The notes under the pieces were generated by a model. That model was not told the DNA's origin. It ran no database searches and was given only the letters and a program-made list of their open reading frames with translations. 64,000 bases of DNA from Billgrantia desiderata. Its GTDB lineage: Bacteria > Pseudomonadota > Gammaproteobacteria > Pseudomonadales > Halomonadaceae. The stretch's first letter is position 1. Every line of letters starts with the position of its first letter. A program made the position numbers and the translations under genes. Location: assembly GCA_011742915.1 (NCBI GenBank), contig JAAQTN010000008.1, forward strand, positions 86,590 to 150,589, in the 5' to 3' direction. Positions 1-64,000 of the stretch are shown piece after piece.

Positions 1-855
1 GCACTGGTGGCTTCGATTCAGCAGGGGGCACGCGGCGTAGGCTCGGCCAGCGGCGAGATCGCCCAGGGCAACGAGGATCTGGCCAGTCGTACCGAGGAGC
101 AGTCCGCCTCGCTGGTGGAAACCGCCACCAGCATGGAGCAGATGACCTCCACCGTGCGTCAGTCCGCCGACAATGCGCGCCAGGCCAACAGCATGACGGA
201 GCAGGCAGTGGCCCAGGCCGAGCAGGCCAGCCGGGTGGCCGAGGAGGCGCGCCAGGCCATGCAGCAGATCTTCGAGGCCAACCGGCAGGTCACGGCCATC
301 GTCGAAGCCATCGACGGCATCGCCTTCCAGACCAATCTGCTGGCGCTCAATGCCTCGGTCGAGGCCGCCCGCGCCGGCGAGCACGGGCGCGGCTTCGCCG
401 TGGTGGCCGGTGAAGTACGCAAGCTGGCCAGCCGCAGCGCCGAAGAGGCCGAGCGCATTCGCCAACTGATCGGCAACACCACTCAGAGGGTGGAGGCGGG
501 CAACGGCCTGGTGGGGCGTACCTTCGAGGCGTTGACCGCCATCTCCCAGGACGTGCGCCGAGTCTCCGATCTGGTGGCGGAGATCTCCTCGGCCAGCGTC
601 GAGCAGTCGGCGGGTATCGAGCAGATCAATCAGGCCGTGGCCCAGCTCGAGGCCACCACCCAGCAGAACGCGGCGCTGGTCGAGCAGGTCGCCACCGCGA
701 GCCGTTCGCTGGACGACCAGGCCGGAGAGATGGCCAGACTGATCTCCCGCTTCCGCGTCAGCGACAGCCTGGGGCAGCCCGCGTCGATGATGGAAGTCTC
801 GGATGTATCGCGGCTCGAGTATCGCGGCATGGAGCGCTTGCCCCAGCCGGCTTGA
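1..855 (+). CDS. Methyl-accepting chemotaxis protein, C-terminal part (5' end outside window)
   Basis: The reading frame is open from the first base, so the gene starts upstream of the window; 284 residues are visible. They form the cytoplasmic signalling coiled coil of a chemoreceptor, which passes ligand information to CheA/CheW. The highly conserved hairpin tip lies near visible residues 104-152 ([16 protein letters not shown], then [20 protein letters not shown]), flanked by long heptad-rich helices full of Glu, Gln and Ala. The C-terminus ends in a short, poorly conserved tail without a CheR-tethering pentapeptide such as NWETF. The ligand-binding and membrane domains are missing, so the stimulus cannot be inferred. 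The family call is secure. Confidence 0.95.
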
Positions 856-875
856 ACCGGCAGCGACGATAGCAG

Positions 876-899
876 CGGCGGGCCAAGGGCCCGCCGTTT
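876..899. terminator. Hairpin terminator between convergent genes
   Basis: A perfect 9-bp stem (CGGCGGGCC, loop AAG, GGCCCGCCG) is followed by TTTC. It sits 21 bases after the chemoreceptor stop and faces the 3' end of the ghrA-like gene, so it probably ends transcription from the left. The short T run makes it weak in the other direction. Confidence 0.6.
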
Positions 900-930
900 C
901 AGTTACTGCCGGCGCAGGCCGGCGTCGATA

Positions 931-1866
931 TCAGTAGCCCGCTTCGGGGTCGACGCTCTCCACTTCGTCGCCGGCCTCGAAGGCGCGGATCGCCTCTGCC
1001 ACCTGATCGACGGCCTCGTCCAGCGGGGTCGGCCCGGCCATGTGCGGCGTCACCCAGATGCGCGGATGCCGCCACAGCGGGCTCGATTCGGGCAGCGGCT
1101 CCTCGGGGAAGGCGTCGAGGATGGCGCCACGCAGCCGGCCTTCCCGTTCGCCTTCACCCAGCGCTGCGAGCAGCGCCGCCTCGTCGATCAGGCTGCCGCG
1201 GCCAGGGTTGATCAGGCTGGCGCCTTCGGGCAGGGCGACGAGTGCCGCAGCATTGATGATATGGCGGGTCGAGTTGGTGCCGGGCAGCAGCAGCACCAGG
1301 GTGCGAACCTGGCCGAGCAGCTCGACCAGGCCCTCGTCGCCGTGGTGGCAGGTAATGCCCTCGAGCGACTTGGGCGAGCGGCTCCAGCCGTGCACGGGAA
1401 AACCGTCGGCGGCGATCATGGCGGCCACCCTGGCGCCGATGGCGCCAAGGCCGAGCACGCCCACCGGCCAGTCGCGCTTGGCAGTGACGTTATGCTCATG
1501 CCATTCCCGACTCGCCTGCTGGCGGCGGTAGCGGTCGAAGTCGCGCTGAAAGTGCAGCACCCCATAGCGCACGTAGTCGCCGATCAGCTCGGCCATGCCG
1601 GCATCGCGCAGCTTGACGATGGGTACGCCCGCGGGCAGCGCCGGATTGCTCAGCAGGGCATCCACGCCCGCTCCCAGGTTGACGATGCCGCGGGCGCGGG
1701 TCTGTTCGGCGAGCAGTGCCTCGGGGGGCTTCCACACCGCCAGGTAGTCGGCATCGCGGCGCTTGTCGGCAGGGTCGTCGGCGGTGACGATCTCGGCACC
1801 GGGCAGCCGGTCGGCCAGGGCATCGCGCCAGGCCTCGATGTCGTCGATGTGAAGCAATATGCGCAT
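931..1866 (-). CDS. ghrA: Glyoxylate/hydroxypyruvate reductase A-like D-2-hydroxyacid dehydrogenase
   Basis: This 311-residue protein belongs to the NAD(P)-dependent D-isomer 2-hydroxyacid dehydrogenases and most resembles GhrA, which reduces glyoxylate and hydroxypyruvate in the cytoplasm. The nucleotide-binding glycine motif GLGAIG is at residues 139-144. The catalytic Arg is in NPGRGSLID (about R223), the acidic partner in FPEEPLP (about 255-256) and the catalytic His in TPHMAGP (about H275). It begins 30 bases after the stop of the MocR-type regulator on the same strand, so the two are probably cotranscribed. Its place beside the ectoine genes suggests a linked catabolic role, but nothing in the sequence fixes the substrate. 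Confidence 0.85.
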   Translation of the reverse strand: MRILLHIDDIEAWRDALADRLPGAEIVTADDPADKRRDADYLAVWKPPEALLAEQTRARGIVNLGAGVDALLSNPALPAGVPIVKLRDAGMAELIGDYVRYGVLHFQRDFDRYRRQQASREWHEHNVTAKRDWPVGVLGLGAIGARVAAMIAADGFPVHGWSRSPKSLEGITCHHGDEGLVELLGQVRTLVLLLPGTNSTRHIINAAALVALPEGASLINPGRGSLIDEAALLAALGEGEREGRLRGAILDAFPEEPLPESSPLWRHPRIWVTPHMAGPTPLDEAVDQVAEAIRAFEAGDEVESVDPEAGY

Positions 1867-1896
1867 GACGGCTCCTTTCTCGGTAGACGATGGCTC

Positions 1897-3303
1897 TCAA
1901 TAGACGATCTGCATCATGGGCGGCGGCGCCTCGTCGAGCAGCACGGCCAGACGCTTGAGCCCCTCTTCGAGGCGGGCAATGTCCTGCTCGGCGCCAAGGC
2001 TCACCCGGATGCGCCTGGGCGGCGGGGTCTGCTCCACCATGAACGGCACCGCCGTGGTGATGGCCAGTCCCTCCTGTTCCGCCTGCTGCTGCAGCTCCTC
2101 GGCGCGCCAGGCGTCGGGCAGGGAAATCCACACGTGCAGGCTGGTGGGGCGTGACTCCAGGGCATGATGGCCGAGCAGGCGCTGGGCAAGCTGCTGACGT
2201 TCGCCCAGCAGGCTGCGCTGTTCGGCAGCCAGGGTCTCGACGGTGCCGTCGGCCAGCCAGCGGTCGGCGATCTCGAAGATCAGCGGCGTTGCCATCCAGG
2301 TGGTCGCACGCATGCGCGGCAGCACATGGTGCAGCTGGCCGCGCGGCACGGTGAGGTAGCCGGCACGCAGGCCCGGCACGGTGACCTTGGTCAGGCTGGT
2401 GACGTGGAAGCTCAACTGCGGGATGCGCGCCGCGACGGGGGTGAATCCCGGGGCTTCCAGCAGCGCATGCACGTCGTCCTCGATCAGCCACACCCGGTGT
2501 CGCGCCAGCACCTCGGCCACGGCGTCGCGGCGCGCCTCGCTCATGGTCGCTCCGGTGGGGTTGAGCTGGGTCGGGGTCAGGTAGAGCGCGCGCGGCTTGA
2601 AGCGCTGGCAGGCCAGCTCCAGCGCTTCCGGCACGATGCCCTCGGCGTCGATGGCGATGCCGCGCAGCTGGAATCCCAGCGTGCGCGACAGGGCGATCAG
2701 GCCGTGATCGGTGAGCGCCTCGGTCAGCACCAGGTCGCCGTGCTGCACTACGCTGGAAATCGCCAGCATCAGTCCGTGGGCGGCGCCGTTGCAGAGAATG
2801 CGGTCGTCCATCTCGCCGGGTACGTGCAGGCGCGACTGCAGCCAGGCGCTGGCGCGCTCGCGCTGGTGAGCGAGGCCGGCGATGGGGCGGCAGGCGCTGA
2901 TCACTTCGGGGCTGGCCAGTTCGGCCAGCTCGGCCAGGGTGTGGCGAAAACGCAAATGATGGCTCGGTGGGCATACCGGGTGGGCGATCGACAGATCGAT
3001 CAGCGGGCTCTCGTGACGTGCTTCGTGACCACGCAGATAGGCCGACTCGCGGGCGTCGTCCAGCGCATTGATCCAGGTGCCGCTGCCCACCCGGGCTTGC
3101 ACCAGTCCCATCCTCTCGGCCTGGGCATAGGCCCGTGACACGGTCTGGACGCTGACCCCCAGACTCTCGGCCAGTTGGCGATGGGGCGGCAACCGGGTGC
3201 CGGGCACGAGTTCACCCTGGCGCACCGCTTCCGAGAGAGCGCGAGCGATGGCCAAATACTTGGGGCCCGTATCCGTCAGGTACGGGGTTAGGTCAATCGT
3301 CAT
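1897..3303 (-). CDS. enuR: MocR/GabR-type PLP-dependent transcriptional regulator, probable EnuR
   Basis: The 468-residue protein has a GntR-type winged helix at about residues 14-78 (LPPHRQLAESLGVSVQTVSR) fused to a fold-type I aminotransferase-like domain. The predicted PLP lysine is K306 in TSLTKVTVPG; the conserved Asn-Pro-Thr (LNPTGATMS) and Asp (IEDDVH) are present. MocR proteins use this domain to sense metabolites. EnuR is the MocR regulator of ectoine-use clusters and is known to respond to N-acetyl-diaminobutyrate and diaminobutyrate bound via PLP. Here the gene diverges from doeA with a 213-base gap, the expected EnuR arrangement, so EnuR is the best assignment. Family certain; exact identity inferred from context. 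Confidence 0.85.
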   Translation of the reverse strand: MTIDLTPYLTDTGPKYLAIARALSEAVRQGELVPGTRLPPHRQLAESLGVSVQTVSRAYAQAERMGLVQARVGSGTWINALDDARESAYLRGHEARHESPLIDLSIAHPVCPPSHHLRFRHTLAELAELASPEVISACRPIAGLAHQRERASAWLQSRLHVPGEMDDRILCNGAAHGLMLAISSVVQHGDLVLTEALTDHGLIALSRTLGFQLRGIAIDAEGIVPEALELACQRFKPRALYLTPTQLNPTGATMSEARRDAVAEVLARHRVWLIEDDVHALLEAPGFTPVAARIPQLSFHVTSLTKVTVPGLRAGYLTVPRGQLHHVLPRMRATTWMATPLIFEIADRWLADGTVETLAAEQRSLLGERQQLAQRLLGHHALESRPTSLHVWISLPDAWRAEELQQQAEQEGLAITTAVPFMVEQTPPPRRIRVSLGAEQDIARLEEGLKRLAVLLDEAPPPMMQIVY

Positions 3304-3372
3304 GATTCAATAAAGCCTTTGACCGCCAGCCAAGGGGGGATGCTACTATCAGCTTAGCGGCATTGAACTGGG

Positions 3373-3413
3373 ATTGTCATGTTTTCCGCCAAAATCGATC
3401 ATGACAATTTTGG
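3373..3413. promoter_or_regulatory. Candidate operator in the enuR-doeA divergent promoter region
   Basis: ATTGTCATG (3373-3381) and CATGACAAT (3400-3408) are perfect 9-bp inverted repeats separated by 18 bases. A second perfect 7-bp pair, CCAAAAT (3389-3395) and ATTTTGG (3407-3413), overlaps the right arm. The two dyads lie in the middle of the region between the divergent enuR and doeA starts, where a regulator controlling both promoters would bind. EnuR or DoeX binding is an inference; no -10/-35 pair was assigned with confidence. Confidence 0.5.
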
Positions 3414-3516
3414 GCCGGTCCTTTCACCCCTGACCGCGATGACCGACTATCCGATGGCCCGGCTTTCTTCTGCAGCGAAGAGGGCCGGTTCTTGGTGATT
3501 TTATGGCGAGTGGCCC

Positions 3517-4716
3517 ATGACTCAGGTATCCCTGTCCTTCACTCGTGAGGAATATGCCAGCCGGCTGTGGAAGGTGCGGGCCGAAATGGCCAGTCGAGGG
3601 ATCGACGTGCTGGTGATCAGTGACCCGTCCAACATGGCCTGGCTGACGGGCTATGATGGCTGGTCCTTCTACGTGCACCAGTGCGTGCTGGTGGGGCTGG
3701 AGGGCGAACCGGTGTGGTACGGCCGGCGCATGGACGCCAATGGGGCGCTGCGCACCTGCTGGATCGATCCGGACAACATCACCTACTACCCCGACTACTA
3801 CGTCCAGAACCCGGACATGCACCCCATGGATTACCTGGCCCAGTCGATCATGCCCGATCGCGGCTGGCATCAGGGCGTGGTAGGGCTGGAGATGGACAAC
3901 TACTACTTCTCGGCCAAGGCCTACCAGAGCCTGCTGCGCGAACTGCCCCATGCGCGCTTCATGGACGCCAACTCGCTGGTCAACTGGTGCCGTGCGATCA
4001 AGTCGCCCCAGGAGATCGCCTACATGCGGGTCGCAGGCAAGATCGTCGAGGGCATGCACTCTCGCATTCTCGAGGTGATCGAGCCCGGCCTGCCCAAGAG
4101 CAAGCTGGTCTCGGAGATCTACCGTGTCGGTATCGAGGGCTGGGTCGACGAGAACGGCAAGGTGCACGGCGGCGACTACCCCGCCATCGTGCCCATGCTG
4201 CCCACCGGCAAGGATGCGGCGGCACCTCACCTGACCTGGGACGACACGCCGTTCCGCAAGGGGGAAGGGACCTTCTTCGAGATCGCCGGGGTGTTCAAGC
4301 GCTACCATGCGCCGCTGTCGCGCACGGTATTCCTGGGCCGGCCGCCGCGGGACTTCGTGCGTGCCGAGTCGGCGCTGCTCGAGGGTATCGAGAACGGCCT
4401 GGCCGTGGCCAAGCCCGGCAATCGCACCGCCGACATCGCCATGGCCCTGGGCGCGGCGATGGACAAGTACGGCTTCGACCGCGGCGGTGCCCGCTGCGGC
4501 TACCCCATCGGCATCAGCTACCCGCCGGACTGGGGCGAGCGCACCATGAGCCTGCGTCCCTCCGACGAGACCGTTCTCGAGCCGGGCATGACCTTTCACT
4601 TCATGCCGGGCCTGTGGCAGGACGACTGGGGGCTCGAGATTACCGAGAGCATTCTGATCACCGAGACCGGCTGCGAAGCGCTGGCCAATTTTCCGCGCCA
4701 GCTTTTCGTGCGTTGA
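3517..4716 (+). CDS. doeA: Ectoine hydrolase DoeA (EutD)
   Basis: This 399-residue protein is a pita-bread fold (peptidase M24-like) enzyme that opens the ectoine ring to N-acetyl-L-2,4-diaminobutyrate, the first step of ectoine catabolism in the cytoplasm. An N-terminal creatinase-like domain (about 1-160) precedes the catalytic domain. Glu255 in TFFEIAG matches the position I recall as the catalytic Glu described for Ruegeria EutD. The usual M24 metal ligands are not evident, as expected for this subfamily. It leads the doeA-doeB-doeX run, diverging from enuR. The start at ATG 3517 has only a weak ribosome-binding site but gives the family's length and N-terminus. Confidence 0.95.
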   Translation: MTQVSLSFTREEYASRLWKVRAEMASRGIDVLVISDPSNMAWLTGYDGWSFYVHQCVLVGLEGEPVWYGRRMDANGALRTCWIDPDNITYYPDYYVQNPDMHPMDYLAQSIMPDRGWHQGVVGLEMDNYYFSAKAYQSLLRELPHARFMDANSLVNWCRAIKSPQEIAYMRVAGKIVEGMHSRILEVIEPGLPKSKLVSEIYRVGIEGWVDENGKVHGGDYPAIVPMLPTGKDAAAPHLTWDDTPFRKGEGTFFEIAGVFKRYHAPLSRTVFLGRPPRDFVRAESALLEGIENGLAVAKPGNRTADIAMALGAAMDKYGFDRGGARCGYPIGISYPPDWGERTMSLRPSDETVLEPGMTFHFMPGLWQDDWGLEITESILITETGCEALANFPRQLFVR

Positions 4717-4767
4717 GCCCGGAGTACAGCCAACGGCGGGGCGCCGGGGGCAAACCGAAGAGGAGGT

Positions 4768-4789
4768 CTTTTGCCAGGGAAGGCAAAAG
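4768..4789 (+). other. Perfect 8-bp hairpin in the doeA-doeB gap
   Basis: CTTTTGCC and GGCAAAAG flank a 6-base loop in the 199-base gap between doeA and doeB. No T run follows, so it is not a classic terminator. It could be an mRNA stability or partial-termination element, or a binding site; its role is unknown. Confidence 0.4.
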
Positions 4790-4915
4790 TAGCGTACAGG
4801 GAAGTATTCACAGCGCCTCCTCGCAGGTTTGCCGCCGGGCGAGCCCCGTGTCACGGCTGTAATGGCCCTGAGAATAGAATCGCGACAATCTGCACAAGAA
4901 TATGGAGTGCACCCA

Positions 4916-5929
4916 ATGACCAAGCGCCCAAGCCCTATTTCCGCTACCGTCGACTTCGACGCCGACGGCGTCCAGCACGGTTTCCTCAAGCTGCCGATCT
5001 CCACCGACGAGTCGGCCTGGGGGGCGGTGATGATTCCGGTGACCGTGGTCAAGAACGGCGAGGGCCCCACGGCGCTGCTGACCGGCGGCAACCACGGCGA
5101 CGAGTACGAGGGCATCACTGCGCTGCTGAAGCTGTCGAGCTCGCTGCGTGCCGAGGACGTGAGCGGTCGCGTGATCATCGTGCCGATGATGAACATGCCG
5201 GCGGCCATGGCCGGCAAGCGCACCTCGCCGATGGATGGCGGCAACCTCAACCGCAGCTTTCCGGGCGACCCCGACGGCACGGTGACCGAGAAGATCGCCG
5301 ACTACTTCACCCGGGTCATGACGCCGATGTGCGACGTGGTGCTCGACCTGCACTCCGGCGGGCGTACCCTGGACATCATTCCCTTCGGCGCCTCCCACGT
5401 GCTCGACGATCCCGAGCAGCAGCGCCAGGCGCTGGAGGGCGCCAAGGCGTTCGGCGCCCCCTACGCCATGATGATGTTCGAACTCGATGCCGCGGCGCTG
5501 TTCGATACCGCGGTGGAGAGTCAGGGCAAGATCTTCGTCGCCACCGAGCTGGGTGGTGGCGGCACCTCGACGCCCGAGAGTCTGGCCCTCACCGAGCGGG
5601 GCGTGCGCAATTTCCTGATCCACTTCGGCCTGCTTCAGGGCAAGGTGGAGATGCCCGCCGAGCCGCAGGTCTATCTCGACATGCCCGACGCCAGTTGCTA
5701 CGTGCAGAGCGAGCACAGCGGTCTGCTCGAGCTGACCCTGGCGCTGGGCGACAGGGTGGAGAAGGGCCAGGTGATCGCCCGCGTTTACGACATGACCCGC
5801 AGCGGTGCGGCACCGGTCGAGTACCATGCCGGGCGTGACGGCATCCTGGCAGCGCGGCGTTTCCCCGCGCTGGTCAACATGGGTGACACCATTGCCGTGA
5901 TTGCCGACGTGGTCGATTCCCTCGGCTGA
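4916..5929 (+). CDS. doeB: N-alpha-acetyl-L-2,4-diaminobutyrate deacetylase DoeB (EutE)
   Basis: This 337-residue zinc-dependent hydrolase of the succinylglutamate desuccinylase/aspartoacylase group (M14-like) removes acetate from N-alpha-acetyl-diaminobutyrate made by DoeA, giving L-2,4-diaminobutyrate. The zinc ligands are visible as His60 and Glu63 (GGNHGDEYEG) and His146 (LDLHSGG), with the substrate motif NLNRSFPG at about 110-117. The C-terminal third is the beta-rich domain usual for DoeB. I chose ATG 4916 (GGAG nine bases upstream) over an in-frame upstream start at 4829, because the extra 29 residues look like non-coding translation. It lies 199 bases after doeA. Confidence 0.94.
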   Translation: MTKRPSPISATVDFDADGVQHGFLKLPISTDESAWGAVMIPVTVVKNGEGPTALLTGGNHGDEYEGITALLKLSSSLRAEDVSGRVIIVPMMNMPAAMAGKRTSPMDGGNLNRSFPGDPDGTVTEKIADYFTRVMTPMCDVVLDLHSGGRTLDIIPFGASHVLDDPEQQRQALEGAKAFGAPYAMMMFELDAAALFDTAVESQGKIFVATELGGGGTSTPESLALTERGVRNFLIHFGLLQGKVEMPAEPQVYLDMPDASCYVQSEHSGLLELTLALGDRVEKGQVIARVYDMTRSGAAPVEYHAGRDGILAARRFPALVNMGDTIAVIADVVDSLG

Positions 5930-5983
5930 ATCCGCGTCGCTCTGCCGATGACAAGGCCGATCCGCCGTTAACAAGAGAAAACG

Positions 5984-6460
5984 ATGAAGCTCGATCGATA
6001 CGACCTGAAGATTCTCGAGATCCTGTCCCGCGATGGACGCATCACCAAGTCGAAGCTGGCCGAGGCCATCAACCTCTCGGTCAGCCCGTGCTGGGAGCGG
6101 GTGCGGCGGCTGGAGAAGGCCGGCATCATCGAGGGTTACGGTGCGCGCATCAATCCCGATGCGCTGGTCAAGCGCACCCCGGTGTGGGTGCAGATCGAGC
6201 TCAAGCAGCACAATGCCGAGAGCTTCGCCCGCTTCGAGGCGCTGGTCCACGAAACCCCCGAGGTCACCGAATGCGTGGCGGTGGGCGGCGGGGTCGATTA
6301 CCTGATGAAGGTCGAGGCCGACTCCGTCGATGCCTACCAGCGTCTCATCGACGCCTGGCTCACCTCGGACGTCGGCATCGAGCGCTATTTCACCTACATC
6401 GTGACCAAGGCGGTCAAACGCCCCGCGCCGGGCCTGGCGCGGAGCGACTTTCTCAGTTGA
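5984..6460 (+). CDS. doeX: Lrp/AsnC-family regulator DoeX
   Basis: The 158-residue protein has an N-terminal AsnC-type helix-turn-helix (about residues 4-60, RYDLKILEILSRDGRITKSK) and a C-terminal RAM ligand-binding domain. In Halomonas elongata the gene after doeA-doeB is doeX, an AsnC/Lrp regulator that binds near the doe promoter, and the order here is the same. It starts 54 bases after doeB and is probably cotranscribed. Effector identity (acetyl-diaminobutyrate, diaminobutyrate or an amino acid) cannot be read from the sequence. Having both EnuR-type and DoeX regulators suggests two-layer control of the locus. Confidence 0.92.
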   Translation: MKLDRYDLKILEILSRDGRITKSKLAEAINLSVSPCWERVRRLEKAGIIEGYGARINPDALVKRTPVWVQIELKQHNAESFARFEALVHETPEVTECVAVGGGVDYLMKVEADSVDAYQRLIDAWLTSDVGIERYFTYIVTKAVKRPAPGLARSDFLS

Positions 6461-6547
6461 TTTAGGCTGGAGCCGCTGCTGGCGCGGTCTCCAACGCGAA
6501 CTCAACGTTGATACCCTGAGTAGAATCATGGCATAAGCTAAAAGCGA

Positions 6548-6568
6548 GAGTGAGCCGACGGTTCACTC
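6548..6568. other. Hairpin between doeX and the inserted cassette
   Basis: GAGTGAGCC and GGTTCACTC pair over 8 of 9 bases around a 3-base loop, 88 bases after the doeX stop and 89 bases before the next gene. There is no T tract. It marks the only sizeable gap (196 bases) before the four-gene cassette and may be an operator or attenuating hairpin; no promoter could be assigned. Confidence 0.35.
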
Positions 6569-6656
6569 AGCCGGGCGATCTTCCGGCATGTCATCGCGGT
6601 GCCGGACGAGTTGGTTAGCGCCCAGAGACAAGATCGCCTGACGTAGAGAGATGCCC

Positions 6657-7526
6657 ATGTCCTACTTCACCATTGCCGGGGTGCAGATGCAGGCCCTGCA
6701 TCACGGTGACAATACCGAGGCCATGCGCCACCGGGTCGACGCGCTGATGAGTCGCTTTCCCCAGGTGCAGATGGTTCTGTTCAGCGAGCTGATGCCGCTC
6801 GGCGCTTCGCCACACCACGCCCACCCATTGCCCAGCCATGTCGAGCAGTTCTTCTGCCAGCTCGCCGAGCAGTACCGTATCTGGCTGATTCCCGGCTCCA
6901 TGTTCGAACGCACCGAGAGCGGTATCTACAACACCTTGTCGGTGATCGATCCGAGCGGCCAGGTGGTGGCGCGTTACCGCAAGATGTTCCCCTTCCGCCC
7001 CTACGAGGCCGGCGTGGAGAGCGGCACGGAGTTCGTCGTCTTCGACGTGCCCAACGTCGGTCGTTTCGGTGTGTCGATCTGCTACGACATGTGGTTCCCC
7101 GAGACCACCCGAACCCTGGCCGCCATGGGCGCCGAGGTGATTCTACACCCCACCATGACCGATACCATCGACCGCGACATCGAGCTTTCCATCGCCCGCA
7201 CCAACGCCGCGGTCAACCAGTGCTACTTCTTCGACATCAACGGTGCCGGCGCCCTCGGCAACGGCCGTTCCATCGTGGTGGGCCCCTCTGGCGACGTGAT
7301 CCATCAGGCCGGCACCGGTGAGGAGATCATGCCCATCGAGGTCGACTTCAGTCGGGTGCGGCGCGAGCGCGAGACGGGCCTGCGCGGCCTGGGGCAACCG
7401 CTCAAGAGCTTCCGCGACCGTCAGGTGGATTTCTCGGTCTACCGCTTCGAGCATGGTCCCTCGCCGTTTCTTGCCAGCCTGGGGCCGCTGGCCAAGCCGC
7501 AGCGCACCGATATCGAAGAGTATTGA
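6657..7526 (+). CDS. Carbon-nitrogen hydrolase (nitrilase superfamily amidohydrolase)
   Basis: The 289-residue protein has the complete nitrilase-superfamily Glu-Lys-Cys triad: Glu44 (LFSELMPLG), Lys109 (RKMFPF) and Cys142 (SICYDMWFPE). Such enzymes hydrolyse amides, N-carbamoyl compounds or, less often, nitriles, or transfer acyl groups. The Glu after YDMWFP favours an amidase-like branch rather than a true nitrilase. I preferred ATG 6657, with GAGAG six bases upstream, to ATG 6651. It is the first gene of a four-gene cassette between doeX and doeC; its stop overlaps the leader of the ATP-grasp gene. The substrate is unknown, and an amide or acylated amine from diaminobutyrate metabolism is only a guess. 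Confidence 0.85.
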   Translation: MSYFTIAGVQMQALHHGDNTEAMRHRVDALMSRFPQVQMVLFSELMPLGASPHHAHPLPSHVEQFFCQLAEQYRIWLIPGSMFERTESGIYNTLSVIDPSGQVVARYRKMFPFRPYEAGVESGTEFVVFDVPNVGRFGVSICYDMWFPETTRTLAAMGAEVILHPTMTDTIDRDIELSIARTNAAVNQCYFFDINGAGALGNGRSIVVGPSGDVIHQAGTGEEIMPIEVDFSRVRRERETGLRGLGQPLKSFRDRQVDFSVYRFEHGPSPFLASLGPLAKPQRTDIEEY

Positions 7527-7543
7527 CCCTTCAGGAGGTCGTC

Positions 7544-9148
7544 ATGCGGGAGTTCCTGTTGCGCCTGATTCGGCTGTTGCAGCGGAGCTTCCCGTCGCGG
7601 GGCTCCACTGCGGCATTGGCCGCCGGTACAGGCCGCGCCGATGCTATCCCTTCCGTCATCGATGGAGCGAAAACAATGAACAAGATCAACAACATTGCCG
7701 ACGTTCGCCGTCATTTTCGCAACAACAAGGAGCCGGTCTACTTCATCTCGGCGACCAACTTCAACCTGCTCGGTATCGGCGACTGGGTGGGCAACTTCCG
7801 GCACATCAACTACATCGACTGCTTCGACGGTCAGCAGCGCAACGTCTTCGTGCCCAAGGAGAAATTCCCGCGCGACTTCGAGAGCATCGAGGACATCAAC
7901 AACTACCTGCTCGAACACAAGGAGGTGATCGACTTCATCCAGTCGCGGGCCAGCGGCGACGATGCCGGGGTAGCCGCCTTCCTGATGTTCGACGAGCATA
8001 CCGAGGAGATCTGCCGGCAGCTCGGCCTGCGGGTCGCCTTCCCGCCGGCGGAGCTGCGCTCGCGCATGGACAACAAGATCGAGACGGTACGTATCGGCAA
8101 CAAGGCCGGAGTGCCCAGCGTGCCCAACGTGCTGGCTAGGGTCGGCAGCTACCAGGAGTTGCTCGAGGTCAGCCGTGAGCTGGGCGACGACCTGGTGGTG
8201 CAGACCGCCTACGGCGACTCCGGTCACACCACCTTCTTCATCGCCAGCGAAGACGACTACTACAAGCACGCCGAGGAGATCGAGGCCGAGCCCGAGGTCA
8301 AGATCATGAAGCGCATCAACTGCCGCGGCTCGGCCATCGAGGCCTGCGCCACCCGCTGCGGCACCGTGGTGGGGCCGTTGATGACCGAACTGGTGGGCTT
8401 CAAGTCGTTGACTCCCTACAAGGGCGGCTGGTGCGGCAACGAGATGTTCGCCGGCGCCTTCAGCCAGGAGATCCGCGACAAGGCCCGCGAATACACCTTC
8501 AAGTTCGGCGAGGCCCTGCGCGAAGAAGGCTACCGCGGCTACTTCGAGCTCGACTTCCTGATCGACATGGACAACGGCGAGGTCTACCTGGGCGAACTCA
8601 ACCCGCGGGTCACCGGCGCCAGCTCGCTGACCAACGTGGCGGCCTTCGCCCACTCCGACATCCCGCTGTTCCTGTTCCACCTGCTGGAGTTCTCCGACGT
8701 CGAGTTCGATCTCGACATCGAGGAGATCAACGAGCGCTGGTCGCACCCCGACAGCGTCGACAGCTGGAGCCAGCTGGTGATCAAGCACACCGACGAGAGC
8801 GTCGATCTGCTCACCCGGGCGCCGCGTACCGGGGTGTGGACGCTGGGCGCGGACAACCGCATCGCCTATGACCACTACAGCTATCACCCCCATGCCGCCG
8901 AGAACGAGCGCGAGGCCTTCTTCCTGCGTATCAGCGGGCCGGGCGACTTCCGCTACGAGGGCGCCGACCTGGGCATCCTGATCACCCGGGGTCGCCTGAT
9001 GGACGACGACTTCCAGCTCACCGAGCGGGCCAAGGCCTGGATCGAGGGCATTCGCGGCGAATACGCCGGCCAGCCGCTGCAGGACCCGCTGGTGGAGGAG
9101 GTCGCGGTGAGTCACGCCATCGGCGGCGGCAACTTCAAGATCCTATGA
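7544..9148 (+). CDS. ATP-grasp ligase (biotin carboxylase-like)
   Basis: The protein (534 residues from ATG 7544) has an ATP-grasp fold like biotin carboxylases and carboxylate-amine ligases: a nucleotide-binding lysine region near ETVRIGNKAGVPSVP, a glycine-rich loop (YGDSGHTT), and the Mg/ATP-binding run ELDFLIDMDNGEVYLGELNPR. ATG 7544 has a strong AGGAGG six bases upstream, but conserved-looking sequence begins only at the in-frame ATG 7676 (MNKINNIADV; 490 residues), so the true start is uncertain. The first 44 residues are basic and hydrophobic. No biotinyl or carboxyltransferase gene is nearby, so acetyl-CoA carboxylase function is unlikely; activation of a carboxylate to ligate an amine is more plausible. 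Its stop overlaps the next start (ATGA). Confidence 0.8.
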   Translation: MREFLLRLIRLLQRSFPSRGSTAALAAGTGRADAIPSVIDGAKTMNKINNIADVRRHFRNNKEPVYFISATNFNLLGIGDWVGNFRHINYIDCFDGQQRNVFVPKEKFPRDFESIEDINNYLLEHKEVIDFIQSRASGDDAGVAAFLMFDEHTEEICRQLGLRVAFPPAELRSRMDNKIETVRIGNKAGVPSVPNVLARVGSYQELLEVSRELGDDLVVQTAYGDSGHTTFFIASEDDYYKHAEEIEAEPEVKIMKRINCRGSAIEACATRCGTVVGPLMTELVGFKSLTPYKGGWCGNEMFAGAFSQEIRDKAREYTFKFGEALREEGYRGYFELDFLIDMDNGEVYLGELNPRVTGASSLTNVAAFAHSDIPLFLFHLLEFSDVEFDLDIEEINERWSHPDSVDSWSQLVIKHTDESVDLLTRAPRTGVWTLGADNRIAYDHYSYHPHAAENEREAFFLRISGPGDFRYEGADLGILITRGRLMDDDFQLTERAKAWIEGIRGEYAGQPLQDPLVEEVAVSHAIGGGNFKIL

Positions 9149-10173
9149 ACGGCGAAGTCGAGCGGCACCACCAGGCGCGGCGAGGGGAGATGGAGAAAGC
9201 GCTGGTCTTTCGTACCCTGCAGGAGGAGACGCCGGGGCCCAAGTGGCGATCGCTGTTCGATTACCATTGGCCGGCCTACGAGGCGTGGTACCTGGCCGAG
9301 GGGGAGCGTGAGCGGCCGGGTTACCTGAGCTGCTACAACGCCCTGCGTCGGCACATGCCGGAACTGCTGGACACTTACCGGGCGCTGTGCGAGCTGGCCG
9401 GGGGCGGCGATCTGGCGGCGCGCTTTCTCAGTCTCTACCAGCCGCCGCCGTACATCACCGGCTGTTCCCAGGCGGTGCTGGTGCGCCATGGCGCGCCGGT
9501 GCTGGCGCGCAACTACGACTACCCGCCCGAGCTGTGCGAGGGCACGGTGCTGTACACCCGCTGGAACGGACGCGGCGTGATCGCCATGACCGACTGCCTG
9601 TGGGGCGTGCTGGATGGCATGAACGAGGCGGGGCTGGCCGTGTCGCTGGCCTTCGGCGGACGCAAGGCGGTGGGCGAGGGCTTCGGCGCGCCGATCATCC
9701 TGCGCTATCTGCTGGAGTTCTGCGACAGCGTGCCCCAGGCCGCCGAGGTGCTGGCCCGGGTGCCCAGCCACATGGCCTACAACGTCACCCTGACCGATGC
9801 CGCGGGACGCTATGTCACGGCGATGATCGCCCCCGACCAGCGGGCCAGCATCCGCCGGGTGGCGGTGGCCACCAACCACCAGAAGAAGATCGAGTGGTAC
9901 GCCCATGCACTGGCCTCGGAAACCCTGATCCGCGAGCGCCAGCTGTCGATCCTGGTGGACGACCCGGCCACCAGCGAGGCGCGCCTGCTCGACGCCTTCG
10001 CCGCACCGCCGTTGTTTCGCCGCGACTACGCACGCGGGCTCGGCACCATCTACACCGCCGCCTACTGGCCGCTGTCGGGACGGATCAGCTATCGCTGGCC
10101 GCAGCAGCGTCTGGAACTGGCCTTCGAGCATTTTCCCGAACAGCAGTTGAGGGTCCGTTACGGCCCCAGGTAG
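9145..10173 (+). CDS. C45 family (acyltransferase-like) Ntn-hydrolase
   Basis: The 342-residue protein resembles peptidase family C45, the isopenicillin N acyltransferase/acid ceramidase-like Ntn-hydrolases. These cut themselves before a Cys that becomes the N-terminal nucleophile. Here Gly106-Cys107 (YITGCSQAVL) is the predicted self-cleavage site, followed by the family's N-x-D motif (ARNYDYP, 121-127) and GMNEAGLAVS. The enzyme would hydrolyse or transfer an acyl group on an amine or peptide. Translation is coupled to the ATP-grasp gene by an ATGA overlap, and the decarboxylase follows after 63 bases. No signal peptide is seen, so it is probably cytoplasmic. The substrate is unknown. Confidence 0.8.
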   Translation: MNGEVERHHQARRGEMEKALVFRTLQEETPGPKWRSLFDYHWPAYEAWYLAEGERERPGYLSCYNALRRHMPELLDTYRALCELAGGGDLAARFLSLYQPPPYITGCSQAVLVRHGAPVLARNYDYPPELCEGTVLYTRWNGRGVIAMTDCLWGVLDGMNEAGLAVSLAFGGRKAVGEGFGAPIILRYLLEFCDSVPQAAEVLARVPSHMAYNVTLTDAAGRYVTAMIAPDQRASIRRVAVATNHQKKIEWYAHALASETLIRERQLSILVDDPATSEARLLDAFAAPPLFRRDYARGLGTIYTAAYWPLSGRISYRWPQQRLELAFEHFPEQQLRVRYGPR

Positions 10174-10236
10174 CGTAGCCGCGGTATCGCGCAGGCGCCG
10201 CGGGAACAATAACGACAAAGAGGGATGGGTGTCGCC

Positions 10237-13014
10237 ATGAACGAAAGCAGCCATACCGAAACGCCCTATACCGCGCTGGGCTTCTATCACAAGATCTCCC
10301 AGCTGCGCGCCGACACCTGGAACGCGCTCAAGCGCGACCTGGGACAGCTGGTGCGGCTCAACGACGAGAGCCGGGCACGTAACCTGATCAAGGCGATCGA
10401 CGTCAAGCTGACGCGCCTCGAGATCATCGAGGACTACCACGCCTTTCCCTCCAAGGAGGACTTCCGTCACCTCTGGGCGCTGTTCGACCGTGAGGAGTAC
10501 GTGCTGCTGGAGAAGGTGGTCAAGCGGCTGGTGCGGGCGCTGATCAGCGAATCCTACCGTCGCCGCCACGTCGATCTCTCCGAGACCGATGCCGACGCCG
10601 AGGATCTCGAGACCCTTGATGCCCTGGCGCAGCTGCGCCATGGGCATCCGGCCTCCAACAGCTCGGCCCAGCCCTATTTCGAGCTGCTGATCGTCGACAA
10701 TCTCTCGTCCCAGGAAGAGGAGGTGGTGCGCGAGGCGTTCCATAGCCTGCGCCGGCCCGAGGACCGCTTCGTCTACGACGTGGTCACCGTACGCAGCTTC
10801 GAGGACGCCCTGATCGCGGTGCTGGTCAATCCCAACATCCAGGCCTGTCTGATCCGCTACGAGTTTCCCTACAAGTCCAAGTACAACCTCAGTGCGCTGC
10901 GCAACTACCTGGAGGGGCTCTCGGAGCAGGAGCTGGAGCACCAGTCGGAGGCCGAGCGCAGCATCCTGCTCAGCTCGATGATCCACGAGCTGCGCCCCGA
11001 GATCGATCAGTTCCTGGTCACCAGCGGCGACGTCGAGGCCACGGCGAGCCGCGACATCCGCCACTTCAACCGCATCTTCTATCGCGAGACCGACTACATC
11101 GAGCAGCACCACACCATCCTGCGTGCCATCGACAGCCGCTACCGCACGCCGTTCTTCGACGCCCTGCGCGAATACAGCAAGAAGCCCACCGGGGTGTTCC
11201 ACGCCATGCCCATCTCGCGCGGCAAGTCGGTGACCCGCTCGCACTGGGCGGGGCACATGATCGACTTCTACGGCATCAACATCTTCCTCGCCGAGACCTC
11301 GGCCACCTCGGGCGGCCTCGATTCGCTGCTGCAGCCCTACGGTCCGATCAAGAAGGCCCAGGAGTACGCCGCCCGCGCCTTCGGGGCGCGCCAGAGCTTC
11401 TTCGTCACCAACGGCACCTCGACGGCCAACAAGATCGTGGTGCAGGCGCTGGTCAAGCCCCGCGACATCGTGCTGATCGACCGCGACTGCCACAAGTCGC
11501 ACCACTACGGCATGGTGCTGGCGGGTGCCCACGTCAGCTACCTGGACTCCTATCCGCTCAACGATTACTCGATGTACGGCGCGGTGCCGCTGCGCGAGAT
11601 CAAGAAGACGCTGCTGGAGTACAAGCGCGCCGGTCAGCTCCACCGGGTCAAGATGCTGCTGCTGACCAACTGCACCTTCGACGGCGTGGTCTACAACGTG
11701 CGTCGGGTGATGGAGGAGTGCCTGGCGATCAAGCCCGACCTGGTGTTCCTGTGGGACGAGGCGTGGTTCGCCTTCGCCACCTTCAACCCCACCTACCGGC
11801 CGCGTACCGCCATGCACGCTGCGCGCACCCTGCGCGAGCGCTACCGCAGCGAGGCCTACCGCGAGGAGTATGCGGCGTGGAAGGCGGAGTTCGATGCGCT
11901 CGACCCCGACGACGATGCCACCTGGCTCGAGCGCCGGCTGCTGCCCGACCCGGAGACGGTGCGCATCCGCGCCTATGCCACCCACTCCACCCACAAGACC
12001 CTGACCTCGCTGCGCCAGGGCTCGATGATCCATGTCTGGGACCAGGACTTCCGCCAGAAGGTCGAGGCGCCGTTCCACGAGGCCTACATGACGCATACCT
12101 CCACCTCGCCCAACTATCAGATTGTGGCGTCGCTGGACGTTGGGCGCATGCAGGCCGAGATGGAGGGCTTCGAGCTGGTTCATGCCCAGGTGGAGGCGGC
12201 ACTGTCGCTGCGCGAGCAGCTCTACACCCATCCGCTGCTGCAGAAGTACTTCCGGGTACTCAAGAACAGCGACATGGTGCCCGCCGAGTATCGTGAGTCG
12301 GGGGTCGAGTCCTACTTCGACCCGGTGACCGGCTGGAACCAGATGGAGGAGGCGTGGGCGCGGGACGAGTTCGTGGTCGATCCCACCCGGGTGACCATCG
12401 CCATCGGCAACACCGGGGTCGACGGCGACGCCTTCAAGAACGAATACCTGATGAACAAGTACGGCATTCAGATCAACAAGACCTCGCGCAACACCGTGCT
12501 GTTCATGACCAACATCGGCACCACCCGCGGCTCCATCGCCTACCTGCTCGACGTGCTGATCAAGCTGGCCAAGGAGTTCGAGTACCGCTGGGAGGAGAGC
12601 AGCCGGCCCGAGCGCAAGATCATCGAACGCCGGGTGCATTCGCTGACCCAGGAGCTGCCGCCGCTGCCCGACTTCAGCCGCTTCCACGACGCCTTCCGCC
12701 AGTGCCCCGAGACCCCCGAGGGCGACATTCGACGTGCCTACTTCCTCAGCTACGACGAGGAGAACACCGAGTACCTGCGCTTCGACAACGGCGAACTCCA
12801 GGCCGAGATGCGCGCCGGCCGCGACGTGGTCTCGGCCAGCTTCGTGATTCCCTATCCGCCGGGCTTCCCGGTGCTGGTGCCGGGGCAGGTGATCAGCGAG
12901 GAGATCCTCCACTTCCTGCAGGCGCTCGACGTCAAGGAGATCCACGGCTACCGGCCGGAGCTGGGCCTGATCGTGTTCACCGAAGAGGCGCTGGCCGCGC
13001 CGCCGGAGACCTGA
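10237..13014 (+). CDS. Orn/Lys/Arg decarboxylase-family enzyme, large form
   Basis: This 925-residue fold-type I PLP enzyme belongs to the bacterial Orn/Lys/Arg decarboxylases, which turn basic amino acids into diamines. It has an N-terminal response-regulator-like wing (about 130-270), a PLP domain and a C-terminal domain. The PLP lysine is about K587 in ATHSTHKTLTSLRQG. It is longer than typical CadA/SpeC (710-750 residues) because of extra sequence at the N-terminus and around residues 525-560. ATG 10237 was preferred to ATG 10225, which leaves no room for the purine-rich site. As last gene of the cassette, it could act on ornithine, lysine, arginine or diaminobutyrate; the last would link it to DoeB's product, but this is inference. 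Confidence 0.85.
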   Translation: MNESSHTETPYTALGFYHKISQLRADTWNALKRDLGQLVRLNDESRARNLIKAIDVKLTRLEIIEDYHAFPSKEDFRHLWALFDREEYVLLEKVVKRLVRALISESYRRRHVDLSETDADAEDLETLDALAQLRHGHPASNSSAQPYFELLIVDNLSSQEEEVVREAFHSLRRPEDRFVYDVVTVRSFEDALIAVLVNPNIQACLIRYEFPYKSKYNLSALRNYLEGLSEQELEHQSEAERSILLSSMIHELRPEIDQFLVTSGDVEATASRDIRHFNRIFYRETDYIEQHHTILRAIDSRYRTPFFDALREYSKKPTGVFHAMPISRGKSVTRSHWAGHMIDFYGINIFLAETSATSGGLDSLLQPYGPIKKAQEYAARAFGARQSFFVTNGTSTANKIVVQALVKPRDIVLIDRDCHKSHHYGMVLAGAHVSYLDSYPLNDYSMYGAVPLREIKKTLLEYKRAGQLHRVKMLLLTNCTFDGVVYNVRRVMEECLAIKPDLVFLWDEAWFAFATFNPTYRPRTAMHAARTLRERYRSEAYREEYAAWKAEFDALDPDDDATWLERRLLPDPETVRIRAYATHSTHKTLTSLRQGSMIHVWDQDFRQKVEAPFHEAYMTHTSTSPNYQIVASLDVGRMQAEMEGFELVHAQVEAALSLREQLYTHPLLQKYFRVLKNSDMVPAEYRESGVESYFDPVTGWNQMEEAWARDEFVVDPTRVTIAIGNTGVDGDAFKNEYLMNKYGIQINKTSRNTVLFMTNIGTTRGSIAYLLDVLIKLAKEFEYRWEESSRPERKIIERRVHSLTQELPPLPDFSRFHDAFRQCPETPEGDIRRAYFLSYDEENTEYLRFDNGELQAEMRAGRDVVSASFVIPYPPGFPVLVPGQVISEEILHFLQALDVKEIHGYRPELGLIVFTEEALAAPPET

Positions 13015-13202
13015 GCGCCGCGCGCAGAAAAAAACGCAACTTAGCTCTGGAGGACAAAAAAAAGCGCACTTGCCCTGCCGGTTAACGAAAAGTCCCGCCC
13101 CGGGTTTGCCCTTACCCTGTAGCCATCGAGCAGCCGCCGGCTGCTCTGTCGTTTTGCCACAGCCGGCCCGTGAGCGAGGGGCCGGTGTCAGGGGAGGTGC
13201 CC

Positions 13203-14702
13203 ATGAACATGAAGCTGACCAATACACTGTCCACCATGCTCGATGATCCGCGTCTGTTTCGTCAGCACGCCTATGTGAACGGCAAATGGACCCACGGCGA
13301 CGGCGGCCGTGAGGAGACGGTGTTCGATCCTGCCACCGGCGAGGTCATCGGCTACATCCCCTGGCTCGAGGCGCATCAGATCCGTGAAGCGGTAGACGCC
13401 GCCGATGCCGCCTTCGTGCACTGGCGTGCGCTGCGTGCAGACGAGCGCGCCGAGCGGCTCATGGCCTGGCACGACCTGCTGCAGGCCCACCGCGAGGACC
13501 TCGCCATCATCATGACCCTGGAGCAGGGCAAGCCGCTGCCCGACGCCCGCGGCGAGGTGGAGTACGGCGCCAGCTTCGTGCGCTGGTTCGCCGAGGAGGG
13601 CAAGCGCACCTTCGGCGAGACCATTCCCAGCCACATCCCCAACGCCGCCCTGGGCACGCTCAAGGAGCCGGTGGGCATCGCCGCGCTGATCACGCCGTGG
13701 AACTTCCCGCTGGCGATGATCACGCGCAAGGCCGCCGCCGCCCTGGCCGCCGGCTGCACCGTGGTGGTCAAGCCGGCCGGCGAGACGCCGTTCTCGGCGC
13801 TGGCACTGGCCGAGCTGGCCGAGCGTGCCGGCATTCCGGCAGGCGTGTTCAACGTGGTACTGGGCGAGCCCGCCGAGGTCTCGAAAATTCTATGTGCTGA
13901 AGAGCGGGTCAAGGCGCTATCCTTCACCGGTTCCACCCGGGTCGGCCGGCTGCTGCTCGAGCAGAGTGCCCAGACGGTGAAGCGCGTGTCGCTGGAGCTC
14001 GGCGGCAACGCCCCGTTCATCGTCGGCCCCGACATGGACCCCAAGGAGGCGGCCTTTGCCGCGGTGGCGGCCAAGTTCCAGACCGCCGGTCAGGACTGCC
14101 TGGCGGCCAACCGCATCCTGGTGCACGAGTCGATCCACGACGAGTTCGTCGAACACTTCGCCGAGCGCATGGCGGCATTGACCGTGGGCAACGGCATGGA
14201 GAGCGAGGTCGACCTGGGGCCGCTGATCCATCGTCAGGCGGTGGACAAGGCGGCGGCCATCGTCGACGACGCCATCTCCCGTGGCGCCACGCTGGTGGCC
14301 GGCGACCAGACCCGGGCACCGGGAGAGAACTTCTTCATGCCCACGCTGCTCACCGGCGTGACCCCGCAGATGAAGGTATGGCGCGAGGAGAACTTCGCCC
14401 CGGTGGCCGGCGTGACCGCCTACCGCGACGACGACGAAGTGATCGAGATGGCCAACGACACCGAGTACGGCCTGGCGGCCTATGTCTACACCCACGACAT
14501 CCGCCGCATCTGGAAGCTGCTGCGGGCGCTGGAGTACGGCATGGTCAGCGTCAACTCGGTGAAGATGACCGGCCCGCCCGTGCCCTTCGGCGGCGTCAAG
14601 CAGTCGGGGCTGGGCCGCGAGGGCGGCATCACCGGGATCGATGAGTATCTCGAGACCAAGTATTACTGCCTGGGGGCTTTGGGGTCCGTATCGGGGAGCT
14701 GA
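13203..14702 (+). CDS. doeC: Aspartate-semialdehyde dehydrogenase DoeC (aldehyde dehydrogenase family)
   Basis: The 499-residue protein is a classical NAD(P)-dependent aldehyde dehydrogenase close to succinate-semialdehyde dehydrogenases. Key residues are Asn167 (TPWNFP), the general base Glu265 (LELGGNAP) and the nucleophile Cys299 (TAGQDCL). In ectoine breakdown DoeC oxidises aspartate 4-semialdehyde, produced by DoeD, to aspartate. ATG 13203 has GGGGAGG just upstream and is preferred to an in-frame GTG at 13170. In H. elongata the doeC-doeD pair belongs to the same pathway; here four other genes separate it from doeX. Substrate assignment relies on this context, because the family also includes GabD-type enzymes. 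Confidence 0.9.
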   Translation: MNMKLTNTLSTMLDDPRLFRQHAYVNGKWTHGDGGREETVFDPATGEVIGYIPWLEAHQIREAVDAADAAFVHWRALRADERAERLMAWHDLLQAHREDLAIIMTLEQGKPLPDARGEVEYGASFVRWFAEEGKRTFGETIPSHIPNAALGTLKEPVGIAALITPWNFPLAMITRKAAAALAAGCTVVVKPAGETPFSALALAELAERAGIPAGVFNVVLGEPAEVSKILCAEERVKALSFTGSTRVGRLLLEQSAQTVKRVSLELGGNAPFIVGPDMDPKEAAFAAVAAKFQTAGQDCLAANRILVHESIHDEFVEHFAERMAALTVGNGMESEVDLGPLIHRQAVDKAAAIVDDAISRGATLVAGDQTRAPGENFFMPTLLTGVTPQMKVWREENFAPVAGVTAYRDDDEVIEMANDTEYGLAAYVYTHDIRRIWKLLRALEYGMVSVNSVKMTGPPVPFGGVKQSGLGREGGITGIDEYLETKYYCLGALGSVSGS

Positions 14703-14970
14703 AGCGAGAGGAAGCGCCAGCGCATCCCATCTCGCGATGCCCAAGGGCGAAACCCTGACGCTGCGTTTGCGGCTTGCGCGTCGGACCGGATCAAGGTCCC
14801 TCTTGCCGGTCCTCGATCGACATCCCTGTCGATCGCCGCGCGCCGCTGCACTTGCGCCAGCGCCCTTGGGTAGATATCGCTCGTTGGCTTGCCCTGGCGC
14901 TGGGCCAGCGACGTCATAACGAATTGAACATCTCCCCGCTGCGGCGGGGCATTGGAGAAGAGAGAGCATA

Positions 14971-16395
14971 ATGAACCAGCAGCACCGCGATCTGATCGAG
15001 CGCGACCGCAAGGTCACCTTCCACGCCTCCACCCACCTGCGCGATTTCGCCCATGGCGATGCGCCGGGCCGGGTGATCACCGGCGGCAAGGGCATCCACA
15101 TCGTCGACAAGGACGGCCGCGAGTTCATCGACGGCTTCGCCGGGCTGTACTGCGTCAACATCGGCTACGGCCGCACCGAGGTGGCCGAGGCGATCTATCA
15201 GCAGGCGCTGGAGCTCTCGTACTATCACACCTACGTGGGCCACTCCAACGAGCCGCAGATCGCGCTCTCCGAGAAGATCATCGCGCTCGCCGGCCCCGGC
15301 ATGTCCAAGGTCTACTACGGCCTCGGCGGCAGTGACGCCAACGAGACCCAGCTCAAGATCGTGCGCTACTACAACAACGTGCTCGGTCGCCCGCAGAAGA
15401 AGAAGGTGATCTCGCGTCAGCGCGGCTACCACGGCTCGGGCCTGGCCACCGGCTCGCTGACCGGCCTCAAGGCGTTCCACGACCAGTTCGACCTGCCGCT
15501 GGCGGGCATCCTGCACACCGAGGCGCCGTACTACTACCACCGCGCAGCCGAGCAGGAAGGTATGAGCGAGCGCGAGTTCTCCCAGTTCTGCGCGCAGAAG
15601 CTGGAAGAGATGATCCTGGCCGAAGGCCCCGACACCGTGGCCGCCTTCATCGGCGAGCCGGTGCTCGGCACCGGCGGCATCGTGCCGCCGCCGGAAGGCT
15701 ACTGGGAGGCGATCCAGGCCGTGCTGGCCAAGTACGACGTGCTGCTGATCGCTGACGAAGTGGTGTGCGGCTTCGGTCGTATCGGCGCCGATTTCGGCAG
15801 CCACCACTACGGCATCAAGCCCGACCTGATCACCGTCGCCAAGGGCCTGACCAGCGCCTACCAGCCGCTCTCCGGCGTGATCGTCGGCGACCGCGTATGG
15901 AGCGTGCTGGAGCAGGGCACCGGCCAGTACGGCCCCATCGGCCACGGCTGGACCTACTCCGGTCACGCCCTGGGCTGCGCCGCGGCGCTGGCCAACCTGG
16001 CGATCATCGAGCGCGAGGGGCTGACCCGGAACGCCGCCGAAACCGGCGCCTACCTGCAGCAGCGGATGCAGGCCGCCTTCGGCGAGCATCCCATCGTCGG
16101 CAACGTGCGCGGCGTGGGCATGCTGGCGGCGCTGGAGTTCTCGGTCGACCCTGCCCGGCGCGCGCACTTCGACGCCGCGCACAAGGTCGGTCCGCGCATC
16201 GCCGCGGCGGCGCTGGACGAGAACCTGATCGCCCGCGCCATGCCCCAGGGCGACATCCTCGGCTTCGCGCCGCCGCTGGTGGCGACCCCTGCCGAGATCG
16301 ACGAGATCGTCGCCCGCGCCGAGCGTGCGGTGAACAAGGTCACCGACCAGCTGGTGCGCGAAGGCGTGGTCAAGGCCGCCATGTCGGTGAGCTGA
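14971..16395 (+). CDS. doeD: L-2,4-diaminobutyrate transaminase DoeD
   Basis: This 474-residue class III (fold-type I) aminotransferase carries its PLP lysine at K291 (TVAKGLTSAY) and the PLP-ring Asp at D262 (IADEVVCGFGR). In the ectoine pathway it moves the 4-amino group of diaminobutyrate to an acceptor, forming aspartate semialdehyde for DoeC. The family also includes omega-amino acid:pyruvate transaminases, so the assignment leans on the neighbours. It begins 268 bases after doeC, with GGAGAAGAGAG upstream of the ATG, and is followed 48 bases later by a strong terminator that closes the unit. Confidence 0.9.
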   Translation: MNQQHRDLIERDRKVTFHASTHLRDFAHGDAPGRVITGGKGIHIVDKDGREFIDGFAGLYCVNIGYGRTEVAEAIYQQALELSYYHTYVGHSNEPQIALSEKIIALAGPGMSKVYYGLGGSDANETQLKIVRYYNNVLGRPQKKKVISRQRGYHGSGLATGSLTGLKAFHDQFDLPLAGILHTEAPYYYHRAAEQEGMSEREFSQFCAQKLEEMILAEGPDTVAAFIGEPVLGTGGIVPPPEGYWEAIQAVLAKYDVLLIADEVVCGFGRIGADFGSHHYGIKPDLITVAKGLTSAYQPLSGVIVGDRVWSVLEQGTGQYGPIGHGWTYSGHALGCAAALANLAIIEREGLTRNAAETGAYLQQRMQAAFGEHPIVGNVRGVGMLAALEFSVDPARRAHFDAAHKVGPRIAAAALDENLIARAMPQGDILGFAPPLVATPAEIDEIVARAERAVNKVTDQLVREGVVKAAMSVS

Positions 16396-16443
16396 GCCGT
16401 ACTGCCGAGTCGAATCGGCAAGCGCTCAGTATGTCTGGCCACG

Positions 16444-16473
16444 AGCGCCGCGGGTAATGCCCGCGGCGCTTTG
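16444..16473 (+). terminator. Rho-independent terminator after doeD
   Basis: An 11-bp perfect GC-rich stem (AGCGCCGCGGG, loop TAATG, CCCGCGGCGCT) is followed by TTTGCTT. It lies 48 bases beyond the doeD stop and separates the doe genes from eutB. Confidence 0.85.
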
Positions 16474-16550
16474 CTTGGCTGGGCCTGTCCTTCTCTTCTA
16501 GGCTGAAAGCGCCAAGTCTCTCGCCACGAGCCAAGCAACCGGATCTGCCA

Positions 16551-17555
16551 ATGTCGACCTCTGCTCACGGGGTTACCCTCGCTTCCATCTACCAGGCGCG
16601 ACGTCGCATCGCCGGTCAGGCGCTGCGCACGCCGCTGGTCCGCTCCCACGCGCTTTCCGAGCGTTTCGATGCCGATATCCTGCTCAAGCTGGAAACCCTT
16701 CAGCCCAGCGGGGCGTTCAAGCTGCGCGGTGCCGCCAACATGATCGCCGCGCTGATCGAGCGTCACGGTTGCGATGCCCTGGAGGCCGGGGTGGTCACGG
16801 CCTCGACCGGCAACCACGGCCGCGCGGTGGCGTACGCGGCGGCACGGCTCGGCGTGCCGGCGACGATCTGCCTGTCGCGCCTGGTACCGGCCAACAAGGT
16901 GGCCGCCATCGAGGCGCTGGGCGCCGAGGTCAGGCGCGTGGGCGAGAGTCAGGACGAGGCCTTCGGCGAGGTCGAGCGGCTGATCCGCGAACGCGGCATG
17001 ACGCTGATTCCGCCCTTTGACGACCCGCTGATCGCAGCCGGCCAGGGCACCATCGGCCTGGAGCTGATGGAGGACGCGCCGGATCTCGACCGGGTGATCG
17101 TCGGTCTCTCCGGCGGTGGGCTGCTGGGGGGCATCGGCGCGGCGGTGAAGGCCATCCGCCCCGAGGCCCGCATCACCGGCGTCAGCCTCTCCCGCGGCGC
17201 GGCCATGTGGCAGAGTCTGCAGGCTGGGCGTCCCGTGGCGGTCGAAGAGGTGGAGAGTCTGGCCGACTCGCTGGGCGGCGGTATCGGCCTCGACAATCGC
17301 TGCACGTTCAGCCTGGTGCGCGAGGTGATGGACGAGCACTACCAGGTCTCGGAGGCGGCCATCGCCCAGGCCATGGTCGACATCCTCGAGCACGAGAAGC
17401 TGCTGGTGGAAGGGGCCGCTGCGGTGGGGCTGGCGGCGCTTGCGGAGCATGGTATCGAGGTGCGCGGCCAGCGGGTGGCGCTGATCCTGTCGGGCAACGG
17501 CGTGGCGCTGGAGACGCTGGATCGGGCGCGCCGAATCGCCGCTGGTCGAGTTTGA
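16551..17555 (+). CDS. eutB: Threonine dehydratase-like PLP enzyme, probable hydroxyectoine-use dehydratase EutB
   Basis: This 334-residue fold-type II PLP enzyme has its PLP lysine at K57 (SGAFKLRGA), the STGNHGRAVAYAA loop and the phosphate-binding glycine run SGGGLLGG. It lacks the C-terminal ACT regulatory domain of biosynthetic threonine deaminase, so it is a catabolic or specialised dehydratase. Beside an ornithine cyclodeaminase-like gene and the doe genes it matches the eutB-eutC pair proposed for converting hydroxyectoine-derived hydroxy-diaminobutyrate into the ectoine route. The partner eutA is not in this window. A simple L-threonine/L-serine dehydratase remains possible. Confidence 0.82.
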   Translation: MSTSAHGVTLASIYQARRRIAGQALRTPLVRSHALSERFDADILLKLETLQPSGAFKLRGAANMIAALIERHGCDALEAGVVTASTGNHGRAVAYAAARLGVPATICLSRLVPANKVAAIEALGAEVRRVGESQDEAFGEVERLIRERGMTLIPPFDDPLIAAGQGTIGLELMEDAPDLDRVIVGLSGGGLLGGIGAAVKAIRPEARITGVSLSRGAAMWQSLQAGRPVAVEEVESLADSLGGGIGLDNRCTFSLVREVMDEHYQVSEAAIAQAMVDILEHEKLLVEGAAAVGLAALAEHGIEVRGQRVALILSGNGVALETLDRARRIAAGRV

Positions 17556-17578
17556 CGTGCAGTCTTCAAGGAGGAGAG

Positions 17579-18529
17579 ATGAAGCTCTATCAACGTGACG
17601 AAATCGAAGCGGTGGTGGGTATCGACGACGAGGCGCTGCGCCAGGTGGAGGCGGGCTTCGCCGCGCTGGGGCGCGGCGAGGTGGTACAGCCGCCGATCCT
17701 GTCGATGGCCATGGAGGAGTTCAATAGCGAGGTCGACGTCAAGACGGCCCATATCAAGGGGTGGGAACGTTATGCGATCAAGGTCAGCAGCGGCGCCTTC
17801 GACAATCCCAAGCGCGGCCTGCCGAGCCTGAGCGGCCTGATGATGCTGTTCTCCGCCGAGACCGGCCGGGTCGAGGCGGTGCTGTTCGACGAAGGCTACC
17901 TGACGATGGTGCGCACCGCCCTGGCCGGGGCCATCGCCGCCAAGCATCTGTCCCGCGAGGACAGCCGTCGGGTCGGGGTGATCGGCGCCGGCGAGCAGGC
18001 GCGGCGGCAGGTGGAAGCACTGCGCCTGGTGCGCAACGTCGATACCCTGGACGTCTGGGCGCGCCGCCGCGAAGCGGCCGAGGCCTACGCCGAGGAGATG
18101 CGCAGCCAGGGCCTCACCGTCACCGTGCGCGATAGCGTGCACACCGCCTGCCAGCAGGCCGACATCATCGTCACCGCCACGCCGTCGCGGGAGCCGCTGT
18201 TGAACGCCGGCGACCTGCCCGAGGGCGTGCATGTCACCGCCATGGGCTCGGACAGCCCCGACAAGCGCGAGCTGGACGAATCGGTACTGACCCGGGCCGA
18301 CGCCTTCGTCTGCGACAGCCGGGCGCAGAGCGAGCAAAACGGGGAACTCAAGGTCTTTGCCAACGCGGGGCGCGAGCCGCCATTCCAGGTATACGAGCTG
18401 GGCCGGGTGATCGAACGGGGGGAGCGGCTGCGGAATTCCGAGGCGACCATCACCGTGTGCGATCTCACCGGCACCGGCGTGCAGGACACCGCCATTGCCA
18501 ACTTCGCCCTCTCTCGGCTGGCGGGGTAA
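17579..18529 (+). CDS. eutC: Ornithine cyclodeaminase/mu-crystallin family protein, probable EutC
   Basis: The 316-residue protein belongs to the ornithine cyclodeaminase/mu-crystallin family, NAD(P)-dependent enzymes acting on amino or imino acids. The Rossmann motif is VGVIGAGEQARRQ (about residues 136-148), and the substrate-side VKVSSG-like region appears as AIKVSSGAFDNP. It starts 23 bases after eutB with GGAGGAGAG upstream, so the two are probably cotranscribed. Paired with EutB it is proposed to work in hydroxyectoine breakdown. Its reaction is less well established than those of the Doe enzymes, and other family activities such as ketimine reductase or alanine dehydrogenase cannot be excluded. 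Confidence 0.82.
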   Translation: MKLYQRDEIEAVVGIDDEALRQVEAGFAALGRGEVVQPPILSMAMEEFNSEVDVKTAHIKGWERYAIKVSSGAFDNPKRGLPSLSGLMMLFSAETGRVEAVLFDEGYLTMVRTALAGAIAAKHLSREDSRRVGVIGAGEQARRQVEALRLVRNVDTLDVWARRREAAEAYAEEMRSQGLTVTVRDSVHTACQQADIIVTATPSREPLLNAGDLPEGVHVTAMGSDSPDKRELDESVLTRADAFVCDSRAQSEQNGELKVFANAGREPPFQVYELGRVIERGERLRNSEATITVCDLTGTGVQDTAIANFALSRLAG

Positions 18530-18618
18530 GCGGCAGGGTATCTCCGCGGGCACGCCTTGAGCCCGAACGCAGCCGCCCCCATGCTTGGGGTGACGAAACG
18601 CAACGAGGAGCGCAGCGG

Positions 18619-19302
18619 ATGGCAACGGTACTCGCCTTCGATGTTTACGGTACCCTGATCGATACCCATGGCGTGGTCGCTGAACTGGAAGAGCGGCTCG
18701 GCAGGAACGGCAGGGCGGAGCTGGCCGCGGAGTTCTCGCGGCGCTGGCGCGACAAGCAGCTGGAGTACAGCTTCCGCCGCGGCCTGATGGGAGCCTACGT
18801 GACCTTCGGCCAGTGCACCCGCGAGGCATTGGACTTCACCGACCGCGCCCTGCAGACGCAGCTGTCGGACGTCGACAAGGACCACCTGATGTCGGTCTAC
18901 GGACGTCTGCCGGCCTTTGCCGAGGCCGCCGGTGCATTGAAGCGACTGGCGGCGAGCGGCATGCGCTGCGTGGCCTTTTCCAACGGCACCCTCGAAGCGG
19001 TCAGCGGCCTGCTGGAACAGGCCGGAATAGGCGAATGCTTCGAGGCGGTGATCAGCGTCGATGAGGTCAAGCGATTCAAGCCCGACCCCGCCGTCTACGC
19101 TCATCTGCGCAACCGCCTCGACGTCGCTCCCGGCGACACCTGGCTGATCTCGAGCAACCCCTTCGACGTGATCGGCGCGCGCCATGCCGGACTGCATGCC
19201 GCCTGGGTGCGGCGCAGCCTCGATGCCCCCTTCGATCCCTGGGGCATCGAGCCGGACCTGACCGTCACCGATCTGGATGCGCTTTCCGACCGCCTGGGCT
19301 GA
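18619..19302 (+). CDS. Haloacid dehalogenase type II-like HAD hydrolase
   Basis: The 227-residue HAD-superfamily protein begins with the motif I of type II L-2-haloacid dehalogenases (LAFDVYGTLIDTHG, nucleophile Asp8). Later it has the SNGT motif (FSNGTLEAV), the lysine region VKRFKPDPAVY and SSNPFDVIGA near the end. It could release halide from short 2-haloacids or act on a related phosphorylated metabolite. The ATG at 18619 sits behind GAGGAGCGCAGCGG. It follows eutC by 89 bases on the same strand and could be the last gene of that unit, though no pathway link is known. Confidence 0.85.
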   Translation: MATVLAFDVYGTLIDTHGVVAELEERLGRNGRAELAAEFSRRWRDKQLEYSFRRGLMGAYVTFGQCTREALDFTDRALQTQLSDVDKDHLMSVYGRLPAFAEAAGALKRLAASGMRCVAFSNGTLEAVSGLLEQAGIGECFEAVISVDEVKRFKPDPAVYAHLRNRLDVAPGDTWLISSNPFDVIGARHAGLHAAWVRRSLDAPFDPWGIEPDLTVTDLDALSDRLG

Positions 19303-19356
19303 AGGCTTTCCGACTTGAGCTGAAGGCTCTCGGACCGGCTGGGCTGGGTAAGCACG

Positions 19357-20655
19357 CTATTCCCGCTGGCGGTACGCCTCGATCAGCCGCTGGCGTTCCT
19401 GCTCCTCGTAGAAGCTGGGGTCGTCGAACAGGTCGGGCTGGGAGTCGTCGAAGATCATCTCCAGCGCCAGCGGGCTGGTCTGGGTCATCGGCTCGAAGTG
19501 GGCAGGATGGCCGTAGACCAGATCGGAAACGTGGCGACGGCGATACAGGGCATAAGCGCCGAGCACGGCCAGCACCGCGGCGATGTACAAGGGCAGCGCC
19601 TGGGGGCCCAGCACGCCCATCAGGGCCCCGGCGACGATGGGCGCCAGGGCGCTGCCCGCCCCCTGGGTCACCAGCATGTCGGCCGAGGCCGAAACCACCT
19701 CTTCGGGATGCAGCTGATCGATCAGTTGTGCCACCGCCAGCGGGTAGATGGCGAAGGAGAAGCCGCCCCACAGGAAGAACAGGCCCAGCAGGGCGACCTG
19801 GTTGGGGGCGAAGGGCATCAGCGCGGCGAGCGCCGCGGCGGCGATCACCACCCAGGTCAGCACCTGAGAGCGGTCGTGCTTGTCGGAGAAGCGGCCGATG
19901 GGCAGCTGCAGCAGCGCGCCTCCCAGGATAGTCACGCTCATCAGCGTACCCACGTCGCCGGCGCTCCAGCCCAACTGGCGGGCATAGAGCGGCGCCATGC
20001 CCCAGAAGGCGCCCATGGCCAGCCCCGACAGCACCGAGGCCGTGACCGACAACGGCGCGAAGCCGATCAAAGCCTTGAGGCTGCTCTTGGCGTTTTCAGG
20101 CACGGTGGGCTGCTGGCGCCGGGTCATGGTGATCGGCAGCAGCGCCCAGCTGATCAGGATGGCCGTCACGGCAAACAGCAGAAAACCACCGGGCGTATCC
20201 AGGCGCAGGATCTGCTGGGCAGCGGCAATCGCGCCGAGGTTGACCAGCATGTAGGTGGCGAACACGCGGCCGCGCTCGTGGCTGGCCGCCTGACCGTTGA
20301 GCCAGCTCTCGATCACAGTCATCAGGGTGACGAAGGCCAGGCCGTAGAAGAAGCGCAGCACGATCCACACCCAGGGGTCGACGAAGATGATGTGCAGCAG
20401 CGCGCCCGAGGCGCACAGCGCGGCACAGAAGGCGAAGGTGCGAATGTGTCCGGCGCGACGAATCAAGCGGCTGCTGACCCAGGTACCGCAGGTGAAGCCG
20501 ACGAAGTAGGCCGACATGATCACGCCCACTATGGTGGACGAGAATCCCTCGTCGGTGCCGCGCAGGGTCAGCAGCGTATTGATCAGGCCGTTGCCCAGCA
20601 GCAGCAGGGCAACGCTCCAGAGAATCGAACGGACCGGTTGCAGCATGGCCAGCAT
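19357..20655 (-). CDS. MFS transporter, YcaD-like
   Basis: This 432-residue polytopic membrane protein has about 12 hydrophobic segments with the MFS half-repeat pattern: SSRLIRRAGHIR in the first cytoplasmic loop and GRFSDKHDRSQ in the matching loop of the second half. It resembles YcaD-type transporters, whose substrates are mostly unknown. The last 45 residues are a hydrophilic acidic tail (DDSQPDLFDDPS). ATG 20655 has AAGGAG seven bases upstream. It follows glgB by 44 bases on the same strand and could be read through from the glg/tre operon, which would suit a sugar or osmolyte exporter, but that is a guess. Confidence 0.85.
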   Translation of the reverse strand: MLAMLQPVRSILWSVALLLLGNGLINTLLTLRGTDEGFSSTIVGVIMSAYFVGFTCGTWVSSRLIRRAGHIRTFAFCAALCASGALLHIIFVDPWVWIVLRFFYGLAFVTLMTVIESWLNGQAASHERGRVFATYMLVNLGAIAAAQQILRLDTPGGFLLFAVTAILISWALLPITMTRRQQPTVPENAKSSLKALIGFAPLSVTASVLSGLAMGAFWGMAPLYARQLGWSAGDVGTLMSVTILGGALLQLPIGRFSDKHDRSQVLTWVVIAAAALAALMPFAPNQVALLGLFFLWGGFSFAIYPLAVAQLIDQLHPEEVVSASADMLVTQGAGSALAPIVAGALMGVLGPQALPLYIAAVLAVLGAYALYRRRHVSDLVYGHPAHFEPMTQTSPLALEMIFDDSQPDLFDDPSFYEEQERQRLIEAYRQRE

Positions 20656-20699
20656 GCCATCTCTCCTTACTTCCGTGTTGAAGTCGTGAGTGTGTTCCC

Positions 20700-22931
20700 C
20701 TACCTCGCCAGCGGCCGCAGAACGATCACCGCCAGCGGCGGCAGGGTCAGCTCCAGGCTTGCCGGCTGGCCGTGCAGCGACTGCTCGGCGGCCTCGAGGC
20801 GGCCCAGGTTGCCCAGGTTCGAACCGCCATAGCACGCCGCGTCGCTGTTGATGATCTCTTCCCAGGCGCCGGCTCGCGGCACCCCGACCCGGTAATCGTG
20901 CCGTGGCACAGGGGTCATGTTGGCCACTATCAGCAGCGGTGCTCCCTGGGCATCGCAGCGCAGCCAGGCGAACACGCTGTTGGCGTGGTCGTTGCCGATG
21001 ACCCAGACGAAACCGGCCGGATCGCAGTCGCCCTGGTGCAGCGCCGGCAGCTCGCGATACAGACGGTTGAGATCCCCCAGCAGCAGCCTGACGCCGGCGT
21101 GGCGCGGCTCATCGAGCAGCCACCAGTCGAGCTCGCGGTCGTGATCCCATTCACGCCACTGGCCGAACTCGCAGCCCATGAACAGCAGCTTCTTGCCCGG
21201 CTGGGTCCACAGTGTGGCGAGGTAGGCGCGTAGGTTGGCGAACTTCTGCCACTCGTCGCCGGGCATCTTGTCGAGCAGCGCGCGCTTGCCGTGAACCACC
21301 TCGTCATGGGAGATCGGCAGCACGAAGCGCTCGGAGTAAGCGTAGACCTGAGGAAAGGTCATGTTGTGGTGGCCATGGCAGCGGTATAAGGGATCCTCCA
21401 CCATGTAGCACAGAGTGTCGTGCATCCAGCCGAGGTTCCACTTGTAGGCGAAGCCGAGCCCGCCCTCGGCCACCGGCCGGGTCACATCGGGCCAGGCGGT
21501 CGACTCCTCGGCGATGACGGCGGCGTCGGGAAACTCCTCGGCGACCACGGCATTGAGGTGACGCAGGAAATCGAGTGCCTCGAGGTTCTCGTGCCCGCCA
21601 TGGCGATTGGGAATCCACTCGCCGTCGCGCCGCGAGTAGTTGCGGTAGATCATCGAGGCCACCGCATCCACGCGCAGGGCGTCGATGTGGTAGTGCCTGA
21701 GCCAGTGCAGGGCGGAAGAGAGCATGAAGCCGTGCACCTCGCGCCGGCCCAGGTTGTAGATGTAAGTGTCCCAGTCCTGATGGAAGCCCTCGTAGGGGTG
21801 CTCGTACTCGTACAGGGCGGTGCCGTCGAAGCGCGCCAGACCGTGGGCGTCGGTGGGAAAGTGGGCCGGCACCCAGTCGAGGATCACGCCTAGCCCCGCC
21901 CGGTGGCAGGCGTCGACGAAGTAAGCGAAATCCGCCGGCGAGCCGTGGCGTGCGGTGGGGGCGAACAGCCCCAGCGGCTGATAACCCCAGGAGCCGCCGA
22001 AGGGATGCTCCATGATCGGCAGCAGCTCGATGTGGGTGAAGCCCATCTCGCTCACGTAGGGGATCAGCTGCTCGGCCAGCTCCCGCCAGTCGTAGAGCTC
22101 GCCCTCGTTGCCGCCGTGCTTGCGCCACGAGGCGGCGTGAACTTCGTAGATGGCGATCGGCCGGTCGGGGGCTAACGTCTCGCCACGCCGGGCGAGCCAG
22201 GCCTCGTCGTGCCATTCGAAGCTCTCGATGTCGGCCACTCTGGAGGCGGTGCCGGGTGGCAGCTCGCTGGCCAGCGCCACCGGATCGGCCTTGTGCACCA
22301 CCTGCTCCTGGGCATTCACCAGCTCGTACTTGTAGACTTCACCCGGCTGCAGGCGCGGCACGAACAGCTCCCACACGCCGGCCTGGTGGCGCAGGCGCAT
22401 GGGATGGCGGCGACCGTCCCAGCCGTTGAAGGCGCCGATCACCGAGACGCGCCGGGCATTGGGCGCCCACACGGCGAAGCGCACGCCTGCCACGCCGTCG
22501 ATCTCCATGAGTTGGGCACCCAGGCAGCGGCCGAGATCGCGATGAGTTCCCTCGCCGATCAGGTGCAGGTCGATGTCACCGAGCAGGAGACCGAAGCTGT
22601 AGGGGTCTTCCGTCTCCTGAACGCCGTCGGACCAGTGAATGCGCAGCCGGTAGGCGAAGGCCTCGTCCAGCGCGATGACGAACAGCCCCGGCGTGCCGAG
22701 CTCGCTGAGCTGCCCCTCGATACGCTCGCTGTCCCGCCGCAGGACCTCCACCCCCTGGGCGCCGGGCAGGTAGACCCTGAGCGCGTACCCGTCTCCCTGG
22801 GCATGCATCCCCAGCACCGCAAAAGGGTCGGGATGGCGGCCGTTTGCCAGGGCCTCGGCATCGCTGCGGGGCAGGGCGGCGTTCGCTTGCCGGTCATTCG
22901 GCTGCGTTTTCCTCTCCATCAGTTCCGTCAT
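20700..22931 (-). CDS. glgB: 1,4-alpha-glucan branching enzyme GlgB
   Basis: The 743-residue GH13 enzyme forms alpha-1,6 branches in glycogen. It has the N-terminal CBM48/E-set region ([13 protein letters not shown]), then the TIM barrel with [10 protein letters not shown], the nucleophile Asp in [12 protein letters not shown], the acid Glu in IAEESTAWP and [11 protein letters not shown]. Length and N1-type N-terminal domain match proteobacterial GlgB. ATG 22931 was chosen because sequence upstream does not look coding and GGAAGG precedes it. It starts 28 bases after glgX in a run with glgA, treZ, malQ and treY, and supplies branched glucan for storage or for conversion to trehalose. Confidence 0.96.
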
Positions 22932-22959
22932 GGGCCCTTCCGTTGGGGGGTGTTCGTGT

Positions 22960-25143
<2,184 letters not shown>

Positions 25144-25232
25144 CGTCCGTCGTCCTTGATCGCAGTGGGCGGCTTACCCGCTATCGTGCTGCTTGACGCA
25201 TCACCCGCTTCCTTTCTCTCTTGCTTGCGGGG

Positions 25233-25952
25233 TCACTTCTTGCGGGTTTTCGAGCGGCTGCCCGCTGCGGCCTTCTTGCCCGCGGGCGAGTCGGCTGCTG
25301 CCTTGGGTTTCGCCACCCCGGTCGTCTTGCTTTGCCGCTTGGCCGTCTTGCCCGGCACCTGGGCGGTGTCGCCGGTGTCGGGCTGGGTCAGGCCATCGCT
25401 CTCGCGGCGCGGCTTGCGGGTGCGCCTGGCCGTGGCGGATTGCGGCGGTAGCGGCTCCATGGGCCCCGGGCCGGGCTCCGCCGAGGCTTCCGGAGCCTCA
25501 GTGCCGCCGCGATTGGCGACCTCCTGGTCCTGGGCGCCGGTACTGGTCGCCTCCTCGGCCGGCAACGGGCGGGTCGAGGCCGCGGTGGGTTCGGGCTCGT
25601 CCGGGGCCGGGCCGGGGCTAGCGCGATCCTGCACCGGGACGTCCTGGGCCACGTCGCGGTCGTCGCGGTAGGGCAGTTCGTCGAAGTCGGGTTCACCGTC
25701 GGGGGGCTCCAGCGGCAGCCGATTCTCATCGATGCCCCTCTCGTCATCCTCCAGCGGCAGGTCGTTCTCGAGAATGGGGGGCTCGTCAACCGGCTCGCCG
25801 ACCTCCTCGAGTTCGGCGTCCATGCCCGCGGCCTGCTCCGCGGCGACGATCTTCAGTGCCATGTCCCAGTGGCGCTGCTGCTGCCCTTCGGGGCGCCCTT
25901 CCGATTCCCAGATTTCGTAGGCCAGGTTCCGTACGCGCTCTTCGTCAGCCAT
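25233..25952 (-). CDS. DUF2934-domain protein with long disordered tail
   Basis: The 239-residue protein opens with a DUF2934 domain (about residues 1-42: ERVRNLAYEIWESEGRPEGQ, then HWDMALKIV), a short helical domain of unknown function often seen in glg/tre operons. The middle (about 45-170) is acidic and rich in Pro, Asp and Glu; the last 70 residues are basic with many Lys, Arg and Ala (GKTAKRQSKTTGVAKPK), resembling histone-like tails. The start codon lies one base after the treY stop, so expression is coupled to TreY. A structural or regulatory role tied to glucan or trehalose metabolism is inferred from context only. Confidence 0.8.
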   Translation of the reverse strand: MADEERVRNLAYEIWESEGRPEGQQQRHWDMALKIVAAEQAAGMDAELEEVGEPVDEPPILENDLPLEDDERGIDENRLPLEPPDGEPDFDELPYRDDRDVAQDVPVQDRASPGPAPDEPEPTAASTRPLPAEEATSTGAQDQEVANRGGTEAPEASAEPGPGPMEPLPPQSATARRTRKPRRESDGLTQPDTGDTAQVPGKTAKRQSKTTGVAKPKAAADSPAGKKAAAGSRSKTRKK

Positions 25953-25953
25953 C

Positions 25954-28755
25954 CTAGCTCTCCCTTTGCCTGTGCGTGTCTCGTAGGTAGACGCCGACGG
26001 GAAAATCCCTCAGCAGTTCCCCGGCGGCGACAGTCTCCATCGTTACTGTCAGGGTGGTACCGGTCAGCGCGCTTTGCCAAGCGCCACGTGCCTCCTCGGG
26101 CAGGCAGATGCCGCTGTCGCCCCACTGCGCCGGTGGCACCAGGGGGCGGTCGGCGTCCGTCAGCAGCCCCGCAGTCAGCCGTGGCACGACGACCAGCAGC
26201 TGTCGGTCGGCGTGGCGGCGCAGGAACGCCACCAGGCGTTCCTCATGCCTGCCGGTGGTGGCCAGCGGTTGGTAGTCGCCGTGAACGAACAGCCCGCGCT
26301 GCTCGTGACGCAGCGCCAGCAGACGTGCGATCAGCGTCTGCTTGACGGCGCCGTGGCGCCAGTCGGCCAGCGCCGCCTGAGGGGCGCTGTGTTCATCGAG
26401 AGCTGCCAGGCGAGCGGCGTGATCGACCGGGCGACGATTGTCGGGATCGACCAGGCTGTAGTCCCAGAATTCGCAGCCTTGGTAGAGATCGGGAATGCCG
26501 GGTACGGTCAGGCGCAGCGCCGTCTGAACCAGGCCGTTGAGCGCGCCCGGCAGATCGAGCTCGCGGGCCGCCGCTTCGATCTCGCGGCACAGCTCGGGGG
26601 TGGCCAGGAGGCCCTGCAGATAATCGCGGCAGGCGCTCTCGTAGGCCTCGTCGGGCCACAGCCAGTGGGTGCGCAGCTTGGCTTCGCGCACCGCCTTCTG
26701 CTGCCACTGAGCCAGGCGTTCGGCGAACTCGCGCATGCCGTCGTCGTCGTGACGCGAGAGCGTCGGCGGCCAGGCGCCGAGCAGCAGCTGGTAGAGAATC
26801 AGCTCATCGCCGGGGCTGGGGGCCGGGCCCGAGGGCAGCACCTGGCGCAACGGGGCGGTCAGCTCGCGCCAGCGTTCGACGCGGGTGGCGAAGGCGGCGG
26901 AGTTTTCACTCAGCGCGGCAAGACGCGCCCGCACGTCTTCACCGCGCTTGTGATCGTGGGTGGCGGTGGCGACCAGGCCGTGGGGGAAGTGGCGCGCGCG
27001 CCAGGCGTTGGCATCGTGGAACCGGCGCGGCGAGTGGCTGAAATGCTCGCCGTCGAAGCCGACGTCGTTACGCGAGATCAAGGCCGCGCTGCGATAACCG
27101 GCGGTGTCCTCCACGGCCTTGGCGGCCACCGGCGAGGTGAGCTGCTGGAAGCGCACGATGGCGCGCTGGCGCAGCCAGCGCTCCTCTGTGTCCTCGGCGT
27201 CGGCGGGGGCTTCGCCGCCCAGCCAGCGCTCGAGCCAGGTCAGCACGACGGCATCGGGCGGGCTCAGCGCCGTGCGGGCACCGGCCATGGCCTGATCGAA
27301 GAAGCAGGCGTCGAGTTCCGGGCGGCCGCCATCGTCGGCGTAGGTGCGGTAGACCGGGAAATGCACGATCAGCGCCTCGAGCGCCCGACGCAGGGCGGCC
27401 AGGGTGACGTCGCGGCTCGCCAGGCGGTGGCGGGCCACGGCGTGCAGAGCACGAACGCAGGCCTCGAATTCGCTGACCAGCAGGGTGTGCAGCACCTCGC
27501 GGCGGGCCTGGCGCACCTCGTCCAGAAAGTCGTCGCTGCGCCCGCTGATGCGGCGCCACAGCTCGCGCAGCGGCTGGGCTCCGGCGGGGTCGTGCTGCAG
27601 GGCCGAGACCTGATTCATCAGCTCGTAACCGGTAGTGCCGTCGACGCCCCAGTCGCGGTGCAGGGTCTCGTCGGCGGCCAGTATCTTCTCGACGAAGATC
27701 GCCACGTGGCGTACCGCGTCCGGCGGGCGTCGCTTCTGGGCCTCGCCCAGGCGGGCCCGCAGACGGCGGCAGTAGCCGCGTGGATCGGCCAGGCCGTCGA
27801 TATGGTCGATGCGCAACCCGTCGACCCAGCCCTGTTCCACCAGGCGCAGCGGCAGGGCGTGCACCGCTTCGAACACCTCGGGCTGCTCGATGCGCAGCCC
27901 GCCGAGTTCGGTGATGTCGAAGAAGCGGCGCCAGTTGATCTCGTCGGTGCCGGTTCGCCACCAGGCCAGGCGATAATGTTGCTGATCCAGCAGGTCGTGC
28001 AGGCGAATGGCGCCGCCGCGGGTGCTGCCGTCGAACAAGCCCAGGGCATGGGCCAGCGCTCGCTCGGCGGCCGGGTCCGCCAGTGCCTGACGCAGCTCGC
28101 GGCGACACTCGGCCACGGCGGTATAGGCGTCGTCGCGCTGCCGCAGGGCGTCGAAACGCGGTGCCAGGTCCCAGAGTGCAGCGTGCTCGGCCAGGCCCAG
28201 GATGTCGCCGTAGCGGCGCGGATCGAGAGGAAAGCGATGCTCGTGATAGGCCACGTGGAAGGCGCTGGTTTCCGGGTCGTGGCGCAGTGAAAGCTCGCCG
28301 CCGTGCAAGGCGTCGGCATAGGGCTCGCCGAGGAAAGGCAGCAGCACCTTGCCGCGCAGCAGCGGGTCGGGGGAGTGCCAGTCGATGTCGAAGAAGCCGG
28401 CGAAAGGGCTCGCCTGGCCCCACGCCAGTACATCCTGCCACCAGGGGTTCTGCGAGCCGCCGACCGCCACATGGTTGGGCACGATGTCCAGAATCAGGCC
28501 CATGCCGTGGGCGCGCAGGCGCGATACCAGCCGCTCCAGCGCCGCCTCGCCGCCGAGTTCGGGGTCGATGCGGGTAGGGTCGATGCCGTCATAGCCATGG
28601 GGCGAGCCGCTGCGGGACATCTGCAGCGGCGAGGCATAGACATGACTGATGCCGAGCCTGGCATAGTAGCCGACCCATTCGGCGGCCTCGTCGAGGGTGA
28701 AGCCGCGATGGAATTGCAGGCGCACGGTGGCGCGAATGTCACTCATCGCCATCAT
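25954..28755 (-). CDS. treY: Maltooligosyltrehalose synthase TreY
   Basis: The 933-residue GH13 enzyme isomerises the reducing-end alpha-1,4 bond of maltooligosaccharides to alpha,alpha-1,1, giving maltooligosyltrehalose. Characteristic segments include TVRLQFHRGFTLDEAA at the N-terminus, ISHVYASPLQMSRSGSPHGYD, DIVPNHVAVGG, the nucleophile region VDGLRIDHIDGLADP, the catalytic Glu in IFVEKILAADE and TATHDHKRGEDVRARL. Three near-adjacent ATGs (28755, 28752, 28746) are possible; 28755 has GGAG seven bases upstream. The start overlaps the end of malQ, so translation is probably coupled. TreZ, encoded two genes upstream, cleaves the product to free trehalose. Confidence 0.96.
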   Translation of the reverse strand: MMAMSDIRATVRLQFHRGFTLDEAAEWVGYYARLGISHVYASPLQMSRSGSPHGYDGIDPTRIDPELGGEAALERLVSRLRAHGMGLILDIVPNHVAVGGSQNPWWQDVLAWGQASPFAGFFDIDWHSPDPLLRGKVLLPFLGEPYADALHGGELSLRHDPETSAFHVAYHEHRFPLDPRRYGDILGLAEHAALWDLAPRFDALRQRDDAYTAVAECRRELRQALADPAAERALAHALGLFDGSTRGGAIRLHDLLDQQHYRLAWWRTGTDEINWRRFFDITELGGLRIEQPEVFEAVHALPLRLVEQGWVDGLRIDHIDGLADPRGYCRRLRARLGEAQKRRPPDAVRHVAIFVEKILAADETLHRDWGVDGTTGYELMNQVSALQHDPAGAQPLRELWRRISGRSDDFLDEVRQARREVLHTLLVSEFEACVRALHAVARHRLASRDVTLAALRRALEALIVHFPVYRTYADDGGRPELDACFFDQAMAGARTALSPPDAVVLTWLERWLGGEAPADAEDTEERWLRQRAIVRFQQLTSPVAAKAVEDTAGYRSAALISRNDVGFDGEHFSHSPRRFHDANAWRARHFPHGLVATATHDHKRGEDVRARLAALSENSAAFATRVERWRELTAPLRQVLPSGPAPSPGDELILYQLLLGAWPPTLSRHDDDGMREFAERLAQWQQKAVREAKLRTHWLWPDEAYESACRDYLQGLLATPELCREIEAAARELDLPGALNGLVQTALRLTVPGIPDLYQGCEFWDYSLVDPDNRRPVDHAARLAALDEHSAPQAALADWRHGAVKQTLIARLLALRHEQRGLFVHGDYQPLATTGRHEERLVAFLRRHADRQLLVVVPRLTAGLLTDADRPLVPPAQWGDSGICLPEEARGAWQSALTGTTLTVTMETVAAGELLRDFPVGVYLRDTHRQRES

Positions 28756-30868
28756 CCGCAGTCTCCGGTGTCGTGACCGCCTGCGCCGCCTGGCGGCGAG
28801 CCATGGCCAACTGCTCCAGCCGATCTCTCACTTCGGTGGAGGCGAACAGGCGTGCGGTGGCATCGGGCAGGCGCCGCCGCCAGTTGGGGTGCTCGTCGAG
28901 GGTACCCGGGAGGTTGGCCTGCTCCTCCAGTCCCAGGGCGTCTTCCACCGGCAGCAGCGTGAGCGGCGCCGGGGTCAGCCCCAACTGCTGCGCGCCGGCA
29001 TCCAGCACCTGCGACACGGGCAGCTCGGTAGCTTCCAGCACGGTAGAGGAAGCCAGTGGATCCAGCAGGCCGAAAGCCCGAGCCAGGCGTGCCCGGTCGC
29101 TGCGGCGCTCGGCCTGCTCGCCGTCGGCATCACGGCCTTCGCCCAGCAGGCCCAGGCGGTCGCGCCACTCGATGTCGCGCCCCGCCCACCAGCCCGCCAA
29201 AGTGGGCAGATCGTGGGTCGTGCTGGTGGCGATGGCGTCCCGCGACCACTGCGCCGGCGGCAGGAAACCGCCATCGTCATCGCGCTCGAACCACAGCACG
29301 CGCATGCCGAGAATGCCGTGGCGCGCCAGCCGCTGACGAAAGCCGGGGGGAACGGTGCCCAGGTCCTCGCCGATGACGATGGCGCGGTGACGCCAGGACT
29401 CCAGCGCCACCAGCCGCAGCAGATCGTCGAACGGATAGCGCACGTAGCCGCCCGCGGTAGGGGCCTTGCCGTGGGGCACCAGCCACAGGCGCATGAGGCC
29501 CATCACGTGGTCGATGCGCAGCCCCCCGGCGTGGGCGAAACCGGCGCGCAGCATGTCGATGAAGCTGCGAAACCCCGAGCGCACCAGGCCCTGGGGCGAG
29601 AAGGGCGCAAGGCCCCAGTCCTGGCCGTGCACGTTGAAGGCGTCCGGCGGGGCGCCGATCGACAGGCCTTCGAGCATCTCCGCCTGGCGGCTCCAGGCCT
29701 GGCTGCCCGCTGCATCGGCGCCCACCGCCAGGTCGGCGATCAGTCCCACCGTCATGCCGGCCTCCCGGGCCGAGGCCTGGGCGCGGGCGAGGCCTTCGCT
29801 TACCAGCCATTGCAGGAAGGCGTGAAACTCGACGTCGCGAGCATCCACCTCGGCGAAGCGCGCCACTTCCGGACCGGTCGGGTCGCGTAGTTCCCCGGGC
29901 CATTGGCGCCAGTCGAGAATGCCGAGCCGCTGCTGCAGCGCTTCGAAGCGGCAGTGGTGCTCGAGCGTCGAGCCCCCGCGTTGGCGAAAGGCCGCCAGGG
30001 CCTGGCGAAGCCTGACTGCCTTCGCATCCTCACGCTGCATCAGGTCCTCGCACAAGGCCCGCAGCCAGGTCAGTTTGGCAATGGCCGCAGCGGGCCAGTC
30101 GAGCAGCGGTTCCGCTTCGAGCCGCGGCAGGGCATCGTTCACGCCGCTGATATCCTTGGCGCGCTTGACCGGCTCCTCGCCGAGCAGGGCTTCCGGTGCC
30201 GCATGCAGCACGTTGTAGAGCAGCCGGCTGGAGGGGGCGTAGGGGCTGTAGCGCGTCACGTCGGCGCTGAACATGGCGTGGGTCGGGCTGATCGCCACGG
30301 CTGCGGCACCGGCCTCGGCGGCATGCCGTACCAGCCGCTCCAGCGCCAGGGTGTCGCCGATGCCGCCGTCGCCGGGCCGACGCAGGGCGTAGAGCTGCGC
30401 GGCAAGGCCCCACTGGCGCGGTGTCTCGCTGTCGCAGGCGTCGGCCAGCGTGAAGCAGCGCGGCGGGGCCACGGCCAGGGTCCGCACGCTGTCGCCGATC
30501 TGCAGCCGGTGGTAGCCGGGTGTCTCGACGGGAGGCAGTTTGCCCGCTCGCGGGAGCCGCCCCTCGCGACGCTCGCCGTTTTCCAGAACGAGAACGTAGC
30601 GAGTGCCTTCAGGGAGGACGGAAGGCAGCGCCGTGCCCCTGCCCTGCTCGGCGGTGATCAGCGGTGGCCAATGTGCGGGAGAAGCAGGAGGGCGCAACCG
30701 TTCCAGGCTGGCGTCGATCTCGCTGGCATTCTCGGCGGGGAAACCCAGGCCCGCCAACAGCTCCCGCCGGGTGGCGTCGTCGAGCCGGTGTGTGCATCCT
30801 TTGCTGTCCTGCCACTCGCCGATCAGACCGGCGGCCTCGGTCAGCGCATCCAGGCGTTCCTCGCTCAT
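28739..30868 (-). CDS. malQ: 4-alpha-glucanotransferase MalQ
   Basis: This 709-residue GH77 amylomaltase transfers segments between maltooligosaccharides, adjusting chain length. Signatures include VAISPTHAMFSADVTRYSPY near residue 180, the nucleophile region GLRIDHVMGLMRLW, VIGEDLGTVPPGFR with the catalytic Glu, and TTHDLPTLAGWW. I chose ATG 30868, whose ATGA overlaps the treZ stop; the alternative TTG two codons upstream is less likely. The position between treZ and treY suggests it recycles short maltooligosaccharides left by TreY/TreZ and GlgX. Confidence 0.95.
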   Translation of the reverse strand: MSEERLDALTEAAGLIGEWQDSKGCTHRLDDATRRELLAGLGFPAENASEIDASLERLRPPASPAHWPPLITAEQGRGTALPSVLPEGTRYVLVLENGERREGRLPRAGKLPPVETPGYHRLQIGDSVRTLAVAPPRCFTLADACDSETPRQWGLAAQLYALRRPGDGGIGDTLALERLVRHAAEAGAAAVAISPTHAMFSADVTRYSPYAPSSRLLYNVLHAAPEALLGEEPVKRAKDISGVNDALPRLEAEPLLDWPAAAIAKLTWLRALCEDLMQREDAKAVRLRQALAAFRQRGGSTLEHHCRFEALQQRLGILDWRQWPGELRDPTGPEVARFAEVDARDVEFHAFLQWLVSEGLARAQASAREAGMTVGLIADLAVGADAAGSQAWSRQAEMLEGLSIGAPPDAFNVHGQDWGLAPFSPQGLVRSGFRSFIDMLRAGFAHAGGLRIDHVMGLMRLWLVPHGKAPTAGGYVRYPFDDLLRLVALESWRHRAIVIGEDLGTVPPGFRQRLARHGILGMRVLWFERDDDGGFLPPAQWSRDAIATSTTHDLPTLAGWWAGRDIEWRDRLGLLGEGRDADGEQAERRSDRARLARAFGLLDPLASSTVLEATELPVSQVLDAGAQQLGLTPAPLTLLPVEDALGLEEQANLPGTLDEHPNWRRRLPDATARLFASTEVRDRLEQLAMARRQAAQAVTTPETADDGDE

Positions 30869-32679
30869 GCGCAAAGCTCCTCGTCGCCAGGACCAGGGCG
30901 CAGCCAGGCGACGGCGCAGCTGGCCGGCAGGCTGCCGCTCTCGGTGGCCACCGCCGCGCCGTCGCGGGTCTCGTAAAGGCGCCGTCCGATGCCGAAGGCG
31001 GAGGTGGCCACCGCCTGCTGGCTCAGGTTCACGGCAATGACCAACTGGCTGTCGTCGTTCATTTGCCAGCGGGCCACCACGGCCTTGTCGCCCAGCGGCT
31101 CGGCGCCCAGGGCACGGGCGCCGTCGAGCCGCGGCACGATCTCTTCATGGCGAATTGCCAGCAGGTGCCGAACGTAGGCCAGCCGGTCGGCATGGGGTGG
31201 CGTCCCCCGGCTGTCGAAGTCGGGGCGCGACGCCGCGAAGGTCGACTCGGCGTTGGGGTCGGGGATGGCTTCCCGCCTGGCCGGGTCCTGGAAGGCGCTG
31301 AAGGCGGCGAACTCGGCGCGGCGACCCTCGCGCACGGCCTCGGCCAGCTCGGCACGATGATCGGTGAAGAACAGGAACGGCCGCTCGCTGGCCCACTCCT
31401 CGCCCATGAACAGCAGCGGCACCATGGGCGAGAGCAGCAGCAGCAGCGTAGCGGCTTCGAGGGCCTGGGGCTCGGCGAGCCGGGTCAGACGTTCGCCCAG
31501 GGCGCGGTTGCCCACCTGGTCGTGATTCTGCAGGAAGGCGACGAAGGCGCTTGGCGGCAGGTGGGCGCTGGGGGTGCCTCGCGGCGTGCCGTCGCGGGTG
31601 GGGTCACCTTGATAGACGAAGCCCTCGCTCAGGCAGCGCACCAGCTTCTGCGTCGGTTCGTCGGCAAATTCGCCGTAGTAACCCTCGCGCTCCCCGGTGA
31701 GCAGCACGTGCATGACGTTGTGCCAGTCGTCGTTCCACTGGGCGGTGAAGCGGCCCGGCCCGAGCAGCTCGGCGTCGTTGTGCTCATTCTCCAGCACCAG
31801 ATGCACGTGACGATTGGCGTCGAGGTGGCTGCGCAGCGTCTCGGCCAGCTCGACCAGGAAGTCGCGCTCGCCGATGGCGTGTACCGCATCGAGGCGCAGG
31901 CCGTCGAAGCGGTACTCGTCGAGCCACATCAGCGCGTTCTCGATGAAGAAACGCCGCACCATGGGCTGTCGGAAGTCGATGGCCGGCCCCCAGGGGGTAT
32001 CGCGGTCGTGGCGAAAGAAGGCCTCGGCGTAGCGCGGCAGGTAATTGCCGTCGGGGCCGAAGTGGTTGTACACCACGTCGAGAAACACCATCAGGCCCAA
32101 GCCGTGAGCATCGTCGACGAAGGCCTTGAGCGCGTCCGGGTCGCCGTAGGCCTCGTCCACGGCGTAGGGCAGTACGCCGTCGTAGCCCCAGTTGCGCGAG
32201 CCGGGAAAGGCCGCCACCGGCATCAGCTCGACTGCAGTGACGCCGAGCTCGGCCAGGTAGGGCAGCTGCCGGCGCGCCGCCTCCAGTCCGCCTAGAGCAC
32301 CCAGGTGCAGCTCGTAAAGCACCGTCTCGTGCCACGGCCGGCCCAGCCAGTCGGCATGCCGCCAGGCATGCCGAAAAGGATCGACGACCAGGCTCGGCCC
32401 GTCGATGCCACCTGCCTGGGCGCGGGAGGCGGGGTCGGCCACCAGGATGCCCTCGGCGTCGTCGTCGAGATGGATACGATAGCGATAGCGGGTGCCGTGG
32501 TCGCACTCGGCCTCGCCGACGAAGCGTCCTTCGCCGGCCTGGATCATGGCGAGCGGCGCCTGCCCTTCCACTTCCAGCTCGACCCGGCGGGCGCTTGGCG
32601 CCCAGAGCGCGAAGCGGGTCCATTGCGGGCCCAGTACCTGGGCGCCGAAGCTGTATTCGAATCGAGTGACTGCGTTCAT
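30865..32679 (-). CDS. treZ: Maltooligosyltrehalose trehalohydrolase TreZ
   Basis: The 604-residue GH13 enzyme releases trehalose from maltooligosyltrehalose made by TreY. It has an N-terminal E-set/CBM48 domain (ALWAPSARRVELEVEG), then WHETVLYELHLGAL, VVYNHFGPDGNYLPRYA, the nucleophile segment DGLRLDAVHAIGERDF, the acid Glu in LVLENEHNDA and FLQNHDQVGNRALGERL, which together are typical of TreZ. ATG 32679 overlaps the glgA stop (ATGA). The in-frame sequence upstream is antisense-like in composition and was excluded. It is the second gene of the glgA-treZ-malQ-treY series. Confidence 0.95.
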   Translation of the reverse strand: MNAVTRFEYSFGAQVLGPQWTRFALWAPSARRVELEVEGQAPLAMIQAGEGRFVGEAECDHGTRYRYRIHLDDDAEGILVADPASRAQAGGIDGPSLVVDPFRHAWRHADWLGRPWHETVLYELHLGALGGLEAARRQLPYLAELGVTAVELMPVAAFPGSRNWGYDGVLPYAVDEAYGDPDALKAFVDDAHGLGLMVFLDVVYNHFGPDGNYLPRYAEAFFRHDRDTPWGPAIDFRQPMVRRFFIENALMWLDEYRFDGLRLDAVHAIGERDFLVELAETLRSHLDANRHVHLVLENEHNDAELLGPGRFTAQWNDDWHNVMHVLLTGEREGYYGEFADEPTQKLVRCLSEGFVYQGDPTRDGTPRGTPSAHLPPSAFVAFLQNHDQVGNRALGERLTRLAEPQALEAATLLLLLSPMVPLLFMGEEWASERPFLFFTDHRAELAEAVREGRRAEFAAFSAFQDPARREAIPDPNAESTFAASRPDFDSRGTPPHADRLAYVRHLLAIRHEEIVPRLDGARALGAEPLGDKAVVARWQMNDDSQLVIAVNLSQQAVATSAFGIGRRLYETRDGAAVATESGSLPASCAVAWLRPGPGDEELCA

Positions 32680-34292
32680 CCGGCTTGTTGCACCTCCACG
32701 TCTGCTTCGTTGCAGATGCGCCGATAGAGCTGCGTGTAAGGCGCGATAGACTGACGCCAGTGGTAGCGCCCGGTCATGGCGGCCCGGCGCATGGCGTAGA
32801 ACAGCTCGGTGGAGTGGTAGACCGAGAAGGCCTGCTGGAGCGCCTGCATGAAGCTGGCCAGATTGGCGCCCTCGAACAGGAACCCGGTCACGCCGTTCTC
32901 GATGGTATCGGCCAACCCCCCGGTGCGATGAGCGATGGGCAACGAGCCGAAGCGCTGGGCATACATCTGACTGAGACCGCATGGTTCGAAGCGCGACGGC
33001 ATCAGCAGGAAGTCGCTGCCGGCGTAGATGCAGCGGGCTTCGTACTCGTCGAAGCCGATGTAGGTTCCCACGGCCCCCGGATAGCGCTCCGCCAGCCGAT
33101 CCAGCTGTGCCTCCACGCGGCGCTCGCCGCTGCCGATGAAGACCAGTTGACCACCGGCCTGGACGATGCTGGGGGCGGCCTCGATGACCAGGTCGACCCC
33201 CTTCTGGTGCACCATGCGCGAGACCATGGCGAACAGCGGGCCGGCGCTGGGCGCCAGGCCGAAGCGGTGGCGCACGTAATCGGCATTGGCGCGTTTGCCG
33301 CGCCAGTCGTTGGCCGAGAAGGCCTGCACCAGATGAGCGTCGGTGCGCGGGTCCCAGGAGTCGTCGATACCGTTGGGAATACCGCTGAGCCGCCCTTGCT
33401 GCGCCTTGCAGCGTAGCAGCCCATCCAGGCCGCAGCCGAACTCCGGCGTGGTGATCTCCCGCGCATAGGTGGCGCTCACCGTGGTCACGTGGGAGGCGTA
33501 GACGATGCCCGCCTTCATGAAGGAGAGCCTGTCGTAATACTCGACCCCTTCGATATGAAAGGCACTTTCGGGAATGCCCAGCGCCGCGCAGCGCGATCTG
33601 TCGAAGAGCCCCTGATAGGCCAGGTTATGGATGGTGAAGACACTCGGGACCTTGTGTCCCATCCACGCCAGATAGGCGGGGGCCAGGCCGCACGACCAAT
33701 CGTTCAGATGCAGCAGTTGGGGCCGCCAGTCGAGCCCGGCCTGGCCGGCAGCGATCTGGGCGGCAGCCAGCGACAGCCTGGCGAAGCGTACGTCGTTGTC
33801 TTCCCAGCCGCCGCTGCCGTAGCCCCCGGGGCCGGTGCCATAGGGACCGCCATCGCGCTCGTAGAGCTCGGGGCAGAGCAGTACGTAGATCACCATGCCA
33901 TCGGCACAGGTCATCTCGCCAAGCTCGCAGGCCGGCAGCCCGGCGTGAGCGGGCAAGCGACCGACGCGACGGATGTTGAGCGCCGAATTGCGAACTTCGC
34001 GGTAGGCCGGCATGAGAATGCGAATGTCGTGGTGGGCCGCCAACGCCCGGGGCAGTGCCGAAGAGACGTCACCCAACCCGCCGACCTTGACGAAATCGGC
34101 TATTTCCGGGGTGACGAAGAGGATTCGCTGCGACGGGTGTCGTCCTTCGTTCCTGTCCCGAGGCAGGGCTGCGTCGCGTTCGCTCTTGACGTGATCGTCG
34201 AGCCTGATCTCCTCGAGGCGTGTGGTGAACGCGCGACTTCGAGGAACCGCTTTCGTATCGGAATCGATACCCTTCAATGCCACATTGCCCAT
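32676..34292 (-). CDS. glgA: Glycogen synthase GlgA (GT5)
   Basis: The 538-residue GT5 enzyme adds glucose from ADP-glucose (or UDP-glucose in some relatives) to an alpha-1,4-glucan. The donor-site lysine motif appears as FVKVGGLGDVSSALPRAL (K-x-G-G-L), with HLNDWSCGLAP, TIHNLAYQGLF, GIPNGIDDSWDP and the C-terminal SRFEPCGLSQMYAQRFGS. About 50 residues precede the usual start of the domain. ATG 34292 is preceded by GGGAGGG at 8 bases; an upstream in-frame start at 34328 is less likely. It leads the minus-strand glg/tre operon, with a 530-base AT-richer region in front. No glgC is present, so the sugar-nucleotide donor must be made elsewhere. Confidence 0.94.
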   Translation of the reverse strand: MGNVALKGIDSDTKAVPRSRAFTTRLEEIRLDDHVKSERDAALPRDRNEGRHPSQRILFVTPEIADFVKVGGLGDVSSALPRALAAHHDIRILMPAYREVRNSALNIRRVGRLPAHAGLPACELGEMTCADGMVIYVLLCPELYERDGGPYGTGPGGYGSGGWEDNDVRFARLSLAAAQIAAGQAGLDWRPQLLHLNDWSCGLAPAYLAWMGHKVPSVFTIHNLAYQGLFDRSRCAALGIPESAFHIEGVEYYDRLSFMKAGIVYASHVTTVSATYAREITTPEFGCGLDGLLRCKAQQGRLSGIPNGIDDSWDPRTDAHLVQAFSANDWRGKRANADYVRHRFGLAPSAGPLFAMVSRMVHQKGVDLVIEAAPSIVQAGGQLVFIGSGERRVEAQLDRLAERYPGAVGTYIGFDEYEARCIYAGSDFLLMPSRFEPCGLSQMYAQRFGSLPIAHRTGGLADTIENGVTGFLFEGANLASFMQALQQAFSVYHSTELFYAMRRAAMTGRYHWRQSIAPYTQLYRRICNEADVEVQQAG

Positions 34293-34822
34293 GATGACAA
34301 CCCTCCCTGTTGTGGCATGGCCAGACAATGTTCATGCAGCCTGTCTACCCGGTTGGAGCCGCATCCGTATCGGCCAACCGGGAAAAACATAGTGCGACGC
34401 TGATGTCGTTGCCTAGGTATAGACGATGAAATCTACCTTGGTGAAGTCGATCTCTCACTAACCTATGTAATCCAGGTATTGCCTCGACAGGCATGAAGAC
34501 GGTGGGGCGGAGCATGGAAGGATACCTGTCGGAGCAGCAAGGTTTTTTTGATAACAGGCATGAAATACTTCCTCACCCGTCGACACAATGGAGAGCGACG
34601 GTGTGTGCCATATTGAACTCGATGCGATTTGTTATTTCGTCTTTTTGGGTAAATAAATGTGCCTGGAATATTTTTTTATATTTACGCAATGAGGTGAGAG
34701 AAGCGCGATCGAGAGGCAGGGCGCCACGCACTCAATCTCATCGCAGGCTCAAAAGTCGCAGGAGCGTGAGCCGGCATCACGGCAAGATGTTCGACAGCGT
34801 TGATTTTCCAAGGAGGTAGGTC
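34293..34822. promoter_or_regulatory. Long AT-richer intergenic region between glgA and the SDR gene
   Basis: This 530-base region separates two divergent genes and should carry both promoters. Bases 34540-34700 are clearly AT-richer than the surrounding genome, with T runs and a block near 34671 (TTTTTTTATATTTACGCAAT). A 108-codon open frame at 34493-34819 runs through it, but its product is low-complexity and basic near the end, and I do not accept it as a gene. AAGGAGG at 34811-34817 is the ribosome-binding site of the SDR gene. No promoter hexamers were assigned with confidence. Confidence 0.5.
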
Positions 34823-35806
34823 ATGAAACGCAGCGAGTTACACGACGCGATCGTGGTCATCACCGGTGCATCGAGCGGCATCGGTCGCGCTACGGCGCAT
34901 GCTTTCGCCCGCAGCGGAGCCACCGTGGTGCTGGCATCCCGGCGAGAATCTGCGCTGCAGGAGACGCTGCAGGAGTGCGAGCGGCTTGGCGGCCGTGGCA
35001 TCGTCGTGCCCACCGACGTGTGCGAGGCCGATCAGGTCGAGCGGCTGTGCGCCCAGGCGGTGGAGCGCTATGGGCGCATCGACGTCTGGATCAACAACGC
35101 CGCGGTGACGCTGTTCGGCCGCCTGGAGGAAACGCCGCGTGACGCCTTCGAAAAGGTGATCCAGACCAACCTGCTGGGCTGCGTCAACGGAGCGCGGGAA
35201 GCGATTCGCCAGTTTCGCGAGCAGGGTCATGGGCGGCTGATCAACGTCTCCTCGATGGTGGCCCACTCCGGTCAGCCCTTCACCAGTGCCTACGTGACCT
35301 CGAAATGGGGCATTCGCGGCCTGTCGGAGTGCCTGCGCATGGAGCTCGCCGATGCGCCGGACATCCATGTTTCCACCATTCTGCCGGCCTCCATCGATAC
35401 ACCGCTGTTTCAGCGTGCGGCCAACTACGTGGGGCAGCCGGTCAAGGCCATGACGCCTGTCTATCCCCCGGAGAAGGTGGCGGCGGCCATCGTGCACGTG
35501 GCCAGGCACCCGATGCGCGAACACTTCGTCGGCAACTCGGGGCGTATGATGGCGGCGCTTCGCACGCTGGCACCGCCGCTCGGCGAAAAGATGATGGAAC
35601 GCAAGGTGAACAGCGACCACTTCGCCCAGGACCTGCCCGTCGAGCCCGGCTCGGGTAACCTGTTCCACTCGCGCGGAGACGGGGCCGTTCGCGGCGGCTG
35701 GATCGAGCGCGAACATGGCGGTACCAGCAGCGGCATGGGGCTGGCACTAGGGCTGGCGGCCGTGGTGGTGCCGCTGGCGATGTACGCCTATCACCGTCAA
35801 ACCTGA
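34823..35806 (+). CDS. Short-chain dehydrogenase/reductase with C-terminal membrane anchor
   Basis: This 327-residue classical SDR has the NAD(P) motif TGASSGIG (residues 14-21), the NNAA motif (WINNAAV), the catalytic Ser in NVSSMVAHSG and the YxxxK pair in SAYVTSKWG. After the 250-residue catalytic core comes a linker and then a hydrophobic segment near residues 305-322 (GLALGLAAVVVPLAMYAYH), so the enzyme is probably tail-anchored to the inner membrane. A strong AAGGAGG precedes the ATG. The substrate is unknown; the Arg after the glycine motif region (ASRRES) is compatible with NADP use. A hairpin separates it from the next gene. Confidence 0.88.
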   Translation: MKRSELHDAIVVITGASSGIGRATAHAFARSGATVVLASRRESALQETLQECERLGGRGIVVPTDVCEADQVERLCAQAVERYGRIDVWINNAAVTLFGRLEETPRDAFEKVIQTNLLGCVNGAREAIRQFREQGHGRLINVSSMVAHSGQPFTSAYVTSKWGIRGLSECLRMELADAPDIHVSTILPASIDTPLFQRAANYVGQPVKAMTPVYPPEKVAAAIVHVARHPMREHFVGNSGRMMAALRTLAPPLGEKMMERKVNSDHFAQDLPVEPGSGNLFHSRGDGAVRGGWIEREHGGTSSGMGLALGLAAVVVPLAMYAYHRQT

Positions 35807-35834
35807 CGTCGCCTCACTGCCAAGCCTGACCGCC

Positions 35835-35857
35835 GGGAGCGACAGGATGTCGCTCCC
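35835..35857 (+). terminator. Hairpin after the SDR gene
   Basis: A perfect 10-bp stem (GGGAGCGACA, loop GGA, TGTCGCTCCC) followed by TTGGG. It is 29 bases after the SDR stop and 41 bases before the next start. With only two Ts it may be a weak terminator or an mRNA 3'-end stabiliser. Confidence 0.5.
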
Positions 35858-35897
35858 TTGGGATTTCGAATCACATCGCTGAAGACAGGAGTTTCTC

Positions 35898-37292
35898 ATG
35901 CGACCCAGTTCCCCTTCCTACATTGCCGATTTCGATTCCGCTACCGGCATGCTGCGTGCCACCTCCAACTACCTGCACGGTCAGGATTACCCCGGCCTGG
36001 GCAAGGGGCATGCCATGGGCCGCATCGTGCAGGCGGCGAACTGGCTGCCGCAGGCGGCTCGCGAAGAGGTCTATGCGGTGGGCGGCGTGACCGAGGGGCA
36101 CGCCCCCGACAAGCTCGATCAGGTCGATGCCGAAAAGGTGGCGGAGTGGATCACCGCCCGCTATCCCAAGCGGCGCTATCAGGCGGTGATGGTCGGCTCG
36201 GCCAGCGGCGCGCTGACGCATCTCTCCGCCGCCTTCGACATCCCCTGGCTGCCGCAGACCTTCTTCATCCCGGTGCGTCACCTCACGGGGGACAACGACG
36301 ACCCGAAGAAGGCCATGGAGTTCGGTCGTCGCTATGCCCCCAAGCTGCTCGAAGCCAATCCGGATCTGCAGCTCCATCACATGCACGACGCCAATCAGGA
36401 TCGCCTGATGGTGGAGTACATGGACTACTTTCGCGTCAAGCGGCTGACCCTGGGTCGGGCCTACGAGCGCTTTCTCGAGGCGAACCTCGAGCCGGGCGGC
36501 ACCATCATAGTGACCGAGTGCGGCAGCAGCTGGCCGACGACCCGTATCGGCGAGCGCCACTTCTTCCAGCACGGGGCGCTGGGTGGCGCCACCGAAGAGG
36601 AGTTCCACCACGGCAGCGAGCGGGTCGAGGAGTACCTGGAGCGCTATGATGCGCCGGTACGGCGCTGGGACTCGCCGGAGCCGGATGGCAGGAGCCCCGA
36701 GGCGGAGTGGGGCTTCGAGGCGGCGCTGCGCGACGACATCCTGCGCTTTGCCGCCCAGCACGGCTATCAGGTCAAGCGACTGATCTACGACGAGCCGGAC
36801 TCCCTCAGCCCGATGGTGGCCGACTTCTACCGCGACTGGAACCGTGAACGGGGGCTCAAGGCCAATCGGGTACTGGTCGAGTCCTTCATCATGCTCGAGC
36901 CCTACTGGGCGCTGCGCACGGGCTCGGTGCCGTTCTGGATGAAGTTCAACATGAACCCCTCGGTGGACGCCATCGAGTCCTACCTCGATTCTCGTGAGCC
37001 CTTCGACGAGATCAACCTGATGCTGTTCAACAACGGCGTCGAGGGGGTGGGGTTCCCGCAGATCGACCGCTGGCGGCAGGTGCTGGAGCGGGCCCGCAGG
37101 CAGGGTCAGTTCATAGGCGTCAGCGAGGAGCTGCACCCGCGGGACTTCGGTTCGCTGGGACGCTACTACCTCGAGACCCGGCAGAAGATAAAGGCGCGCT
37201 ACCCGTTGCCGGGCCCGCTGCCGCTGGCGCGGCTGACCGACTACATGGAACGTCACGGTGAGCGCTACGACGTCGAACTGCTGGCGGCATGA
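35898..37292 (+). CDS. Conserved-looking hypothetical protein, 464 residues
   Basis: I do not recognise this family. The 464-residue protein is soluble-looking, with no signal peptide or membrane segment, and codon use like its neighbours. The N-terminal half has an alpha/beta pattern with a glycine-rich turn after a strand (AVMVGSASGALTHLSAAF, about 100-117) and a possible second strand-loop (GGTIIVTECGSSWPTTRIGE, near 203-222). The C-terminal half has several aromatic-rich segments (FIMLEPYWALRTGSVPFWM). ATG 35898 has CAGGAG seven bases upstream. It follows the SDR gene by 91 bases on the same strand. Dehydratase, transferase or nucleotide-binding roles are all possible; none is supported. 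Confidence 0.75.
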   Translation: MRPSSPSYIADFDSATGMLRATSNYLHGQDYPGLGKGHAMGRIVQAANWLPQAAREEVYAVGGVTEGHAPDKLDQVDAEKVAEWITARYPKRRYQAVMVGSASGALTHLSAAFDIPWLPQTFFIPVRHLTGDNDDPKKAMEFGRRYAPKLLEANPDLQLHHMHDANQDRLMVEYMDYFRVKRLTLGRAYERFLEANLEPGGTIIVTECGSSWPTTRIGERHFFQHGALGGATEEEFHHGSERVEEYLERYDAPVRRWDSPEPDGRSPEAEWGFEAALRDDILRFAAQHGYQVKRLIYDEPDSLSPMVADFYRDWNRERGLKANRVLVESFIMLEPYWALRTGSVPFWMKFNMNPSVDAIESYLDSREPFDEINLMLFNNGVEGVGFPQIDRWRQVLERARRQGQFIGVSEELHPRDFGSLGRYYLETRQKIKARYPLPGPLPLARLTDYMERHGERYDVELLAA

Positions 37293-37304
37293 GGCGGACA
37301 GCGT

Positions 37305-37339
37305 GGCCTGCTTCGGCCGCTGCGAGGACGAAGCAGGCC
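37305..37339. terminator. Bidirectional hairpin between convergent genes
   Basis: Perfect 11-bp arms (GGCCTGCTTCG and CGAAGCAGGCC) with a 13-base loop lie between the 3' ends of the hypothetical gene and the rhodanese gene. There is no clear T tract on either side, so the assignment rests on position and stem strength. Confidence 0.5.
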
Positions 37340-37375
37340 TGGTCCGTTCGCGATCTGCACTTCGCCCGAGAGGGA

Positions 37376-38329
37376 TCAGTCCCTCATTTCTCCCACCGTC
37401 ATGACGCCGCGGTCGGCCAGTTGCACCGGCCGGGCGTCGTCTCGGGTCCAGGCGGCCATGGAGCCATCGTACATGGTGGCATTCGTAAAGCCGCCCACCT
37501 CGCTCAACTGGAACCAACCGCTGGCGGCCCAATGACCGGTATTGCAGAAGGCGACGGTAGGGGCTTCCCGGTCCAGCCCCAGGGCGTCGATCGCCGCGGT
37601 CAAGCGTTCGGGCTCCAGGTACCAGGCGCCGTCGCGCTCTACCAGCGCATCATCATGGGGCAGGTTCACCGAGTCCGGGATGGTGCCCGGCGCACGGGTG
37701 GCTGGCGACTGCCGTGCTCCGCTGAAGAACTCCTCGGGGCGGGCATCAACCAGCTGCTCGCCGGCCTGCCGTGAGGCGTCGACCTCGGCGTCGCTTGCCA
37801 GCAGCTCCTCGCGCAGCGTTGCGGAGAAAGCGGTCGCCTCGGGCGGTTCGAGCGGACCGCTGGCGGTCTCGAACCCTTGCCGTTCCCAACCGGCGAAGCC
37901 GCCGTTGAGGATCGCCACCTCGTCATGGCCCAGGGTCTTGAAGGTCCAGTAGACCCGGGTAGCGCTGGCGAAGTCGGTGGGGCCGGTGCCCGCCGGCACG
38001 ACGATGACGGTGTCGCCGTTGTCGATGCCCAGGCCGCCGATCAGCCGTGCCAGATCGTCCACGTCCGGCATCAGGCCGGCCACGCCGTCGCGTTCTTCGC
38101 GCCAGCCATCCTCGGCGTAGTTGCTGTAGCGGCTGCCGGGAATGCGGGCGGCCTCGAAGGCGGTACGGTCGCCGCCGTCGTCGATGGTGGAGCGCACGTC
38201 GAGCACCACGAGACCTGCAGCGTTCAGATGCTCTTCCAGCCACTCGGCCTCGACCAGGGGAGAAGGGTGCATCGCCTGGGCGGTGCCGGCCATTGCCAGC
38301 GTGACTGCCAAGATCAGTGGAGTTCGCAT
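37376..38329 (-). CDS. Periplasmic thiosulfate/3-mercaptopyruvate sulfurtransferase (tandem rhodanese)
   Basis: The 317-residue protein has an N-terminal signal peptide (about 1-20, ending near GTAQAM) followed by two rhodanese domains, about 25-150 and 165-310. The C-terminal active loop carries the catalytic Cys in FCNTGHWAAS; the first domain lacks a Cys, as usual for tandem rhodaneses. It would move sulfane sulfur from thiosulfate or mercaptopyruvate to an acceptor in the periplasm. ATG 38329 was chosen because it begins the signal peptide. It runs the same way as the ynjBCD-like genes upstream (75-base gap) and may be the last gene of that unit. Confidence 0.88.
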   Translation of the reverse strand: MRTPLILAVTLAMAGTAQAMHPSPLVEAEWLEEHLNAAGLVVLDVRSTIDDGGDRTAFEAARIPGSRYSNYAEDGWREERDGVAGLMPDVDDLARLIGGLGIDNGDTVIVVPAGTGPTDFASATRVYWTFKTLGHDEVAILNGGFAGWERQGFETASGPLEPPEATAFSATLREELLASDAEVDASRQAGEQLVDARPEEFFSGARQSPATRAPGTIPDSVNLPHDDALVERDGAWYLEPERLTAAIDALGLDREAPTVAFCNTGHWAASGWFQLSEVGGFTNATMYDGSMAAWTRDDARPVQLADRGVMTVGEMRD

Positions 38330-38404
38330 GAGCCCGTCCTCCTCGCTGGGGATGGATGAAAGCCTAGGCCGGTGGCAGCGGGGAGGCAACGTTGCGTCTT
38401 CGGC

Positions 38405-39040
38405 TCATTGGCCCAGCTCGATCACCCTGCCGCCGGCGTCCTCGGCATCCTCGCGGTCGTGGGTCACCAGCAGGCTGGGCAGCCCCGCCTCGCGCAGCCG
38501 GCCGAAGACCAGTCGGCGCATGTCGTGGCGCAGCTGCCTGTCGAGCTTCGAGAAGGGTTCGTCGAGCAGTACGGCACGCGGTTCGGAAAGCAGCAGGCGC
38601 ATCAGCGCCACGCGGGCCTTCTGGCCGCCGGAGAGGGTGGCCGGGTCGCGTGGCCCGAAGCCGGCCAGGCCGACCTGCGCCAGCGCCGTCTCGACCCTTG
38701 CCGCCTTGTCGGGTAGGGCGCGGGGCATGCCGAAGCGCAGGTTACCGGCCACCGAGAGATGCGGGAACAGCAGCGGGTCCTGGAACAGCAGGCCGATACC
38801 GCGGCGCTCCGCCGGCAGTCGAGTGATGTCGCTATCGTCGAGCAGTACCCGGCCGCTGGCCTGGAAGGCAGGTGCCAGGAAGCCGGCCAGGTATGCCAGC
38901 AGGGTCGACTTGCCCGATCCCGACGGTCCCATCACGGTAAACACCTCGCCGGGACCGATCTTGGCATCGAGCTCGAGCAGTGGATTGTCTTCCAGAGCGA
39001 TGCGGACATCGTCAAGTACCAGGCGGTGGCCTGCAGTCAT
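38405..39040 (-). CDS. ynjD: ABC transporter ATP-binding protein, YnjD-like
   Basis: This 211-residue ABC ATPase has Walker A GPSGSGKST (near 38-46), the Q-loop LLFQDPLLFPHL, the signature LSGGQKARV, Walker B AVLLDEPFSKLD and the H-loop LLVTHDRED. Its start overlaps the permease stop by ATGA, so the two are coupled. Together with the two preceding genes it forms an importer of the YnjBCD type, whose substrate is unsettled; thiamine-like or other small organic molecules have been suggested for relatives. Confidence 0.87.
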   Translation of the reverse strand: MTAGHRLVLDDVRIALEDNPLLELDAKIGPGEVFTVMGPSGSGKSTLLAYLAGFLAPAFQASGRVLLDDSDITRLPAERRGIGLLFQDPLLFPHLSVAGNLRFGMPRALPDKAARVETALAQVGLAGFGPRDPATLSGGQKARVALMRLLLSEPRAVLLDEPFSKLDRQLRHDMRRLVFGRLREAGLPSLLVTHDREDAEDAGGRVIELGQ

Positions 39041-40731
39041 GGTGCCCCCCTCATGTCGCGCCGATTGCGCCACAGCAGCCGTGGCAGCCCCACGGCGATG
39101 ACGAAGCCTACCAGCGGCAGGCTGGCCTGAACCATCGCCCACACGCCGATCACCCGACGATTGCCACCGGCGGCCAGCGACACCGCCTCGGTGGTCACGG
39201 TGGGCACACGGCCGGCACCCAGCAGCAGGGTGGGCAGGTACTGACCGATACTGACGGCCAGGCCCACGGCGGCGGCGGTGAGCAGCGGCGCCAGCAGCAG
39301 CGGCAGCCGCACCCGCCAGAAGGCGCCGTTGCGCGAGGCGCCGAGACTCACCGCCAGCTGCGACCAGCGCGGGTCGAAGCGGCGGTAGCTCTCTGCGAGG
39401 GAGAGAAACACGTAGGGCAGCACGAACAGCAGGTGGCCGAAGATCACCAGCGCATGGGTGGGGCGCGTGCCCAGCGACTCCATCACCACCACCAGCCCGA
39501 ACAGGAAGGCGATCTGCGGCACGATCAGCGGCAGGTAGAGCAGCGTGAGCGCCGAGAGCAGCCGTCCCTGGGCCGGCTGCCGACCCGTTCGCTGCTCGTT
39601 CTCCAGCGCTGCCAGGGTCAGCGCCAGAGCGATCAGCGTAGCGCCGATGGCGATCAGCGCCGTGGTGGCGGCCGGCCCCGCAAGGGCGGGCAGGGCGCGC
39701 AGCCAGTGCGCCGCGGTGAGGCCTTGCGGCAGGGCATCGGGAAAGCGCCAGAAGCCGGCAATGGAATATAGCGCCAGGCCGGCGATACCGGCGAAGGCGG
39801 TGAACGTGGCCAGCCCGATCAGCCCTTTGCCGGCCAGACGCAGCGGCGAATCGCCGCTGCCGCGTCCGCCACGCGCGAGCCAGTGCCGCCCCAGCCGGGC
39901 GACCAGGCGTTCCAGGCACCACCAGGCGATGAGCGCTGCGGCCGTGACGCCGAGCTGCAGCACGGCGCCGGCCGAGGCCATGAAGCGCCGGCTCAGATCG
40001 GGGTCGTTGAACCAGACGAGAATCGAGACCGCCAGCGTCGGCGGCAGGGTCGGGCCGAGAATCAGCGCCACGTCCACCACCGACGTGGCATAGGCGATGA
40101 CGGCAAAGACCGGCAGTCGGATCAGCGGATAGAGCGAAGGGGTCACCACCTTGAGCCAGGCGGTGGTCGGGCGATAGCCGAGCGAGCGGGCCATGGCCAC
40201 GCGCCGTTCCGGGTCGAGCTGGGGCAGGGCGGCAAGGCACATCAGCAGCAGGAAGGGGATCTCCTTGATGATCAACCCGGCCATCAGCGAGAGCCCCCAG
40301 GGGTCCTGAACGATCAGCACGTCCGGCGGGCGCTCCCAGCCGGTCAGCCCCGGCGAGACCAGCCGTGACAGCAGGCCGGATGGCGCGATCAGGAAGGCCA
40401 GACCGAAGGCCGCGGCGGCATGGGGGATCGACAGCAGCGGCGCGACCAGGCGTCGGATCCATCGGTCCAGCCGGCTGCCCGATACGCCGGCCAGAAACAG
40501 CAGCACCACGGCAAGCGAGATGGCCGTGGTAATCAGACCGCTGGCGAAACTCACACCCACCGAGCGGGTCAGGCCCGGTTGGGCCAGGAGCAGCCGCCAG
40601 GGCTCCAGGCTGAAGGCATGGCCGCCCAGCGCCGGCAAATAGCCGAACGCAGGCAGTACCGCCATGGTCAGGCCGGCCAGTATCGGGCCGACCAGCAGGA
40701 TGACGATCAGCCACGGAGCAAGGCGCAGCAT
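39037..40731 (-). CDS. ynjC: ABC transporter permease, fused two-half YnjC-like
   Basis: The 564-residue protein has about 12 hydrophobic segments arranged as two binding-protein-dependent permease halves. Coupling EAA-type loops are visible as VAMARSLGYRPTTAWLKVV in the first half and AVSLGASRNGAFWRVRLP in the second. Such double permeases need no partner permease. It starts 15 bases after the binding-protein gene and overlaps the ATPase gene by four bases. Family resemblance is to YnjC and related iron/thiamine-type permeases. Confidence 0.85.
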   Translation of the reverse strand: MLRLAPWLIVILLVGPILAGLTMAVLPAFGYLPALGGHAFSLEPWRLLLAQPGLTRSVGVSFASGLITTAISLAVVLLFLAGVSGSRLDRWIRRLVAPLLSIPHAAAAFGLAFLIAPSGLLSRLVSPGLTGWERPPDVLIVQDPWGLSLMAGLIIKEIPFLLLMCLAALPQLDPERRVAMARSLGYRPTTAWLKVVTPSLYPLIRLPVFAVIAYATSVVDVALILGPTLPPTLAVSILVWFNDPDLSRRFMASAGAVLQLGVTAAALIAWWCLERLVARLGRHWLARGGRGSGDSPLRLAGKGLIGLATFTAFAGIAGLALYSIAGFWRFPDALPQGLTAAHWLRALPALAGPAATTALIAIGATLIALALTLAALENEQRTGRQPAQGRLLSALTLLYLPLIVPQIAFLFGLVVVMESLGTRPTHALVIFGHLLFVLPYVFLSLAESYRRFDPRWSQLAVSLGASRNGAFWRVRLPLLLAPLLTAAAVGLAVSIGQYLPTLLLGAGRVPTVTTEAVSLAAGGNRRVIGVWAMVQASLPLVGFVIAVGLPRLLWRNRRDMRGAP

Positions 40732-40746
40732 CGGCAGCGGCTGTCC

Positions 40747-41958
40747 CTAGCGGCCGACGTAACGCGCCTGCCAGGCGTCCTGCAGCGCCGTCATCCAGCT
40801 CGGGTGCGGCTCCGGCAGGGTCTCGGTCAGCGCCTCCGGTGCCAGCAGGGCGGGATTGTCGCGCGCCTGTTCGAAGAGTGCGCGGGTCTCGGCATCGAGG
40901 CGCGTCACGTCGAGCACGGTGGGGTCGCCCCACACCGAGATGTCCTGCTTGCGCGCCTGGGCCTCGGGCGAGAGCAGGAAATCGGCCACCACCATGGCGG
41001 CGGCACGGCGCGGTGAGTTGAACGGAATGGCAACGAAATGCACGTTACCCAGGGTGCCGCCGTCGAGTACGTAGCTGCGGGTCGTTTCGGGCAGCTCGAA
41101 GTCGGCCACCGCGGCGGCCGGCTCCGCCGGATTGAAGGTGAAGGCCAGTGCGACTTCGCCGTCGGCCATCAGCCGCCGCAGCTCGGGGCCATTGGCGGGA
41201 AACTGTCGCCCGCTGCGCCATAGGTGAGGGTGGAGGGCGTCGAGATACTCCCACAGCGGTGCCGTGACGTCTTCGAAGTCGCTCTGCGCCACCGGTTCAT
41301 AGAGGGCATCGCTATCGTCCACCAGAGCAATGAGGGCCTGCTTGAGGAAGGTGCTGCCAAGGAAGTCGGGAATGCGCGGGTAGGTGAAACGCCCGGGATT
41401 GGCCTCGGCCCAGGCGAGCAGCTGCGTCATGCTGCGCGGTGGCGCTTCTCCGAGCTCAGCAGCGTCGTAATAGAAGGTGAGCTGTGCCTTGCCCCAGGGC
41501 GACTCATAGCCTTCCGTGGGCAGCGTGAAGTCGGTGACCACCTCGGGATTGTGTTCCGGAAAGGTGAGGGCGAAGTTGGGCAGTTGCTCGGCAAAGGGGC
41601 CGAACAGCAGGTCGTTCTCTTTCATGGCGGCGAAGTTTTCGCCGTTGAGCCAGATCAGATCGATGCTGCCGCCGTCGTGATTGCCGGCGCTGTGCTCGGC
41701 CAGTACGCGAGAGACGGCGGCACCGGTATCGTCGATCTTGACGTGCACCAGCTCGATCTCGTGCTCGTCCCGCACTCGCTGTTTGACCCATTCGAGATAG
41801 TCGTTGACCCGTGTATCGCCAGCCCAGGCGTGCCAGTAGACGGTCTGGCCACGGGCTTCGTCGAGAACGTTCTCCCACTCCTGCTGCGCGGAGGCTGCAT
41901 GGAGCGGAACGGCCAGCATGGCAGCCAGTGGCAATACACGCAGCAGGCGGAACGACAT
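40747..41958 (-). CDS. ynjB: ABC transporter substrate-binding protein, YnjB-like
   Basis: The 403-residue protein carries a signal peptide (residues 1-24, ending AASAQ) and a type II periplasmic binding fold (VYWHAWAGDTRVNDYLEWV at the N-terminus, NFAAMKENDLLFGPF in the middle). It would deliver the ligand to the downstream permease/ATPase pair. ATG 41958 has GAGGAG upstream. It starts the minus-strand transporter unit; the 231-base region between it and the cytochrome gene should contain both divergent promoters. No TPP riboswitch-like sequence was found upstream, so thiamine specificity is unsupported. Confidence 0.86.
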   Translation of the reverse strand: MSFRLLRVLPLAAMLAVPLHAASAQQEWENVLDEARGQTVYWHAWAGDTRVNDYLEWVKQRVRDEHEIELVHVKIDDTGAAVSRVLAEHSAGNHDGGSIDLIWLNGENFAAMKENDLLFGPFAEQLPNFALTFPEHNPEVVTDFTLPTEGYESPWGKAQLTFYYDAAELGEAPPRSMTQLLAWAEANPGRFTYPRIPDFLGSTFLKQALIALVDDSDALYEPVAQSDFEDVTAPLWEYLDALHPHLWRSGRQFPANGPELRRLMADGEVALAFTFNPAEPAAAVADFELPETTRSYVLDGGTLGNVHFVAIPFNSPRRAAAMVVADFLLSPEAQARKQDISVWGDPTVLDVTRLDAETRALFEQARDNPALLAPEALTETLPEPHPSWMTALQDAWQARYVGR

Positions 41959-42189
41959 CGACTCACTCCTCAATAGGGTGGCTACGAGAATGGCCCATCC
42001 TGGGCGTGACGGCCCTCGTGACGGGTATGCATGTGGTGTCGCGCAACGACTGTCATCCTTACATATCTTGGCGGCAACCTGCCAAGTCCTGTAAGGCCGA
42101 GCCGAAATTGACGACACAGCCCTACCGCTGACGACCGGCGGTGACGTTCGCGAGATGTTCCGACATGTCAAATCACGGAGGTAGTCACC

Positions 42190-42897
42190 ATGTCATATAA
42201 CAATGACGACAAGAGACGGCAGCTGCTGGGGCGCCTCAGTCGTCGGCTGGCCTATACGGCGCCGGCATTGATGCTGGCCGTGGGTGGGGGAGCGGCCTTG
42301 CACGCGGGTGCCGAAGGGCCGCTCAGCCAGGCGGGCAAGGCGGCGATGGCCGACCTGAGCGAGGAGAGCTGGCTGCTGGCCAGCGCCCATGCCGAGGGTG
42401 GTGCGGAAGCCGAAGCCGAAGCAGAAGGTGAAGCCGAGGCAGAAGGTGAAGCCGAGGCAGAAGGTGAAGCCGAGGCAGAAGGTGAAGCCGAGGCCGAGGC
42501 TGAGGGCGACGTCAGCGACGTCCAGCGACCCGAGGGGTATTCGCCGGCCTACAGTGAAGATGGCGAGAACGACCCCGCTCTGCTGGCGCGTGGCGAGGAG
42601 CTTTATTACGACACCTCGCTTAGCACCAACGGCCTTTCCTGTGCCTCCTGTCACGGTAGCGACGGCAACGACATGGGCTACAGCGCCACCTTCGAGCAGC
42701 CCTTCCCTCATGAAGTCGCCATGGCCCGCGATCAGTTCGGCATGGACAAGGTGCATGCCGACGAGATGACGCAGATATGCATGGTGGCGCCGATGGCCGC
42801 CGAGCCGCTGGAGTGGGGCGGAGAGCAGTTGACCTCGCTTGCCGCCTACATGGTGGAGGTGCAGCGGCGCTTCGCCGGTGAACCCCATAATCTCTAG
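42190..42897 (+). CDS. c-type cytochrome with acidic tandem-repeat linker
   Basis: The 235-residue protein begins with a basic stretch and a hydrophobic segment (about 20-40, acting as anchor or signal), followed by a Glu/Ala-rich linker (about 69-107) built from AEGEAE hexapeptides. A single heme domain then carries CASCH at 151-155; the distal Met is probably M198 or M202. It would sit in the periplasm as an electron carrier or part of an oxidase or dehydrogenase chain. AGGAGG-like sequence (CGGAGGTAG) precedes the ATG. No oxidase genes lie next to it, so the partner is unknown. Confidence 0.87.
   Translation: MSYNNDDKRRQLLGRLSRRLAYTAPALMLAVGGGAALHAGAEGPLSQAGKAAMADLSEESWLLASAHAEGGAEAEAEAEGEAEAEGEAEAEGEAEAEGEAEAEAEGDVSDVQRPEGYSPAYSEDGENDPALLARGEELYYDTSLSTNGLSCASCHGSDGNDMGYSATFEQPFPHEVAMARDQFGMDKVHADEMTQICMVAPMAAEPLEWGGEQLTSLAAYMVEVQRRFAGEPHNL
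42421..42492 (+). repeat. Four perfect copies of an 18-bp tandem repeat inside the cytochrome gene
   Basis: The unit GCAGAAGGTGAAGCCGAG occurs four times without a mismatch, each adding six residues (AEGEAE). Degenerate copies flank it on both sides. As 18 is a multiple of three, gain or loss of units changes only linker length and keeps the frame. Confidence 0.95.
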
Positions 42898-42906
42898 GCC
42901 GTCGGC

Positions 42907-42943
42907 CCGGCCCGGCAATGCCATGTATGGCTTGCCGGGCCGG
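42907..42943 (+). terminator. Strong hairpin after the cytochrome gene
   Basis: Twelve-base perfect arms (CCGGCCCGGCAA and TTGCCGGGCCGG), with further pairing in the loop, begin ten bases after the cytochrome stop. No T run follows, so it is either a Rho-assisted terminator or an mRNA-stabilising hairpin. Confidence 0.6.
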
Positions 42944-43031
42944 CGCCAAACCTTAATATTCGATACAGTGCGCTAGTCGTTTGATGTGCTGAAGCGAGCG
43001 TCCTGCACTGCCCCCATTTACCGACATGCGA

Positions 43032-43438
43032 TGGCGATCCCACATGATGGTGGTAAGACTGCGTCATCTCTTGCTTCCCTTGGAGGCCCTCGCGATTGCC
43101 GGCTGTTCCGCCTCTATGCGGCGACCCAGGCCGGGCTGTTGATGAGTCCCGATGCCGGTCAGCGCTGGCGTCAGGCCTACCCGGAGCCGCGACCCACCAG
43201 CGTGGTGACCATCACCGGTGCGGGAGACCTCTATGCCTTCATCGTCGGCGTCGGCCTGATGCATGCTCGAGATGGTTCGCGTGACTGGCGGGTACTGAGC
43301 GATGGTTGGGGAGACAACTACCTGCTGCACCTGGCCGTGGATCCCCAGGATCCTGAGCGGCTCTATGCCATCGATGGCCAGGACCGGGTACTCGCCAGCC
43401 AGGATGGCGGTAGCAGCTGGCGTCCTCTCGGTGACTAG
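43032..43438 (+). pseudogene. Probable truncated BNR/YCF48-type beta-propeller protein
   Basis: The 135-residue product ends with repeat units typical of sialidase-like or YCF48-like propellers: LYAATQAGLLMSPDAGQRW, an irregular middle unit, and LAVDPQDPERLYAIDGQDRV followed by SQDGGSSWRPLGD. A working propeller needs several more repeats and normally a signal peptide, both absent. The C-terminus resembles that of secreted F510_1955-type glycosylhydrolase-like proteins, often found near metal-resistance genes, so this looks like a 5'-truncated remnant at the edge of the mer module. The frame is open back to a GTG at 42986; no convincing ribosome-binding site exists, so the start is uncertain. 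Confidence 0.5.
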
Positions 43439-43598
43439 GAGCGCTACCGGACGCACTAAGCGAGACGCTAACACTGGAGCCCATCTTGGACGTGCTGTTT
43501 TCCATCGGAATGCTGGGCGTCGCAGGCGGGTTGCTGTCCTTCTGCTCGCTCAGCATCGGCACGTCCGGGGAGATAGATAGCGGATGGAGACAGGCTAT

Positions 43599-44078
43599 CT
43601 ACCGAAAGTCCCGAGGCTTGCGGGTTTCAATTTCTGGGGGGCACGGTTTCTCGTTGATCACGCCCTCGTGTAATGATGCGATCAAGGGGCAGGTGATACT
43701 TCCCCCCCGCTCATGGCATGCATGTACTAGTTCTGCCAGTGTTCGCTCGATACGCTGGAGGCCAGCGATCTTCTCACGGACATCCCGCAGTTTATGCTCG
43801 GCCAGGGTGCTGGCCTCCTGGCAATGAGCGCCATCCTCCAATCGCAACAGCTCAGCAATCTCGTCCAGGCTGAAGCCCAGCCGCTGTCCGGTTTTGACGA
43901 AGGTAAGCCGTGCCACGTCGGCTGTGCCATAGCGTCGGATACCGCCGGTAGGGCGTTCCGGCTCCGCGAGTAGCCCGCGGCGCTGATAATAGCGGATAGT
44001 CTCGACATTGACGCCCGCCGCCTTGGCCAGGCCGCCAATGGTCATGGTGTCCGCCATTCTATCTAACTGTCTCTTCAT
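43599..44078 (-). CDS. merR: Mercury-responsive transcriptional regulator MerR
   Basis: This 159-residue MerR protein has the N-terminal winged helix ([18 protein letters not shown]-like, residues 12-30) and the three Hg(II)-binding cysteines Cys86, Cys121 and Cys130 (GAHCQE, HACHE, ITCPLI). It represses the divergent merTPA promoter and activates it by twisting the operator when Hg(II) binds. The last 20 residues, after the usual C-terminus, are extra. I chose ATG 44078, which matches the usual N-terminus; it lies six bases from the -35 of the merT promoter, the normal divergent layout. Confidence 0.93.
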
Positions 44079-44083
44079 GCCGC

Positions 44084-44114
44084 TTGACTCCGTATCCAAC
44101 TACGGAAGTAACCT
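44084..44114 (+). promoter_or_regulatory. merT promoter with MerR operator
   Basis: TTGACT (44084-44089, -35) and TAACCT (44109-44114, -10) are separated by 19 bases, the long spacing typical of MerR-controlled promoters. Between them lies the dyad CTCCGTA (44088-44094) and TACGGAA (44101-44107), matching the classic mer operator in 6 of 7 paired bases. Confidence 0.9.
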
Positions 44115-44151
44115 TATCTCAGTGAACAAGGTCATGAAAGGTGTGAAAGGC

Positions 44152-44502
44152 ATGTCAACTTCGAAAACAGGGCGAGGGCCCCTAGCCACCGGTGGGATAG
44201 CGGCCCTTCTGGCCTCGGCGTGTTGCCTCGGGCCTCTGGTGCTGGTCACGCTGGGCGTTTCCGGCGCCTGGATCGGCAATCTGACAGCGATGGAGCCCTA
44301 TCGCCCGCTGTTCATCGGCGTAGCGCTAGTGGCGCTATTCTTCGCTTGGCGTCGAATCTTTCGGCCAGCGGAACAGTGCCAGTCGGCTGAGGTGTGCGCT
44401 GTCCCCCGTGTCCGCGTGGCCTACAAGATGATCTTCTGGCTGGTGTCGGGGCTGGTATTGATCGCCCTAGCGTTCCCCTACGTCCTGCCGCTGCTCTATT
44501 GA
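44152..44502 (+). CDS. merT: Mercuric ion transporter MerT
   Basis: The 116-residue inner-membrane protein has three hydrophobic helices. Cys24-Cys25 (ASACCLGPL) in the first helix accept Hg(II) from MerP, and Cys76 and Cys82 in the cytoplasmic loop pass it to MerA. Length and sequence match MerT. ATG 44152 is preferred to ATG 44134 because it gives the usual MerT N-terminus (MSTSKTGRG) and has AAAGG just upstream. First gene of merTPA. Confidence 0.95.
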   Translation: MSTSKTGRGPLATGGIAALLASACCLGPLVLVTLGVSGAWIGNLTAMEPYRPLFIGVALVALFFAWRRIFRPAEQCQSAEVCAVPRVRVAYKMIFWLVSGLVLIALAFPYVLPLLY

Positions 44503-44516
44503 AAGGAGATAGGCCT

Positions 44517-46222
<1,706 letters not shown>

Positions 46223-46402
46223 ACGAGCCGAGGCTATCTCCATGAAGAAAAGCAAGAGGGGGCATTCGTCATGCTCATGGATTGGCTTCGTAGCGGGTTC
46301 GGCTTTCTCGGCTTCGCCTGCTAACCTGATTTAAGGAGAAACTGAATCACTAATAATGGGGTCTTACCAGCATCCCCTATCACGACGCGAGGTAAGTTTG
46401 TC

Positions 46403-47905
46403 ATGAGCGTGCGCCGTGTCGCCTGGCTTCACCGTCTTGTGCTGTGGTTCAGCTTCCTGACGCTGGTCGTCGGCGGCGGCCTGCTGGCCTGGCAGAGCCA
46501 GGCCCAGGAGAACGAGCGCATTGCCCTGGTGATGACGGTGGAGGGTGCCATCGGGCCGGCGACGGGCGACTACTTCGAACGCGGGCTGCGCACGGCGGCC
46601 GAGCGCAACGCCGAACTCGTGATCGTGCAGATGGACACCCCGGGCGGACTCGATGCCACCATGCGCAGCATGATCCGCGCCATGCTGACCTCGCCGGTGC
46701 CCGTGGCCATCTACGTCTCGCCCAGCGGCGCCCGTGCCGCCAGCGCCGGCACCTATCTGCTCTACGGCAGCCACGTGGCCGCCATGGCGCCCGCGACCCA
46801 TCTCGGTTCGGCCACACCGGTGCAGATGGGCGGCGGCTTTCCCGGCCTGGACGATCGTGACGAAGAAGAGGAGGCGACGAACGAGGAGCGCAACGCACGG
46901 GAGAATGACGAGGCGGAGCAGGAAGCCGACGAGGCGAACGAGGCCAACGATGCCGAGGCCACGGAGGCCGAAGGCGACGCTCCCGCCGAGCCTGCCGATA
47001 CGCGTCGGCGCGGCGAGACCGCCATGGAGCGCAAGGTGCTGGAGGACGCCGTCTATTACATTCGCGGGCTGGCCGAGCGCCATGGCCGCAACGCCGACTG
47101 GGCCGAGGAGGCGGTACGCGAAGCGGTCAACCTGACCTCCCGCGAAGCGCTCGAAATCAACGTCATCGACGTGGTGGCGCGTGACATCGACGACCTGCTG
47201 GAGCAGATCGACGGTCGCGAGGTGGTCATGGAGCGTGGCGAGCGCACCCTGAGCACCGCCGACATCACCGTCGAGCGCTTCGATCCCGACTGGCGCACCC
47301 AGTTCCTGCAGGTGATCACCAACCCCAACGTGGCCTACTTCCTGATGATCATCGGCTTCTACGGGCTGATCTTCGAACTCTCCAATCCGGGGGCCCTGGT
47401 GCCGGGCACCATCGGCGTCATCTCGCTGCTGCTCGCGCTGTTCGCCTTTCAGCTGCTGCCGATCAACTACGCCGGCCTGGCGCTGATCCTGGTGGGGCTG
47501 GGCTTGATCGTGAGCGAGGCGCTGATGCCGAGCTTCGGCATCCTAGGCATGGGCGGGATCGCGGCCTTCGTGATCGGTTCGGTGATGCTGATGGATACCG
47601 ACCAGCTCGCCGTCTCGCTGCCGATGATCGGCGGCGTCGCCCTGGTGGCGGCGGGACTCATGCTGTGGGTGATGATTCGCTTCACCGGCCTGCGCCGGCG
47701 CCCGGCCCGCACCGGCCAGGAGCAGCTGATAGGCTGTCATGGCATGGCCCTGGAGGACTTCCGGCAGGAAGGCCATGTGCGCATGCGGGGGGAGCGCTGG
47801 AATGCGCACAGCCCCGTTGCCGTGAGGCGTGGAGAGGCGGTCAGGGTGGTGGCGGTCGACGGCCTGACGCTACACGTCGAACCCGTGCAACGAACCGCTC
47901 GGTAA
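46403..47905 (+). CDS. NfeD-family membrane serine protease
   Basis: The 500-residue protein has a signal or anchor segment (about 11-35), a ClpP-like serine protease domain, four to five transmembrane helices (about 300-430) and a C-terminal OB-fold NfeD domain (about 445-495). The catalytic Ser is Ser114 (AASAGTYLL) and the Lys is Lys211 (ERKVLEDAV). About 55 acidic residues (150-205, rich in Glu, Asp, Ala, Asn) are inserted between them; without them the spacing is close to the roughly 41 residues of the archaeal 1510-N protease. Such proteases cleave slipins, and the slipin gene follows 45 bases later. Confidence 0.92.
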   Translation: MSVRRVAWLHRLVLWFSFLTLVVGGGLLAWQSQAQENERIALVMTVEGAIGPATGDYFERGLRTAAERNAELVIVQMDTPGGLDATMRSMIRAMLTSPVPVAIYVSPSGARAASAGTYLLYGSHVAAMAPATHLGSATPVQMGGGFPGLDDRDEEEEATNEERNARENDEAEQEADEANEANDAEATEAEGDAPAEPADTRRRGETAMERKVLEDAVYYIRGLAERHGRNADWAEEAVREAVNLTSREALEINVIDVVARDIDDLLEQIDGREVVMERGERTLSTADITVERFDPDWRTQFLQVITNPNVAYFLMIIGFYGLIFELSNPGALVPGTIGVISLLLALFAFQLLPINYAGLALILVGLGLIVSEALMPSFGILGMGGIAAFVIGSVMLMDTDQLAVSLPMIGGVALVAAGLMLWVMIRFTGLRRRPARTGQEQLIGCHGMALEDFRQEGHVRMRGERWNAHSPVAVRRGEAVRVVAVDGLTLHVEPVQRTAR

Positions 47906-47950
47906 TGTAACGGAATTCATCGAGTCCAAGCGCAACACAGGAGAGTTACC

Positions 47951-48751
47951 ATGATGCTCGAATATCTCATTCCGGTCGTCCTGCTGTTCATGCTGATCGC
48001 CGCGTCGATCCGCATTCTGCCGGAGTACAAACGCGGCGTGATCTTCTTCCTCGGCCGCTTTCAGTCGGTCAAGGGGCCGGGGTTGATCATCGTCATTCCC
48101 GGCATCCAGCAGATGAGCGTGGTGGACCTGCGTGTGATCACCATGGACGTGCCGGAGCAGGACGTCATCTCCCAGGACAACGTCACGGTGAAGGTCAACG
48201 CGGTGCTCTACTTCCGTGTGGTCGATCCGGAGAAGGCGATCATCCAGGTCGAGAACTTTGCCGTGGCCACCAGCCAGCTGGCTCAGACCACGCTGCGTTC
48301 GGTGCTCGGCAAGCACGACCTCGACGAGATGCTCTCCGAACGCGACAAGCTCAACGACGACATCCAGGAGATCATCGACGCCCAGACCGAGGAGTGGGGC
48401 ATCAAGGTGGCCAACGTCGAGATCAAGCATGTCGACCTCAACGAGAGCATGATCCGCGCCATCGCCCGGCAGGCCGAGGCCGAGCGTGAGCGTCGTGCCA
48501 AGGTGATCCACGCCGAGGGTGAGCTGCAGGCCTCGAAGAAGCTGGTCGAAGCGGCCAACGTCATGGCCGAGAACTCCGCCGCCCTGCAGCTGCGCTATCT
48601 GCAGACCATGAGCGACATGAGCAACAAGAACGCCTCGACCATCGTCTTCCCGCTGCCGATGGACATCATGGAGGCGTTCCGGCACATGCAGGCGTCCACC
48701 GCCCAGGCGAAGACCAACGCCACGCGGCCAAGCGACCTGGGCGAAGGCTGA
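47951..48751 (+). CDS. Slipin (SPFH/stomatin-like membrane protein)
   Basis: The 266-residue protein has one N-terminal membrane segment (about 3-22) and an SPFH domain ([21 protein letters not shown], then [10 protein letters not shown], about 24-190), followed by a coiled-coil region ([20 protein letters not shown]). It forms membrane microdomain scaffolds and is the usual partner and substrate of the NfeD protease encoded just upstream. ATG 47951 (or 47954) follows AGGAGAG. The final 20 residues are polar. Operon with nfeD is likely; a hairpin follows. Confidence 0.94.
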
Positions 48752-48759
48752 GCGAAGCG

Positions 48760-48783
48760 TGCCACGTCCCCCCGGACGTGGCA
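48760..48783 (+). terminator. Hairpin after the slipin gene
   Basis: Perfect 10-bp stem TGCCACGTCC, loop CCCC, GGACGTGGCA, starting nine bases after the slipin stop. There is no T tract, so this may be a Rho-assisted or stabilising hairpin. Confidence 0.55.
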
Positions 48784-48816
48784 TGCTGAGGCGATCCGAC
48801 GGAATTCGAGGTCGCC

Positions 48817-49731
48817 TTGATCCACTCTCTTTCGCACCGCCAGCAGGGGCTGCTGCTGACCGGCGGCGGTGCGCTGATCATTTCTCCCGATGCCCTGCTG
48901 ATCAAGCTGATCGCTCTGCCCGACAGCGGGATTCTGGTCTGGCGGGGTCTGCTCACCGCACTGGGTTTCCTCCTCATCATGCTGGCCCGCCACGGTGCCG
49001 GCACCTTCGCTGCCTATCGCCGCTGCGGCTGGACCGGCATCGGCGTGGCCGTGCTGTTCAGCCTTTCCACCTACGGCTTCGTGCTCGGCAACCAGTACAC
49101 CAAGGGCGGCAATGTGCTGATGATCCTGGCCGGGGCGCCGCTGATTGCGGCACTGCTGTCACGCTTGTTCCTCGGCGAGCGGCTGCCCCGGCGCACCTGG
49201 CTCGCCATCTGGATCTGCCTGTTCGGCACCTCGCTTATCGTGCTCGACGACACCGGGGCGGGGTCGTGGATCGGCAACGCCTTCGCCCTGCTGGCGGCCA
49301 CGGCACTGGCGGCAAATTTTACCCTTTGTCGTACTCGTCCCGGCATCGACATGAGTCCCATGCTTACGCTCTCGGGACTGATCGTAGCCGCCACCGCGGG
49401 GCTGCTCGGGCTAGCCGGTGGCGGCATCGCGTTGCCGCCGGCCGATAGCCTGCTGTTGCTGATACTGCTGTGCCTGGTGCTGCTGCCGCTGGGCTTCACC
49501 CTGATTCAGCGCGGGCCGCTCTACCTGCCCGCCGCCGAGGTGGGGCTGCTGATGCTGATGGAAGTGGTGGTAGGCACGCTATGGGTATGGTGGCTGCTGG
49601 CCGAACGACCGGCGCCCATTGCCCTGCTGGGCGGCGGCCTGGTGCTGGGCACGCTGCTGGCCAAAGGGCTTTACGAACGGCGGCTGGAGCGGCGGCTGAG
49701 GGCTCAGGGTGCGGCATTGCAGCGGAACTGA
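48817..49731 (+). CDS. EamA/DMT-family membrane transporter
   Basis: The 304-residue protein has about ten hydrophobic helices in two EamA repeats (about 5-140 and 150-290), typical of drug/metabolite exporters such as RhaT- and YdcZ-like permeases. Conserved proline and glycine positions appear in GLLTALGFLLIML and LYLPAAEVGLLMLMEVV. The start is TTG 48817, with GAGG five bases upstream; no ATG or GTG fits better. The substrate is unknown. It stands alone between the nfeD-slipin pair and the SulP gene. Confidence 0.85.
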   Translation: MIHSLSHRQQGLLLTGGGALIISPDALLIKLIALPDSGILVWRGLLTALGFLLIMLARHGAGTFAAYRRCGWTGIGVAVLFSLSTYGFVLGNQYTKGGNVLMILAGAPLIAALLSRLFLGERLPRRTWLAIWICLFGTSLIVLDDTGAGSWIGNAFALLAATALAANFTLCRTRPGIDMSPMLTLSGLIVAATAGLLGLAGGGIALPPADSLLLLILLCLVLLPLGFTLIQRGPLYLPAAEVGLLMLMEVVVGTLWVWWLLAERPAPIALLGGGLVLGTLLAKGLYERRLERRLRAQGAALQRN

Positions 49732-50042
49732 TAGAATGCGCCGCTCGTTTCGGGGCATGCCGTCTTTGCCCCGCTCAACCGACCACGGATGCAACGCAAC
49801 GTGCTGAAACCTTCGACAGGGCTGGTCACGCCGCCCTAGCGCTTCCCTTCTCTCGGTGATGCCGCCATCGGCACGCCACCGCTCGACATCTGCCGATGTC
49901 CCGGGCCGCTTGCCCCTATCTCACCGATTCACAGTGCTCCCTCAGGTCGCTACCCGACGCGCCGTGGGAAACATGTGTCATCGCACCTGACGCCATCCGA
50001 TATGTGCCGGTTGGCATGACGACTCACAGACTGGACCGAAGC
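49732..50042 (+). other. 311-base gap upstream of the SulP gene
   Basis: The region carries no convincing gene. The open frame of the SulP gene extends back to 49896, but its first 49 codons look non-coding. GGGGC (49752-49756) and GCCCC (49767-49771) could form a small hairpin near the EamA 3' end. The SulP promoter probably lies here but could not be placed. Confidence 0.4.
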
Positions 50043-51533
50043 ATGTTCCGATCCACCAAGCAAGAATGGTTCTCCAACATCAAGGGCGATACCCTCGCCG
50101 GCATCGTGGTCGCATTGGCCCTGATTCCCGAGGCAATCGCCTTCTCCATCATCGCCGGTGTCGACCCCAAGGTCGGCCTCTATGCCTCCTTCTGTATCGC
50201 CGTGATCATCGCCTTCACCGGCGGCCGTCCGGGAATGATCTCCGCGGCCACCGGCGCCATGGCGCTGCTGATGGTCACGCTGGTGCGCGATCACGGTCTC
50301 GAATACCTGCTGGCCGCCACCCTGCTCACCGGGGTGCTGCAGATCGTGGCCGGCTACCTGAAACTGGCCGAGCTGATGCGCTTCGTCTCGCGCTCGGTGG
50401 TCACCGGCTTCGTCAACGCCCTGGCCATCCTGATCTTCATGGCGCAGTTGCCTGAGCTGACCGGGGTAACCTGGCACGTCTACGCCATGACCGTGGCCGG
50501 CCTGGCGATCATCTACCTCTTTCCCTACCTGCCCAGGGTGGGCAAGTCGATTCCTTCGCCGCTGGTGTGCATCGTGGTGCTGACCGCCGTTTATCTGCTC
50601 TCCGGGATGGAGATTCGTACCGTTGGCGACATGGGCGAGCTTCCCGATACCCTGCCGGTGTTCCTGTGGCCCGACGTGCCGCTGACTCTCGACACGCTGT
50701 GGATCATTCTGCCTTACTCGGTGATGCTCGCCGTGGTGGGTCTGCTGGAGTCGATGATGACCGCCACCATCGTCGACGATCTGACCGACACCCCGAGCGA
50801 CAAGAACCGTGAGTGCAAGGGACAGGGTATCGCCAATATCGGCTCCGGCCTGCTGGGCGGCATGGCCGGCTGCGCGATGATCGGCCAGTCGGTGATCAAC
50901 GTGAAGTCGGGCGGACGCGGGCGGCTCTCCACTCTGGTGGCCGGTGTGCTGCTGCTGATCTTGGTGGTGTTCCTTTCCGACTGGGTGTCGTTGATCCCCA
51001 TGGCTGCGCTGGTGGCGGTGATGATCATGGTCTCCATCGGTACCTTCAGTTGGACCTCGATTCGCGACCTGAAAAAGCATCCGCTGAGCACCAACGTCGT
51101 CATGCTGACCACCGTGGCGGTTACCGTGGGAACCCACAATCTGGCCATCGGGGTGTTCGTCGGCGTGCTGCTGGCGGCGATGTTCTTTGCCAACAAGGTG
51201 GGCAACATTCTCTACATCGGCTCCGAAGAGGCCGACGCCGGCAGCCGTCGAATCTATCATGTAGTGGGCCAGGTGTTCTTCGCCTCCTCCGAGCGCTTCG
51301 GCAGCGCCTTCGACTTCAAGGAGACGGTGGAGAAGGTCACCATCGACCTCTCCCGCGCTCACTTCTGGGACATCACGGCGGTGCAGGCATTGGACAGGGT
51401 GGTGATCAAGTTCCGTCGTGAGGGCACCGAGGTGGAGCTGATCGGGCTCAACGAGGCCAGTGCCACCATCGTCGACCGCCATGCCATCCACGATGACCCG
51501 GCGGCCGTGGAAAAGTTGATGGGCGGACACTAA
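50043..51533 (+). CDS. SulP-family inorganic anion transporter with STAS domain
   Basis: The 496-residue protein has about 11-12 hydrophobic segments in the SLC26/SulP pattern and a C-terminal STAS domain (about 395-480; [20 protein letters not shown]). SulP proteins carry sulfate, bicarbonate or dicarboxylates; the SulP signature is near [18 protein letters not shown], followed by [14 protein letters not shown] chose ATG 50043, which starts the conserved N-terminus, over ATG 50016 or 49896. The Usp gene follows after 18 bases, as is common for SulP-Usp pairs (bicarbonate/stress). Sulfate or bicarbonate is the likeliest substrate; which one cannot be told. Confidence 0.9.
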
Positions 51534-51551
51534 GGAAACGAGGAGCAAGAC

Positions 51552-52406
51552 ATGACCGAACAGGTAATGGCCGCCATCGACGGCTCGCAGTTCTCCACCG
51601 GGGTGTGCGATTACGCCGCCTGGGCCAGCCAGGCGCTCGGCGCGCCGCTGACCTTCCTGCACGTGGTGGACAATCATCCTCAGACCGCCGAAGCGGACCT
51701 CTCCGGGCATATTGGATTGGGTTCCCGCGAGCATCTGCTCGAGGAGCTGGCTCAGCTCGACGAGCAGCGCGCCAAGGTGGCCCAGGAGCAGGGCCGACTG
51801 ATGCTCAAGGCGGCCAAGGAGCGTGCCATCGAGGATGGCGTGGCCGACCCCGCTACCCGGCAGCGCAACGGCACCCTGGTGGAAACCCTCGACGAGCTGC
51901 AGAACGAGATTCGCCTGCTGGTGCTGGGCAAGCGCGGCGAGACCGCCCACCAGGCCAGCGAGCATCTGGGCTCCAACCTGGAGCGGGTGGTGCGCACGCT
52001 GCACCGGCCGATCCTGATGGTGCCGGAGAGCTTCACCCAGCCCCGGCGGGTGATGCTCGCCTTCGACGGCAGCAAGACCACCCGCAAGGGCGTCGAGATG
52101 CTGGCCAAGAGCCCGCTGTTCAACGGCATTCCGGTGCACGTGGTGATCGTCGGGGCCGAGACCGGCGACAACCGCTCGCAGCTGGAGTGGGCGCTGGCTA
52201 CGCTGCGCGAGGCCGGCCACGAGGCCGAAGGGGCGATCCGTGCCGGCGAGGTGGAGGAGACCCTGCGCGTCTACCAGGAGCAGAACGCCATCGACCTGCT
52301 GGTGATGGGCGCCTACGGCCACTCGCGCATTCGCCACCTGCTGGTGGGCAGCACTACCACTGGCATGCTGAGGCGGGCCAAGATCCCTATCCTGCTGCTG
52401 CGCTGA
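51552..52406 (+). CDS. Tandem universal stress protein (two UspA domains)
   Basis: The 284-residue protein contains two Usp domains (about 1-155 and 160-284). The second has the ATP-binding GxxG motif as VMGAYGHSRIRHLLVGSTT, while the first has the variant LVLGKRGETAHQAS. Tandem Usps act as stress or metabolic regulators, and many regulate the transporter encoded next to them. The gene starts 18 bases after the SulP stop behind AAACGAGGAG, so they are probably cotranscribed. Confidence 0.93.
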   Translation: MTEQVMAAIDGSQFSTGVCDYAAWASQALGAPLTFLHVVDNHPQTAEADLSGHIGLGSREHLLEELAQLDEQRAKVAQEQGRLMLKAAKERAIEDGVADPATRQRNGTLVETLDELQNEIRLLVLGKRGETAHQASEHLGSNLERVVRTLHRPILMVPESFTQPRRVMLAFDGSKTTRKGVEMLAKSPLFNGIPVHVVIVGAETGDNRSQLEWALATLREAGHEAEGAIRAGEVEETLRVYQEQNAIDLLVMGAYGHSRIRHLLVGSTTTGMLRRAKIPILLLR

Positions 52407-52482
52407 GAGGGCTAGCCTTGGCGACATGTCAGACAAGATGAGGAGTGATAGCATCCGGCTGACTAGCCCAAGGAGGCACAGC

Positions 52483-52854
52483 GTGGCCGCCCATGATCCG
52501 ACCATTCCCCGCCTGCGCATTCAGCTGGGCCCTGCCATCGCCATCGGGCCGGGCAAGGCGCAGCTGCTCGAGGCGATTGCCGCCACCGGGTCGATCAGTG
52601 CCGCCGCACGCGACATGGGCATGAGCTATCGGCGCGCCTGGATGCTGGTGGACACCATGAACCAGTGCTTCAGGGAGCCGCTGGTGACCACCGCCACCGG
52701 CGGCAAACGAGGCGGCGGTGCGCGGATCACGCCCTTCGGCGAGGAAGTGCTGGAGCGCTACCGGCGCATGCAGCGCATCGCCAGCGAGGCGGTGGCCGAG
52801 GAGATGGAGGCCTTCACTGCGCTGTTTGCCGATTCGCTGCCGCCCAACGAATAA
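52483..52854 (+). CDS. modE: ModE-like molybdate regulator, DNA-binding domain only
   Basis: The 123-residue protein consists of the ModE-type winged helix (AIGPGKAQLLEAIAATGSIS, then AARDMGMSYRRAWMLVDTMN) with the GG-rich wing (TGGKRGGGARIT). The TOBE/molbindin domains of E. coli ModE are missing, so molybdate sensing must work differently or need a partner. Start GTG 52483 has a strong AGGAGG six bases upstream; an earlier ATG (52438) is less likely. It converges on modCBA, with a MITE in the gap. A ModE-type palindrome lies in front of modA. Confidence 0.87.
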   Translation: MAAHDPTIPRLRIQLGPAIAIGPGKAQLLEAIAATGSISAAARDMGMSYRRAWMLVDTMNQCFREPLVTTATGGKRGGGARITPFGEEVLERYRRMQRIASEAVAEEMEAFTALFADSLPPNE

Positions 52855-52866
52855 CGTTTCCGTTAG

Positions 52867-53074
52867 GGAAGCGCTGAACAAATCGGCGAGCGGGATGAAG
52901 CACAAGGCGCACGGAGCACAGTACCGAGCGAAGCGACAAACAGCCGTAGGCTGGCCCCGAAGGGGCGAGAAGCCCCAGGCTTCGAGTCAACCGGAGCATA
53001 TGGGGTATATGTGAGGATTCCGAGCACCGCGCAACGCAGTGATTCGCGCGCGCAGACATTTGTGCAGTGTTTCC
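52867..53074. mobile_element. 208-bp MITE with IS5-type ends and TTAG target duplication
   Basis: The element begins GGAAGCGCTGAACAAAT and ends ATTTGTGCAGTGTTTCC; the 17-bp ends are inverted repeats with 13 matches. TTAG directly flanks both sides (52863-52866 and 53075-53078), a 4-bp YTAR target duplication of the sort made by IS5-family transposases. It encodes no protein. Inside are GC-rich hairpins (CCCCGAAGGGG near 52956) and the box AACCGGAG (52989-52996), followed 15 bases later by TGAGGA (53012-53017). The right target copy coincides with the modC stop codon. Confidence 0.8.
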
Positions 53075-54139
53075 TTAGGTCAGCGCCCGTGCCCGCACCT
53101 GGGCATGCACGGCCATGCCGGGGGCGAGTGCCAGACGCTCCACGGCCTCGCGGGGAATGCGCGCGAGCAGGGCCTGATCGCCGAGGGCCAGACGCACCAG
53201 CCGGTGGCCCGGATGGGGGTCGTCGTCGATCTCGGCAATCCGCACCGGCAGGCAGTTGAGCACGCTGGAATCCCGCGCTGGGCTCAGGCTGATCGCCACG
53301 TCACTGGCTCTGATGCTGAGTCTGAGGCGTTGGCTCGACGGTGCCTGCTCCCGCGAGACCCGCAGTCGCACGTCGCCGCAGCCGAGCATGACCAGCTGCT
53401 GCCCGGCGTCGTAATCCAGCACCTGCGCTTCCAGCACCGCGGCGGCATTGTCGGCATGGGCCAGCGGCAGGTCGCTGCGGGTCAGCAACTCGTGCAAGGG
53501 CCCGGTGGCCAGCACCCGGCCCGCTTCCAGCAGCACCATGTGATCCGCCAGTCGGGCCACCTCTTCCAGAGCATGACTGACATAGACCACCGGAATCTCC
53601 AGGTGGTCGTGCAGCCGCTCCAGGTAGGGCAGGATCTCCGCCTTGCTGGTGGCGTCCAGCGATGCCATGGGTTCGTCCATCAGCAGCAGCCGGGGGCTGG
53701 CCAGCAGCGCCCGGGCGATGGCCACCCGCTGGCGCTGGCCGCCGGAGAGCGCTTGCGGGTAGCGCTCGAGAAGCGCCTCGACGCCGAGCAGCCGCACCGT
53801 CTCGTCGAAGTCCACCCGGCGCCGCGCCACCGGCACCCGCCGGTAGCCGTAGCGCAGGTTGTCGCGTACCCGCAGGTGGGAAAACAGGCTCGCTTCCTGA
53901 AACACGTAGCCCAGCGGGCGGCGATGCACCGGCAGGAAGCGTTCGTCGTCCTGCCAGCGGCAGCCGTTCACCGTCAGCCATCCCTCGGCTCTCTCGAGGC
54001 CGGCCAGGCAGCGCAGCAGCGTGGTCTTGCCCGAGCCGGAGCGGCCGAACAGCGCGGTGACGCCGCGCTCGGGCAGGGTCATCCGGGCGTCCAGCGCGAA
54101 GTCGCCGCGCGCCAGCCGAAACTCGCACGCCAGGCTCAT
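53075..54139 (-). CDS. modC: Molybdate ABC transporter ATP-binding protein ModC
   Basis: The 354-residue ABC ATPase has Walker A GRSGSGKTT (residues 32-40), the Q-loop YVFQEASLF, signature LSGGQRQRV, Walker B LLLMDEPMASLD and H-loop YVSHALEEV, followed by a molybdate-binding TOBE domain (about 285-350). It energises molybdate import. The start overlaps the modB stop (ATGA). The TAA stop is formed by the target-site duplication of a MITE, so the last residues may have been set by that insertion. Third gene of modABC. Confidence 0.95.
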   Translation of the reverse strand: MSLACEFRLARGDFALDARMTLPERGVTALFGRSGSGKTTLLRCLAGLERAEGWLTVNGCRWQDDERFLPVHRRPLGYVFQEASLFSHLRVRDNLRYGYRRVPVARRRVDFDETVRLLGVEALLERYPQALSGGQRQRVAIARALLASPRLLLMDEPMASLDATSKAEILPYLERLHDHLEIPVVYVSHALEEVARLADHMVLLEAGRVLATGPLHELLTRSDLPLAHADNAAAVLEAQVLDYDAGQQLVMLGCGDVRLRVSREQAPSSQRLRLSIRASDVAISLSPARDSSVLNCLPVRIAEIDDDPHPGHRLVRLALGDQALLARIPREAVERLALAPGMAVHAQVRARALT

Positions 54140-54834
54140 GGCGCCACTCCCACGATCTTGAAGCGCTTGTTGAGCGCATAGATGCACACCAGCATCACGA
54201 AGGCCGTCACGATCAGGAACAGCGACAGGCGGTGGGCGGAGGCGTAGTCCATGCCCTCGACGTGGCTGTAGATGGCGATGGAGGCGACCTGGGTCTGGCC
54301 GGGGATGCCGCCGCCGATCATCAGCAGCACGCCGAACTCGCCCAGGGTGTGGGCGAAGGAGAGCACCGCCGCGGTGAGCAGCCCCTGGCGCGACAGCGGC
54401 AGCACCACCGACACCAGGCGGTCCCATGGGCCCGCGCGCAGGGTGGCGGCCACTTCCAGCGGGCGGCGCCCCATGGCCTGGAAGGCGTTCTGCAGCGGCT
54501 GCACCACGAAGGGCAGCGAATAGATCATCGAGCCGATCACCAGCCCGGTGAAGGTGAAGGCCAGGTGGCTCGCGCCCAGGCGCTCCAGGGTGCCGCCCAC
54601 GGCGCCGCGGGGGCCGAGCAGGATCAACAGGTAGAAGCCGATCACCGTGGGCGGCAGCACCAGCGGCAGCGCGACCAGCGCCTCGATCACCACCTTGATG
54701 CGGCGCTGGGTATGGGCCAGCCACCAGGCCAGCGGCAGGCACAGCACCAGCAGCAGGGCGGTGCTGATCAGCGCCAGACGGAAGGTGAGCTGCAGGGCGA
54801 TCCAGTCGGCCTCGCCGATCCCGAGCCAGGTCAT
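54136..54834 (-). CDS. modB: Molybdate ABC transporter permease ModB
   Basis: This 232-residue inner-membrane permease has about five or six hydrophobic segments and the EAA loop VAATLRAGPWDRLVSVVLPLS (key EAA-like Ala and Gly before P-L). The coupling region AHTLGEFGVLLMIGG is typical of ModB/CysW permeases. It starts six bases after the modA stop and overlaps modC by four bases, forming a compact modABC operon. Confidence 0.94.
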   Translation of the reverse strand: MTWLGIGEADWIALQLTFRLALISTALLLVLCLPLAWWLAHTQRRIKVVIEALVALPLVLPPTVIGFYLLILLGPRGAVGGTLERLGASHLAFTFTGLVIGSMIYSLPFVVQPLQNAFQAMGRRPLEVAATLRAGPWDRLVSVVLPLSRQGLLTAAVLSFAHTLGEFGVLLMIGGGIPGQTQVASIAIYSHVEGMDYASAHRLSLFLIVTAFVMLVCIYALNKRFKIVGVAP

Positions 54835-54840
54835 CTCGCC

Positions 54841-55617
54841 TTACTCATCGGGTAGCTGGAAGCCATAGGCGCGCATGATGCTGCGGGTTTCCGCTGCGCT
54901 CATGTAGTCGGCGAACAGCCGCGCGGTAGGGTTGTCGGCGGCGCGGCGGGTAATGATGAAGCCCTGGGTGAGCGGCGCGTGGAGCGCGTCGTCGATCAAG
55001 TGGTAGCCGCCCTGGTCGAGTATCGACGGGTGGCGGACCAGCGACAGGGCGATGATGCCCACCTCGGCGGCACCGCTCTGCACCAGCTGCAGGGTGTGGG
55101 CGATGTTCTCGCCGAACACCAGGCGTCGCTCCAGCGTCTCCCACAGGCCGCTGGCGCGCAGGGCCTCCCGGGCCCGGTCGCCATAGGGTGCGTGGCGGGG
55201 GTTGGCGATGGCGATGCGGCGGAAGCGCTCGTCGGCGAGGTCACTCAGTGTCAGTTCCGAGGCGTCGAGTCCGTCGCTCCAGATCACGATGCGCCCTTCG
55301 GCGTAGGGGATCACCTCGCCGGCGGCATGGCCGGCCTGTTCCAGTGCCCGAGGGTAGGCGATGTCCGCCGAGAAGAAGAGATCGAAGGGGGCGCCGTGCT
55401 CGATCTGGCTGCGAAAACGCCCCGAGGAGCCGTAGAGCACCTCGATGGGGTGTTCCGGATGGTCGCTGGCGAAGTTCTCCAGGATCTCGTCCATGGCGAA
55501 GCGCAGGTCCGAAGCGGCGGCGATCCGGGTCGGCTGCGGGTCGGCCATGGCCGTGGCGATGGTGAGGCTCAGGCCGAGGGCGGCCACGCCGGCCAGTAGA
55601 CGAAAAACACGGCTCAT
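54841..55617 (-). CDS. modA: Molybdate-binding periplasmic protein ModA
   Basis: The 258-residue protein has a signal peptide (about 1-25, ending ATAMA) and a type II binding fold with the ModA oxyanion segments [37 protein letters not shown] and [12 protein letters not shown]. It captures molybdate (or tungstate). ATG 55617 starts the signal peptide and follows GGGGGAACGATCG. It leads the minus-strand modABC operon; a ModE-type palindrome lies 52-75 bases upstream. Confidence 0.94.
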
Positions 55618-55668
55618 CGATCGTTCCCCCGTTGGGTTCTCTGTGCTCTTCCGGCGTGGGCGAGTCAT

Positions 55669-55692
55669 CGTCATATCCCGATGGATATAACG
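55669..55692. promoter_or_regulatory. ModE-type operator upstream of modA
   Basis: CGTCATATCC (55669-55678), CGAT and GGATATAACG (55683-55692) form a 24-bp palindrome with one mismatch in ten pairs. It matches the ModE pattern of CGnTATAT-type half-sites and lies 52-75 bases before the modA start, so it probably mediates molybdate repression of modABC. It could also influence ridA, 133 bases away on the other strand. Confidence 0.75.
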
Positions 55693-55824
55693 CTTCGTCG
55701 TATACTGCCATGCATAACGCATCCTGGATATACCGCGCAGGAGGTATGCCGGTTGGGTGTGTCGACGTCGCTTCCGCCGAATGCGTTAGAATCGGCGAGA
55801 TTTTTACTTCCCGAGGAGCAAGAG

Positions 55825-56199
55825 ATGACCATCGTCCGTCATGACACCAAGGCACGCATGAGCCGCGCCGTGATCCACCAGGGTATCGCCTACCTGTGCG
55901 GCCAGGTGGCCGGCCCCGAGGCGCGCCACGGTGACATCACCGAGCAGACCGAAAGCATGCTGGCGCGGGTGGATGCGCTGCTGGCCGAGATCGGTTCCGA
56001 CCGCGAGCACCTGCTGACGGCCACCATCTACCTCAAGGACGGTCATGACTTCGCCGCCATGAACGCGGTGTGGGACGCTTGGGTACCCACCGGCCATGCC
56101 CCGGCACGTACCTGCGTCTGTGCGCCGATGCCTGCCGACGAGCTCAAGGTGGAGATCACCGTCACGGCGGCAGTCGTCGGCGGCGACTATTCCTACTGA
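55825..56199 (+). CDS. RidA/YjgF-family enamine/imine deaminase
   Basis: This 124-residue RidA-family protein hydrolyses reactive 2-aminoacrylate-type enamines made by PLP dehydratases. The family's substrate-binding arginine is visible in [10 protein letters not shown], followed by the conserved acidic segment [10 protein letters not shown]. It starts behind GAGGAG. It diverges from modA. It is a cytoplasmic protein; no PLP dehydratase lies next to it, though the eutB-like dehydratase is elsewhere in the window. Confidence 0.9.
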
Positions 56200-56341
56200 G
56201 GAAGCCGTCGAGGTTCTTGGCGAGCGAAGATAGGCGGGTTGCCGCCAGCACGGAGTAACCGGAGTTGACTGTCTGCTCAATGAGGAATACGAGTACTGCC
56301 GGCGACCCGGATATCGAGTGCAGCAGAACCTCGGTGGTTTC
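56200..56341. mobile_element. 142-bp MITE-like element related to the one beside modC
   Basis: The gap between the ridA stop and the phnE-like stop starts GGAAGCCGTCGAGGTTCT and ends AGAACCTCGGTGGTTTCC; these ends pair as inverted repeats with about 15 of 18 matches. Inside, GAGCGAAG (56222-56229), AACCGGAG (56257-56264) and TGAGGA (56281-56286) occur in the same order and spacing as in the 208-bp element. No clean target duplication is visible. Each end abuts a stop codon of a neighbouring gene. Confidence 0.55.
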
Positions 56342-57865
56342 CTAACGAACGCAGGGATCGTCCAGCGGTGCCTCTCGCGGCCGCAGCCGTCGCGAGAGGG
56401 CGTCCACGGCGATGTTGAGCGCGGCGGTGATCAGCAGCAGGAAGAAGGCCACGTCGAACATCAGGTAGTCGAAGCCCTCTTCGATATAGAACCCCAGCGT
56501 GGCCACCCCCAGCATGCCGAGGATCGCCGTTTCGCGCAGGATCACCTCGGCGCGGTAGTAGAGCAGCGCTAGCAGCCCCGGATAGACCCGCGGCAGCAGC
56601 TCGTAGGCCAGGCGTCCGCTGGCGGTAAGCCCCGGCATGCCGGGGGTGATGGCATCGGCGTGGCGTGCCACCAGAAAGGCGATCAGGGCGCCGTTGTGCA
56701 GCGCCAGGGCCAGCCAGGCGGGCAGCAGCGAGGGGCCGAGCAGCAGCAGGAAGACGAACGCCAGCATCAGCTCCGGCGTCGAGCGCAGGAAGATCAGCAC
56801 GCCGTGTCCGGCCAGACGGGTGGCACGGTTGCCGAAATGGCGGCTGGCCAGCGGCCACAGCATGAGCGCTACCAGTAGCGCCCCCACGCTGCCGAGCAGC
56901 CCCAGCAGCAGGGTATTGCCGATGGCCGGGCCCAGCGCCGGTATCCGCGCCAGCCACTCGAACAGCCCCGCCCAGTCGCCGACCAGCAGCGCCGCCGGCC
57001 AGATATCCTCGGAGACGAAGCGCCACAGCAGCGCGCCGTCCACGCTGGGCCACGGCCCCAGCAGCCAGACACCGCCCACCAGCAGCAGCGGGATCAGCCG
57101 CTTGTGGCCCCACCACGGCAGGCTGGCGATCAGCAGATAGAACAGCCACAGCAGTGCACCCGCCTCATGGTAGCGCCCCTCGCGAAACGCCGTCTCGAGA
57201 TGGAAGCCCAGGGTCGGCAGGCCGACGAAGCCGAGCAGCACGCTGGCGCGCAGGCCGCACTCGAAGCGATAGCGGGTATAGGCGGCGAGCTGGGACCAGG
57301 CCAGCGGCAGCTCGGCGTAGACGAAGCGTGCCAGCCGTCCGCTGCCGGGTGGCAGGGCGTCGCGCGGTGCGCGCGGCGTCTGCTCGAGGATCTCGGCGTA
57401 GACCTTGGCGAAGATGCCGGCATAGGGGATCGCCAGCGCCGCCAGGGCGGTGAGCGCCGAGAGGCCGAACACCTGCAGGAACAGCAGCGCCCAGAACAGC
57501 TCGTGAATGGCGCGCACGAAGGCGCAGGCGGCGCGCACCAGGCGCGAGCGGGCGAACAGCAGCGCCAGGGGAAAGCCCAGCACCACGCCGGCCAGGGTGC
57601 CCCACAAGGCCACCGCCACGGTCAGGCCCAGGGCCGCCAAGGGCGATTCCAGCGCGCCCCAGGCGGGCCAGGCCAGCCCGGCGGCCATGCGTCCGAGTTC
57701 GCCCCAGGGGTCGCGGGTGTGGATGGCCAGATCGGCGAAGGGCACCAGCAGCACGGCAAGCGCCACCAGGCCCAGGCTATGGCGGGCCAGGCGCAGGCCG
57801 GGGGAGCCGCCGTGCCACCAGCTGCGTGCCGAGGGGGGACGGCTGTCGACCAGGGCGTCGCTCAT
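56342..57865 (-). CDS. phnE: Phosphonate/selenate-type ABC transporter permease, fused double domain
   Basis: The 507-residue protein contains two PhnE-like permease halves (about 25-265 and 290-495), each with about six hydrophobic segments. The second half keeps the coupling segment ILRETAILGMLGVATLG; the first has ASVLLGFVGLPTLGFHLE. PhnE permeases are normally about 260 residues, so this is a fusion that could act alone. The start overlaps the phnC stop (ATGA). The TAG stop touches a MITE-like element. Confidence 0.85.
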   Translation of the reverse strand: MSDALVDSRPPSARSWWHGGSPGLRLARHSLGLVALAVLLVPFADLAIHTRDPWGELGRMAAGLAWPAWGALESPLAALGLTVAVALWGTLAGVVLGFPLALLFARSRLVRAACAFVRAIHELFWALLFLQVFGLSALTALAALAIPYAGIFAKVYAEILEQTPRAPRDALPPGSGRLARFVYAELPLAWSQLAAYTRYRFECGLRASVLLGFVGLPTLGFHLETAFREGRYHEAGALLWLFYLLIASLPWWGHKRLIPLLLVGGVWLLGPWPSVDGALLWRFVSEDIWPAALLVGDWAGLFEWLARIPALGPAIGNTLLLGLLGSVGALLVALMLWPLASRHFGNRATRLAGHGVLIFLRSTPELMLAFVFLLLLGPSLLPAWLALALHNGALIAFLVARHADAITPGMPGLTASGRLAYELLPRVYPGLLALLYYRAEVILRETAILGMLGVATLGFYIEEGFDYLMFDVAFFLLLITAALNIAVDALSRRLRPREAPLDDPCVR

Positions 57866-58626
57866 GGCCGCCCTCGGGCGCAGGGCAGCGCCTCGGGGCT
57901 CGGCATTGCGGCGTCGCTGCCATCGGGCGGCGAGCGACGGTTCGGCTCCGCGGCATCGGGATAGAGCGCATCGAGCTCGGCCAGGGTCAGCGCATCGGCA
58001 CGGGCGTCGATCGCCAGGCGGCCGTCGCGCAGCCCCCACACCCGGTCGAAGTGGGAGAGTGCCAGCTCGCGCTGGTGCAGCGCCACCACCGAGGTGGTGT
58101 GGCGGGAGTCGATCAGGTCCAGCAGCCGCAGCGCCTGGTGCGGGTCGACGCTGGCCACCGGCTCGTCACCCAGGAACAGCGGGCGGGCCTGATACAGGGC
58201 GCGGGCGATGGCCACCCGCTGGCGTTGGCCGCCGGAAAGCTCGCCCACCGGGCGGCGCATCAGGCCGGCCAGGCCCAGTTCGTCGCACAGCGCGGCCACC
58301 TCTCGCCATGGTCCGCGCAGCGGGCGCACCAGGTTCCACAGGTTGGCCAGCGTCGAGTGTTCCGGCAGGCGTCCCATGAAGACGTTGTGATAGACGGCGA
58401 GCTGCGGCACCAGGCCGTGGTGCTGGGGACACCAGGCCGCCTGACCAACCAGGCGGCGGCGCAGCTCGGCGAGCAGCGTCGACTTGCCGGCGCCGCTCTG
58501 GCCGAGCAGGGCGACCCGCTCGCCTTCGTGCAGGGCAAGGGTCAGGCGCGGCAGCACGACATGCGCGCCCTGACCGAGGTCCTCGCCCTCGAAGCGGATC
58601 AGCAGACGCCGTTGCTCGCCCACCAT
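57862..58626 (-). CDS. phnC: Phosphonate/selenate-type ABC transporter ATPase
   Basis: The 254-residue ABC ATPase has Walker A GQSGAGKST (about 42-50), signature LSGGQRQRV, Walker B FLGDEPVASVD and the H-loop ALHQRELAL, in which the usual His position is kept. It resembles PhnC. Its start overlaps the phnD stop and its stop overlaps the phnE start, giving a tight phnD-phnC-phnE operon. The C-terminal 40 residues are proline- and arginine-rich and not conserved. Confidence 0.85.
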   Translation of the reverse strand: MVGEQRRLLIRFEGEDLGQGAHVVLPRLTLALHEGERVALLGQSGAGKSTLLAELRRRLVGQAAWCPQHHGLVPQLAVYHNVFMGRLPEHSTLANLWNLVRPLRGPWREVAALCDELGLAGLMRRPVGELSGGQRQRVAIARALYQARPLFLGDEPVASVDPHQALRLLDLIDSRHTTSVVALHQRELALSHFDRVWGLRDGRLAIDARADALTLAELDALYPDAAEPNRRSPPDGSDAAMPSPEALPCARGRP

Positions 58627-59498
58627 CAGCGCAGCAGGCCGAGCGCTTCGGCCACCTCCTCGATGGGAGCATAGAGCTCGTTGTCGGCGGGAATGAACGC
58701 CTCACGGGGGAAGGAGGCGAGCAGTTCCGGGTCGTCCATCTCGAGGAAGGCGGCCCGTACCTTCTCGGTGAAGCCTTCGCCGAAGCGCTCGTCGGCGTCG
58801 CCGCGCAGGGTCCAGTTGTAGTCGGGGTAGGGCGGTGTGGCCCAGATCACCCGGACCCGATCGGTATCGACCCGGCCATCCTCGACGGCGGCTTCCCACA
58901 CCGTGTAGTTGACCGCACCGATGTCGTAGGTGCCGGCTTCGACCAGCGCGATGGTGCGTGAGTGATCGCCGGAGTAGCCGACGCGGGAGAAGAAGCGCTC
59001 CGGGGCGACGTCGTCGAAACGCTCGCGGAAGAAGTGCTCCGGCATCAGGCGCCCGGAGGTCGAAGTGCGCGAACCGAAGGTCAGACTCATGCCTTCCAGC
59101 GCGTCGGGCAGCTCGTCGGCACGCTCGAGACCGGTGGATGCGTGAGCGATGAAGTAGCTCATGAAGGCATCGTCCTCGCTGCCCTGAGCCAGTGCCTGGG
59201 AGCCCGGTACCAGACGCCTGGCCTGCACGCCGGAAAGGCCGCCGAACCAGGCCAGCTGGACCTGGTCGTTACGGAATGCGGTGACCGCGGCGCTGTAGGA
59301 CTTCACCGGCACGTACTCCACCTCGACCCCGAGGCGCTCCTCGAGGTAGTCGGCCACCTTGCCGAAGCGCTCCACCAACCGCGCCTGATCCTCGTCCGGA
59401 ATGGCGGTGAAGCGGAAGGTTTCGGCGAGGGCTCCCTGCGCGAACAGGGCGAAGGCAAGGGCGGTGAGGGAGATGGCAGAGCGTGCGATCCGGCGCAT
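58626..59498 (-). CDS. phnD: PhnD-type substrate-binding protein, possibly for selenate
   Basis: The 290-residue protein has a signal peptide (about 1-25, ending GALAE) and a PhnD-family periplasmic binding fold (RFTAIPDEDQARLVERFG, WFGGLSGVQARRLVPGSQAL, VGYSGDHSRTIALVE, GAVNYTVWE). Similar proteins are labelled in databases as putative selenate transporters rather than phosphonate binders, and no phosphonate-degradation gene is seen here. It leads phnDCE, and hexR lies upstream on the same strand. The substrate is uncertain. Confidence 0.85.
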   Translation of the reverse strand: MRRIARSAISLTALAFALFAQGALAETFRFTAIPDEDQARLVERFGKVADYLEERLGVEVEYVPVKSYSAAVTAFRNDQVQLAWFGGLSGVQARRLVPGSQALAQGSEDDAFMSYFIAHASTGLERADELPDALEGMSLTFGSRTSTSGRLMPEHFFRERFDDVAPERFFSRVGYSGDHSRTIALVEAGTYDIGAVNYTVWEAAVEDGRVDTDRVRVIWATPPYPDYNWTLRGDADERFGEGFTEKVRAAFLEMDDPELLASFPREAFIPADNELYAPIEEVAEALGLLR

Positions 59499-59580
59499 GG
59501 TGGTTCCTTGGCGGTCGGCGAGGACGGAGCCGCTATTGTTGGGCCGTGCCGCCTGGCTGACAACCCTTGATCACCTTAAC

Positions 59581-60441
59581 TCAATCCTGGCGCGTGGCCG
59601 GGTAGCGGGTCTCCAGCAGGCTGTCCTTGATCTTCTTCAGGTGCGGCAGGAAATCCTCGCCGCGACGTAGGGTCACTCCGGTGGCCAGCACGTCGATCAG
59701 GGTCAGCTGGATCATGCGCGAGGTCATCGGCATGTAGACGTCGGTGTCCTCGGGGGTGGCGACCTCCAGGGTTTCGGTGCACTCCATGGCCAGCGGCGAG
59801 GCGGGGGCGGTGATGCCCAGTACCACGGCGCCGCTCTCCCGCGCCAGGCGGGCGATGTCGACCAGCTCGCGGGTGCGCCCGGTCCAGGAGATGATCACCA
59901 CCACGTCGCCGGTATGGCAGGCCGATGCCACCATGCGCTGCATCAGCACGTCGACGTAGGAAGTAACCGGGAGATTGAAGCGGAAGAACTTGTGCTGGGC
60001 ATCCTGGGCCACCGCGCCGGAGGCGCCCAGGCCGAAGAAGTGAATCTGCTTGGCCTGGATCAGGTAGTCCACCACCCGCTCGATGCGGGCCGGGTCCAGG
60101 GTGCGGCTGGCTTCGTCGAGGGCGGCGATGGTGGCGCCGAAGATCTTGCGCGTGTAGTCCTCCGCCGCGTCGCCGGGTTCCACCGACTGGCTGACGTAGG
60201 GCGTGCCGCCGGCCAGGCTCTGGGCCAGCTTGATCTTGAAATCGGGATAGCCCTTGGCATCGAAGCTGCGGCAGAAACGGTTGACGGTGGGCTCGCTGAC
60301 CGAGGCCGCCTGGGCCAGGCTGGCAATGCTCAGGCCGGTGGCCCGAGCCGGGTCGGCCAGGATGACGTCTGCTACCTTGCGCTCGGAGCGGTTGAGCTCA
60401 TCGAGGCGTTGTCGAATGCGTTGCAGCAGATCATGGGCCAT
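59581..60441 (-). CDS. hexR: RpiR-family regulator HexR
   Basis: The 286-residue protein has an N-terminal RpiR helix-turn-helix (about 1-77; [19 protein letters not shown]) and a C-terminal SIS sugar-phosphate domain ([32 protein letters not shown]). HexR senses 2-keto-3-deoxy-6-phosphogluconate and represses central sugar genes such as zwf and eda. It diverges from zwf, the standard hexR-zwf layout, with a candidate operator between. ATG 60441 matches the usual N-terminus [16 protein letters not shown]; no strong ribosome-binding site is seen. Confidence 0.93.
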
Positions 60442-60557
60442 GGCGGTTGCGACTCTCTGAAACAGATGATGTAGTGATTTAACAACAAAATGATGGGCTA
60501 TCCTATCGCGGTGTCGTCCCGGCCGCGAACGAGACAGGTCCGTCACTAAGAAATTAG

Positions 60558-60569
60558 TGTAATATTACA
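60558..60569. promoter_or_regulatory. Candidate HexR operator between hexR and zwf
   Basis: TGTAATATTACA is a perfect 12-bp palindrome, 69 bases before zwf and 117 bases before hexR. HexR sites in other gammaproteobacteria have TGTAAT and ATTACA half-sites, usually with extra central bases; here the halves are adjacent, so the match is partial. It lies in the AT-richest part of the divergent region. Confidence 0.55.
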
Positions 60570-60637
60570 AAACATACGTTGCATGAGCAGCAGTGCTGAC
60601 GTATTTTTTATGTAAGTTAACCAGATTGGGGGCAAAC

Positions 60638-62146
<1,509 letters not shown>

Positions 62147-62147
62147 G

Positions 62148-62825
62148 ATGACGAACCTGGATGCCACACCGCGCGAGCAGCTTGCCGAGCAGCTCGCCGA
62201 AGCCGCCGCCGAGGCGCTGCGCCGGGATCTGGCGCAACAGGAGCGTGCGTTGCTGGTGCTCTCCGGCGGCTCGACGCCGGTACCGTTCTTCCAGGCCCTG
62301 GCCAAACAGGAGCTGCCCTGGGAGCGGGTCGAGGTGACCCTGGCCGACGAGCGTTGGGTCAGCGAGAGCGACGAGGCGAGCAATGCGCGCCTGGTGCGTC
62401 GCCATCTGCTCACCGGGCACGCCGCTGCGGCCAGCTTCGTTTCGCTGACCACCGACGACGAGACGCCGGAGCAGGGCGTCGAGGCCGTCACCCAGCGCAT
62501 CGAGGCGCTGACCTGGCCCGCCAGCCTGGTGGTGCTGGGCATGGGCGGCGACGGTCACACCGCCTCGCTGTTCCCCGACAGCCGCGAGCTGGAGCTGGGG
62601 CTGACCACCGATGCGCCGGTGCTGGCCGCACGTACCCCCAGCCAGCCTCAGCCGCGTATCACCCTGAGCGCCGATCGCCTGCACCAGGCCCGGCGCCACG
62701 TATTGCACATCACCGGTGACGACAAGCGCAGCGTACTGGCCCGGGCCATGTCCGGCGACGACTCTCGCGAACTGCCGATCCGTGCCTTTCTTTCCTGCCC
62801 GCTGGCCGTCTACTGGGCCCCCTGA
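62148..62825 (+). CDS. pgl: 6-phosphogluconolactonase Pgl (DevB type)
   Basis: The 225-residue protein hydrolyses 6-phosphogluconolactone. DevB-type signatures are LSGGSTPVPFF near the N-terminus, LADERWV and LGMGGDGHTASLFPDS in the middle, then ITLSADRLHQA. The ATG is one base after the zwf stop, so the genes are translationally coupled. It continues the zwf-pgl-eda operon. Confidence 0.96.
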   Translation: MTNLDATPREQLAEQLAEAAAEALRRDLAQQERALLVLSGGSTPVPFFQALAKQELPWERVEVTLADERWVSESDEASNARLVRRHLLTGHAAAASFVSLTTDDETPEQGVEAVTQRIEALTWPASLVVLGMGGDGHTASLFPDSRELELGLTTDAPVLAARTPSQPQPRITLSADRLHQARRHVLHITGDDKRSVLARAMSGDDSRELPIRAFLSCPLAVYWAP

Positions 62826-62841
62826 ACTTGGAGTCTTGCGC

Positions 62842-63504
62842 ATGACCATCGACAAACAGCTGCCGTCCACGCGGACCACCGAGCTCGACAGCATCTGCCT
62901 CAAGGCGGAAGTCATCCCGGTGCTGGCCATCGAGCGCATCGAGGATGCCGTGCCGCTCGGCCGCGCCCTGGTCGAAGGCGGACTCAGCGTGCTGGAAGTG
63001 ACCCTGCGCACCGACTGCGCACTGGAAGCGGTGAAGCGCCTCAAGCAGGCGCTGCCCCAGGCCAGCATCGGGGTGGGAACGGTGCTCACGCCGGCTCAGT
63101 ATCGCCAGAGCGAACAGGTGGGCGCCGACTTCGTGGTCACCCCCGGCACTACCGAAGCGCTCTACCGCTACGGTGTCACCAGCCCGGTGCCGATGCTGCC
63201 CGGCGTGGCCACGGTGTCCGAGCTGATGACCGGCTGGCAGTACGGCTACCGCCGCTTCAAGTTCTTCCCCGCCGAGGCCAGCGGTGGCGTCAAGGCGCTG
63301 AAGGCTTTCGCCGGCCCGATCCCCGAGGCGCGCTTCTGCCCCACCGGCGGCATCACCCTCGACAACGCCGAGGACTACCTGGCGCTGAAGAACGTGATGT
63401 GCGTGGGCGGCTCGTGGCTGACGCCGAAGTCCCTGGTCGAGGCCGAGGACTGGAACGGCATCCGCCAGCTCGCCAAGGAAGCCGCTGAGCGTTTTCACCA
63501 CTGA
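62842..63504 (+). CDS. eda: 2-dehydro-3-deoxy-6-phosphogluconate aldolase Eda
   Basis: This 220-residue class I aldolase splits KDPG into pyruvate and glyceraldehyde 3-phosphate, the last Entner-Doudoroff step. The Schiff-base Lys lies in FKFFPAE and the catalytic Glu in LEVTLRT; the phosphate loop is PTGGI. It starts 16 bases after pgl. The edd gene is not in this window, so the dehydratase step is encoded elsewhere. A strong terminator follows. Confidence 0.96.
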   Translation: MTIDKQLPSTRTTELDSICLKAEVIPVLAIERIEDAVPLGRALVEGGLSVLEVTLRTDCALEAVKRLKQALPQASIGVGTVLTPAQYRQSEQVGADFVVTPGTTEALYRYGVTSPVPMLPGVATVSELMTGWQYGYRRFKFFPAEASGGVKALKAFAGPIPEARFCPTGGITLDNAEDYLALKNVMCVGGSWLTPKSLVEAEDWNGIRQLAKEAAERFHH

Positions 63505-63557
63505 GCGGCTCACCGACCCTATTGTTGTGCTCTCTCGGCAGCCAGGTGCTGTCATTC

Positions 63558-63589
63558 GCCCGGCCTTGGTAGGCCGGGCTTTTTTTTTT
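63558..63589 (+). terminator. Rho-independent terminator after eda
   Basis: A perfect 9-bp stem (GCCCGGCCT, loop TGGT, AGGCCGGGC) followed by ten Ts. It closes the zwf-pgl-eda operon and lies directly before a group II intron. Confidence 0.95.
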
Positions 63590-63590
63590 G

Positions 63591-64000
63591 GTGCGCCAGG
63601 CATGGCGCGCAGCGCCCGACGGGCGCTGTTTCCGAGGGTGGTGCCTCGGAATGACTTGGGGGTGAAAGTCCCCTACGGACCCTGATAGCGGGAACCGTTA
63701 GCCGAACAGCAAGGGTGTCCGTCGCGAGACGGAATCTGAAGGAAGTTGGAGGCAAACTCCCGGCCCGACGAACAGAAATCGCATACGAGGCTGTCGCCAC
63801 CTGGGCGAGAGGGCCAAGAAACTCGAAGCCCAATAGCTATCCGGAAGGGGCGGCAGTAGACGCGGCGGGTGTATGGGAGGAAGGTCGCGCGTCTTACCCT
63901 GGGAGGTCTGATGGTCTGCCACAGTGCTACCGGCGTCGAGAGGCGACGGGATGGACCACCAGACGTCAGCAGAGGCCATAGTAAGTGCCGGTTCACCGCG
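63591..64000 (+). mobile_element. Group II intron, 5' part (continues beyond window)
   Basis: The element starts GTGCGCC, the GUGYG-type 5' end of bacterial group II introns, and continues with typical domain I sequences: GGGTGAAAGTCCC near 63661, AACCGTTAGCCGAACAG near 63692, and the conserved CTGAAGGAAGTTGGAGGCAA near 63738. No reverse transcriptase reading frame has begun by the window end; it usually starts about 500-700 bases in. The insertion lies one base after the T run of the eda terminator. Structural class was not assigned. Confidence 0.85.

What the first reader, a model, noticed from the sequence alone, without database searches (positions are those of the whole stretch)
6657..13014. 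Four-gene enzyme cassette inserted into the ectoine-degradation operon
Between doeX and doeC lie a nitrilase-fold amidohydrolase, an ATP-grasp ligase, a C45 Ntn-hydrolase and a large Orn/Lys/Arg decarboxylase, in one direction with overlaps or short gaps. None belongs to the known ectoine pathway. An activating ligase, two amide-bond hydrolases and a PLP decarboxylase resemble a diamine or acyl-amine conversion pathway. Because DoeB makes diaminobutyrate next door, a side route from diaminobutyrate (for example to 1,3-diaminopropane or an N-acylated diamine) is an attractive but unproven idea.
Basis: partly seen in the sequence, partly recalled or inferred. Interest (0 to 1): 0.78.

Follow-up and report, generated by a model that had tools for sequence, protein, structure and literature searches.

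The report
Portable four-enzyme cassette beside ectoine genes
Four enzyme genes that keep together in several groups of bacteria sit between the ectoine-breakdown genes of Halomonas-type bacteria, and their largest enzyme probably decarboxylates an acidic amino acid rather than a diamine precursor, which gives an orphan enzyme family a testable job.

Summary
The four genes are real, in the stated order: nitrilase-fold amidase, ATP-grasp protein, C45 Ntn-hydrolase and OKR-fold decarboxylase, on one strand between doeX and doeC. They form a unit: in 79 of the best 80 named loci all four adjoin, and 71 of 80 lie between doeX and doeC. The unit also stands alone: none of 27 loci outside the Halomonadaceae had a doeA or doeB hit. 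It sits at the boundary of doeABX and doeCD, separate transcription units in H. elongata.

The diaminobutyrate idea is not favoured. The decarboxylase belongs to the family of M. tuberculosis Rv2531c, whose activity is unknown. All 26 members compared carry Arg within the former PGHxGG motif, and Lys/Arg where E. coli AdiA, CadA and SpeF have Glu, Asp, Ala. A sister clade is encoded beside AspT-type antiporters in 7 of 7 loci. Some copies lie near GABA transaminase, dicarboxylate/amino-acid transport or arginine-to-GABA genes. I infer Glu to GABA or Asp to beta-alanine, then making and breaking an amide. No substrate was tested; any role in ectoine use remains open.

The parts
6657..7526 (+). 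nit: nitrilase-superfamily amidase, 289 aa; Glu-Lys-Cys triad by motif at E46, K111, C144 (numbered from ATG 6651)
   Evidence: CN_hydrolase 7.7e-34; motifs FSEL, YRKM, SICYD. In 6 other diverse copies the Glu and Cys motifs matched in 6, my Lys pattern in 3. Relatives start at MSYFTIAGVQM; an ATG 6 bp upstream is also possible.
7544..9148 (+). ATP-grasp protein (named 'biotin carboxylase' PRK06524), 534 aa; conserved core from about 7673
   Evidence: NF005096 759 bits over cut-off 684; GDSG-x-TT and GELNPR invariant in 18 diverse homologues; no Biotin_carb_N/C or biotinyl domain in Pfam at E 0.01.
9145..10173 (+). C45 Ntn-hydrolase with Gly-Cys autoprocessing site (C107 from the 9145 start); start at 9145 or 9190
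   Evidence: AAT 5.2e-32, NF040521 182.6 bits; model of mean pLDDT 59.7 matches isopenicillin N acyltransferase 2x1c, E 4.8e-8; Gly-Cys invariant in 21 homologues.
10225..13014 (+). dec: OKR-fold PLP decarboxylase, 929 aa, Rv2531c family; PLP-Lys K591; basic positions R332 (Arg in 26 of 26) and K738 (Lys in 24, Arg in 2)
   Evidence: OKR_DC_1 9.5e-77; 9n0n/9n0o E 3e-251 and 4e-251; residues.
6461..6656 (+). cassette leader: promoter-like TTGATA...CATAAGCT, and GGCGATC...GATCGCC inverted repeat
   Evidence: By eye in my alignments: TAAGCT in 17 of 18 doe loci, the CATAAGCT-like element in 16 of 26 chosen loci and in 2 of 6 Marinobacter/Oleiphilaceae; GGCGATC in 14 of 18. The consensus scan did not report a promoter here.
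13015..13202 (+). native doeC upstream region kept behind the cassette; terminator-like hairpin 13128-13146
   Evidence: Closely resembles the doeX-doeC gap of cassette-free L179; hairpin (4 found against 5.0 expected in shuffles, so weak by itself).
3517..6460 (+). doeA, doeB, doeX: upstream ectoine hydrolase, deacetylase, Lrp/AsnC regulator
13203..16395 (+). doeC and doeD: downstream dehydrogenase and transaminase
   Evidence: names by position and family.

Best explanation
A portable amino-acid module lodged at the doeABX/doeCD boundary. Shown: four conserved adjoining genes with catalytic motifs in place, a free-standing existence elsewhere, and what reads as a deletion scar in one near relative. 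Inferred, step 1: dec removes the alpha-carboxyl of an acidic amino acid (Glu to GABA, or Asp to beta-alanine). Step 2: the ATP-grasp enzyme joins that omega-amino acid to another amine or acid as an amide, as carnosine synthase does. Step 3: the self-cleaving C45 enzyme breaks (or exchanges) that amide, as Tan does with beta-alanyl-dopamine. Step 4: the nitrilase-fold enzyme removes a terminal amide or carbamoyl group. In Halomonadaceae the link to ectoine would be that DoeD and DoeC release glutamate and aspartate, the supposed dec substrates, not diaminobutyrate. Confidence by part: dec acts on an acidic amino acid about 0.6; conjugate cycle about 0.35; real metabolic link to ectoine about 0.4. 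Carnosine synthase and Tan as analogies are recalled.
For: Unit integrity. dec residues: in 26 of 26 family members (the window's own included) Arg aligns with the first Gly of the closing GG of PGHxGG, and Lys (24) or Arg (2) with AdiA E551, CadA D506, SpeF A512. Antiporter partners: the seven loci of a sister clade (FastTree support 1.00) all have an AspT-type antiporter gene next to dec: L055 634 and L184 701 bits, over the 547 cut-off; L185 and L186 below it at 376 and 371; L187, L188 by BLAST; L189 by reading its frame. L184 also carries aspartate 4-decarboxylase, 780 bits over 435. Yardstick: in E. coli K-12 cadA-cadB and speF-potE adjoin and adiA is one gene from adiC. Near the module elsewhere: GABA transaminase over its cut-off next to C45 in L158, with a PuuR-like regulator below cut-off; annotated gabT with two genes between it and nit in Roseobacter ponti; SDF symporter and a Glu/Asp-type binding protein after C45 in Cupriavidus L147 (SDF over the Pfam cut-off; both below the NCBIfam cut-offs); an arginine-to-GABA set and no dec in two annotated Shinella-type plasmids. 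Peptide-type ABC transporters follow it in R. ponti and ABC transporters in rhizobial plasmids, which fits an amide or peptide. C45 fold.
Against: No assay or transcript. K738 lies beside an alignment gap, and pocket positions rest on sequence and recall, not on a structure laid over AdiA. AspT partners belong to the sister clade, not to the cassette clade; four of the seven genomes are one genus, and only two of the partners are over the AspT cut-off. Of the E. coli decarboxylases LdcC and SpeC were not looked at. Of 27 non-Halomonadaceae loci 5 lack dec and 11 lack nit (several are contig ends or fragments), so neither is strictly required. Many neighbours are unrelated genes, or transporters of unknown substrate (TAXI TRAP beside nit in L046). 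Profile matches of the ATP-grasp family to solved chains are all biotin-dependent carboxylases (14 of 14 at E 0.001), which does not point to an amide ligase; its structure model failed (pLDDT 38.8), so its acceptor is unknown.
Confidence: 0.4

Rival explanations
1. Diaminobutyrate side route: dec turns DoeB's product diaminobutyrate into 1,3-diaminopropane, and ligase and hydrolases handle acylated diamines.
For: Location beside the doe genes in 71 of 80 named loci; OKR fold is that of basic-amino-acid decarboxylases.
Against: No doeA/doeB hit in 27 of 27 non-Halomonadaceae loci; none above 27% identity in the Marinobacter/Oleiphilaceae loci, where 3 of 7 have only a distant M24-peptidase hit; basic invariant residues in dec; acidic and GABA-type partners.
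Confidence: 0.1
2. Arginine route: dec makes agmatine from arginine, and the nitrilase-fold enzyme acts on N-carbamoylputrescine or 4-guanidinobutyramide.
For: Best NCBIfam hit of nit is N-carbamoylputrescine amidase, 81.6 bits, far below the 410 cut-off; arginine genes around the module in Shinella-type plasmids and an agmatinase-family gene upstream of nit in L157.
Against: Where arginine genes surround the module dec was not found; no agmatine deiminase in the annotated stretches; dec residues.
Confidence: 0.15
3. Passenger: whatever its chemistry, the cassette has no functional link to ectoine and merely occupies a permissive intergenic site.
For: Longer doeX-doeC gaps in 4 of 20 loci without the cassette there (about 1 kb in L166, L173; 7.0 and 8.6 kb in L167, L181); promoter-like element of its own in many loci; copies away from doe genes in Vreelandella massiliensis L138 and Marinobacter; deletion scar in L179.
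Against: The same position is kept in 71 of 80 named loci over several genus names, which suggests shared regulation or flux.
Confidence: 0.4
4. The ATP-grasp gene is a true biotin carboxylase, as its database name says.
For: NF005096 name; all 14 profile matches to solved chains are biotin-dependent carboxylases, at best E 4e-8 and mostly over about 100 positions.
Against: Pfam shows no Biotin_carb_N, Biotin_carb_C or biotinyl domain at E 0.01; no carboxyltransferase among the four genes.
Confidence: 0.05

Closest known systems
M. tuberculosis Rv2531c (9n0n, 9n0o, 9n0p), 'probable amino acid decarboxylase'
   Same: Full-length homologue of dec, E 3e-251, 839 bits, alignment from residue 18 to 925 of dec.
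   Different: Activity unknown (PMC12910592, passages). I did not examine its gene neighbourhood.
OKR decarboxylases AdiA, CadA, SpeF
   Same: Fold family and PLP-lysine motif S-[TV]-H-K.
   Different: PGHxGG replaced by P-[IVL]-[SA]-R-[GA]; Lys/Arg where the three have Glu, Asp, Ala; larger (929 aa); far below the cut-offs of the six Lys/Arg/Orn decarboxylase models hit.
Aspartate decarboxylation / AspT antiporter systems
   Same: Sister clade of dec is encoded beside AspT-type antiporters.
   Different: dec gave no AspD-family hit; no antiporter among the four cassette genes.
Carnosine synthesis (decarboxylase plus ATP-grasp ligase) and Tan (C45 hydrolase)
   Same: Same enzyme types as a make-and-break pair (carnosine synthase and Tan recalled; GADL1 seen in the search listing).
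   Different: No sequence-level relation tested; product unknown; extra nitrilase-fold enzyme.
Ectoine catabolic cluster doeABXCD
   Same: Same locus and strand.
   Different: In H. elongata only doeX, doeC and doeD lie between doeAB and eutBC (PMC3187862, passages).

Membership tests
Basic-amino-acid OKR decarboxylases (AdiA/CadA/SpeF type) | OKR_DC_1 domain and PLP-binding lysine | tested here: met
   OKR_DC_1 9.5e-77; K591 aligned with CadA K367, Lys in 26 of 26 members.
Basic-amino-acid OKR decarboxylases (AdiA/CadA/SpeF type) | Cut-off of a named Arg/Lys/Orn decarboxylase model and PGHxGG signature | tested here: not met
   215 bits against 968 for LdcC, 197 against 1167 for arginine decarboxylase; PGHxGG absent in 26 of 26.
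Acidic amino acid decarboxylase (function, proposed) | Activity on Glu or Asp | not testable with these tools
   Inferred from context and residues only.
C45 autoproteolytic acyltransferase/hydrolase | NF040521 over cut-off, Ntn fold, Gly-Cys site | tested here: met
   182.6 bits against 85; IAT fold match E 4.8e-8 with a model of mean pLDDT 59.7; Gly-Cys invariant in 21 sequences. Self-cleavage itself not tested.
ATP-grasp superfamily | ATP-grasp domain with phosphate loop and metal-binding ExNxR | tested here: met
   CPSase_L_D2 6.3e-5, 23.0 bits against 19.8; GDSG-x-TT and GELNPR invariant in 18; motif meaning recalled.
Biotin carboxylase | Biotin_carb_N, Biotin_carb_C, biotin carrier partner | tested here: not met
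   None in the Pfam scan at E 0.01; though the NCBIfam model named biotin carboxylase is over its cut-off.
Nitrilase-superfamily amidase | CN_hydrolase domain, Glu-Lys-Cys triad | tested here: met
   7.7e-34; triad motifs in the window protein.
N-carbamoylputrescine amidase AguB | TIGR03381 cut-off | tested here: not met
   81.6 bits against 410.
Ectoine degradation pathway | Required for or regulated with ectoine use | not testable with these tools
   Position only; no expression or mutant data.

The most novel reading that the evidence does not exclude
A previously undescribed pathway in which an OKR-fold enzyme that switched from basic to acidic amino acids makes GABA or beta-alanine, an ATP-grasp ligase stores it as an amide conjugate, and a self-cleaving C45 hydrolase with a nitrilase-fold amidase releases it: a bacterial counterpart of carnosine and beta-alanyl-amine metabolism, tied in Halomonadaceae to ectoine turnover. 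It would also give the orphan Rv2531c family a substrate class.
Probability: 0.28. Interest if true: 0.78.

Novelty: new variant of a known kind. Interest (0 to 1): 0.6.

Why it matters
A solved but functionally orphan enzyme family (Rv2531c) would receive a concrete substrate prediction, the OKR decarboxylase fold would gain an acidic-substrate branch, and the database name 'biotin carboxylase' for the ATP-grasp gene could be checked. It would also show that ectoine breakdown in many halophiles may feed a further amino-acid route from aspartate or glutamate.

Tried and rejected
Rejected or inconclusive: the AlphaFold model of the ATP-grasp enzyme failed (mean pLDDT 38.8), so no fold search was made with it. 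Rfam gave two weak matches (E 0.15 and 0.58, below the gathering scores) and none in the nit leader. Searches of the held library for the gene combination found no paper (zero each; subscription journals and preprints are not held). Searching 9n0n/9n0o/9n0p led to one relevant paper. Substrate-binding residues of CadA could not be confirmed from PMC7866039 (passages). Gene calls in fetched loci came from a simple script of my own; it mispredicted opposite-strand ORFs in some (for example L157, L162, L189), so the tallies use tblastn. The contents of the longer doeX-doeC gaps were only glanced at.

Rows dropped or limits: the 80 named loci are the best 80 of 106 confirmed, so they lean to Halomonadaceae. 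Of 183 genomes with doeA I fetched 20 loci to look at sites without the cassette: 19 without a dec match and G196, whose dec lies on another contig. The 26 dec sequences and the 18 and 26 leader sequences were chosen by me. Loci cover mostly 8-12 kb either side, so absence means absence in that stretch.
Full report
What is there. The window is from a Halomonadaceae genome (its closest named hits are Billgrantia and Halomonas). Between doeX (5984-6460) and doeC (likely 13203-14702) lie four ORFs on the + strand: a nitrilase-superfamily amidase, an ATP-grasp protein, a C45 Ntn-hydrolase and a 929-residue OKR-fold decarboxylase. If C45 starts at 9145 it overlaps the ATP-grasp gene by four bases (it may start at 9190); the other joints are short.

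It is a unit. A named-genome scan with the ATP-grasp protein confirmed 106 loci and returned the best 80. In all 80 nit, ATP-grasp and C45 adjoin, and in 79 dec follows; the exception, L136, ends at a contig end. In 71 of 80 the unit lies between doeX and doeC (median gaps 184 and 181 bp, but up to 7.4 and 3.1 kb in outliers). The nine others are Marinobacter (6), Oleiphilaceae (1), Aquisalimonas (1) and Vreelandella massiliensis (1); four of them show a 25-27% doeA hit, taken as other M24 peptidases. In an even draw of 201 genomes of the window's family, 65 have a dec match at E 1e-80 (one of them, G170, only 44% identical) and 183 have doeA over its cut-off. Of the 65, 53 have dec starting 6.5-8.4 kb from doeA on the same contig, one 15 kb, three on another contig (G196; G159, with contigs broken at dec; G170), and for eight the doeA row was not printed; one of these eight, G129, is seen in the doe locus in L060.

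It does not need ectoine genes. The ATP-grasp family (NF005096) was found in 11 of 398 genomes of the window's phylum (8 over the cut-off) and in 10 of 385 of another class of it (7 over the cut-off), and in 32 plasmid records, 24 with at least 80% of the query. In 27 fetched loci outside the Halomonadaceae none has a doeA or doeB hit; C45 is present in 25 (a fragment in L144, split in L145), dec in 22, nit in 16, several losses being contig ends. Gene order differs: nit-dec-ATP-grasp-C45 in 10 of 27, so the unit has been rearranged and kept.

How it sits in the ectoine locus. In H. elongata doeABX is one operon and doeCD is not part of it (PMC3187862, passages). I fetched 20 of the 183 doeA loci to see sites without the cassette: doeX and doeC are 175-305 bp apart in 13, about 1 kb in two, 7.0 and 8.6 kb in two, and doeC was not found in the stretch in three. 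The window's dec-doeC gap closely resembles the native doeX-doeC gap of L179, whose doeC and doeD are 97% identical; L179 still carries about 20 bases resembling the 3' end of dec, a deletion scar read by eye. So the cassette occupies the boundary and doeC keeps its own upstream DNA. A promoter-like element (TTGAT...CATAAGCT) stands upstream of nit: by eye TAAGCT in 17 of 18 doe loci, and the element in 16 of 26 chosen loci but only 2 of 6 Marinobacter/Oleiphilaceae and none of the 5 Vreelandella; the automatic scan did not report it. Own transcription is suggested only.

What dec does. By sequence its nearest solved relative is Rv2531c (E 3e-251), whose activity is not known (PMC12910592, passages; the structure paper itself was not held). 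Set against AdiA, CadA and SpeF, 26 of 26 family members (the window's own included) keep the PLP lysine, but carry Arg at the first Gly of the closing GG of PGHxGG, and Lys (24) or Arg (2) where the three have Glu, Asp and Ala. That the latter position binds the substrate's end group in basic decarboxylases is recalled, not shown here, and it borders an alignment gap. A search with the 44% relative found a sister clade in six further genomes. With L055 that is seven loci, and in all seven the gene adjoins an AspT-type antiporter gene: two are over the AspT cut-off (L055, L184), two scored are below it (L185, L186), L187 and L188 are called by BLAST, and L189 by reading its frame, with a second antiporter gene 3 kb on at 542 bits, just below the cut-off of 547. 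L184 also has an aspartate 4-decarboxylase gene between two antiporter genes. Four of the seven genomes share a genus. In E. coli K-12 cadA and speF adjoin a transporter gene and adiA lies one gene from adiC (LdcC and SpeC not looked at), which is why I take the partner as a hint to the substrate.

Context of the cassette elsewhere. For an acidic or GABA-type substrate: GABA transaminase next to C45 (L158), gabT with two genes between it and nit (Roseobacter ponti), SDF symporter and Glu/Asp-type binding protein after C45 (Cupriavidus L147), and, where dec is missing in two annotated Shinella-type plasmids, racemase, D-amino acid dehydrogenase, 5-guanidino-2-oxopentanoate decarboxylase, aldehyde dehydrogenase and agmatinase-family genes that together read as arginine to GABA. 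Class III aminotransferase hits also lie near the ATP-grasp gene in L159 and L161. For a peptide-like compound: peptide-type ABC transporter genes after C45 in R. ponti, and ABC transporter genes in rhizobial plasmids. Neutral: TAXI TRAP transporter beside nit in L046 and many unrelated genes. The simplest common denominator is an omega-amino acid, GABA before beta-alanine.

The other three enzymes. C45: Gly-Cys site invariant in 21 sequences; a moderate model (pLDDT 59.7) matches isopenicillin N acyltransferase. Nit: Glu-Lys-Cys motifs in the window protein, not AguB by cut-off. ATP-grasp: conserved motifs in 18 diverse sequences; profile matches to solved chains are 14 biotin-dependent carboxylases, yet no biotin-related Pfam domain; its model failed. 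An ATP-grasp enzyme, if it is an amide ligase, next to an amide-cleaving Ntn enzyme suggests a make-and-break cycle; carnosine synthase plus Tan are the nearest analogies, recalled.

Verdict. I commit to an acidic-amino-acid decarboxylase module making and breaking an omega-aminoacyl amide, at 0.4 overall, with the decarboxylase part firmer (about 0.6) than the rest. No paper on the gene combination was found in the held library.

Noticed in passing
L166, L167, L173, L181 between doeX and doeC: The doeX-doeC gap is longer in these loci without the cassette: about 1 kb in two, and 7.0 and 8.6 kb with other genes in two. A paper reports an extra GGDEF-type ORF beside doeX in H. hydrothermalis Y2 (PMC6815383, passages). 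The site may be an insertion hotspot.
   Followed up: partly
window 6461-6656: Leader of nit with a GGCGATC...GATCGCC inverted repeat (GGCGATC in 14 of 18 doe loci by eye); no Rfam match there.
   Followed up: partly
window 13025-13075: A-tract repeats (CAGAAAAAAACGC, ACAAAAAAAAGCGC) upstream of doeC, with similar tracts in the relatives and empty sites aligned: possible DoeX/Lrp sites.
   Followed up: no
L144, L145, L148, L150, L151: dec - ATP-grasp - C45 without nit on rhizobial plasmids, in L150 next to nifHDKEN and in three (L145, L150, L151) followed by annotated ABC transporter genes; some copies fragmentary.
   Followed up: partly
L184 521-8479: OKR-type decarboxylase, AspT antiporter, aspartate 4-decarboxylase and a second AspT antiporter in one row.
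   Followed up: partly
NF005096 / PRK06524: The model name 'biotin carboxylase' may be a misannotation of an ATP-grasp ligase: no biotin-carboxylase Pfam domains matched.
   Followed up: partly
window 7544-7672: Halomonadaceae and Marinobacter ATP-grasp ORFs carry an extra amphipathic-looking N-terminus that several alphaproteobacterial forms lack.
   Followed up: no
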